From positions 1-37,485 of the forward strand of contig SYLG01000038.1 of assembly GCA_005808665.1 (NCBI GenBank): 37,485 nucleotides of DNA, written 5' to 3'. Below the pieces are notes generated by a model. It searched no databases and was not told where the DNA came from. It saw nothing but the letters and a program-made list of their open reading frames with translations. Shown here piece by piece: positions 1-37,485 of this stretch. This stretch comes from Planctomycetia bacterium. Lineage in GTDB: Bacteria; Planctomycetota; Planctomycetia; Gemmatales; Gemmataceae. A program made the position numbers and the translations under genes. How positions within the stretch are numbered: the stretch's first letter is position 1; each line of letters opens with the position of its first letter.

Positions 1-1548
1 AACATCACAGCCAAAGGTCTCACCGTTTCGGGAACAACGGCTGCCAACAAGGTTTATGATGGTGGGACCACCTCGATCTTGACCACCAGTTCCTCTGCCT
101 TGGTTGGTGTTGTTTCGGGAGATTCGGTGACTTTGGGAGGCACGGCGGTAGGGACCTTTGCTTCCGCCAATGTTGGTGTCCCCATCGTTGTCAGAATAAC
201 CGGGTTTTCTCTGGATGGAACCTCGGCCGTCAACTATTCCCTAATCCAACCTACTATCGAGGCAAGAATTTTTCACAAAGGCCTTGAGGTCCTAGGCACA
301 ACCGCAAGCAACAAGATTTATGATGGCAACACAAGTGCCACGGTAAGCCACGTTAATTCCGTCCTTGTGGGAATCGTCCCAGGCGATTTGGTAACCCTTG
401 GTGGAACGGCGGTAGGCACCTTTGCTTCACCAAACATTGGCAACGACATCGTCGTCAGCATAACAGGATTTACCCTGGAAGGGGCTTCTGCTAGCAACTA
501 TAAGATATTACCCCATGATAAAACGGCCTCTACTTTAGGTTTAGGCAACCACTCGGTCACACAAACCGCCACTGTTGCTAACATCATAGGATTTGAGGAA
601 GAGGGCCCCCCAAACAATCAGGGATATGAGAATCCCTTGGTGGTTTCCCCAAGAGTCGGTGAATCCGAAGTGGTGATCTACTATTCCGACAACCAGCCAC
701 GGGCCCGCCTCAGACCCATGGGTGCATGGACGGGTGGGATCCGCTCCGCTGTGGGTGATGTTACCGGGGACGGATTTGCCGATTTCGTCTTTGCAGCAGG
801 ACCTGGGGGCGGTCCCCGAATTGTCGTCATCGACGGATTAAGTTTGAATCAGGTCTCGAGTTTCTTTGCCTATTCGAGCACCTTTCGAGGTGGCATTTAC
901 ATTAGTTCGGGGGATCTGAACGGCGATGGGGTAGCCGAAATCGTAACCGGGGCAGGAGCTACCGGAGGGCCCCATGTTCAATCCTTCAATGCGTTTGGGG
1001 TAAAGGTCAACCCCGGTTTCTATGCCTATGCCACCACTTTTACGGGTGGAGTTACCGTTGCCACGGGTGACCTCAATGGGGATGGGATGGCGGAGATCAT
1101 CACCGGGGCTGCGACCAATGGTGGATCCAATGTCCGCAGTTTTAGTGCCAATGGCGTTCGGGGAAGCCTGAATTTCTTTGCTTATTCCCCATCCTTTATG
1201 GGCGGGGTCAATGTGGCGGCCGGTGACCTGAATGGGGATGGAATCGCCGAGGTAATCACGGGTCCCGGAGCTTCCGGTGGACCTAGTGTCAAGATCTTCG
1301 ACGCCAATGCCAACCCCTTAGCCTCATTCAACGCCTATTCCCCAAGCTATACGGGAGGAATAACCGTAGGAGTGATTGACCCAACCAACGACGGTACTTT
1401 TGAAGTGGTTATTGGTCCAGCCACAGGTGGGGCTAATTACCCTGGTTCCGCTGCCAACCTTTATGGCTTGGTTGGACAAAAGTTTGTTTTTATTTCAAGC
1501 ATCATTGCTTATGGCAAATCCTATACCGGGGGAATTTGGGTAGCTTAG
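1..1548 (+). CDS. MBG-repeat / FG-GAP-repeat surface protein (5' end outside window)
   Basis: The reading frame is open from base 1 to a TAG at 1546-1548, so only the C-terminal part is visible. The first ~200 residues are MBG/YDG-type repeats, recognisable by GLTVSGTTA, NKVYDG, VTLGGTAVGTFAS and NY; two units are visible. After an EEEGPPNNQG linker come about five FG-GAP/VCBS-like units with a period near 50 residues. Each has a Gly-rich strand and an Asp-rich calcium-binding-like loop (GDLNGDGVAEI, GDLNGDGMAEI, GDLNGDGIAEV); the last unit is degenerate (DPTNDG). In planctomycetes such proteins are extracellular adhesin or cell-surface proteins; the ligand is unknown. The N-terminal secretion signal is outside the window. 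The MBG units resemble those of the giant protein at the other end of the window. It converges on the DUF2617 gene with a 40 bp gap and no clear terminator. Confidence 0.85.
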   Translation, partial: NITAKGLTVSGTTAANKVYDGGTTSILTTSSSALVGVVSGDSVTLGGTAVGTFASANVGVPIVVRITGFSLDGTSAVNYSLIQPTIEARIFHKGLEVLGTTASNKIYDGNTSATVSHVNSVLVGIVPGDLVTLGGTAVGTFASPNIGNDIVVSITGFTLEGASASNYKILPHDKTASTLGLGNHSVTQTATVANIIGFEEEGPPNNQGYENPLVVSPRVGESEVVIYYSDNQPRARLRPMGAWTGGIRSAVGDVTGDGFADFVFAAGPGGGPRIVVIDGLSLNQVSSFFAYSSTFRGGIYISSGDLNGDGVAEIVTGAGATGGPHVQSFNAFGVKVNPGFYAYATTFTGGVTVATGDLNGDGMAEIITGAATNGGSNVRSFSANGVRGSLNFFAYSPSFMGGVNVAAGDLNGDGIAEVITGPGASGGPSVKIFDANANPLASFNAYSPSYTGGITVGVIDPTNDGTFEVVIGPATGGANYPGSAANLYGLVGQKFVFISSIIAYGKSYTGGIWVA

Positions 1549-1588
1549 TTGCCTGCCAAAAGGGGGAATGGGCCTGCTGTTCCTTCCA

Positions 1589-2185
1589 TTATATCTTTGG
1601 TTGGAAGCCCCAGGGAGCGGCGGATTGCGGTTGCTCTATCATGGATTGAATACGAACTATGCGGCATTGCATAGGGTGGGTGTGGAAGGCGGTCATCACC
1701 AGGCAACCTGGTCGTGATTCCACCACAAGGAAAGCCAAACCAGGTAACCAGGGATCTGAACCGGTATGGTCGGGCCAGAATCGTAGCGACAATCCCCGCC
1801 CCCTGGCATCGGATTCAAGATCGTCATGAAATTGGGCATATTGCGAGGTGCTCAGTTGTTCGACCGAAACAATTGCCTCAAAGCGCCAGCCTGGAGCCAT
1901 GACGAAATGGCCTCCATGGCCCGATTCCGGACGAAGAGTCAATTGGCGGCCTCCCCGGGGTAGCCCATTACTAACGCTGGCCAGAACCTGGTGAAACTCC
2001 AACCGACCGAAGGACCATGAAATCGCATGGCCAGAAGGGGTAATCCGAAATACCAGGTTTTCCTTGCCCCGTGAAAGAACTTCGCGGGATTGCAACACCT
2101 GGAAAAGTTCAGGATGGGGCAACCGTTGAAATACCACCAGCTCCAAATCGCTGGTTTGGGGTTGGATGATGGCTTCTTTTTTCAC
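1589..2185 (-). CDS. DUF2617 family protein
   Basis: A 198-residue protein of unknown function. Its pattern fits my memory of the DUF2617 family of planctomycetes and actinobacteria: HPELF near the N-terminus, then RITPSGHAISW, and a C-terminal AFHTHPMQCRIVRIQS segment (family form close to AFHTFPDDxAIVKTQS). No signal peptide or membrane segment is visible, so it is probably cytoplasmic. The start is GTG at 2183-2185, overlapping the TGA of the upstream lyase-family gene in a GTGA junction. This implies translational coupling and a shared transcript. The role is unknown; the pairing with a PEP mutase/isocitrate lyase-type enzyme is the only functional hint. The family call rests on pattern recognition, not on a search. 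Confidence 0.65.
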   Translation of the reverse strand: MKKEAIIQPQTSDLELVVFQRLPHPELFQVLQSREVLSRGKENLVFRITPSGHAISWSFGRLEFHQVLASVSNGLPRGGRQLTLRPESGHGGHFVMAPGWRFEAIVSVEQLSTSQYAQFHDDLESDARGRGLSLRFWPDHTGSDPWLPGLAFLVVESRPGCLVMTAFHTHPMQCRIVRIQSMIEQPQSAAPWGFQPKI

Positions 2186-3066
2186 GGCTCCCTGGCCTTG
2201 AGCCGATCCTTTAGCCCCATGATCCCTTCCAGACCAAGAAGGGATTTTAAATCATGGAATGATCCTGTTTTTGCCGCCAAATGGTCCACCCGCCCTGTTT
2301 CCAATAGGTCCCTGGCAAGCTCACGAATTGCCTGGGCTGTAACCATAAGCGATTCAACGGGACATACCACAATGCGGTATCCGAGCCTTTCCAATTCCTG
2401 GGCGGGCAGGATTGGGGTCAAACCGCCGGAAAGCATATTGACGAGCATGGGTTTATTGAAAAGGTTGGGAATTTGTCGCAGTTCACTTTCCGATTGGGGT
2501 GCTTCGATAAAACCCACATCAGCTCCCGCTTCGAGGTAGGCATTCATCCGTTCGGCCGCCTTTTCGAAACCCTCCACAGCCCTTGCGTCGGTCCGGGCAA
2601 TCAGGACAAAATCAGGATCCTTGCGGGCATCCACCGCCGCCTTCCATTTCATCACCATATCGTCGCAAGAGATCAAACTTTTTCCAGGAAAATGTCCGCA
2701 CCTTTTGGGATGGGTTTGATCCTCAAGGAGCAAACCCGCCGCACCCGAGGATTCAAAAGTCCGGACCGTATGGGCCACATTATGCAGGTCCCCATAACCT
2801 GTGTCGGCATCCGCAACGACCGGAACGGAAACCCGTTGGGAAATACGCCGTACCTGGTCAGCCATTTGGTTCATTTCCAGAAGGCCAACATCGGGCAGGC
2901 CTAAAAGACTTGCCGCAGCACCAAACCCGCCCAGAAACAGCATCTCAAGCCCAGCTTGTTCCATAATCAAGGCGGAAAAACAGTCTTGGGCACCAAGGCT
3001 TAAAATGGCTTTTGGGCGAAGGAGGAGTTGGCGAAGGCGAGTCGTGGGTTTGGTGGCTGAAACCAT
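2182..3066 (-). CDS. Isocitrate lyase/PEP mutase family protein (methylisocitrate-lyase-like)
   Basis: A 294-residue soluble TIM-barrel enzyme of the ICL/PEPM superfamily, the size usual for PrpB. Visible motifs are the metal-binding VADADTGYGD (residues ~84-93), EDQ (115-117), the lyase loop KRCGH (121-125, catalytic Cys123), IARTDA and the C-terminal MLVNML strand. A Cys in the KRCGH loop is typical of isocitrate/2-methylisocitrate lyases, which cleave a C-C bond to give succinate plus glyoxylate or pyruvate. Phosphonomutases and oxaloacetate hydrolases of the superfamily usually lack this Cys. Substrate is not certain: no prpC or prpD neighbour is present, and other acid lyase or carboxyPEP mutase-like activities are possible. 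ATG start at 3064-3066. It is coupled by GTGA overlap to DUF2617 downstream. A short upstream reading frame and hairpin lie in its leader. Confidence 0.82.
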   Translation of the reverse strand: MVSATKPTTRLRQLLLRPKAILSLGAQDCFSALIMEQAGLEMLFLGGFGAAASLLGLPDVGLLEMNQMADQVRRISQRVSVPVVADADTGYGDLHNVAHTVRTFESSGAAGLLLEDQTHPKRCGHFPGKSLISCDDMVMKWKAAVDARKDPDFVLIARTDARAVEGFEKAAERMNAYLEAGADVGFIEAPQSESELRQIPNLFNKPMLVNMLSGGLTPILPAQELERLGYRIVVCPVESLMVTAQAIRELARDLLETGRVDHLAAKTGSFHDLKSLLGLEGIMGLKDRLKAREP

Positions 3067-3211
3067 CGGTTCTGATTACTCCAATGGGTTGGGAAGAGGG
3101 TGGCCTACCCCACCCATGGAGTCTTTTTTACAGATTTAGGAAACCAAAATTCTTCAGGGAACGACCCAAAGGGGACGGGAACAATGCCGCTCCTTCATTT
3201 ATCCCCGTTCG

Positions 3212-3886
3212 CTATTCTTGCTTGAATTCGGCCTGAATGATTTCCGGGAGGCTATTGGCCGTTGAAACCAGGGCGACCAGGTTGCCCGGAGAAAGCCTGA
3301 CACGATAGGACAAATCAAGCGAGGTTCCCTGCTTGGCCGTGGCTATGCCAACCATCCTTGCCTCGACACAGTATTTCTCAAGCAAAGGCCTAAGAATCGC
3401 ACAGGGATCCTGGACGACCGTCATCCTTACGCTCAAGGATCCTGGCAGGAAATCACCCGGAGAGGTGGCCCGGTTAATAACCCCCATGATAAGTGCGGCA
3501 AGGATTACCACGGGAACTCCAAAAGCCATCAGGTGCCCATAGCCCGCTCCGCAGGCCATCCCCGCAGCTACGGCAAATATTACAAACGCCGTGTCTCTGG
3601 TATCCTCAACAACCGTGCGAAAGCGGACAATGGACAGGGCCCCCACCAATCCAAAAGCCCTGGCAACGCTATTTCCAATAACAAGGGTTACCAAGGTAAT
3701 CAAAACGGCAAGGAGGACCAGGGTTGTTCCCAAGGTGCGGGAATCATGACGGGATCCCACCGTAAAGCGGTGAATGACCGCCACCGTGATACCCAAACCC
3801 AAAGCCATAAAAAGCCTGGCGGCAAGGATTTCAAAATCGGGAAGGGGATCCGTGCCGCCAATGCCTTCACTCAACCACTGAAACAT
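3212..3886 (-). CDS. DUF4956 integral membrane protein
   Basis: A 224-residue membrane protein of the DUF4956 family. The signature is the strongly conserved stretch around residues 70-100: GNSVARAFGLVGALSIVRFR followed by TVVEDTRDTAFVIFA. About four hydrophobic helices precede a soluble C-terminal domain (from ~residue 140). I chose ATG 3884-3886 rather than an upstream in-frame start at 3958. It avoids overlap with the VTC gene, follows a good GGGAGGG ribosome-binding sequence, and gives a natural 20 bp spacing. DUF4956 genes often sit beside VTC-domain polyphosphate polymerases and CotH proteins, as here. A role as membrane partner of the polyphosphate polymerase is inference; the family has no firmly established function known to me. 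It is the last gene of the sigma-STK-CotH-VTC-DUF4956 run. Confidence 0.82.
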   Translation of the reverse strand: MFQWLSEGIGGTDPLPDFEILAARLFMALGLGITVAVIHRFTVGSRHDSRTLGTTLVLLAVLITLVTLVIGNSVARAFGLVGALSIVRFRTVVEDTRDTAFVIFAVAAGMACGAGYGHLMAFGVPVVILAALIMGVINRATSPGDFLPGSLSVRMTVVQDPCAILRPLLEKYCVEARMVGIATAKQGTSLDLSYRVRLSPGNLVALVSTANSLPEIIQAEFKQE

Positions 3887-3906
3887 CAAACCCTCCCGCC
3901 CATTTC

Positions 3907-4671
3907 CTAGGCGGTTTTGGAACCGGGATGCACTGCAATCCCAAGGACACTCATGCATCCCCGGTATTTGGAGTGGCCCCCGGGACGAAGTTTGAAATCG
4001 CGCATCAAAGCCCTCAATTGGCCGGGGATCTCGTCGAGGAACTTAAACTCCAGAACGCATTTACCGCCATGAACCGGTTTGCCTTGGGGTCCAAGGTCCA
4101 TGTCAAAACCCTTTGCAGCTTGCCCGCAAAGGTCGCGGTCCAGGGTAACCCGAATGTCGCCATTCTCTCCGATATAGGCTCTTCGTTCATAACTGATGAT
4201 GCAAACCGGTGCCAGGTTTTGGAGGCTGACTTCGGTCGAAAACCACCCGGATCCCATTAATTCTTCGGAAAGGTTGCTTTTATGTATTTCCATCCGATGT
4301 TTCAAAATGCGTTGCGCCCGTTTGGATTTGCGCTCGAGAAAAAGAGTATTCATCGAGCCATATTGCCTGATCCGGTATTTTCGGAAGGCATGGTTTCCGC
4401 ATCTGTGAAAAACATCCAACTGGGGTGTGTCAAAATAAAGACTTCGCACCTGGTATCCGCCCCCAATGCTATGGGGATCAGGTGCCAGGGATTCCTTCAG
4501 TCGGTCCTCAAACAACTGGGCCTCCTCCAGAGTCAACAGGAATTTTAGTTCCCGAGCCCCTTTGGGTTTTCCTGGAGTTAAGGCTTGCCGAAGGGAAGGT
4601 GACAAAGTGGCCGCTTGATTTTGGATCGATTGAACTGGGGGTGGTGAATCCGTGGTGCTTTCCCGAATCAT
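3907..4671 (-). CDS. VTC-domain polyphosphate polymerase
   Basis: A 254-residue protein with a VTC domain (triphosphate-tunnel fold), the family that makes polyphosphate from ATP in yeast Vtc4 and in bacterial homologues. Tunnel-strand motifs appear in order: RELKFLLT (~40-47), YQVRSLYFDTP (73-83), FRKYRIRQYG (96-105), LFLERKSKR (110-118), KHRMEI, SYERRAYIG (~165), RVTLDRDL, VLEFKF (~216) and HSKYRG near the end. The basic and acidic residues expected to line the tunnel are present. There is no membrane segment, so membrane attachment probably comes from the adjacent DUF4956 protein. The ATG start overlaps the TGA of the CotH gene (ATGA), indicating coupling. The stop is TAG, which shows that amber is a normal terminator here. 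Activity is inferred from family membership. Confidence 0.85.
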   Translation of the reverse strand: MIRESTTDSPPPVQSIQNQAATLSPSLRQALTPGKPKGARELKFLLTLEEAQLFEDRLKESLAPDPHSIGGGYQVRSLYFDTPQLDVFHRCGNHAFRKYRIRQYGSMNTLFLERKSKRAQRILKHRMEIHKSNLSEELMGSGWFSTEVSLQNLAPVCIISYERRAYIGENGDIRVTLDRDLCGQAAKGFDMDLGPQGKPVHGGKCVLEFKFLDEIPGQLRALMRDFKLRPGGHSKYRGCMSVLGIAVHPGSKTA

Positions 4672-6539
4672 TTTGCAAACCCTTGGATACTTGATTTGAC
4701 TTCGGCATTTTCCAATAAATACCGGGAGCGCTTTTCGGCAAACTCCCTTAAAGGAATCGCACCAGGCCCCCGACGCATTTGACCACCCGGCCTGTTTCTG
4801 GAGCCTTCCGGTGGAGGGGTGCGAAGGTCGGGTGCGGTTGCCTCCAGGAACTCATCATACCTTTCCAGTTTCCGTGTGTCATCCTTGACTTCCTTTTCAA
4901 TAAGGTTTCGCAAAAATTCGATTTGGGATCCGAGTCTTTCCCATGAAATATCCTCTTTGGCAAGGATATGGATGTTTTGAAGGTATTTTTGTCGAAAGGA
5001 AGGAACGGCTAGAATTTTACTTCGCAAAGGCTTACGGGGATCGTCAAGGCCAATTAAGGGGTCCAGTTCCACACCTTTGATATTCATCGCCCTGATTCCC
5101 CCCGGTCCACCAAATCCCCCTGGCATACCAGGGCCCATGGTACGCATTTGGGTGAACATTTGCCGTTGTTTACCATCCAGAAGTTGATTCATGCGTTCAT
5201 CTGTTTCTTTTTGCAACCGCGCCAAGGCAGAAATTTGGGCCGTGTTCAACCTGAGTTCCTGTTGAATCCCTTGAGATAGAATCTCGCCCGGTTTGGGGAA
5301 ATCCATTCCCATTCTTCCTCCCGGAGGTCCCCCCATTCCCGGACCCATGGGTTGACGAAATGCTTCGTTCATATCGTGGGGCACAAAATGAAAGACCCCC
5401 CCTTTATCTTTGTAAATGGAAAAGTCAGAAGCCCGGATCCAATACCCATCGGTGTTGATAAGGGCAACATCCAACGCCAAAAACCAAAGGAGCTGATCCA
5501 CATCCAAAATCGGCTTGATCGCCCCCTCCAACTTGTCCACCGGAGTTTGGTTCAGGATTTTGCAAAGGTGGATCAAATCTTTCCATGCCGTATCGTCCTT
5601 CCCTGATTTGAGTTCATAGCGGCGTTTGTAATCCTACGGATTCTCCCCAAGGTAATCAAGCCCACCCCCGCCACCAGGACTACCTCGAACTTTCCAGCGG
5701 GCCGGTTTTGCCTCGCCCCCTTTGTGCTTGTAACGGGAATCCACAAATTCCTTGTTGAATTGTTCCACATTCACATACAACCCCCAGCTCTCGCCATTGA
5801 TTACCACTTTGACAAAGTTTGCCCTTGGAGCGGGAAGGTATTTGTTGGCAATTTGGGAATAAAGAATGGTACTCATCATGGAGGCGTCTTCATGGCAATT
5901 GAGCAAATTGAGAGATTTCACCCCCATAACCCGTTGGCTGGAATCCTCAAGGTCGATGGAAATACTTAAGGATCGTTTGGAACCGGAGGGAACACCCATA
6001 TAAGAAGACATCCCCCGAAAATGGACCCCTACCCGACCCTTGTGGGTGGTGCCTTCAAGAGTCATTTTTGCGGGCACATCGACATCGGTTCCATGAAACT
6101 CCTCGAGTTCTTTTTCCCAATCGGGTAATTCAAAATCGAGGAAAAGGGTGCGGAGTGTGGTCAAATCGTAAAGGTCTTTGCCGGGAAAACGCTTTACGCT
6201 TTCAACGGTGACTTTTGGACCGGGAGTGCCTGTCGTTGGTGGGCCCATTCCACCTGGTCCACCCCGCCTGGGGCCAAAGCCCCCCCGGTAGTTTTCAAGG
6301 GCCAATCCTGCCCGGGCGGTTTTACGCTCTTCAATATCTAAAATCCTGTTTTTGTTTTTGTCGTAGGTTTTGAGGATTTTTCGTTCCTTACCCATTCCCG
6401 GAGGTCCAAAACCACCTGGAAAACCAGGTCCCCCAGGGGAACCGCCCGGACCTGCCCTGGGGAAGTCCTGAACGGGTTGCGCCGCTAAACCCGCTGTAAC
6501 CAGGCCCCATGCCACCAAACAAAATCCGATCATTTTCAC
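4668..6539 (-). pseudogene. Secreted CotH-family kinase, interrupted by an in-frame amber codon
   Basis: A 623-codon gene whose codon 302 is TAG (5634-5636). Before it (5634-6539) lie a signal peptide (~1-20), a Gly/Pro-rich stretch, an EF-hand loop at 60-71 (DKNKNRILDIEE, with ligands at loop positions 1, 3, 5, 9 and 12) and the N-lobe of a CotH kinase, ending GLDYLGENP. After it the same frame continues without loss: DYKRRYELKSGKDD, then DVALINTDGYWIRASDF and the catalytic-type PHDMNEAF (~387-394). An LTxxQ-like helical insert follows at ~421-462. No indel is needed, so it is a point change, an error or a read-through site. GTG 6537-6539 is the preferred start: GGAG lies 9 bp upstream, inside the end of the STK gene. 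CotH proteins phosphorylate extracytoplasmic proteins. The downstream ATGA overlap with VTC is intact. Confidence 0.85.
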
Positions 6540-6544
6540 CTTTT

Positions 6545-8833
6545 TTATCTCCGTTCAGGTCCGGGATAGGGTCCCCGGGGACCAGAAAAACCGCCTCGAA
6601 AAAGCATCTGCCCGGGAAGATTTACCAGGTTTCCCGTCATTTCCGACCATTTCACCAATTGTTCTTTGTTTAACAATGTAAGAATTTGAACCATACTGGA
6701 CCTTCGAAGCTCGTCCCGGGAGGATCGGACAAGCTCACCCTTTGGGCCGAGGTTCCCCTTGGGTTCCCCTTTGAAATCCCTGAAAGGGGGAAGGGGTGGA
6801 CCAAAACCGGGACCCTCTGGCGGTCGTGGGCCAAAACCGGGACCGTCAAGGGGTGGCGGACCAAAACCAGTGCGCCCTCCCTCCAAAAGGGTCCGGATTT
6901 TTTCCTTTTGCTCCGGTGAAATCGCCAAGGCAAGTATCACATCGGGCAAAAGAAAGGCCATCGGTCCTTGCGATTGCAAAGCCAATTGCCGAAAACGGCC
7001 CAGTTGATCGGGGCGTAGAATTGCCTGAAGGCTTGTTTCCCTTTCCTTGGCCATTTCCAAAAAACGCTGTTTTCGTTCTTCCCCGCTAAGCTTTCCAAAT
7101 TCGCGGAAACTTTCTTCGCGCCGGTTTCCCAGGTTCCCGCCAAGTTCACGAAGGGCAAGTTCCTGGGTTTCGGAAAGATGCAATTGCTCAAGGACAACCG
7201 GAGCATTCAATAGGTACAGGCTTCGGTCTCCCTGAAGCACCGCCAGATCTTCCAGAATTCTCCGGACACGGTCCCGGGTTATTGCCAGTTCGGTTTGGGA
7301 TGCAGGGTCGTCCCTTCGCAATTCGATGAATTCCTGATAATAGGCCAACGCCGTTTCCAAAAGCCTCCGCCTAACCCCCTCCATGGGGTGAATGGAAGCA
7401 AGTTCCTCCTCGGCCACCTCAATCAATTCATCCGCCGATCGTCTGGCAAGGTCAAATCGTTGATTTGCCTCAAGGGCCCGTTCTTTTTCCCGTTCAAGGG
7501 CTCGTTGCGTCAATGATTGTTGGCGCATAACCACAGCGGTTGAAATGCCAAGGACTACTACCGAGATGCATAGGACAATGACCGAGGCCCAAACCACCGA
7601 AGGATGCCTCCTGATCCATTTTCGACCATGGTCGATCAGGGAAGGCCTCCTGGCAAGGATAGGTCGGTTTTCGAGAAAGCGCCTAAGGTCTTCGGCAAGA
7701 TTAAAAGCATTGGCATATCTTTCTATAGGTAGTTTTGCCATCGCCTTCAGGATAATTGTTTCGATCTCCTCCGGGATGGATTTATCGATGGCCTGAAGGG
7801 CAACCGGTTCCTCGTGGAGGATTTTGTGGAGAAGGCTTTGCCTATCCTGGCCGGGAAAAGCGGGTTCATGGCAAAGCAATTCATAAAGCGTGGCACCCAG
7901 GGAGTAGATGTCGGTTCGATGGTCAACTTCAAGGCGCCTCCCCGCCGCCTGTTCCGGGCTCATATACCGAAGGGTCCCGAAAATGTCGCCCGTCTGGGTA
8001 AGCCCGCAGTCGGTGCTTACCTGAGCCAGTCCAAAGTCGGTAATCCAGGCATTACCCTTACCATCCAGCAGGAGGTTGGCAGGTTTAATATCCCGATGGA
8101 CAACCCCTGCCTCGTGGGCATATTCCAATGCTTCGGCAACCTGCAAACCCAACTTTGCCACGGCCCGGTGGTTGTCAATGGACCGGATGGATCGGCTGGT
8201 TTGGAGCCCGCTTTGAGGAATGGTTGAGGTAGATTTAAGATCGGTAGTGTTACTCAAATGGCTGGAAGGCAATCCAAGTCTTAGTTCTTTTATCACTACA
8301 TCCAGGGGGCGTCCGTCGATGATCTGCATGGCATAATAGTGCACACCACGATCACAGCCCACGGCATGAACCGGCACGATATTTGAATGGTGAAGTTGGG
8401 CGGCGGCATGAGCTTCGGTTTGAAACCGCTGGAGCTGTTTTGCATTCAAGGCCGCTGCAAAGGGTAAGACTTTGAGGGCAACACGACGGCCCAAGCTGAG
8501 TTGGACCGCCTCATAGACTACCCCCATACCCCCCCTGCCGATTTCCCGGACAATTCTGAAATCCCCCAACGGTTCACGGGGGATCTCTGTTTTCGGGGAA
8601 ACTTCGACATTTTGTCCCATCCTTCCCGCCGCATGGGCAAGGTCGATTCCGTCAAAAAATTCGGCTAATTGATTAGTAATGTCGGGACATCGGTCAAAAT
8701 ACGATTTCCTCTGGGGTGTTTTTCCCAACTCCCATTCGGCAAGGTATTCCCGGGCCAATGTTAAAATCCGGGGATCGTCCGGTGCACTATCATCACAATC
8801 GTTCTTTGGAAGGGTTTCCCTGGTATCGCTCAC
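6545..8833 (-). CDS. Membrane Ser/Thr protein kinase (PknB/Hanks type) with LTxxQ-like extracytoplasmic region
   Basis: A 762-residue kinase. The cytoplasmic catalytic domain has the glycine loop IGRGGMGVVYEA (~98-109), VALKVL with the ATP-binding Lys near 121, HRDIKPANLLLD with catalytic Asp near 248, DFGLAQ near 266 and MSPEQAAG near 291. A single transmembrane helix lies at ~413-436. The extracytoplasmic part starts with a probable coiled coil. It then has a helical region (~548-654) with repeated LS/LRPDQ/ISPEQ segments like LTxxQ (Spy/CpxP-type) motifs, followed by a GFGPPP-type Gly/Pro-rich tail. I chose GTG 8831-8833 because it forms a GTGA overlap with the sigma-factor stop; the in-frame extension to 8881 would run deep into that gene. 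The CotH gene starts 5 bp downstream. The kinase is probably a sensor for the ECF factor or envelope state (inference). Confidence 0.9.
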   Translation of the reverse strand: MSDTRETLPKNDCDDSAPDDPRILTLAREYLAEWELGKTPQRKSYFDRCPDITNQLAEFFDGIDLAHAAGRMGQNVEVSPKTEIPREPLGDFRIVREIGRGGMGVVYEAVQLSLGRRVALKVLPFAAALNAKQLQRFQTEAHAAAQLHHSNIVPVHAVGCDRGVHYYAMQIIDGRPLDVVIKELRLGLPSSHLSNTTDLKSTSTIPQSGLQTSRSIRSIDNHRAVAKLGLQVAEALEYAHEAGVVHRDIKPANLLLDGKGNAWITDFGLAQVSTDCGLTQTGDIFGTLRYMSPEQAAGRRLEVDHRTDIYSLGATLYELLCHEPAFPGQDRQSLLHKILHEEPVALQAIDKSIPEEIETIILKAMAKLPIERYANAFNLAEDLRRFLENRPILARRPSLIDHGRKWIRRHPSVVWASVIVLCISVVVLGISTAVVMRQQSLTQRALEREKERALEANQRFDLARRSADELIEVAEEELASIHPMEGVRRRLLETALAYYQEFIELRRDDPASQTELAITRDRVRRILEDLAVLQGDRSLYLLNAPVVLEQLHLSETQELALRELGGNLGNRREESFREFGKLSGEERKQRFLEMAKERETSLQAILRPDQLGRFRQLALQSQGPMAFLLPDVILALAISPEQKEKIRTLLEGGRTGFGPPPLDGPGFGPRPPEGPGFGPPLPPFRDFKGEPKGNLGPKGELVRSSRDELRRSSMVQILTLLNKEQLVKWSEMTGNLVNLPGQMLFRGGFSGPRGPYPGPERR

Positions 8834-9444
8834 GGCTGACCCCCAAACGCTTTTTTCAGCTTGGCGATTCCACGCAACCATAATTTTTCCACACTGTCCA
8901 CACTTTTTTCCATCCGATTGGCAACCTCAGGGAAGGTCAATCCCTCGAAGTGCCTCAATAAGATTACTTTTTGATAATCCTCGGAGAGCTTCGCCAAAGC
9001 CTTGGCCACCAAAAGCGATTGTTCTGCCTGGTTGACTTGTTGACTGGGAGAACCTTGAGGGTCAATGGGAAGGATGCCAAAGTTGTTGGCGGAATGGTCC
9101 AGGTCGTTACCAATTTCAACCTCCAGGCGAATGTCGCGGGCCTTGGTCCCTACATAGTGACGCAATTGTCGTGCCAAGGTTCCCGCCATGATGCGCCGAA
9201 GCCATTGGATAAATTGGCCTTCGGCTTCTCCGTGAAACGAGGGGAATTGTCTATGGGCATCGAGGAAAACCTCCTGGACCAAATCAGAGGCGTCAACTTT
9301 TCCTTGGAGTTTTTTACCAATTTCGATGCGCGCCAAAAGCCTGAGGTAATCCCGGTAAAGCTCCATGAGTTGGCCCAGTTGGGCCAAATCCCCGGTTTTG
9401 GCGGCGGCAAGCAGACCATCTGCGTTTGGGTGAGTGGCATTCAT
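8830..9444 (-). CDS. ECF-type RNA polymerase sigma factor (kinase-linked planctomycete group)
   Basis: A 204-residue sigma-70 family ECF factor. Region 2 carries the KVDASDLVQEVFLDAHR helix and the EGQFIQWLRRIMAGTL segment. Region 4 carries LSEDYQKVILLRHFEGLTF, followed by the helix-turn-helix PEVANRMEKSVDSVEKLWLRG. No anti-sigma gene is adjacent; instead the gene is coupled by GTGA overlap to a Ser/Thr kinase. This is the arrangement known for kinase-associated ECF groups in planctomycetes, where phosphorylation is thought to replace an anti-sigma factor. The start ATG 9442-9444 (MNATHP) is preferred to an upstream in-frame codon at 9549, because homologues begin just before the GLLAAAKTGD segment. 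No good Shine-Dalgarno sequence precedes it. It heads the run that ends with DUF4956 and may control its own operon (inference). Confidence 0.9.
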   Translation of the reverse strand: MNATHPNADGLLAAAKTGDLAQLGQLMELYRDYLRLLARIEIGKKLQGKVDASDLVQEVFLDAHRQFPSFHGEAEGQFIQWLRRIMAGTLARQLRHYVGTKARDIRLEVEIGNDLDHSANNFGILPIDPQGSPSQQVNQAEQSLLVAKALAKLSEDYQKVILLRHFEGLTFPEVANRMEKSVDSVEKLWLRGIAKLKKAFGGQP

Positions 9445-9656
9445 GGGATATTGCCTGAAAGGAGGGGCCGTATTGTATTTTAGTGACCAAAACCAATCCA
9501 GACCCGCCCTGCATTTTGCCCATATTTGGGAAAAATTGATGAGAATCACCCGCTACGACTTGCGTTTCCCAATGGTTTTACAGGATTGGTCTACTGTACC
9601 GCAGCCAATGGACCAGATTTCAATCGAATGGATGGATGGACGAAAGGTACAATTGA

Positions 9657-10028
9657 TTATTTGCTTTCGATCCTCTGCCTTTTCAGATGGTCCACTTTAT
9701 AGGCACCCTCGCCGGATTGAAACCTCCGTCCGTGCCACCAATCCAATGCCACCTGCGAGGGAAACCATCGCCCTGCATAATCCCAGCCCCAAGTTCCCTC
9801 ATCAAGGGAAGGGTCCTCCTTTTTGGAAAAGATTTTTGAAAAAAACCTTGGCGCTCCCCCGCCAATAGGGTGGCCTACATTGTATTCTTCCTCCTGGGTT
9901 AAGGCGTGCCTTTTGATTTGCTCCGGATGACCTACCCTGGTTGGATCTTCATGGGTTTTAACCTCAAGAAAGGGGCGATGGCATCCCAGGGAGAAAATCC
10001 ATCCGCAAAGGAGCAAGCGTCTAGCCAA
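9657..10028 (-). CDS. Small probable lipoprotein of a planctomycete-specific type
   Basis: About 123 residues. The N-terminus is LARRLLLCGWIFSLGC, a short basic-hydrophobic signal ending in Gly-Cys. The lipobox is imperfect (SLGC), so lipidation is likely but unproven. The mature part has two VGHP motifs, a Glu-rich EEEYN turn and a C-terminal GTWGWDYAG...WWHGRRFQSGEGAYKVD signature. I associate that ending with short uncharacterised planctomycete proteins. The start is probably TTG 10026-10028, since GGAGGGGGG lies a few bases upstream and the alternative start at 10124 would overlap the GlcG gene by 100 bp. The TTG overlaps the upstream gene's TAG region by 8 bp, implying coupling. Function is unknown; it is probably envelope-associated with its neighbour. 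Confidence 0.6.
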   Translation of the reverse strand: MARRLLLCGWIFSLGCHRPFLEVKTHEDPTRVGHPEQIKRHALTQEEEYNVGHPIGGGAPRFFSKIFSKKEDPSLDEGTWGWDYAGRWFPSQVALDWWHGRRFQSGEGAYKVDHLKRQRIESK

Positions 10029-12402
10029 TGATTCCCCCCTCCGGATTGCGGTTATATTTGTGAAAAGGGAGACGAATGCCAAAAACACGGTAATTGTCCG
10101 CCCGGAGCGCTCCGGGGGAGTCATATCCCAAAATGGCCTGGGTTGTGGTTAAATCGTCCTGGTCCACCCCGTCCCCGGAAATACCCAACCCACCCAGCAA
10201 GGTTTGTCCCGAATAAATGCCACTTGAACCTGGGAAGAAGACGACCCCGTTTTGATTGGCAATATTGGTAGCATCGCGGAAATTGGCGGCCGGATGAAAA
10301 GCACTATAACCCTGGATGCTTACAAAATCCGTATTGGCAAGCCTTGGACCCACTTGACCCCCGGTAATGAGGCTTGTTCCTCCATCATTTAATATCGAAA
10401 ATGGACCTGCCGGTTGGCCATCTATTCCTTCAGGGAATCGGGGAAGGCTTAAATACCGAATGGTTCGACTTGAGAATGAAACCCCCGCAGGAATTCCTGG
10501 AGCCTGGTCAATGGGTTGTAGCTCCGCAGCATTGTCGTAATAGGCCATATTTCGGGCTTTGGCTACCGCAACATCAAGTGAAAAAACGGTTGCACCAGGA
10601 GTTTGGTAAAGGCCCACCACATTTCCCTCGCGGTCACAAACTGCAAAGACCATTTTTTCGGGTGTGTTGGAGGGAGCCCGACCGGTCGGGTTGGCCCCGA
10701 CCCGAAGTACAGACCGGGTGCGGGTTGCCTGATTAATACCCTGTTGAATGATCTGGTTAACCTGGGAACCACTGATTCCAACTCCATCATGGGGAATCAC
10801 CAACCAACCTTCCGGATTGGGGGCCCCACTCACTAGAGTAACCGCAGGATTGGTAGTTACCGGAAAATTCCTGCCGCTGTTGGGGTTTCCAACCCCAAGG
10901 GTTTTGCCAAAGTTTAACAGGTTGGTCGGCCCCTGTGTGCCACCTGGCCCAAAGAGGTCAAGGGTAATGCCTACCAGGTCAATGCGGGCTAGCCCAAGTG
11001 GGATGGGTGAGGCTTGAATTCCCGGTGTCGGTGCAATCCCGGCCAAATCGCCAATTTCAAATCCACCAGCCCCGCCGAGAGCCGCGAACCCGACATATTC
11101 CGACTCGTAAGACCGATCGGGAAGGGCAGGATTGTGGACATTGCTTAAAGCGGAGTTTTCCTCTGTGGCAAGTCCGGTTTTACCCGGGTAAAATACCCCA
11201 ATTCCCCCTACTATTTGGCCATTTTTGTAGATTGGGATTCCACCCGGTAAGGTTGCAATTCCCCTTGCCTGGGCATTGGGTGCCAAGCCTGAAATATAGC
11301 CATAAGACTCGGGGCAAACGAGTTGCTTTCCCTGTGGAACATACGCTGGGTCAATATTGAAACGGGCCGGAAGGAGAATGTCGTCTCCCGTGCCTTTTTT
11401 TCCGTCCGGGCCTGGGTGAACGATGCTGTCACGGTTGGTGTATTCGATGGCGAAAAGATCCACCTGTGGGGTGAACTTGATGTTGGGTGGAAAGTGACCT
11501 GCGATCCCGACTGGAGCGACAAATCCCGGCCCCTGAAGGGTTGGATTTATGGCGTTGGGATACGACTCCACCAACCGCTGGGGCATAGTGGTTTGGCTGA
11601 TGAATTGAATTACCCGCGAGGTTAGGGGACCTTGATCATCTCCGAAAAAAGCACCCGTTCTGGCTTTGGCAAGGGCTCCATCCACGGCGAAAACGAGGTT
11701 GGCCGTATTGGTGGTGATGATTGGGGACACCCCTCCTTCGATGCGAAGCCCAAGGAGGGTCCCATTTTGATCGGTAATGGCGATGATACCATCGTCCGAG
11801 GCGGTGGCAGCAGCCGCCCGATCGAGGATATTGGCCACCTCGCTTTGGGTTAATACCTCTTGAATGGGTACCGGGACGATAACCTTGGGAAGTTCCTTTA
11901 CCACGGAATCAGTTAAAGAGGGCAATATGGTATCCGTCGGTTTAACATGAAACAAATGATTTTTTGACAGCCCCTGGTTAAATGCGGTTGGCCCCGTTCC
12001 CGCAAAAAGTTTATCAATGCCACCGCCCCCGATTAGCGTGGTGGTTCCTCCTCCTCCCCGAAGCACATTATTGCCAGAACCACCATCAAGGGTGGCGGGT
12101 TGAATCAGTTTGGGGTCGACCTGAATGGAATCGTTGCCGCCAAGGGTTTGGACCAAAAGCTCAGAAACCATGGTGGCTGGGAAAGTGCCAACAACTTTGG
12201 CGGCGTCTTGCACCAGTATCTGATTTCCAAGGGTATCGAGGCCAATTTGCACAACATCCCGAAAGGCCGAGCCCGTGACCTGCAACAGCCCATCATGGAG
12301 GCTGATTGTAATGGCCGGGTTGTTCCGGGATTCCAAAGATTCCAACTGCAATGGCTGCGTTTTTTTGGGGGGATTGGATCGAAGAAACAAACGGGAAAAC
12401 AT
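10021..12402 (-). CDS. Secreted protein with two GlcG/HbpS (DUF336-like) domains
   Basis: About 793 residues. The N-terminus has the planctomycete secretion leader form QLESLESRNNPA. A calcium-binding RTX-like patch follows (GGSGNNVLRGGGG, GGGGIDKLFAG, ~100-130). Two GlcG/HbpS-like domains come next. The first begins IQEVLTQSEVANILDRA and holds AITDQNGTLLGLRIEGG and ALAKARTGAFF. The second begins ISGSQVNQIIQQGINQA and holds AVCDREGNVVGLYQTPGA and AVAKARNMAYY. Each is followed by a long insert containing PGGIPIYKNGQIVGGIGV or LLGGLGISGDGVDQDD. HbpS relatives bind heme degradation products or sense redox; the ligand here is unknown. Start ATG 12400-12402 is chosen over TTG 12435 because a GGTGGGG sequence precedes it. 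The gene is divergent from the outer-membrane barrel gene and coupled to the downstream lipoprotein. Confidence 0.82.
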   Translation of the reverse strand: MFSRLFLRSNPPKKTQPLQLESLESRNNPAITISLHDGLLQVTGSAFRDVVQIGLDTLGNQILVQDAAKVVGTFPATMVSELLVQTLGGNDSIQVDPKLIQPATLDGGSGNNVLRGGGGTTTLIGGGGIDKLFAGTGPTAFNQGLSKNHLFHVKPTDTILPSLTDSVVKELPKVIVPVPIQEVLTQSEVANILDRAAAATASDDGIIAITDQNGTLLGLRIEGGVSPIITTNTANLVFAVDGALAKARTGAFFGDDQGPLTSRVIQFISQTTMPQRLVESYPNAINPTLQGPGFVAPVGIAGHFPPNIKFTPQVDLFAIEYTNRDSIVHPGPDGKKGTGDDILLPARFNIDPAYVPQGKQLVCPESYGYISGLAPNAQARGIATLPGGIPIYKNGQIVGGIGVFYPGKTGLATEENSALSNVHNPALPDRSYESEYVGFAALGGAGGFEIGDLAGIAPTPGIQASPIPLGLARIDLVGITLDLFGPGGTQGPTNLLNFGKTLGVGNPNSGRNFPVTTNPAVTLVSGAPNPEGWLVIPHDGVGISGSQVNQIIQQGINQATRTRSVLRVGANPTGRAPSNTPEKMVFAVCDREGNVVGLYQTPGATVFSLDVAVAKARNMAYYDNAAELQPIDQAPGIPAGVSFSSRTIRYLSLPRFPEGIDGQPAGPFSILNDGGTSLITGGQVGPRLANTDFVSIQGYSAFHPAANFRDATNIANQNGVVFFPGSSGIYSGQTLLGGLGISGDGVDQDDLTTTQAILGYDSPGALRADNYRVFGIRLPFHKYNRNPEGGIIG

Positions 12403-12553
12403 GGGCAAACCCCACCGGAATACTCTTGAGCCCAAAGTGGTTGATTCAGCAACTCCATTCCACTATCGTCACCATAACCCCCTTTGGACCAGCAAAATCG
12501 CTATAACCGATCAAATCCATAAAGTTATGCCAATCTGCCAGTCGATCCATGAG
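12403..12553. promoter_or_regulatory. Divergent intergenic region between GlcG-domain gene and barrel gene
   Basis: This 151 bp gap must hold the promoters of two divergent genes. I see no confident -35/-10 pair or operator. An in-frame upstream extension of the barrel reading frame runs through it, but its translation is unlike the protein body and it crosses the start of the opposite gene, so I treat the gap as non-coding. Confidence 0.4.
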
Positions 12554-14470
12554 ATGCCCTCCTATTTGATTTCCCTTGAATTCCTTTTCGGCAAATATCA
12601 AAAGGGGTATGGTTTTTTGAGAGAGAAGTGGGTCCTTTTTTGGTCTTTGTTTATCTCCGGAGTCGCTTCGGGACCAACCATGCTTTGGGCACAATCCAAT
12701 ATTCCTCCCCTATTTCCGAAAGCCACCCTCCCGGAACCTGGAAGTCCGGTAAAACCGGGAACCCCACCCCATGTATTGGAAATCCTTTTTCAGGAAAAAA
12801 TCGAATTGCCCTTGGGATTTACTGGTAGGTCCGGCATTCTTCCCACCGAAGGCCCCTCTCCGGATGGCCATTTTGTCCCTGTCGTGGACCGTTGGCGCAT
12901 TGGTTTTCCGGAATGGGATCGCGGGGGGAAGGACCATCCCTGGTATCAGGAATATCCCTATGATTTGGGACAGTGGTGGGATCCCTATCGTCAGAACATT
13001 CTGAAAAGCGACTACCCGATTTGGGGACAGAACACTTTTCTGGACCTCACCATTACCAGCTTTACTTTTGTCCAACCCAGCACGGTTCCCAGTCAAACGA
13101 CTCCTTTTGAAAGTACCTCCCGTCCTAATACGGAAAATTTTTTCGGTAACCCTAACCAGATCGCCACCCAACAATTCATCTCCTTGGGAATTGACCTTTT
13201 TCATGGTGACACCTCCTTTCGCCCAGTGGATTGGCGGCTCAAATTAACCCCCATATTCAACGCCAACATCCTTACGACCGAGGAACTCGCCCAGGTGAAC
13301 CCGAATGTTCGCAATGGAACCCAACGGGAACGATCCTACATGGCCCTTGAAGAATGGTTTCTTGAAAAGAAAATTGCGGATTGGGGTCCATATTACGATT
13401 TTTCCTCGGTTAGAGTCGGTTCGCAATATTTCAATTCCGACTTTAGGGGTCTTGTTTTTAACAATATCAATCGTGGAGTCCGGTTGTTTGGTTCTCTCAA
13501 CGCCAATCAGGACCAATACAACCTGCTCTATTTCAACATGCTGGAGAAAGATACCAACAGCGGACTCAATACATTTGACAACCGCAACCAGGAAATTGTG
13601 GTTGCCAACTGGTTCCATCAGGATTTCATCTACCCCGGTTACACACTCCAGGGCAGCTTTCACTACAATCACGACGATCCTACCTTACTCTTTAACAACA
13701 ATAACTTCCTTGTCAGGCCGGACCCCGTGGGGGTCTTTAGCCCGCACACCCTTGATGTGTATTATTTGGGTATTACAGGCGATGGTCACATCAACAAGGT
13801 CAATATCAATCACGCCCTGTACACCGCCCTTGGCACAGATAGTCGTAATCCCCTTGCCAACCAGGCCCAGTCCATAAGTGCCTTCATGGGTGCCCTTGAA
13901 CTTTCCTATGATCGCGATTACGCACGGTTCAAAGCATCCTTCTTTTATGCCTCGGGCGATGGCAACCCCAACAATAGTCACGCAACCGGATTTGATTCGA
14001 TTTTTGACCGTCAAAATTTTGCTGGTAGCTTTTTTAGTTGGTGGGGCCGCAATCGCTTGCCCCTTTTTGGTGTTGGGCTGAAACAGGAATTCAGTTTGCT
14101 ACCCGATTTACGATCAAGCAAAACCCAGGGGCAAAGCAATTTCGTAAATCCGGGGATTCAACTTTTCGGTCTGGGCATGGACATTGACTTGACCCCCAAA
14201 GTCAAAATGATCAATAACCTGAATTTCATGTGGTTCGACAAAACAGCTTCTCTTGAGACATTTGTTTACCAGGGAAAAATTGCCCGCCAGATAGGCACGG
14301 ATCTCAGTGTAGGATTGGAATATCGGCCTACATTAAGCAACAATATCCAGTTCGCCACAGGGGTAAACACCCTTGTTCCAGGGGATGGTTTCAAAGACCT
14401 GTACAATAATTTTGGTACGACCGCCCCGGCTCTGGTTTCCGGATTTTTACAGATGACGGTCCAATATTAA
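12554..14470 (+). CDS. Outer-membrane beta-barrel (porin-like) protein
   Basis: About 638 residues. A signal peptide lies at ~22-46 (LREKW, hydrophobic core, LWA-Q). Next is a Pro-rich segment with WD/WW-rich motifs (DLGQWWDPYRQN). Alternating amphipathic strands rich in Phe, Tyr and Asn follow and end in the terminal aromatic signature LQMTVQY, as expected for Bam-dependent outer-membrane barrels. Recognisable segments are VRVGSQYFNSDFRGLVFNN, YFNMLEKDTNSGLNTF and QDFIYPGYTLQGSFHYNHDD. These recall large uncharacterised barrel proteins in other Gram-negative phyla; I cannot give a substrate. The start is uncertain: ATG 12554 gives a long n-region, and TTG 12617 after AAAGGGG would give a tighter signal peptide. 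It lies 10 bp upstream of the cyclase gene, so the two are likely co-transcribed. Confidence 0.75.
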   Translation: MPSYLISLEFLFGKYQKGYGFLREKWVLFWSLFISGVASGPTMLWAQSNIPPLFPKATLPEPGSPVKPGTPPHVLEILFQEKIELPLGFTGRSGILPTEGPSPDGHFVPVVDRWRIGFPEWDRGGKDHPWYQEYPYDLGQWWDPYRQNILKSDYPIWGQNTFLDLTITSFTFVQPSTVPSQTTPFESTSRPNTENFFGNPNQIATQQFISLGIDLFHGDTSFRPVDWRLKLTPIFNANILTTEELAQVNPNVRNGTQRERSYMALEEWFLEKKIADWGPYYDFSSVRVGSQYFNSDFRGLVFNNINRGVRLFGSLNANQDQYNLLYFNMLEKDTNSGLNTFDNRNQEIVVANWFHQDFIYPGYTLQGSFHYNHDDPTLLFNNNNFLVRPDPVGVFSPHTLDVYYLGITGDGHINKVNINHALYTALGTDSRNPLANQAQSISAFMGALELSYDRDYARFKASFFYASGDGNPNNSHATGFDSIFDRQNFAGSFFSWWGRNRLPLFGVGLKQEFSLLPDLRSSKTQGQSNFVNPGIQLFGLGMDIDLTPKVKMINNLNFMWFDKTASLETFVYQGKIARQIGTDLSVGLEYRPTLSNNIQFATGVNTLVPGDGFKDLYNNFGTTAPALVSGFLQMTVQY

Positions 14471-14480
14471 GGGCCAAGGA

Positions 14481-16340
14481 ATGAATGGCATTGTAAACAT
14501 CAAAATATATGAAGAAAAAGAACTGGTAAAATCCCTGGATGTTCACCTTCCCGTGGTTCTGGGCCGCCAGGATTCCGTGGAAGCCGGGCTTTATACCATT
14601 CAAGGGAACCAAGTCCCCCCCAAAATTAACATTGGCAGTATCAACGAAACCACGGTTGGGCGCAGGCATCTTCTGCTGGAACCCCTTGCCAATGGCCTGG
14701 TAGCCATAACCAACATCCACTCCAATCGTGCAGTCCAAATCCTCGATAAGGCAAACCTTGCTCCCAAGGCAATCTTTCATTCCGAATTGCCAACCTCTCT
14801 AACTTTTGAAAAACAAGGCAAAAAGCGCATCATCCTTAGTGCCGAGGGCAGCGAGTTGATGAGCATAAAAAGCCAAACGCTTCCTCCTCAAAACAATCAA
14901 ACCATAAATTCATCGTTTAATGTAAATATATCCAGCTTTCGAAAAATTACTCACGATACTGTCGATCGTGGCGATATCCTGGGATGGCTTGGCACACTCA
15001 TGGATGTCCTGCAATCTGCTGCCGATTCCGACCTCTTCTTCATTCAGGCTGTTCAGGCCGCCGTGGGCATGGCGGAACTGGATCAAGCGGTCCTCTTTCT
15101 TTTTAATGGTTCTTCCTGGACAGTACAGGCAAGCCACACGGCCCCAGGAATTGCACCCGAAATCCTTCCCCCCAGTCAACGCATCCTAAGTATCATTGTC
15201 GAAGAAAAACGGACTTTTTGGCAGACCGTTCATTTTGATTCCCAAACAAGCAAAAGTTTGATTGGTGTCGAATCGGTCATAGTTGCTCCCATCCTTAGCA
15301 GCCAGGACCAGGTCATAGGAGTAGTTTATGGGACCAGGTTGAACCGGAACTCATTACTTACCCAGGGCCAATTCGATGCCCCCCGCAATCCCCTGGGGGA
15401 GATAGAAGGTCGACTGGTTGAGTTGTTGGCCAAGGGAGTGGCCGCAGGTATCGCGCGATTGGATCAGGAAAAACAGGCAGTACAGGCCAAAATAAGATTT
15501 GAACAATTCTTTACTCCCCAACTTGCTACCCAGCTTGCCAAAATTCCCGATTGGGACATGGGTCGCCAGGCTGAAATCACAGCCCTTTTTGTAGACATCA
15601 AAGATTTTTCAAGGTTAAGTGAGCGGCTTGATCCTTCTGTTACCATTCGGTGGATTCAGGACACCCTTAATTTGCTCTCAGAATGTATTCTTAAACGAGG
15701 TGGGGCACTTGTTGACTATATTGGAGACGCAATATTAGCAATTTGGGGCGCCCCGGAAATCCAACATGATCACGCGGAACGGGCTTGCCTTGCCGCCCTT
15801 GAAATGGTGGAATGTCTTTCCGAACTTGGCCCCCGTTGGGAAAGCATACTGGGCGAACGAATGGATTTTTCCGTTGGGATCAACACCGGAATGGCCCAAG
15901 TGGGAAACATCGGGTCCAGGCAAAAATTCAAGTATGGTGCTCTTGGCCCAACCGTCAATTTGTGCTCCCGTATCCAGGGACTTAACAAACGGGTAGGAAC
16001 ACGAATTTTAATTGCGGACTCGACTGAAAAGCAATTGCCGACAAATGTCCTTACCCGTCGCCTTGCCTCCTTTCTTCCCAACAATTTTGAAACCCCGGTC
16101 ACATTGCATGAGATGTTCCCAACGGGTCAAACTTCCTGGCCCCGGCCCAAGGCAGAATATGAAAAGGCTCTCTCCCTATTCGAGAAAGGGGATTTCCTTT
16201 TATGTTCCCGAATGCTTGGAAATTTCCGGGCGGAATTTCCCAATGATGTGCCCTCTCTTCATTTGCTTTTTCGTTCGGTCCGAGGAATGCTGGAAGGTAA
16301 AGGAGATCAGCATCCTGTTTGGGTTTTCCGGGAAAAATAA
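14481..16340 (+). CDS. FHA-GAF-class III nucleotide cyclase
   Basis: A 619-residue cytoplasmic signalling protein. An FHA-like domain (~24-90) shows VVLGRQ, TVGRRH and ITNIHSNRAVQI, which suggests binding of phosphothreonine partners. A GAF-like sensor domain spans ~185-325. A class III cyclase domain spans ~363-545: LFVDIKDFSRLSE with metal Asp372, YIGDAILAIWG with metal Asp416, KFKYGALGPTVNLCSRIQ with Lys482, Asn493 and Arg497. Metal and transition-state residues are present. The base-selecting position that is usually Asp/Thr in a GD-x-VN motif is Pro490, so cAMP or cGMP output cannot be assigned. A short helical tail follows. ATG 14481 has AAGGA just upstream and lies 10 bp after the barrel gene. 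The FHA domain suggests cross-talk with the Ser/Thr kinases nearby (inference). Confidence 0.88.
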   Translation: MNGIVNIKIYEEKELVKSLDVHLPVVLGRQDSVEAGLYTIQGNQVPPKINIGSINETTVGRRHLLLEPLANGLVAITNIHSNRAVQILDKANLAPKAIFHSELPTSLTFEKQGKKRIILSAEGSELMSIKSQTLPPQNNQTINSSFNVNISSFRKITHDTVDRGDILGWLGTLMDVLQSAADSDLFFIQAVQAAVGMAELDQAVLFLFNGSSWTVQASHTAPGIAPEILPPSQRILSIIVEEKRTFWQTVHFDSQTSKSLIGVESVIVAPILSSQDQVIGVVYGTRLNRNSLLTQGQFDAPRNPLGEIEGRLVELLAKGVAAGIARLDQEKQAVQAKIRFEQFFTPQLATQLAKIPDWDMGRQAEITALFVDIKDFSRLSERLDPSVTIRWIQDTLNLLSECILKRGGALVDYIGDAILAIWGAPEIQHDHAERACLAALEMVECLSELGPRWESILGERMDFSVGINTGMAQVGNIGSRQKFKYGALGPTVNLCSRIQGLNKRVGTRILIADSTEKQLPTNVLTRRLASFLPNNFETPVTLHEMFPTGQTSWPRPKAEYEKALSLFEKGDFLLCSRMLGNFRAEFPNDVPSLHLLFRSVRGMLEGKGDQHPVWVFREK

Positions 16341-16419
16341 GTCCCATTCTCCAAAGCCTTACCTTTCGAACCCATGTCCTTGAAAAGTTTGTTAGGGTAT
16401 TGACGAATGGCCGGTTCGA

Positions 16420-16806
16420 TCAGATTCTTTGGGCAAAACAGAGAGTCAGGCCATTGCCATCATGCAACATTATTTCGCGGCAGGCATATTTACGGTCCAC
16501 GGGTCCCTCGGTTAGAATTACACTGCGTCCAATCAATTCGTTTGCCAGGGCGTTGACATCGTCCGTCCAAAAATAACCATTACAACCAAGTCCCGTCGCT
16601 TGCCTGGTAATGGCATCCTGATTGTGGGCGAGGCCAATCTGTAGGACGACATTGTCTCTCCAAATATGGACAAACACGGGGGGATCCAGAAAATAGTCAC
16701 CAATGGTGAATCCCAATTTGTCCCTATACCACTCGGCGGTTTTGATCACATCAGAAACACGAAATTGGGGAAAAACCACCAATAATTTGGCCTTTTTTTG
16801 GTCCAC
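16420..16806 (-). CDS. VOC (glyoxalase/bleomycin-resistance) family protein
   Basis: A 128-residue single-domain protein with the paired beta-alpha-beta-beta-beta layout of the vicinal oxygen chelate superfamily. Visible segments are FPQFRVSDVIKTAEWYRDKL, GFTIGDYFLDPPVFVHIWRD, YFWTDDVNALANELI and the closing REIMLHDGNGLTLCF. The superfamily includes glyoxalase I, dioxygenases and drug-binding proteins; substrate here is unknown. The start GTG 16804-16806 (VDQKKAKLL) is preferred because AAGGGGCG lies just upstream and it falls 25 bp after the DUF1570 stop. The longer frame to 16899 would overlap that gene. It is the last gene of the probable L27-containing operon and converges on the cyclase gene with ~80 bp between them. 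Confidence 0.82.
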   Translation of the reverse strand: MDQKKAKLLVVFPQFRVSDVIKTAEWYRDKLGFTIGDYFLDPPVFVHIWRDNVVLQIGLAHNQDAITRQATGLGCNGYFWTDDVNALANELIGRSVILTEGPVDRKYACREIMLHDGNGLTLCFAQRI

Positions 16807-16831
16807 CGATTCGCCCCTTGTTTCCGATTCC

Positions 16832-18259
16832 TTATTTGGCCAATGCCAGGGATCCATCCGGACGCAACCGACCCACGAAGTCCAACATAGTTTTTTCAAA
16901 TGTATCTATATCCATCCCTGTCCAGGATTCAAATGCATCAAAGGCAGCCTTCCTGCCCTCATTTTTTGCCAAAGATTCAAGGTATTGATCCACTTTTTTA
17001 CCCGGAAGCAACTTCTTGCCAAAGGTTAAGTGGTAGGTCAAAATCCAGGAGGCCAAATAGGCTTCACGGGAGGACTCCCGGTTGGGTTTGTCCCCTCCAC
17101 CCTCAACCCGGACAAGAAAATGATCGGGGGAATCGGCCAGGATGTGCCTTAATGCGGGAAATTTCCCCTCCCGAATGAGTTGCCTAACTCCTGCCAGACG
17201 GGTCGAATCCGGCCAGTCCGCCCGCAATTCCCCCGCCTCGATCAAACCGGTTTCATAAACTTGGGCCAACCCCTCATTTAACCACCTGGGCAAGGGTTGT
17301 TTCTGTTGATCATATACCCAATTGCCTAAATAGGCATGGATTGATTCATGGTTTAGAATCTGTAGTAGCTGATTGCGGGATTGGCGGATCGCATGATCGT
17401 TCTTTTGATCAGCATCCCTGAGCTCGCGGCGGGCACGAACCGCCATCTCTGCAAAATCAGTGGGAATCTTGCCACCCATGGCCTTTTGGATTTCTATCTC
17501 TCTTAGGTTTAATATCCCCAATTGCTTGGCGTGGTGCCGCCTAAGCTCGATGGACTCACCCTCCAAACGGGCCAATTCCGTCCCCCCTAAAATCCGATTG
17601 CCCAATGAATCAAATACCGCAGGGTGATCAAGGCTTGCCTGTCCCCGGCCCACGGCTCTAAGATAGCCAAGCTGATCCGACCAAATACGAATCCGGGTTG
17701 GTTTTCCTGGAAGTCTTGGAGGAAACAGATTGGAAATAGCCCGAAAGACCTCTTCCAATTGTAGGGTGACCAATACCGCCAACGGTTCCCGAAGATTTGT
17801 GGTCAAACGGAAATAATGGGATTCAAAAGCCCAAGCCGTTTGATTCGGATCGTCCTCCCATGCCACAGGTGTGGGTCGAATGCCCTCGATTCCCCGATTG
17901 GTGAGCTGGGGTGAAGGGGCATCCAGCATCCTAAGGCTGGCAAGGAACAAATCCCGCTGTTGGTCGAGTTCTTTGAGTTTCCGTGATAGTTCTTCCCTTT
18001 CCCCAACCGGCAGGTGACGAATGAATCTCACCTCGTCACGGCGAAATTCCTCGGTAGAGGTAAGGGTTGGACGCCCGATTTTGCGGCTTACCAAACGCAT
18101 TTTCACCATCGTTTGCGTTTCTTCCAGAACCAAACCCTCAAGGGTCCTGCCATTAATGAGGTCGACCTGTTCCATGGTCTGGGCCGGCGGTTGAGCGGGT
18201 AAATAAACCACAGGAATTACGACAAAAAAGAGTACCAAATATTGCAAATGCCCGGTCAA
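16832..18259 (-). CDS. Secreted DUF1570-type gluzincin metallopeptidase-like protein
   Basis: A 475-residue protein with a signal peptide (~1-22, ending YLPAQ). A small N-terminal beta region (LINGRTLEGLVLEE) is followed by a charged coiled-coil stretch (~85-108). The C-terminal half has HESIH (304-308) and, 21 residues on, NEGLAQVYE (Glu329). That spacing fits a zinc gluzincin HExxH...E site as found in planctomycete DUF1570 proteins. Proteolysis is therefore likely, but no substrate is known. The ATG at 18259 overlaps the TGA of the upstream Gfo/Idh/MocA-like gene in an ATGA junction, so the two are translationally coupled. The likely location is the periplasm or cell surface. Confidence 0.78.
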   Translation of the reverse strand: MTGHLQYLVLFFVVIPVVYLPAQPPAQTMEQVDLINGRTLEGLVLEETQTMVKMRLVSRKIGRPTLTSTEEFRRDEVRFIRHLPVGEREELSRKLKELDQQRDLFLASLRMLDAPSPQLTNRGIEGIRPTPVAWEDDPNQTAWAFESHYFRLTTNLREPLAVLVTLQLEEVFRAISNLFPPRLPGKPTRIRIWSDQLGYLRAVGRGQASLDHPAVFDSLGNRILGGTELARLEGESIELRRHHAKQLGILNLREIEIQKAMGGKIPTDFAEMAVRARRELRDADQKNDHAIRQSRNQLLQILNHESIHAYLGNWVYDQQKQPLPRWLNEGLAQVYETGLIEAGELRADWPDSTRLAGVRQLIREGKFPALRHILADSPDHFLVRVEGGGDKPNRESSREAYLASWILTYHLTFGKKLLPGKKVDQYLESLAKNEGRKAAFDAFESWTGMDIDTFEKTMLDFVGRLRPDGSLALAK

Positions 18260-19188
18260 GAAGATGCCGCCAAAGGTTGCACTCGGCCATGATTGTCACC
18301 ACTTTGGTTGGCCGCCTCCAGGAAAGCCATGATTTCCAGGGTTTCCAAGGGATCCACCGGACTTTTTCTTTCGACAAAAAACCGGACAACCTGCTTCAGG
18401 AGCTCACGGTAAATGAACTTGGTGGAAAGGGTTAATGTTTCCGCAGCCTTCATCCCAAATCGGGTGCAACCATAGGGAGCCACTCCTTGCCGGATGCCAC
18501 GGATCGTTGCCGTCCTGCCGTCCTTCCACCGTCCGGTAACCATATCCGCACCCACCGTTTTGAGGTTAACAACCTCATGACAACCTTTGCCCATGATGGT
18601 GTAAAGGACTTCCACAGGGTGGATTCCATAATGGTAAAGCCCTGGGTTTCTCTGCGGCTCACCTTTTGGGGGTTCATGGAAGGGACTTGGCCCGTGCGAA
18701 AATGCACCCACAGCGGGTCCAGCGGGGCTCTTGGTATTGCACATTTGAACCAATTCGGGAACAAATCGGAGGCTGGAAGATGAAAATACCGGGGCGTTGT
18801 GTTTGGTGGACAGCTCAAGAATGGCCTTGGCGGTATCCACCGACCCGGAAAAGGGCTTGTCAATAAAGCAGGGAATCCCGGCTCGGAGGAAGGGCCGAGC
18901 CTTTTCGAGGTGCATTTCGCCCTCTAAAGATTCGATTAACATTCCATCGACTTTACCCAGCAAGTCGCCGGGATCCTCGACAAGGGTCACACCCATGGAT
19001 TTAATGGCAGGAGTGTATTCGGCAATGCGTGGCTGGGCAATCCGGGAACTACCCGGACAGGCAACAACCACCCGGGCACCCTCGACGAATTGGTCGGGGG
19101 TGGTTTGCAGCTGATTGAATCGCTTGATAAATTCCACCGCATGGGATGTATCGAAATCGATCATTCCTAATCGAATCGGATCAGCCAT
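18256..19188 (-). CDS. Gfo/Idh/MocA-family oxidoreductase-like protein
   Basis: A 310-residue protein. The general Gfo/Idh/MocA plan is visible: an N-terminal Rossmann-like half, the hinge FIDKPFSGS (~108-116, the DKP/EKP catalytic-lysine motif) and a C-terminal half with YHYGIHPVEVLYTIMG, where the HPVE corresponds to the usual His motif. The N-terminus reads IRLGMIDFDTSHAVEFI and lacks the usual GxGxxG dinucleotide loop, so classical NAD(P) binding is doubtful. The family oxidises or isomerises sugars; many planctomycete members are of unknown substrate. ATG 19188 lies 28 bp after the rpmA stop, and the 3' end overlaps DUF1570 by ATGA, so it belongs to the same operon. Confidence 0.8.
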   Translation of the reverse strand: MADPIRLGMIDFDTSHAVEFIKRFNQLQTTPDQFVEGARVVVACPGSSRIAQPRIAEYTPAIKSMGVTLVEDPGDLLGKVDGMLIESLEGEMHLEKARPFLRAGIPCFIDKPFSGSVDTAKAILELSTKHNAPVFSSSSLRFVPELVQMCNTKSPAGPAVGAFSHGPSPFHEPPKGEPQRNPGLYHYGIHPVEVLYTIMGKGCHEVVNLKTVGADMVTGRWKDGRTATIRGIRQGVAPYGCTRFGMKAAETLTLSTKFIYRELLKQVVRFFVERKSPVDPLETLEIMAFLEAANQSGDNHGRVQPLAASS

Positions 19189-19216
19189 AGCGGAGACCCC
19201 ACGGGGATGGAATCAC

Positions 19217-19462
19217 TCAGTCGGTTTGAATGTTCACCCGACGGCCACCCTGACCAAACCGAACAAGTCCATCGGTAAGGGCGAACAGGGTATCATCCCT
19301 GCCAATTCCTACACCACGACCTGGATGAAACTTTGTGCCGCGTTGGCGGACAATGATCGAACCGGTGGTAACAAAAGTGCCATCAGAGGTCTTAATTCCA
19401 AGGCGTTGGCTATTGGAATCGCGCCCGTTTTTTACGGAGCCTTGACCTTTTTTATGAGCCAT
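19217..19462 (-). CDS. rpmA: 50S ribosomal protein L27
   Basis: An 81-residue protein with the hallmark L27 N-terminus [20 protein letters not shown], then [24 protein letters not shown] and the C-terminal GRRVN. L27 sits at the peptidyl-transferase centre of the large subunit. The sequence lacks the cleavable N-terminal extension of Firmicute L27. In most bacteria rpmA follows rplU (L21), and obgE often lies nearby; neither is in this window. It lies 48 bp after a secreted-protein gene and 28 bp before the Gfo/Idh/MocA-like gene, apparently in one operon. The length is slightly short for the family but complete. Confidence 0.95.
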
Positions 19463-19510
19463 GAAAATCCTGCCTTATCTTTCCAAACGAATCCCAGATT
19501 AAAACCCGAT

Positions 19511-20410
19511 TTAGTTGGGTTTATTCTGGCCCGGCGCTGCCGCTTTTTCTGGAGCGGGAGGTTTCCCAACCGGTTGAATTCCGGCCACCGCACCAAGCTG
19601 AAGATCGGTTGCCCGATAGATCCATTGTGCCGGCGGCACAAATCGAATCTCCTCAGACTTTAAATTATACTTATCTCCCAGCCTTTTGAAATTGATTTGC
19701 AGAGTTTTTCTTCGAACAGTCTGCTCGGTTGCTGGGGGAATCGGATCGGCTAAGGCAATTCCATTGGATAACCCAGTAATAAATATGCTATACTTTGCTG
19801 CATCTGGATCCACATCATCCCAAATGGCCACTCCGTGAATGGGCTTATTGGGCCCTCCCATGGTTGAAACCGGGATAGGTTCACGAGCGATTGTTACGGA
19901 ATTACGGATACGGAGGTACCCCGATTCGGGATCGAATGGGTCGGCCGTGGGATCCTCCAACTTGACGATCGCTTGCTGAACTTTGGGAAGGATATGGTCC
20001 TTGTGGATCGTGCCCCGATCCTGGGTTTTTAATTCAAATTCGGGAAGAAAATAGCGCGGTTCCCCGGTGTGATTCGTTACACTGTATTTCAAATACCAAC
20101 AGACCCTTTGTCCTCGTCCGGGAATGTCCACTTTGACAATGCGAGGGTCGGTGAACTTGAAATCAAGCACCCAAATGCCCGGAGCTTTAGGATTCCGTGG
20201 GTTGATTTCCGGTTTGGGATCCTTGTCCCCGGCAAGGGTGGCCGCACTATTGATTCCGCCAGGGGGGTCCAACGGGCTGGCAGCGGGTGGGATCTTGCGT
20301 TCGTTGGGGTTGTCGGCCACCGCAAGGCCAGAAAAAACCGCCGAAACTGCACTCAAAATCAATCCCGCACAAATCCAGAAGGATCGGCTGAGCTTTACTG
20401 ACTGGTGCAT
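19511..20410 (-). CDS. Conserved planctomycete secreted protein of unknown function
   Basis: A 299-residue protein. A signal peptide covers ~1-32 (RSFWICAGLILSAVSAVFSG, then ADN). A disordered Pro-rich stretch follows. The main domain begins WVLDFKFTDPRIVKVDIPG and includes VCWYLKYSVTNHTGEPRYF, an Asp/Pro-rich middle and GVAIWDDVDPDA. It closes with SIFITGLSNG, VRRKTLQINFKRLGD and EIRFVPPAQWIYRA. I recognise this as a recurrent planctomycete secreted protein, but it has no function that I know. The core looks all-beta, Ig-like. Start ATG 20408-20410 is chosen over an in-frame TTG 6 bp upstream; AGGGAG lies 11 bp upstream. It leads the probable operon that includes rpmA. Confidence 0.72.
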   Translation of the reverse strand: MHQSVKLSRSFWICAGLILSAVSAVFSGLAVADNPNERKIPPAASPLDPPGGINSAATLAGDKDPKPEINPRNPKAPGIWVLDFKFTDPRIVKVDIPGRGQRVCWYLKYSVTNHTGEPRYFLPEFELKTQDRGTIHKDHILPKVQQAIVKLEDPTADPFDPESGYLRIRNSVTIAREPIPVSTMGGPNKPIHGVAIWDDVDPDAAKYSIFITGLSNGIALADPIPPATEQTVRRKTLQINFKRLGDKYNLKSEEIRFVPPAQWIYRATDLQLGAVAGIQPVGKPPAPEKAAAPGQNKPN

Positions 20411-20564
20411 GATCAAAAACTCCCTGATTATCCCAAGCCGAAACCTCCCCGGCCCAAAGGAGAGGAGACCCTTGCATTCCTACTCCTATTGCCCTGCCTA
20501 AATCAAGTCCGGTTAAGCCGGTTCCTATTTAGTATGCCCTGGCCTGATTGTTGTGAAGGGCCAT

Positions 20565-21443
20565 CTAGGCGGCTGTTTTTCGAATGCCTTCCTCCGGGAA
20601 GACTTCCGTCTCCGCAGAACCAGGACCAGTTCGAACCCCAAAAAGAACCAGTAACTTGCGTCGCAAGGTTCGAAAGGGAACGGCAATCAAGCGGTGAAAC
20701 CGAATCCAAATTGGCCTTTGAAGCGCCTCTTCGGGCCTGATCGGACCAAAATATGCGGGTTCAAAATGCAGGATATGTTTTCTCAGATGATAAGAATCAC
20801 TTTGCTGAAGGATTCGAAGGATCCAACCCAGAGGGCCCCATTGGGGCAAGGCCTGACTAATTTGGAAATCGATCATATAAGGGAATCCATCGTCCCCCAC
20901 CAGGATATTTTCGCGTTTGTGAAGATCGACATAGGCAATACCTCGCCGATGCATCTCCTTAAGCGTTGCCTCCAGCTGACGAAAAAACCCCTCGCCAGGA
21001 TGAGAGTCTTTGCGCAAAGGATGGCCGGGAATAAAAGCGTGGGCCACCGCGTTTTTTTGAATCACACCGTTTATCTCAACGGCACCTGATTCAGGTGGGA
21101 TATTGGGCAAATCGCTAAGCAATTGGAGCAAATGGGCTTCATGTTTTGCCAATAACCGACCCAACCACCCCATGGGAAAGCCTAAAATGGACTGTTTCCG
21201 ATTGAATTTGCAAACAATTTCTTTACCACTTTCGGAAACATAATGAGCCGTGGCGGCCCAGGAATCGTGTTTGAAAATGTGTTTGCGTTGATAGACTGTG
21301 CCACACACTTTTACGAAATCGGGCGGTTCTTCTTTTCCCAAAGCCCGAAAAAGGGGAGGACGAACTTTTATCGAACAAACCAGATTCTGGGAGGTAGTGG
21401 GTTCCGACAATTTCCTACTCCCTTGATTGAATACTTCTTCCAA
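20565..21443 (-). CDS. Kdo/WaaP-like (lipopolysaccharide kinase type) small-molecule kinase
   Basis: About 292 residues with an atypical eukaryotic-like kinase fold. The ATP Lys is probably Lys79 (EIVCKFNRK). Next come a helix with KHEAHLLQLL and a hinge (AVAHAFIPG). The catalytic segment GIAYVDLHKRENILVGDDG (~169-186) replaces HRD with YVDLHKREN (Asp173). DFQ (192-194) stands in place of DFG. This pattern fits the Kdo kinase/WaaP and RIO-like families that phosphorylate LPS core sugars or proteins. There are no membrane segments. The start is probably TTG 21441-21443, as no ATG occurs before residue 91, so the N-terminus is uncertain. It is separated from the secreted-protein gene downstream by ~150 bp. 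Confidence 0.65.
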   Translation of the reverse strand: MEEVFNQGSRKLSEPTTSQNLVCSIKVRPPLFRALGKEEPPDFVKVCGTVYQRKHIFKHDSWAATAHYVSESGKEIVCKFNRKQSILGFPMGWLGRLLAKHEAHLLQLLSDLPNIPPESGAVEINGVIQKNAVAHAFIPGHPLRKDSHPGEGFFRQLEATLKEMHRRGIAYVDLHKRENILVGDDGFPYMIDFQISQALPQWGPLGWILRILQQSDSYHLRKHILHFEPAYFGPIRPEEALQRPIWIRFHRLIAVPFRTLRRKLLVLFGVRTGPGSAETEVFPEEGIRKTAA

Positions 21444-21854
21444 AAAACGGCTCTATTTGGCGGTTGCTTGCATTATTTCGAAGTTCAGGCAATTTAGCCA
21501 ATCTTGGTAATACCTCAATTGGGACCCCTGGATCAAGAGGGCTTGGTTGCTTTTGCAAAGGGATACTGAGTGGGATCAGGCCTAAAAAAGCGACCTCGAT
21601 TGGTGCTTTCTATTTGGCTAACCAGGTGGGTTGGCGGCCCTTTTGCCGGTTAGGAATGCTTGGCGGATACCGCCTTTACCGCTTTTCCCTCGCCTTTTCT
21701 TCAAATGTTTGCTATTCTAACGGAGTGGATTGCGATTTTATTGCAAAAACACCGTAATGATGCTCACCGGCGGACAGTCCCCGGGTCAGACAGTTGCGCA
21801 CCAAAAGTGTGAGGAGGGCGGGCCCAGCTTGGGTTTCCTGCCATTGATTTAGCC
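21444..21854. other. 411 bp gap between the small kinase gene and rplC
   Basis: This is a divergent intergenic region. The short reading frames in it have no recognisable protein features. For rplC, a TATTCT near 21711-21716 could be a -10 element, but I find no matching -35. No Shine-Dalgarno sequence lies directly before the rplC ATG; the nearest purine-rich run (GAGGAGGG, ~21810) is about 40 bp upstream. I see no clear riboswitch or tRNA fold. Confidence 0.35.
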
Positions 21855-22556
21855 ATGTCCATCGGTATTATCGGTACGAAAATTGGTATGACTCAGGTTT
21901 ACGACTCTACCGGAAATTGTGCCCCGGTTACGGTCATTCAGGCCGGTCCCTGTCCCATTCTTCAGGTTCGCACCCTTGAAAAAGACGGTTACGAAGCCAT
22001 TCAGGTGGGGTATAAGGACAAAAGTCGGAAAAGGGCCACCCGGGCCGAACGGGGCCATGTATCCGAAGAAATGGAATCCAAACGCCGCAAAAGGCTTCCT
22101 GCCGGAACCGCCCTTCCCCCCAAAGCTAACTGTGAGCCCCAAGAATTCATTCGTGAGTTTCGTTTTGAAAAGGCCGCCGAGCACAAAGTTGGAGACAACC
22201 TGACTGTTGCGGGGATCTTTGGGGAAACCAAACGGGTCGATGTCATTGGCACCAGCAAAGGCCGGGGTTTTACGGGTGGCATGAAACGGTGGAACTACCA
22301 CGGTCTACCGGCTAGCCACGGCGTGAAAAAGGTCCATCGGTCGATCGGTGGAACCAATGTGGCCTCCAACCGGGGTTTTGGCCGTCCCAAAAAAGGAAAG
22401 AAAATGCCCGGTCATTACGGGGCCGACCAGGTAACCATTCGCAATTTGGATGTGATCAATATCGACCCCGAAACCCATATTATCCTTGTCAAAGGAGCGG
22501 TTCCAGGCCCCAATGGCGGTTTGGTTATTGTTCGCCCAACCAACAAGATCAAGTAA
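21855..22556 (+). CDS. rplC: 50S ribosomal protein L3
   Basis: A 233-residue protein with the full L3 plan: MSIGIIGTKIGMTQVYDSTG, then VTVIQAGPCPILQVRT. The central loop reads KGRGFTGGMKRWNYHGLPAS, then HGVKKVHRSIGG, and the C-terminus VKGAVPGPNGGLVIVRP. L3 nucleates early large-subunit assembly and contacts the peptidyl-transferase centre. Length and motifs argue for a functional gene. It stands alone: neither rpsJ before nor rplD after it is present, and a rho-independent terminator follows immediately. The ATG is fixed by the conserved N-terminus, although no Shine-Dalgarno sequence is visible. Confidence 0.96.
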   Translation: MSIGIIGTKIGMTQVYDSTGNCAPVTVIQAGPCPILQVRTLEKDGYEAIQVGYKDKSRKRATRAERGHVSEEMESKRRKRLPAGTALPPKANCEPQEFIREFRFEKAAEHKVGDNLTVAGIFGETKRVDVIGTSKGRGFTGGMKRWNYHGLPASHGVKKVHRSIGGTNVASNRGFGRPKKGKKMPGHYGADQVTIRNLDVINIDPETHIILVKGAVPGPNGGLVIVRPTNKIK

Positions 22557-22582
22557 CCCCTAATCGGGCAATGCACAAATTC

Positions 22583-22620
22583 AAGCCGCAAAGGGGGATC
22601 CTTGCGGCTTGTTCTGTTTT
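22583..22620 (+). terminator. Rho-independent terminator after rplC
   Basis: A perfect 9 bp stem (AAGCCGCAA at 22583-22591 pairing with TTGCGGCTT at 22602-22610) encloses a 10-base loop and is followed by GTTCTGTTTT. It lies 27 bp after the rplC stop, so rplC transcription should end here. Confidence 0.75.
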
Positions 22621-22661
22621 CAAACTGTTGTTTCGTCCTGGTACCTCAAAAACCTGGGGCA

Positions 22662-22690
22662 TTGGAAAAAACCTGATTTGTTGAAATAAT
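22662..22690 (+). promoter_or_regulatory. Candidate sigma-70-type promoter for the sigma/M78 operon
   Basis: TTGGAA (22662-22667) and AATAAT (22685-22690) are separated by exactly 17 bp and lie ~65 bp before the start of the operon's first gene. The match is 4/6 at -35 and 5/6 at -10. It is suggestive only; planctomycete promoter consensus is less well defined. Confidence 0.4.
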
Positions 22691-22755
22691 TGGGTCCATT
22701 GGGGGAAAGAGAACATAAAAAGGCCCAGACCTTCCTTATCCGGGAGATTTGCCCT

Positions 22756-23442
22756 ATGACCGATTATGCCAATACTTTTAGTTCAACCGAGACGACCATT
22801 GGTAGAACCGCCACCCTTTACAAAATCAATAACAATGTAAATCAATTGTTGGACTTGGTGCACAAATTGGTAAATGTGAACAATAACAAGTTTGGATTCA
22901 TTAAAAAGAAGAATCTTCCTGACCACGCCCAGGATATTTTCCAATCCACAGTAGTCAAGGTAATTGAAAAAGCAGACCATTACGACTGCAACCAACCCTT
23001 TGAGGCATGGTTCAGTTATTGGGCCATCCTGGAGATAAGGCACTCCCATCAGAAAACAAACGGCCGTTCCCGTTCCAAAACTGTTCATCTCAAATCAGGA
23101 ATTGGGGCGGACGAATACCCAATTAACCAAAAAAACCCTGCTGAACGGGATTTCCAACCCATCCATTTGGCCGAGGTAACGGCCATCATACTAACCCGAA
23201 TCCGATCGATTCTCAATGAAAAGGACTACCAACTTTTTTTGGCTAAAAATCTTCACTTTCTGGAAAACGGGGAGATCGCATCAACCCTTGGCATTACAAA
23301 AACCCAAGTCGCTGTTAAGGCTACCCGCATCATGAAGAAAGTCAGGAAAGAATTAACCCAACAGGATTGGCACGATTTCCAATTTGGATCGGATAAACCC
23401 TTCCCAGAAAAACAGCCCGTTCGAACCGGAGCAAAGCCATGA
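22756..23442 (+). CDS. Divergent sigma-70-family (ECF-like) sigma factor
   Basis: A 228-residue protein. Region 2-like sequence is HAQDIFQSTVVKVIEKADHY followed by FEAWFSYWAILEIRHSHQK. Region 4-like sequence is LNEKDYQLFLAKNLHFLENG followed by EIASTLGITKTQVAVKATRI, a clear helix-turn-helix. Similarity to mainstream ECF factors is low. The linker between the regions is long and basic (NGRSRSKTVHLKSG). ATG 22756 is chosen over 22690 because GGGAG precedes it and the N-terminal extension is unlike a sigma factor. The gene overlaps the next by ATGA. Its partners are an unknown protein and an M78 peptidase rather than a typical anti-sigma factor. Confidence 0.72.
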   Translation: MTDYANTFSSTETTIGRTATLYKINNNVNQLLDLVHKLVNVNNNKFGFIKKKNLPDHAQDIFQSTVVKVIEKADHYDCNQPFEAWFSYWAILEIRHSHQKTNGRSRSKTVHLKSGIGADEYPINQKNPAERDFQPIHLAEVTAIILTRIRSILNEKDYQLFLAKNLHFLENGEIASTLGITKTQVAVKATRIMKKVRKELTQQDWHDFQFGSDKPFPEKQPVRTGAKP

Positions 23443-24272
23443 TGTCTACTCCAATGAAAAACTATGTCATGGTCCTGGAAGCCATCGACCTTGCACTCGC
23501 ATCAAAATTATGGAGGGCGGCCCAAATTCCAGGCCGTGAAGAGGAGAAACAGGCAATGATCAAGGAATTGGATTTTTCGCTGGTGGAAACCTATTCCCTG
23601 GCACAACAGGCAGGTGATTTCAATACCATGTCATCCATCTGGGGATTGGCCATCTATGCCCCGGATCCGAGGCTTTCCAACCTCTTGTTGGCAGTGCAAT
23701 CGAGACTCGACCCGATTGTATTGGAGCAATCGACCTCCCCCTATACAGGGGAGTACCAAAGCGAAACGGGGCTCAATCCATTGTCGGGAAGCCGCCTCCC
23801 CGGCGGGACAGTGGTCGAGGGCGAAAACCTGTTTGCCGATTCCACCAGGTATGCCAAAGCCCAACAATTTGTCAAGAATATCCTTTCCAAATCCCAATTG
23901 CCCAAACCCATCGAACCGACTGGCAATTCCCAGGGCGAATTTTCCGTTTCAGGCCTCCTCTCTTTTTCCAACGACTCCGTAAGGCAAAAAATTTGCGGGC
24001 TGAAACCAACCGATATTGCCATACTTAAAAAACTGGGAAATGCCCTTTTGCCAAAACCCAGTGGCCGCAATTCCATGAAGGAATGGGCAATTAGCCATCA
24101 TCTCACCCTGAACGATGCGCAAATTGATCGCATACAAAAGGCTTCGCTCATGTTTCAAAATCAAATGGTGCCTAACGATGCCGGAAAATTGGCCATGGCT
24201 GCCCGCATCGCCCAAGGTAAAATCGGCCAAAGTCAACCCACACCCAAATCGTTTAAAGGCCCAGCCGAGTGA
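23439..24272 (+). CDS. Unknown protein in sigma/M78 operon
   Basis: A 277-residue protein that I do not recognise. The N-terminal ~95 residues are helical and leucine-rich (YVMVLEAIDLALASKLWRAA). The middle (~95-170) is low in structure, rich in Ser, Gly and Pro. The C-terminal part has ICGLKPTDIAILKKLGNALL and MKEWAISHHLTLNDAQIDRI, possibly a small helical DNA- or protein-binding domain. No signal peptide or membrane helix is visible. It overlaps the sigma factor upstream (ATGA) and the peptidase downstream (GTGA). By position it could be an anti-sigma-like regulator or the substrate of the peptidase; this is inference only. Confidence 0.7.
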   Translation: MMSTPMKNYVMVLEAIDLALASKLWRAAQIPGREEEKQAMIKELDFSLVETYSLAQQAGDFNTMSSIWGLAIYAPDPRLSNLLLAVQSRLDPIVLEQSTSPYTGEYQSETGLNPLSGSRLPGGTVVEGENLFADSTRYAKAQQFVKNILSKSQLPKPIEPTGNSQGEFSVSGLLSFSNDSVRQKICGLKPTDIAILKKLGNALLPKPSGRNSMKEWAISHHLTLNDAQIDRIQKASLMFQNQMVPNDAGKLAMAARIAQGKIGQSQPTPKSFKGPAE

Positions 24273-25030
24273 ATGGCCCGCCTAATCCGCCCCAAAATTA
24301 CCAGGAAATGCTTACCTCGGAAGGTAGCATGGTTCAGGCGAAGATTGATAACCTGTTCCAAACCATAGGGGGAGACACTCCGCATCGGTACGAAAGTCAG
24401 CCAGCCTTGATTCGCCCGGTTCCATTGGCCCACCTCCTTGACAGTGTTCCGTTGGTCCAAGTGTTTCTCCCTTGCCTCACCCCGAGCAAAGCGTTTTCAT
24501 GGCTAAGTCTGGTTTATAAATGGCCCCATTCCGAGACTCTTGGGGAAACTGTCGATGAACCCCTGGCCGCACTTTTGGTACTTTCCGGTCAACAGGGAGG
24601 TTTTTTGTTTGTTAATGCCGATGATCCGGTACCCAGGCAGCGATTCTCCCTGGCCCATGAATTGGGACATTTCCTCCTGCATTCCGATCAAATCCAGGAC
24701 GAATTTGCCCATGGCCGGATTCTTGCCCTGGAATATTCCGCCACAAAACAAAAGGCCGATTCCCATTATTTGACCCGTGAACGACAAGCCAATCGTTTCG
24801 CCGCAGAACTGCTCATGCCTGAACGGATCGTGAGGTCCATTTTCGCAAGGGCCTTTCCCCAGGGTGTTGATCCAAAGACCACCAAAAATCACCTTGTCCA
24901 ACTCCACCGTGTGGGATGGTTCTTTGCCCAAAAGTTGCTTGTCAGTCCCGAAGCTTTTCATTATCGGTGGGCAAGCTTGAATCTTGTTCCCCAGTTTTAC
25001 AGCAAAAAACGGCCGGAGGTTTGGCCATGA
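24269..25030 (+). CDS. ImmA/IrrE-family (M78) metallo-endopeptidase
   Basis: A 253-residue zinc peptidase. The site is RQRFSLAHELGHFLLH with HELGH at 130-134, followed by RERQANRFAAELLMPE, in which Glu171 is the likely third ligand. Both segments are the classic M78 signature. Family members cleave repressors, for example ImmA on ImmR and IrrE/PprI on DdrO, to release stress or mobile-element responses. There is no N-terminal helix-turn-helix as in XRE-fused forms; the first ~100 residues are divergent. The GTG start overlaps the preceding stop (GTGA), and the gene ends in an ATGA overlap with the next. Its target may be the neighbouring 277-residue protein or the sigma factor (inference). 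Confidence 0.87.
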   Translation: MNGPPNPPQNYQEMLTSEGSMVQAKIDNLFQTIGGDTPHRYESQPALIRPVPLAHLLDSVPLVQVFLPCLTPSKAFSWLSLVYKWPHSETLGETVDEPLAALLVLSGQQGGFLFVNADDPVPRQRFSLAHELGHFLLHSDQIQDEFAHGRILALEYSATKQKADSHYLTRERQANRFAAELLMPERIVRSIFARAFPQGVDPKTTKNHLVQLHRVGWFFAQKLLVSPEAFHYRWASLNLVPQFYSKKRPEVWP

Positions 25031-25566
25031 GCGGTGAAACCTCCCCTGAAAATCCGTTGACTGTGGCACTTTTTTTCAGCCCATTAACCGAAACACCCCT
25101 TCCCTGCGGTGCAAATACCCTCGCCTATTGGGCCCAATACCAGGTAACGCAAGGTTCCACAATCCATGGTGCCGTTTACGAACTTCTCCTTGCCTTGGAT
25201 AGCCAGCCATTGGGCCTGGTGGAGAACCTTGCCCATTCCCTTGCCGATCTGGGTGTCACCCTTGTGCCAATTCCCCTGGCTCCCCCCCGAAGCGGTTTCC
25301 CACCGGCAAACGAAGCGGAAAACCGGACATGGTCCATGCCGGACCGGGCCGTCCAGCAAACCCGGGCAGAAGAGGTTCTCAAAAGGCAAATGGCTGGCTA
25401 CCTCGCACTCCATGGCTATCCCGACGATTGGACCCTGGCGGACCAACCTATTGGCCAACCGGATATGGAGTTGGTTCAAAAAGTATTATCCTGCCTCAAT
25501 CAGGCTTTTTTGCCGAGGTCCCTGGGTACCATTTCACCCCATTTTTTGGCAAAACCATTCGTCTGA
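25027..25566 (+). CDS. Unknown protein, last gene of sigma/M78 operon
   Basis: A 179-residue protein that I do not recognise. The N-terminus (NPLTVALFFSPLTETPLPCG) is a single beta-like stretch. The middle is helical (YELLLALDSQPLGLVENLAH) and the remainder is Pro-rich. No signal peptide is seen. The ATG at 25027 overlaps the peptidase TGA by four bases, which fixes the start. Its 3' end overlaps the convergent epimerase gene by 67 bp. That the frame stays open and uses the same ATGA coupling as the two genes before it supports a real gene. Confidence 0.6.
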   Translation: MSGETSPENPLTVALFFSPLTETPLPCGANTLAYWAQYQVTQGSTIHGAVYELLLALDSQPLGLVENLAHSLADLGVTLVPIPLAPPRSGFPPANEAENRTWSMPDRAVQQTRAEEVLKRQMAGYLALHGYPDDWTLADQPIGQPDMELVQKVLSCLNQAFLPRSLGTISPHFLAKPFV

Positions 25567-26378
25567 AACCAATCCATGGTGGCTGTTGCTGTGGCCACGG
25601 CATCGTGACTGTGCCTTGATAACTCCACACATACCGGGCCACCAAACTCCTTTTCCGCCAACTGATCCATTACCGCAGCAAGGTCGATCTCCCCATCCCC
25701 GGGTGGCAGGTGGTCATGAAACCCGCGACGCATGTCCTCAAAATGGATATTAATTGTCTTTGAAAACGCCTTGTCCAGGCTATCTTTGATGTTTTCGCCC
25801 ATGCAATGGAGGTGGCCGATGTCAATTGTCAAACAAAAGGCAGGATGGCCCACCTGTTCAACCAAGTCAAGACCTTGTGCTGTGGTTTCCACCAACATAC
25901 CGGGTTCGGGTTCAAATCCAATAAGTAACTTGCGTTGGGCGGCCTCATGGACAAGCAGGGAACATTCTTCCACCAAACCATCACGGAGTTTTTCCAGTGG
26001 ACCGTTTCCGGCCTCTGATTTGCCCGACCAGAAACTGATGAGCGGAGATCCCACCATCGTGGCAAGGTCCATGCAGCGAACCAAATAATCCCGTCGGATT
26101 TGTCGTAAATGGCTGGAGGCTTCGATCAAAGTGGGATGGTGTTTTCGCTTGGTATCAAGGATAAAACGGGCACCTGTTTCAATCACCCTGGCCATGCCAA
26201 GGTCATCGAGGATTTTACCGATTTCTTTTGCTTCACCTTCCCACCCGGGTTGGGTGACATCCAGATGATGTACATCCGGGGTCAGGGCCAAGGCACCATA
26301 CCCCAAACCCGAAAGGATGCGAATCGCATCCTTTAGCCGGTGGTGGGCAAACCCATTGGTGTTGTAACCGAGTTTCAA
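25500..26378 (-). CDS. Sugar phosphate isomerase/epimerase-like TIM-barrel protein
   Basis: A 292-residue xylose-isomerase-like TIM barrel. The N-terminus MKLGYNTNGFAHHRLKDAI is characteristic of a bacterial subset with this start. Probable metal ligands are Glu in GFEPEPG (~156), Asp and His in LTIDIGHLHCMGE (~186-189), His in NIHFEDMRRGFHDHLPPGDG (~212) and Glu in VCVELSRHSHDA (~252). The fold commonly epimerises keto-sugars; substrate here is not known. The start ATG overlaps the stop of the DUF1549/DUF1553 gene (ATGA), so the two are coupled. The 3' end overlaps the convergent operon by 67 bp. Confidence 0.82.
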   Translation of the reverse strand: MKLGYNTNGFAHHRLKDAIRILSGLGYGALALTPDVHHLDVTQPGWEGEAKEIGKILDDLGMARVIETGARFILDTKRKHHPTLIEASSHLRQIRRDYLVRCMDLATMVGSPLISFWSGKSEAGNGPLEKLRDGLVEECSLLVHEAAQRKLLIGFEPEPGMLVETTAQGLDLVEQVGHPAFCLTIDIGHLHCMGENIKDSLDKAFSKTINIHFEDMRRGFHDHLPPGDGEIDLAAVMDQLAEKEFGGPVCVELSRHSHDAVATATATMDWFQTNGFAKKWGEMVPRDLGKKA

Positions 26379-29300
26379 TGGTTGAACTGAAACGCTTTGG
26401 AGTTAAGGAGGGCCCATGCCACATCCTGAAGCCCGGTGGCCCGGGGATCTGTGGCGACCATGTATCCCGCGGCTTCCTGTTCCACCCGGGCCAGGTTCGG
26501 GTCCATGGCCCGATGAAATGCGGTTATCTCCGCCTTTTGAGCCGGGGTGCGCTTTGCCAATTCGGTGTTGACAATGCGCAATATATTTTCAGGGGGGCCC
26601 CGATAAAGTAGTGGTTTCGCAGCGGATGTGGTGGCTATGCGAATCCGGCCAATAGTATGGCTGGCCCCAAAATTCTCCACCAAGGTCAATGTAACGGTTG
26701 CTGGTTTGGCCAATACCAAAGCGTCCTTAAACTCAAACCATGCGGAATGATCGCGGCCAAACTGCGGGGCAATGGCCCACGCCGAGGTGGCATTGGTGTC
26801 CACGGCCCCGGCAACCGAATAGCCATCCTGGGAAAAGGTTGCATCGGGACGAGTCAGGGTTATTGCCATCTGTTCTTTTTTACCATCGATTAGGACCGAA
26901 GCCTTAAGTTCCTGCAAAACGATGTTTCCATTGGATCCCCGACCAGGCCCCTTGGCTGGCAATGTAGCGTCCGAAAGTGCTTCGAGCCTTAGGCCAGAAT
27001 GAGTGCCCGCCGGTAGCTTGGCCGTAATCGTCAGGGTTTCTTTATCCGGGTTTGGGCCGGTGGCCAACCACGAGCCATCGGGCTGTTTCTTGAATACTGC
27101 TTTGCCCAGGGAAACCACGGTTTCCAGATCGACCTTGGTCCAAATAGCCCCGTTGGTAACCGTTTTTTCCCAGGCCGGTTGTTTGGCATCTATTGCGGCC
27201 CTAAGGGAATCGGCAACCCCTACCCTACGAATCTTCTCGGCAAGATGAGCCTTGTGATCGATTTTTCCATCCTCTATGGCCTTAACAGCGGCAAGCCGCT
27301 CCTTGGGATTGGGTAAACGACAAAGGATTGCTTTGTACAATTCATCAATGACCAAACCATTATCCTGGTTTGTGGCAAGAAGTTTGGTCAACCGGTTTTC
27401 AGGGTCTCGAATCGCATCGCCGATGACCGGACCATTGACCAGATTGAGGATTGGCCCAAGCATCATGCCTGTTGTTCGTTCACACTCACAGGCGGACTCC
27501 CGGACAGGTTTTCCAAAAAGCTGAAAAAACCCGCCGCCAACATCCTGGGTGCTGTCAAGCAATTCCGCTGCCCTGGCCCCTTGGGGAAGGCCAGGCAAAC
27601 GGGTGGGCGCCCCAAGAGAGGCGTGAATCGAATCGAAAAGGACTTCGGCAGGCAGCCTTCGGGCCAGGGCGTGGCTATAGTTGGTATCATCGTCCTTGTT
27701 GAAGGCATTTGTCTTTACCGAAAGTTGATAAACCCGGCTTTTACAGATAAGGCGGAAAATGTGCCTGGTGTTAAAGCCCGAATCCAGAAACTCCTGGGTC
27801 AATTTATCCAGCAAAGCGGGATTGGAGGCAGGATTGCCGGCCCGGATGTCATCAATCGGTTCGACCAACCCGACACCCAGGAGATAGCCCCAAAGGCGAT
27901 TGACATAACTTCTGGCAAAATAGGGATTTTTTGGGGAAACCATCCATTTCGCCAGTTGGGCCCGTCGGTTGTCCGAGCTAGGAGGCATTTCTTCATGGGA
28001 ATAAGGGAATTTGGGAGGAGCAACCTGACCGGTTCGGTCGTGGTTGATGTCCCCTGAGGCAATATCGGCGATCACCTCCACAAGGGGTTTGGCACCTTCG
28101 ACATCCGTGCCGCCCACTCGTTGGCCCTTGTATTTGGGATCTTCCTTGCGATCAATTTGGGCAAAGTACGCTGCCAACTGGAAGTACTGGTCCTGGGTCC
28201 ATTTTTCAAAGGGATGATCGTGGCACTTGTTGCAGTTGAAGCGAATGGCAAGGAAGAGTTGGGTTGTGTTTTCCATCAGGGAGGGGGGATCACGCAACAC
28301 CTTGTAATAGGCCGCATTGGGGTGTTCAATCGTGGAGCCCTTGCCTGTCAGGATTGCGGAAACAAAACGATCATAAGGTACATTGTCGGCAAGGCCATCA
28401 TGGATCCATTTGCGGAGGGCACGGGCCCCGTTTTCTCCCAAAAACTTGCGGTTGACCTGAAGCATATCCGCCCATTTGTTGGTCCAATGTTCCAAAAACG
28501 CCGGGCTTCCCACCAGCTCATCCACCAGCCTGTCACGCTTGGTGTTGGAGGCCACAGGGTTTGACAAAAACAAGGCAAGCTGATCCGGTTTTGGGGGCAA
28601 TCCAGTCAAATCAAGATAAACACGACGGACAAACTCTTCATCTGTACACAGATCGCTTGGGACCACCTTGATCTTCTTCAGTTTTTCATAAACAAGGGGA
28701 TCGAGTGCGTTGTTTGCGGGCGGTTCCTTCCAGACAAACCCGGTCCTGTCTCCCATGCAAATCAGCGAACTCGCGGCATAAGCGCCTTCATAGCGTGCAA
28801 GAACCGTGGCCTCTCCCCGCCTTAGGGTTGTCACCTGGCCCTGTTTATCCATGGAACAGGTCTCAATATTGCTGGTTTCAAGAAAACTTTCTGCTGTCAC
28901 ATCTCTTTTGGTGCCGTCGTTGTAGGTTGCCACCACACCAAGTTGTTGTTTCATTCCTGGCAAAGGGGAGACGAAGGTTTTTGGAAATACCTCGATCGAA
29001 ACCACCCGGGGAACTTTGAAATCCAACTTGACCCCATCCGCAATCCATGCACGGATGATTTCATAATTGGGATCACCCGGCTGGCAAACCACGCCTCCCT
29101 GATGGGGAACCACCCCGGAGGTCTTGAGCAGCATCAAACTGGCGTCTGGTGCGGCGCGGTTGAACCTCCTGCCCTCCAAATCATCCGTAAGCGACCTGTG
29201 GTCGTAAAGCGGATCGTAACCCCTAAGTGACAGTTTAAAGCCATTTTTCCCCTCATTGGCGCCGTGGCAGGTTCCTGCGTTACAACCCAGCTTGGACATG

Positions 29301-29695
29301 ACAGGCATCACATCCTTTATGAAATTGATGACGACTGGCTTGGTGATCTCTCCAACCTTCACGGGTACACGAACGGTTTGTCCTTCCAGACTGGCAACAA
29401 GGACCCCATCGCCCTTGACAATGGGCCGCAACAACCCGTGATCGTTGATGGAGACTTGCGGAGGTACATCAATTTTGGCAATGCGCGTTACATCGACCGT
29501 GTCGCCTGTGGAAAGTTTGGCACTTAGCAACAGCTGGGCGTAGCTGAATCGGTCATTGAGGGTAATAGGGCCCGGCCACGCCTCAAACGAAACCACCTTG
29601 GCACCGGGTGGCAACTTTTCCACCGTTTTGGCCTCGGGAACCGGTGCCGGAAAGACTGCCAAAACAAAAAACGCTTGGGAAAGAATACCGATCAT
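26375..29695 (-). CDS. DUF1549/DUF1553 planctomycete cytochrome-type protein with Ig-like domains
   Basis: A 1106-residue protein with a signal peptide (~1-22). An N-terminal Ig-like (Big_2-type) domain is followed by a heme-type motif CNAGTCHG (138-145). A second Ig-like region lies near 230-315. The DUF1549 (PSCyt2) domain (~335-545) begins LDPLVYEKLKK and holds YLDLTGLPP, and CNKCHDHPFEKW near 488-499 adds a CxxCH. The DUF1553 (PSD1) domain follows (RAQLAKWMVSPKNPYFARSY, NRLWGYLLGVGLVEPIDD, then RRLPAEVLFDSIHASLG). Near the C-terminus is an F5/8- or CBM-like insert (~880-1020). These large proteins occur in great numbers in planctomycetes and are thought to act in polysaccharide degradation. 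The usual DUF1501 partner is absent; the downstream gene is an epimerase-like protein. ATG 29695. Confidence 0.9.
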   Translation of the reverse strand: MIGILSQAFFVLAVFPAPVPEAKTVEKLPPGAKVVSFEAWPGPITLNDRFSYAQLLLSAKLSTGDTVDVTRIAKIDVPPQVSINDHGLLRPIVKGDGVLVASLEGQTVRVPVKVGEITKPVVINFIKDVMPVMSKLGCNAGTCHGANEGKNGFKLSLRGYDPLYDHRSLTDDLEGRRFNRAAPDASLMLLKTSGVVPHQGGVVCQPGDPNYEIIRAWIADGVKLDFKVPRVVSIEVFPKTFVSPLPGMKQQLGVVATYNDGTKRDVTAESFLETSNIETCSMDKQGQVTTLRRGEATVLARYEGAYAASSLICMGDRTGFVWKEPPANNALDPLVYEKLKKIKVVPSDLCTDEEFVRRVYLDLTGLPPKPDQLALFLSNPVASNTKRDRLVDELVGSPAFLEHWTNKWADMLQVNRKFLGENGARALRKWIHDGLADNVPYDRFVSAILTGKGSTIEHPNAAYYKVLRDPPSLMENTTQLFLAIRFNCNKCHDHPFEKWTQDQYFQLAAYFAQIDRKEDPKYKGQRVGGTDVEGAKPLVEVIADIASGDINHDRTGQVAPPKFPYSHEEMPPSSDNRRAQLAKWMVSPKNPYFARSYVNRLWGYLLGVGLVEPIDDIRAGNPASNPALLDKLTQEFLDSGFNTRHIFRLICKSRVYQLSVKTNAFNKDDDTNYSHALARRLPAEVLFDSIHASLGAPTRLPGLPQGARAAELLDSTQDVGGGFFQLFGKPVRESACECERTTGMMLGPILNLVNGPVIGDAIRDPENRLTKLLATNQDNGLVIDELYKAILCRLPNPKERLAAVKAIEDGKIDHKAHLAEKIRRVGVADSLRAAIDAKQPAWEKTVTNGAIWTKVDLETVVSLGKAVFKKQPDGSWLATGPNPDKETLTITAKLPAGTHSGLRLEALSDATLPAKGPGRGSNGNIVLQELKASVLIDGKKEQMAITLTRPDATFSQDGYSVAGAVDTNATSAWAIAPQFGRDHSAWFEFKDALVLAKPATVTLTLVENFGASHTIGRIRIATTSAAKPLLYRGPPENILRIVNTELAKRTPAQKAEITAFHRAMDPNLARVEQEAAGYMVATDPRATGLQDVAWALLNSKAFQFNH

Positions 29696-29914
29696 AAATC
29701 AACCTCGTCCAGAAGGAGGGCTAAGGGCGTGAGGCAAGGCGGGATATTACCTATTATACCAAATTAAACTGTGCCCTTCCAAGGGAAAACCGACCATCCG
29801 GAAGAGTTCATAGGAAAAAAAGGTTTTTGACAAATCATCCCGGGTGAATTGGCGGACCCCACTTCTTCCCGGGCAATGAAACCATCCTTTCCAAGGGGAT
29901 TTGATCCGCTTGGG
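29696..29914. other. Intergenic region between the giant surface-protein gene and the DUF1549/DUF1553 gene
   Basis: A 219 bp gap between two minus-strand genes. It has a CCCGGG (29839-29844) that could pair with a second CCCGGG (29868-29873), and on the minus strand a T-run follows ~15 bp later. Spacing and loop size are poor for a rho-independent terminator. I see no other signal. Confidence 0.3.
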
Positions 29915-32900
29915 TCATTGGGATGTCGGGTTTTCAGGTAAACGGAAAGGATTTTCCCTGTTTCGGGAATGGGGTTTTCCGGGTGCTTGTCCGTTTCGCA
30001 CCCAGGAAGGTGCAAGCAGGCTCGCTGCCAAAAGGCCCCAAACCTGATCCTTGCCCGAGGTCTTTTCTTTTGGAAACTGAACCGGGGACAACGCCTGGTC
30101 CTGAAAACCATTGTCTTTCCAATCGGAAAGCCAGACTTGATCCCGTTCCTCCAACAATATTTCCGCATAGGAGGATGTATCAATCACCTTGGCCCCAAGG
30201 AAAGGGTTTGGATTTTGGGTGATTTCCATAGTGGAGAACCCATTGAGAGTTTGGCTTTGAGGTGCCAAGGGAGCCACCACTGCAACTTTGGCCGGAACCT
30301 TGGCTGCCGCAGCACCGGCTTTTTTTGCCTTCTGTAATTGAAGTTCGCCCAGGATTCCTTTCAAAAGGCGATTGATGGGTTTGTCGACCAGCTCCTTTTT
30401 AATTGGGCCATTGATCAGGGTGGTAACCAGTTCACTTGCTTCGAAACTCATCCTGTCAAGTATGGTTTGGGCTTCCTCCAAACCAAGAGTCTCCATCGAC
30501 TGCCGAAGCAGGGTCAACATATCCACGGGCCCACCCCGTCCGACCACCGGGAAAAATTGGGTGCCGGTCGTGATGGCCTCCTTCAAGTCCTTGGCAATGG
30601 TGTTCACCAAAGCCACCAATTTTTTGCCTTCAGGCGTTTCCCATGCTAGGGGTAATCGCTCAGGATCATCGGAGGAAAGGTTTACATTGGTGATGCCCTC
30701 GCCTACCAAAAGCACCAAAAGGTCGGTAACCGAATGGCTGATACCCTCAGAAACTGTTCCAGCCAAAACATTCCCAACCCCCGCACTGGTTCCTCCCAAA
30801 AGGGAACCCACCACCTGCTGGGCTGTGTTACTAACCGCGGCTGAGGCTACCTCAGTGGTGGGGGTGACAGGGGGTAGGTTTTCGGTAATGACCTGTTCCC
30901 CCCTGAAATCGAGGCTCAATGTCAATCCTTCCTTGGATACGGAGCCCACTGGTATTCCTGAGGATGCAACCGCTCCGTTGATGGAGACAGTAGGGTTTAC
31001 CACGGTGCCATCAGCGCGAACCATCGAGGCCCCCGCAAGCACGCGACCTCCGCCCACGCCATAGAGCTGCATGGTGAAGGTGCTGGCTTGGGACGAAGGG
31101 ATGATGACGAGGTCCAAGGCTCCTTTTTGGGATAGGGTTGCCGAAGCATTTTCCCGAATGGCCCCCTGGGAACCTGTGTTTCCTATTTGCTGGGACGCAG
31201 AGTCGGTGAGGACAAAATCCACGGGATCAAAATAAAAAACATAAAAGTCCTGGACCAGGTCTCCACCAAGGGCAGCCAAAAGACTTTCCGTGAGTGACAT
31301 GGAAATATTGTCCCTCACTTCCTCAAACTCCTCATCCGTTTCTGCGGTCACAATTTGCTGGGTAAAAATCGTTGCCAAGGTGTTGTCAAGAACATCCACA
31401 ACATCATTACTGACCGGCCGAACGATTTCTGTTTCGATGATTTCAAAAGATATTTCCGCCGAGAAGGCTCCTCCAGCAACGGTAATGTCTTCCGGAGAAA
31501 CGGCAACCAGGAAAACTTCCTGCCCTGTGGTAACCATAAATTGGAGTTTATCTCCATTGGGACCAAGGATTCCACTTGCAACCTGCAAAGCACCATTTTC
31601 GTCCCGGACAAACGCCCTTAGTTCTCCGGAAACTCCCGTGATGTTGATAACCACCTTGGCATCTGCAGGGGCCTGGAACCGGACGACATCCTGATCCCCC
31701 GCACCCAAATCGCCTTGAAGCCTGGTGACCCCTTCCAGTGAAACATCAAGCAAATCAGCCGTGTCAAAGGTATTCCCCAAATCGTCCACCACATCCGAAC
31801 CGGAGGTGATGTCCAGTTTCCAACCGCCTGTACTTTCCCCATAGCCCGAAACGCTGATGCGATACACTTTGCCGGCCCGAACCGATATATTCAGGGCACT
31901 GGACGGGTCATTTTTGCCATCAACGGTGGTATCATCTGATAGTCCAAGGGATTGATCGGAATCCGTGAAAACAGCAAGTGTCGGATCCACCGGGGTATCT
32001 CCATCCCCAGAAAGCCGCAATTGCAGGACCCCATCCGCAACCGGAACGATACGGAGCCAATCCACATCTCCCATGGCTTCGATGGTGCCTGTCAGGGTGG
32101 CAAGGTTTCCTTCCGCCAAAGTAAATGCTTTGGCTTTGGTAGCGACGCTGGGATGGTCATCCACGATGGGAGTGATCCCCAAGGAATATTCCCCAAGGGT
32201 CCCGCCCGCAGAGGTTGCCACTACCCAATAAGTCTCCCCGGCCTTAATCTGCATTTCCAACAGACTGTTGCGGTTGGTTGCCGAGGCATCATTGTTCCTT
32301 GAAATCAAGGCACCATCCGAGGCCCGGTAGATCAAGAGGAAGGGATTGAGGGCGCCGGAAACCTGGTTAAGGGCGATCGAGATGGTGCCATCCTGGGTGG
32401 GCCGATATACGAATAGGTCCAAGTCGTTGGCAGATTCGATCAGGCCCCCGGCCGAGGAACGCAACCCCGCCAGCCGCAGGTTCGCACCAAAGGCGGGAAG
32501 GTCGCCAATATCGTCGATTCGAAACGATGCTTCCAGGGAAAAGGCCCCAAGGGTGCCCACAGAGCCTGCCGCCTGAAGGTAAACCTCCTGGCGGGCCGTT
32601 ACGGGAATCTGGACATAGGAATCCAGTCCACCCCCAGAATCTTCATCCATGGCACGAACCTGGGTAACCCCTGTGCCTTCATCGGTTGTGTAGACAACCA
32701 GGAACGGGTTGAGTTTGGAATCAGGGGTTCGTAACAGCTTGACACCCAGGAACCCGGAGGCAGGGGCCACAACCCGGACAATATCGCTATCTCCCAATTG
32801 ACCAATAACGCCTCCAAGCTTGCCCGCAAAAACGGTCGAAGCCCCGGTGGCATCCTTGACTGGTAGAAGTGGCAATTCCGGTCCCGTTTTGGCCAACTGA

Positions 32901-35900
32901 ATCGTCCCTGGGTAATCGTCGTTGTTAACCTGTTTCACCACTGAAAGGGATAAAGAATAGTCCCCAAGGGTTCGGAAAAATCCAGAGGCTCTAAGGAATA
33001 ACCGCTGCCCCGGCTTGACATCAAAAACGAGGGCACTAGCCAACCCCTTGGCGGCATTGTCGTTTTGGGCAAGGATGTTTCCATCCGAATCGATTAGTTC
33101 CAGGTAGGGGTCGACAGCGGAACCCTGTTTTGGAGTCAGTTTGGCCAAAATCTTGAGCGGTTCCGTGTTGGCGGGCCAATCCAAAACGAATGTATCCGTA
33201 TCGCCACCAAAATCAGCCGTTCCATCCATGCTAACCGGACCCAGTTCCGGATTCTCCAATACTCCCAAGAGGTTGGCTGGATAATCATCCTTGATGACCT
33301 CCACCTTTACCACAATGGCTTTAGCCGAGAACGAGTAGGAACCCTTGCCTTCAAACCTTTGGATCGAAAGGAAATAGGCCTCCCCTTCAACCAAGTCGCC
33401 AACAATCAGGGAACCTGTTCCAGGCCCGCTATCATTGTCGGAGGCAATCTCCGAGTAGGTTGGCCCACTGCCAAAAAGGGTCAGGTAGGGATTCAATTTG
33501 GATCCAGGACTCGCTTCCACCTGAAAAATCCATTGGGCGGTGGACGAAGCCACGAACCGGACAATATCCTCGTCGGTTTTAACCTCGATGGTTCCCTCAA
33601 AAGTGAGTTTGTCAGCCGCTCCCAATTGATATTGTTTATTGAGTTCCGCCAATTGGATTGAGTTGGGAATATCATCATCCGCAGCCAACCGGTTTTCCAA
33701 AAGATTGAGTCGGTAGGGCCTATTTTCCTGGGAGCCATCCCCACCGATTTCGAAGAGATAGGTTGTGCCGGGCAAAGCCAGAAACTCAACTATAGCCTCA
33801 ATCCCGGAACTCGACCCACTTTCGGTAGCAACCAACACCGGTTCGCCCATTTCATCGATGCGATAAACATTAAGGGAAAAGTCTACCTGTTCGCCGGTTG
33901 AAACAGGAGCAACAATCGACTTGTATGCTCCATAGGGAGCCATATCGTCTTCATCGGCGGGGGTTGTCCAGGAGAAAACATCATGGTCACCAAAGGTTTC
34001 CAACACCCCAAACAAGGGAGTTAAGGGTACGGTCTTCGCTGCTTTGGCGGGATCCAGGAGATCCGTGTTATCGTCGGTGACAATAGCCAGTTCCACACTG
34101 TATTTCCCTGTGGCCCCGTCTGATCCTTCTACGCGAAGGAATAATTCCTGGCCAGCAACCACCGTAAATCGGCCCAGTTTAAGATTGGCTGCCTGCCCGG
34201 GAATTGAGTCCATGGCAGCCGCAAAAACGGCCGATTCTTCCAACCCTTCGTTACCCGCAATCCTGATTTTTAACAGGCCCGTTTGGGTAATCGGGAACCT
34301 CAAAAGATCCGTGTCCCCTGCCAGCTCCACCTTGCCGGCTATTTTGGCCTCGACCGGGATCTGACCTGCGGTTCCCGGGCTGGTTCCAAAGTCATCCCTG
34401 ACGATCACGGCATCGTAATCACCAACGGTTCCTTCCAATCCCACAAAAAGGATGCGAGTTGTCTTCAAGGATTCCAAGGGGACATTCAGGGTTACAGGGG
34501 CCCCGGCCAATCCCTGGACAACACCAAGAGTTTCCAGGTTTTCTCCAAAAACATGGATCTCGGGAATCAGGTTGGGAGCGGTGACTCTTGGGCTCATGCG
34601 AATAAGGTAATTGCCGATGGCTTTGGGGTCAAAGTTGACCAATTCCTCCACCCCGGTTTTAATGGTCCCCCGGACAACCGCCTTGCCATTTGAATCCAGT
34701 ACCAGATTGGGTGGCGGAGGCGGGGGCGGAACCGATGCCGGAGTGTCCGGATTGAATAGACCACCAAGTTTCCAGGAACCTGTTCCACCCAAACCAGATT
34801 CATCCCCGCTGCCCCCAACCCGCAAGAAATAGGTCCGGTCAGCCATCATATAAAACCGAACCGAGGCCGAGCCATCGGCCGCCGCATTCGCCTGGAATGC
34901 CAAGGCCTTGCCCTGATCATCAAACGCCGTCAAGCGGACATCCAACTTACTGCCGGTGTCCGGCCTGGCAGTGGCTTCAGCCCAACCAGGCTTGGACGAA
35001 CTGATACGCAGATTATCGAGGTCCGTCAGGGTGGTTCGTTCTCCATTGGCCGAAAAGGCATTGTCAATGAAGTCCAGGGATTGGGCTTTGCCAAAGGAAT
35101 CCCCCTGAGGGTCAGTAATCGCATCGATGGTTTTTGCGGTTAAGGTGAATTCCGTTTTGGCAGATCCGGAAATCCTCAAATGCCGGGCATCTTCCAGGGG
35201 TTGAATCTTAAGAATCCCTTGCCCCGTCGGCTTCGCCAGGGCCGAGGCAAGACGCTCACCTGCCTCAGTGAACCATTCCAAAAGGACAGGATGGGTTACA
35301 CCCGAAACGCTGATTTCAAGGCCAAAACCGGTGGCGGGTACGGTGAACCAATCTTCATCCTTGTCCTGATGGAGGAGTCCCTGTTGGGAAACCTCACCCG
35401 TAGCCGACAGTACCAGGTTCAAAGCCTTGGCAGCTTCATTAACCAGGTCGCCAGCCAGGTTTAAATCGATTGGGGTAAGGGTGTTGCCAGCAAGATCGAG
35501 AACTCCCTCACCAACCACCACCACGGTATAGGAAAGCTCGGCCGCTGGCCGGAGGATGACTTGATATACGGAGCCTTCACCCGTGAAGGAAAGGAGTTCG
35601 GTTCCGCTTGGAAGGACAAGTTTGGAGGCGTCAAATCCCGATACGGCTTCGGAAAGCTGGATTTCCACGCCAAGGTCTGAATAATTGGGATTGGGGCCTG
35701 CTTGATAGGTTACCACCACTTGGGAAACCTTGGGGGCCTTGGTATCAATTTGAAGAATGACCTCTTCGGAATAGGCACTCCGTACGCCTGTCAAAGAAAC
35801 AGATCGGGCCTTTACGGGGTAGGATCCATCCGCGAGTGTTCCCGGAATTTCAAAGGTCCACTTGCCTTCCTGATTGGGAATGGCTTCTCCAAGGACCTTC

Positions 35901-37485
35901 CCCTTGACCGATATGTCAACGGCTACGCCGGGGTTTCCTGCCCCCTGCAAAACGATTTGGCCCGTAGAGGTAACCCAATCGAGCATACTTCCCGAGTTGG
36001 GGGAAAAACCGAGGAGCGAGGGAACGGGTGGGACAAGAGTGTTCAGGGTGACCACAACGGAATCAGAAAGGAGGCTTTGGTTACCCGCCACATCAATGGC
36101 CTGGAAAGTAAAGGCGTTGCCTCCCTCTGCCATGGAAACATTCAAACTCCATTTGCCAAGGGAGTCAGCCACAATCGCATCAAGGGGTGTGCCATTAACG
36201 AAGACCTTAATTGTTGCAAATGCTTCCCCGACACCTTGCAAAAGAGGGCGAACATCACTTGTATGCAGGTCTCCCGGTCGGCCGGTATCCCTGTCAAATT
36301 GAACCAGCTCTGGAATCCCGGGCAACGAAAGGTCCAACCGAACGGTGAACTTGGCCGAAACGGGCCCTTTGTTTCCTGCCAAGTCGGTTGCTTTCGCAAG
36401 AAGGTCATTGTTGCCTTCTTTCAAAAACCATAGGGACGGAACCGATAAATCCAGGGTCCAATTCCCGGCTTCATTCGTAATAGCTGTACCCAAACTGTTA
36501 CTGCCTATGAAAACCTCAACAGTCGCCCTGGGTTCCGCCCGGCCATGAACACTAATTTCTCGCGTGTTGACGATTCTATCCCCGTCAAGTCCAGTATCAG
36601 GACTGACCCGATCCATCACCGGCTCCGGGGGAGCTGTTATATCAGTGGATTTCACTTTAATGGAAACACTGCCCGTTGCAACATTGTAGTTGGTGGTCGA
36701 TGCTGCCATGACATTCAAGGTATGCGTGCCTAAATTCAAAACGGTGCCTAAGGGAGGATCGTAGGTGAGTGCCCCACTGGCAGATCCCCCGGAAACGCCT
36801 GACACAGAAGCATTGAGCTCAAAAATACTGAGGGGGAGGCCTTGGGAAATGTCGGTTGGATTGGACCAGGAAATGTTTTGATTCGCCTTGATGATGTTGG
36901 CAGTGGTTGTCGGAGGCGTGAGGGTGTAGTTACCCGCACTGCTCCCCCCGAGGGTAAAACCAGCAAGGGAGACAGTAACACCAATGGCAGCATTGGCAGA
37001 AGCAAAGGTGCCAACCGGTGCACCACCCAAGGTTACGGTATCTCCCGATACAACTCCCACCAGGGCCGAAGAACTGGTGTTTAGGATTGATGCTGAGGTT
37101 CCATCATAAACCTTTTCGCTTGCCGTAGTGCCGGAAACGGTGAGACCCCTGGCCGTGATGTTGGCCGTCGGACCCGGTTGCGTTAAAGTGTAGTTACCCG
37201 AATCCGCACCCGATAGCGTCATGCCAACTACCGTCACATTCAGGTCAGTTCCAATCCCCTTGGAAGGGAATGTTCCCGTTGCCGACGAAACCAAAAGACT
37301 AACATCATCCCCACCAACCTTGTTCACCAAAGCAGAGGATCCCGTCCCAAGGATTGCGGTAATGTTTCCATCGTACACCTTGTTGCTCGCCGTTGTGCCT
37401 GAAACGGTGAGACCCCTGGCCGTGATGTTGGCCGTCGGACCCGGTTGCGTTAAAGTGTAGTTACCCGAATCCGCACCCGATAGCG
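29915..37485 (-). CDS. Giant surface protein: MBG, Ig-like and PPC-like repeats (5' end outside window)
   Basis: The frame is open from the stop at 29915 to the window edge, so over 2,500 residues are visible and the true start lies outside. The order from the N-terminal side is: MBG/YDG repeats of 89 residues (to ~36870), an MBG-like linker (SWSNPTDISQG), and four Ig-like adhesin domains (~36650-35460: GNWTLDLSV, GKWSLNVSM, GKWTFEIPG, then a CHU-type LSEAVSGFDAS). About eleven PPC-type domains follow (~35400-31420), each with a DxDxxRF or DTDTFVLDW-like strand and a G-x-YSL end. A long C-terminal region with helical segments ends PFRLPENPTSQ. I noticed no cysteine. A poly-proline PPPPPPP joins two blocks. 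It is probably cell-surface anchored or secreted; the ligand is unknown. It is related in its MBG units to the protein at the left end. Confidence 0.85.
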   Translation of the reverse strand, partial: LSGADSGNYTLTQPGPTANITARGLTVSGTTASNKVYDGNITAILGTGSSALVNKVGGDDVSLLVSSATGTFPSKGIGTDLNVTVVGMTLSGADSGNYTLTQPGPTANITARGLTVSGTTASEKVYDGTSASILNTSSSALVGVVSGDTVTLGGAPVGTFASANAAIGVTVSLAGFTLGGSSAGNYTLTPPTTTANIIKANQNISWSNPTDISQGLPLSIFELNASVSGVSGGSASGALTYDPPLGTVLNLGTHTLNVMAASTTNYNVATGSVSIKVKSTDITAPPEPVMDRVSPDTGLDGDRIVNTREISVHGRAEPRATVEVFIGSNSLGTAITNEAGNWTLDLSVPSLWFLKEGNNDLLAKATDLAGNKGPVSAKFTVRLDLSLPGIPELVQFDRDTGRPGDLHTSDVRPLLQGVGEAFATIKVFVNGTPLDAIVADSLGKWSLNVSMAEGGNAFTFQAIDVAGNQSLLSDSVVVTLNTLVPPVPSLLGFSPNSGSMLDWVTSTGQIVLQGAGNPGVAVDISVKGKVLGEAIPNQEGKWTFEIPGTLADGSYPVKARSVSLTGVRSAYSEEVILQIDTKAPKVSQVVVTYQAGPNPNYSDLGVEIQLSEAVSGFDASKLVLPSGTELLSFTGEGSVYQVILRPAAELSYTVVVVGEGVLDLAGNTLTPIDLNLAGDLVNEAAKALNLVLSATGEVSQQGLLHQDKDEDWFTVPATGFGLEISVSGVTHPVLLEWFTEAGERLASALAKPTGQGILKIQPLEDARHLRISGSAKTEFTLTAKTIDAITDPQGDSFGKAQSLDFIDNAFSANGERTTLTDLDNLRISSSKPGWAEATARPDTGSKLDVRLTAFDDQGKALAFQANAAADGSASVRFYMMADRTYFLRVGGSGDESGLGGTGSWKLGGLFNPDTPASVPPPPPPPNLVLDSNGKAVVRGTIKTGVEELVNFDPKAIGNYLIRMSPRVTAPNLIPEIHVFGENLETLGVVQGLAGAPVTLNVPLESLKTTRILFVGLEGTVGDYDAVIVRDDFGTSPGTAGQIPVEAKIAGKVELAGDTDLLRFPITQTGLLKIRIAGNEGLEESAVFAAAMDSIPGQAANLKLGRFTVVAGQELFLRVEGSDGATGKYSVELAIVTDDNTDLLDPAKAAKTVPLTPLFGVLETFGDHDVFSWTTPADEDDMAPYGAYKSIVAPVSTGEQVDFSLNVYRIDEMGEPVLVATESGSSSGIEAIVEFLALPGTTYLFEIGGDGSQENRPYRLNLLENRLAADDDIPNSIQLAELNKQYQLGAADKLTFEGTIEVKTDEDIVRFVASSTAQWIFQVEASPGSKLNPYLTLFGSGPTYSEIASDNDSGPGTGSLIVGDLVEGEAYFLSIQRFEGKGSYSFSAKAIVVKVEVIKDDYPANLLGVLENPELGPVSMDGTADFGGDTDTFVLDWPANTEPLKILAKLTPKQGSAVDPYLELIDSDGNILAQNDNAAKGLASALVFDVKPGQRLFLRASGFFRTLGDYSLSLSVVKQVNNDDYPGTIQLAKTGPELPLLPVKDATGASTVFAGKLGGVIGQLGDSDIVRVVAPASGFLGVKLLRTPDSKLNPFLVVYTTDEGTGVTQVRAMDEDSGGGLDSYVQIPVTARQEVYLQAAGSVGTLGAFSLEASFRIDDIGDLPAFGANLRLAGLRSSAGGLIESANDLDLFVYRPTQDGTISIALNQVSGALNPFLLIYRASDGALISRNNDASATNRNSLLEMQIKAGETYWVVATSAGGTLGEYSLGITPIVDDHPSVATKAKAFTLAEGNLATLTGTIEAMGDVDWLRIVPVADGVLQLRLSGDGDTPVDPTLAVFTDSDQSLGLSDDTTVDGKNDPSSALNISVRAGKVYRISVSGYGESTGGWKLDITSGSDVVDDLGNTFDTADLLDVSLEGVTRLQGDLGAGDQDVVRFQAPADAKVVINITGVSGELRAFVRDENGALQVASGILGPNGDKLQFMVTTGQEVFLVAVSPEDITVAGGAFSAEISFEIIETEIVRPVSNDVVDVLDNTLATIFTQQIVTAETDEEFEEVRDNISMSLTESLLAALGGDLVQDFYVFYFDPVDFVLTDSASQQIGNTGSQGAIRENASATLSQKGALDLVIIPSSQASTFTMQLYGVGGGRVLAGASMVRADGTVVNPTVSINGAVASSGIPVGSVSKEGLTLSLDFRGEQVITENLPPVTPTTEVASAAVSNTAQQVVGSLLGGTSAGVGNVLAGTVSEGISHSVTDLLVLLVGEGITNVNLSSDDPERLPLAWETPEGKKLVALVNTIAKDLKEAITTGTQFFPVVGRGGPVDMLTLLRQSMETLGLEEAQTILDRMSFEASELVTTLINGPIKKELVDKPINRLLKGILGELQLQKAKKAGAAAAKVPAKVAVVAPLAPQSQTLNGFSTMEITQNPNPFLGAKVIDTSSYAEILLEERDQVWLSDWKDNGFQDQALSPVQFPKEKTSGKDQVWGLLAASLLAPSWVRNGQAPGKPHSRNRENPFRLPENPTSQ
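37134..37485 (-). repeat. 267 bp tandem MBG repeat units with an identical 85 bp block
   Basis: Bases 37134-37218 are identical over 85 bp to 37401-37485, at an offset of exactly 267 bp (89 codons), and the second copy is cut by the window edge. The block encodes the GADSGNYTLTQPGPTANITARGLTV segment boundaries of two successive MBG units (given here only to mark the ends: residues GADSG to LTVS). The next unit inward (~36870) is diverged, so this pair is recent, was homogenised by conversion, or reflects assembly. Confidence 0.8.

Follow-up and report, generated by a model that had tools for sequence, protein, structure and literature searches.

Why would a planctomycete place an ECF sigma factor and a transmembrane kinase beside genes for a CotH kinase, a probable VTC polyphosphate polymerase and a DUF4956 membrane protein, and do the five genes act as one regulated unit? 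The question arises from a 37,485-nt stretch of DNA (contig SYLG01000038.1 of assembly GCA_005808665.1, Planctomycetia bacterium, Gemmataceae), called the window here. On re-check, the gene order, coordinates, minus strand and junctions of the original prediction were all exact, and Pfam agrees with the family claimed for each of the five genes. The features are as follows.

9482..9508, minus strand: predicted ECF-type promoter GGCGG-N16-GTCACT; boxes and spacing conserved upstream of SIG at 14 loci
8830..9444, minus strand: ECF sigma factor (SIG), 204 aa; Pfam Sigma70_r4_2 (8.6e-11) and Sigma70_ECF (1.3e-10), also Sigma70_r2
9286..9288, minus strand: Ser53 codon of SIG, predicted phosphosite from motif alignment
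6545..8833, minus strand: transmembrane Hanks-type Ser/Thr kinase (STK), 762 aa; Pfam Pkinase (2.2e-41)
4668..6539, minus strand: interrupted gene for a CotH-family secreted kinase; Pfam CotH in both halves (5.8e-15 and 1.3e-17)
5634..5636, minus strand: in-frame TAG at CotH codon 302 of 623, a sense codon in intact relatives
3907..4671, minus strand: VTC-domain protein, probable polyphosphate polymerase, 254 aa, no transmembrane helix; Pfam VTC (1.9e-28)
3212..3886, minus strand: DUF4956 membrane protein; Pfam DUF4956 (PF16316, 3.6e-13)

The SIG and STK genes overlap by GTGA and the CotH and VTC genes by ATGA, with 5 bp between STK and CotH and 20 bp between VTC and DUF4956. Compared with congener G002, each of the five shows purifying selection (dN/dS about 0.07 to 0.16).

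The original prediction was staked on the five genes co-occurring beyond this genome, and a gene-neighbourhood survey failed to refute it. The complete set is present in 11 other planctomycete genomes from 10 genera in three families (f1, f2 and f4). Because it recurs in these genomes the set is beyond chance, with gene order and orientation scrambled among them. The sigma factors of nine of the 11 fall in the window's well-supported clade, and those of G060 and G094 branch just outside it. Outside the class, none of 76 VTC loci carries this SIG or STK; VTC-DUF4956, with or without CotH, persists there alone. VTC and DUF4956 are the tightest pair (48 of 53 loci in the class, 53 of 76 outside), and CotH lies within 3 kb of them at 34 class loci and 46 outside. 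Several readings of the set were rejected. First, SIG-STK is not an exclusive marker of the cluster, since the same sigma clade also occurs alone or with other genes, without the trio of CotH, VTC and DUF4956. Secondly, a single origin of the linkage is not supported by the sigma tree, on which linked members are scattered and well-supported branches force at least eight changes. Third, the downstream PEP-mutase-like and DUF2617 genes were rejected as members of the unit: they adjoin it in 3/3 congeners, yet the survey found no such adjacency in the other families.

A conserved two-box motif, GYGGCGG-N15-CGTnACT, precedes SIG in the window, about 35 bp before its start codon, and at 13 other loci. 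Of 35 SIG loci, 14 have the motif, and at the other 21 its exact form was not found. In a held-out test it occurred at 6 of 27 loci versus a background of 0.6% (p about 1.5e-8). The spacing of 16 gave 44 matches, versus 9-27 for each of 13 other spacings, and the strict form gave 18 matches in 20 genomes, 11 of them at SIG, CotH or VTC. At two loci where SIG-STK and CotH-VTC-DUF4956 are divergent (G105 and G401), a second copy faces CotH. In G034 and G072, with SIG unlinked, a copy precedes VTC, and in G075 one sits between STK and VTC. Across the class, the exact promoter was found at only 5 of 98 trio genes. Counts of sigma-70-type promoters and intrinsic terminators were not above those in shuffles. 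The window genome contains five exact matches, only one of them at this gene set. A wider regulon there was considered and rejected: of the other four matches, the one that was read (C63:65123) lies in a pyrD-like open frame, and none was shown to be a target. Such a two-box promoter, conserved upstream of SIG and of candidate target genes, is as expected of an autoregulated ECF operon. The promoter motif is a new finding, and the sigma factor would bind it. The single copy before SIG in the window can, judging by its position, serve the whole operon, and a single SIG-DUF4956 transcript is possible because gaps are at most 20 bp and no motif copy intervenes. The earlier claim of one regulated unit is supported by the recurrence across three families, the ECF-type promoter upstream of SIG and the second copy facing CotH at the two divergent loci.

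How would the kinase control the sigma factor? In the alignment, region 2.2 of SIG reads D51-A-S53-D54 instead of DAED. Ser53 takes the position of the phosphorylated Thr of EcfP and EcfK (PMC8999054, PMC8103513, PMC13147305) and is predicted to be the equivalent phosphosite. Of 15 linked sigma factors, 13 have Ser at this position and none has the canonical Glu. The phosphosite is not universal, as Ala replaces Ser in one linked sigma factor (G075) and in seven unlinked members. Next to SIG, as a kinase-activated ECF sigma factor requires, is a Hanks-type kinase with intact catalytic motifs (VALK, HRDIKPAN and DFG). It comprises a cytosolic kinase domain (93-373), one transmembrane helix (418-436) and a C-terminal LTXXQ-like ectodomain. 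EcfP-PknT of Vibrio parahaemolyticus and EcfK-PknS of Xanthomonas citri likewise pair an adjacent transmembrane Hanks kinase with an ECF sigma factor, and in EcfP/EcfK (ECF43) DAED is also altered, with Ser or Thr in the third position. However, EcfP/EcfK carry STTA/QATE, whereas DASD keeps both flanking Asp, and a sigma factor of this kind may be partly active when unphosphorylated. Membership of ECF43 was rejected because its noncharged QTTA/STTA-type motif is absent. The candidate targets also differ, being VTC, CotH and DUF4956 here and polymyxin resistance or T6SS genes in the EcfP/EcfK systems. Planctomycete ECF genes also adjoin STK genes in ECF59, ECF61, ECF62 and ECF217 (PMC8999054), and a serine phosphosite has been proposed for ECF59 and the original ECF60 (PMC8103513).

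The ectodomain matches LTXXQ in 8 of 10 STK orthologues; that of the window STK itself has no Pfam match. An LTXXQ-like ectodomain fits envelope sensing, as far as domain resemblance goes. The predicted envelope-sensing kinase-sigma switch is favoured by this ectodomain and by the phospho-acceptor-like Ser in place of the usual Glu. The ECF-STK pair also occurs away from the cluster. Linked CotH proteins of G075 and G094 carry the kinase ectodomain at their N-terminus, and in G109 it is found in a separate protein encoded next to VTC-DUF4956. A more ambitious reading, which we consider rather improbable, is a dedicated extracytoplasmic phosphorylation programme. Here the kinase, sharing its ectodomain with the CotH that it induces, would sense the state of the envelope and activate the sigma factor by phosphorylation. 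The polyphosphate polymerase and its membrane partner, switched on in this way, would then feed or adjust the phosphorylation that CotH carries out beyond the cytosol, and the ectodomain common to both kinases would provide feedback.

The preferred reading, held with somewhat better than even confidence, is a self-activating, phosphorylation-controlled ECF sigma operon that covers all five genes. A signal at the LTXXQ-like ectodomain would activate the membrane kinase, which would phosphorylate Ser53 of the observed DASD motif in region 2.2 and so provide the negative charge required by core RNA polymerase. The sigma factor would then read the conserved motif upstream of its own gene, and one transcript from SIG to DUF4956 would close a positive feedback loop. 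Cytosolic VTC would make polyphosphate from nucleotide triphosphate, with DUF4956 as its membrane partner or regulator, and exported CotH, where intact, would phosphorylate envelope or matrix proteins. Certain observations weigh against this mechanism: a PPK1 gene is also present in the host genome and VTC is patchy (46 of 119 relatives), SIG-STK occurs without the trio, and the CotH gene is interrupted in this genome and has decayed in that of a congener.

The VTC protein matches the yeast VTC4 profile (E 4.3e-11), and its AF2 model (pLDDT 91) has yeast Vtc4 as best fold match (E 3.8e-14). Among 24 VTC sequences, ExK, KxRxRxY, ExK, KxR, YxRxA, RxTxD, ExK and SKY are invariant, so that the triphosphate-tunnel (TTM) fold comes with conserved basic and acidic tunnel residues. 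The protein is a probable polyphosphate polymerase, going by motifs and model, and polyphosphate would be its output. It shares the catalytic-domain fold and tunnel motifs of the yeast VTC complex. Unlike yeast Vtc4, it has no SPX domain, and a separate DUF4956 protein replaces the fused transmembrane helices. That protein, a PF16316 match, has several N-terminal transmembrane helices and a C-terminal ACT-like domain; its AF2 model (pLDDT 82) weakly matches ACT domains and the MgtC C-terminal domain. VTC and DUF4956 might instead make polyphosphate and, like the yeast complex, pass it through the membrane; on the outer side CotH would then phosphorylate envelope proteins with polyphosphate or with exported nucleotide. 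The tight VTC-DUF4956 pairing with CotH often nearby, the soluble VTC, membrane DUF4956 and secreted CotH, and the match to channel-coupled Vtc4 agree with such a vectorial phosphate donor. It is nevertheless unlikely: an MgtC-like protein with transmembrane helices and an ACT-like regulatory domain does not resemble a known channel (PMC12345266), many VTC-DUF4956 pairs have no nearby CotH, and CotH decays in the window's genus while VTC-DUF4956 stays.

CotH is where the original prediction fell short. Its place, family and order were right, but the open frame was not, the in-frame TAG having been overlooked; a genome search found it independently ("1 TAG"). The N-terminus is signal-peptide-like, an EF-hand-like loop lies at residue 60, and the stop splits the CotH domain ahead of the catalytic-loop Asp (codon 364) and the metal-site Asp (codon 389). 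The domain and both catalytic Asp are encoded, but not in a single open frame, as they are in congener G002 and 12 other relatives (alignment A5). At the stop position, intact G002 (locus L033) reads ...GENPEDYK..., with Glu in place of TAG; in congener G001 (L032), all that is left of CotH between STK and VTC is a decayed remnant. Reading TAG as a sense codon was rejected because the VTC and DUF4956 genes of the same operon end in TAG. A draft-assembly or base-call error is possible though doubtful: CotH dN/dS is low on both sides, with the half past the stop as constrained as the half before it, and one base change from a Glu codon (GAG) is enough to give TAG, but the same gene was lost independently in G001. 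Were the stop real and the unit being lost from the genus, with no present function here, both the TAG and the G001 remnant would follow. That account is very unlikely: dN/dS is low both for the four uninterrupted genes and for the CotH halves flanking the stop, and the promoter is retained in 3/3 congeners. The claim of two active kinase/polymerase outputs is unsupported here, with CotH truncated in the window genome and decayed in a congener. With CotH truncated, the working output of the operon is probably VTC and DUF4956. Four more intact CotH genes lie elsewhere in the host genome, and one of them could possibly aid the output.

Is the set new? The trio is already known from Gram-positive Pel loci (PMC7112168; S. 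intermedius SIR_1592-1594, PMC12345266), so the claim that the complete set is undescribed stands only for its coupling to the kinase: in the literature searched, no report was found linking an ECF-kinase pair, ECF groups included, to a VTC-CotH-DUF4956 operon. Pel loci have the same three contiguous families, a secreted CotH and an MgtC/ACT-like membrane protein. The planctomycete loci differ in adding the ECF-STK pair and its promoter, and in having no PelG in any of 14 genomes with the set or most of it. There is therefore no complete pel operon in these genomes; no pel genes were noticed among the window ORFs. A Pel accessory locus was rejected, as contiguous pelDEA_DAFG was not found. No such three-gene arrangement outside Pel was found in PMC12345266; contrary to that survey, the planctomycete loci are such cases. 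Like its streptococcal counterpart in Pel loci, the trio might tune an envelope polymer, with the ECF-kinase pair switching it on surface stress and polyphosphate secondary. In Gram-positives CotH, the polyphosphate polymerase and DUF4956 adjoin Pel genes (PMC7112168), and in S. intermedius Pel rises when the DUF4956-like gene is deleted and falls when cotH is, with aggregation reduced in both mutants; PMC12345266 reports nothing comparable for the VTC gene. Such matrix or exopolysaccharide control is conceivable but not favoured, with PelG missing and no polysaccharide synthase noticed among the window ORFs.

The widespread trio here stands behind a predicted phospho-switched sigma factor, and with the promoter defined, the chain from signal to output becomes testable. 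One kinase-linked planctomycete ECF group thereby gains a candidate promoter and a candidate regulon, and the trio is shown to exist outside Pel loci. Lastly, C. perfringens NELoc-2, in the passages of PMC2879425 consulted, differs from the planctomycete set in that no STK is mentioned and it is not an ECF-kinase operon. As described there, a sigma region-2 gene is nearby, and behind each of two VTC genes comes a gene for a membrane protein with the annotation tubulin/FtsZ, which we read as probably DUF4956-like, and then CotH.

The five-gene set of planctomycetes is a real and recurrent variant of the known CotH-VTC-DUF4956 trio, controlled by an ECF sigma factor and a kinase. In the window, which is an entire contig (G000:C4) of a draft genome of 4.48 Mb in 186 contigs, the order, strand and exact junctions of the original prediction were confirmed on the sequence and all five families were borne out by Pfam. 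Its intact CotH gene was not, as an in-frame TAG had been overlooked. The genes are as follows:

9444-8830, (-), ECF sigma factor (SIG)
8833-6545, (-), transmembrane Hanks-type Ser/Thr kinase (STK)
6539-4668, (-), CotH, secreted kinase family
4671-3907, (-), VTC, probable polyphosphate (polyP) polymerase
3886-3212, (-), DUF4956, membrane protein

PEP-mutase/isocitrate-lyase-like and DUF2617 genes (1589-3066) lie after DUF4956, co-directional with it, in 3 of 3 congeners, and were not found adjoining the set in other families. The genome also encodes PPK1.

VTC was found in 46 of 119 relatives and in 103 of 392 genomes sampled from the phylum. The 128 VTC neighbourhoods retrieved were searched with profiles built on the proteins of the window, giving 53 VTC genes in the class Planctomycetia (window included) and 76 outside it. 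DUF4956 lay within 1.5 kb of VTC on the same strand in 48/53 and 53/76 cases, respectively, and CotH within 3 kb in 34/53 and 46/76. SIG and STK were both within 10 kb of VTC in 13/53 and 0/76, and one further such locus (G039) was visible after the adjoining stretch was retrieved. The expected co-occurrence beyond the window's genome was thus seen, with all five genes together in 11 genomes (G002, G032, G039, G059, G060, G075, G094, G102, G105, G401 and G469) spanning 10 genera and families f1, f2 and f4. The order was not fixed. Among the arrangements listed, only G002, G032 (with two CotH genes), G059 and G469 keep the window order; CotH is last in G075 and G094, G060 reads CotH-VTC-DUF4956-SIG-STK, and the arrangement is convergent in G102 and divergent in G105 and G401. 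Locus L179 (G010:C1:589500-606500) carries SIG-STK-CotH-DUF4956 with no VTC detected nearby, in a genome without a VTC match in the survey of relatives; thus the DUF4956-CotH pair can persist without the polymerase.

Profile searches usually identified one strong member of the window's sigma clade per genome, also where VTC is absent; in such genomes the SIG-STK pair is found by itself or next to different genes, CotH at times among them. Linkage to VTC is scattered over the sigma tree, in which the G060 and G094 sequences branch just outside the main clade. These patterns point to a single ECF-STK lineage repeatedly kept beside, or brought to, the trio.

A promoter-like motif, GGCGG-N16-GTnAC, was noticed by eye upstream of SIG in eight loci. 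In a scan of all data, spacing 16 gave 44 matches and 13 other spacings gave 9-27. The motif occurred at 6 of 27 held-out SIG loci against a 0.6% background (p ~1.5e-8), a statistic to be read knowing that the motif was first spotted in part of the data and that related genomes are not independent. Aligned sites gave the consensus GYGGCGG-N15-CGTnACT, and an exact match was missing at 21 of 35 SIG loci. The divergent loci of G105 and G401 have one copy toward SIG-STK and one toward CotH-VTC-DUF4956, G075 has a second copy in the STK-VTC interval, and G034 and G072, where SIG is unlinked, have a copy upstream of VTC. Outside the class, one of 137 trio genes had a match. The sole copy in the window's gene set is at 9482-9508, from which we infer that the five genes can form one autoregulated transcript. 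In locus L173 (G097:C40:1-7483), a contig without VTC, SIG-STK is divergent from CotH with a copy facing each; VTC and DUF4956 of that genome are on a different contig.

The strict pattern matched 18 times in 20 whole genomes, and 11 of these sites were at SIG, CotH or VTC; most of the remaining seven were inside open frames, and one was upstream of a secreted Gly/Arg-rich protein. At L203 (G024:C239:13382-13410) a strict copy precedes, by ~126 bp, the gene of a protein of 458 aa whose N-terminus resembles a signal peptide and whose long, repetitive body is rich in Gly, Arg and Phe; this protein might belong to the regulon or be a substrate of CotH. At L207 (G401:C1:7509667-7509695) the copy lies ~102 bp ahead of an open frame of 362 aa, membrane dipeptidase-like by reading, which is possibly a regulon member, or the copy may be there by chance.

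CotH is broken in the window's genome. The TAG (5634-5636) is codon 302 of 623, and a genome search independently reported it. The catalytic-loop Asp (codon 364) and metal-site Asp (codon 389) are both downstream. In congener G002 CotH is intact, with Glu in place of the TAG; in congener G001 all that is left of the gene, between STK and VTC, is a decayed remnant. Since dN/dS against G002 is alike before (~0.14) and after (~0.12) the stop, three accounts of it are left: a very recent origin, readthrough or an error in the assembly. Four other CotH genes in the genome are intact.

Relatives of CotH have an EF-hand-like loop and match (E 5.5e-11) spore coat protein H, whose structure has been solved. 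The window VTC matched yeast Vtc4 in profile comparison (E 4.3e-11), and Vtc4 was also the top fold match (E 3.8e-14) of its AF2 model (pLDDT 91). The AF2 model of DUF4956 (pLDDT 82) has TM helices and an ACT-like domain; it matched ACT domains and the C-terminal domain of MgtC weakly, in agreement with the MgtC/ACT description of SIR_1592, the DUF4956-like gene beside Pel in S. intermedius.

The C-terminal part of STK contains LTXXQ-like repeats; Pfam LTXXQ was matched in 8 of 10 orthologues (best 7.1e-8) and not in the window STK itself. The ectodomain profile matched the CotH N-terminus in G094 (E 3.6e-22) and G075 (7.8e-19), as well as a protein adjoining VTC-DUF4956 in G109; across eight genomes it matched no more than 2 to 5 places in each. 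For the window's own pair, the STK ectodomain showed no significant similarity to CotH.

The STK kinase domain is intact in 12 orthologues. In EcfP and EcfK, a Thr in an altered DAED motif is phosphorylated by the adjacent Hanks kinase (PMC8999054, PMC13147305), and Ser is the proposed phosphosite in ECF59/60 (PMC8103513). The window sigma factor has Ser in DASD (residues 51-54). By alignment count, 13 of the 15 linked sigma factors have Ser at the Thr position, as do 11 of the 20 others; none in either group has Glu there. Because DASD retains both Asp, its sequence suggests that the phospho-switch may be partial.

Genes for CotH, a polyP polymerase and DUF4956 have been described as accessory to the Pel loci of Gram-positive bacteria (PMC7112168). 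In S. intermedius, deletion of the DUF4956-like gene raises Pel and deletion of cotH lowers it, aggregation being reduced in both and retained on VTC deletion (PMC12345266). The authors of that study reported no trio synteny outside Pel, unlike the planctomycete loci, which have it; PelG was absent from 14 of 14 planctomycete genomes tested. The open-licence literature yielded no description of the five-gene set or its promoter; the promoter is newly seen and the trio itself already known. PolyP output, sigma phosphorylation and the role of CotH are proposals.

Elsewhere in the window, translations indicate a ribosomal protein L3-like gene (21855-22556) followed by sigma-like and metallopeptidase-like genes and not by the rest of the ribosomal operon. 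Both ends (79-1548 and 29915-37483) fall within genes whose repeated secreted-protein domains are alike (DGNxSA...GDLVTLGG...GTFAS), and a repeat may therefore be where the contig breaks on each side.
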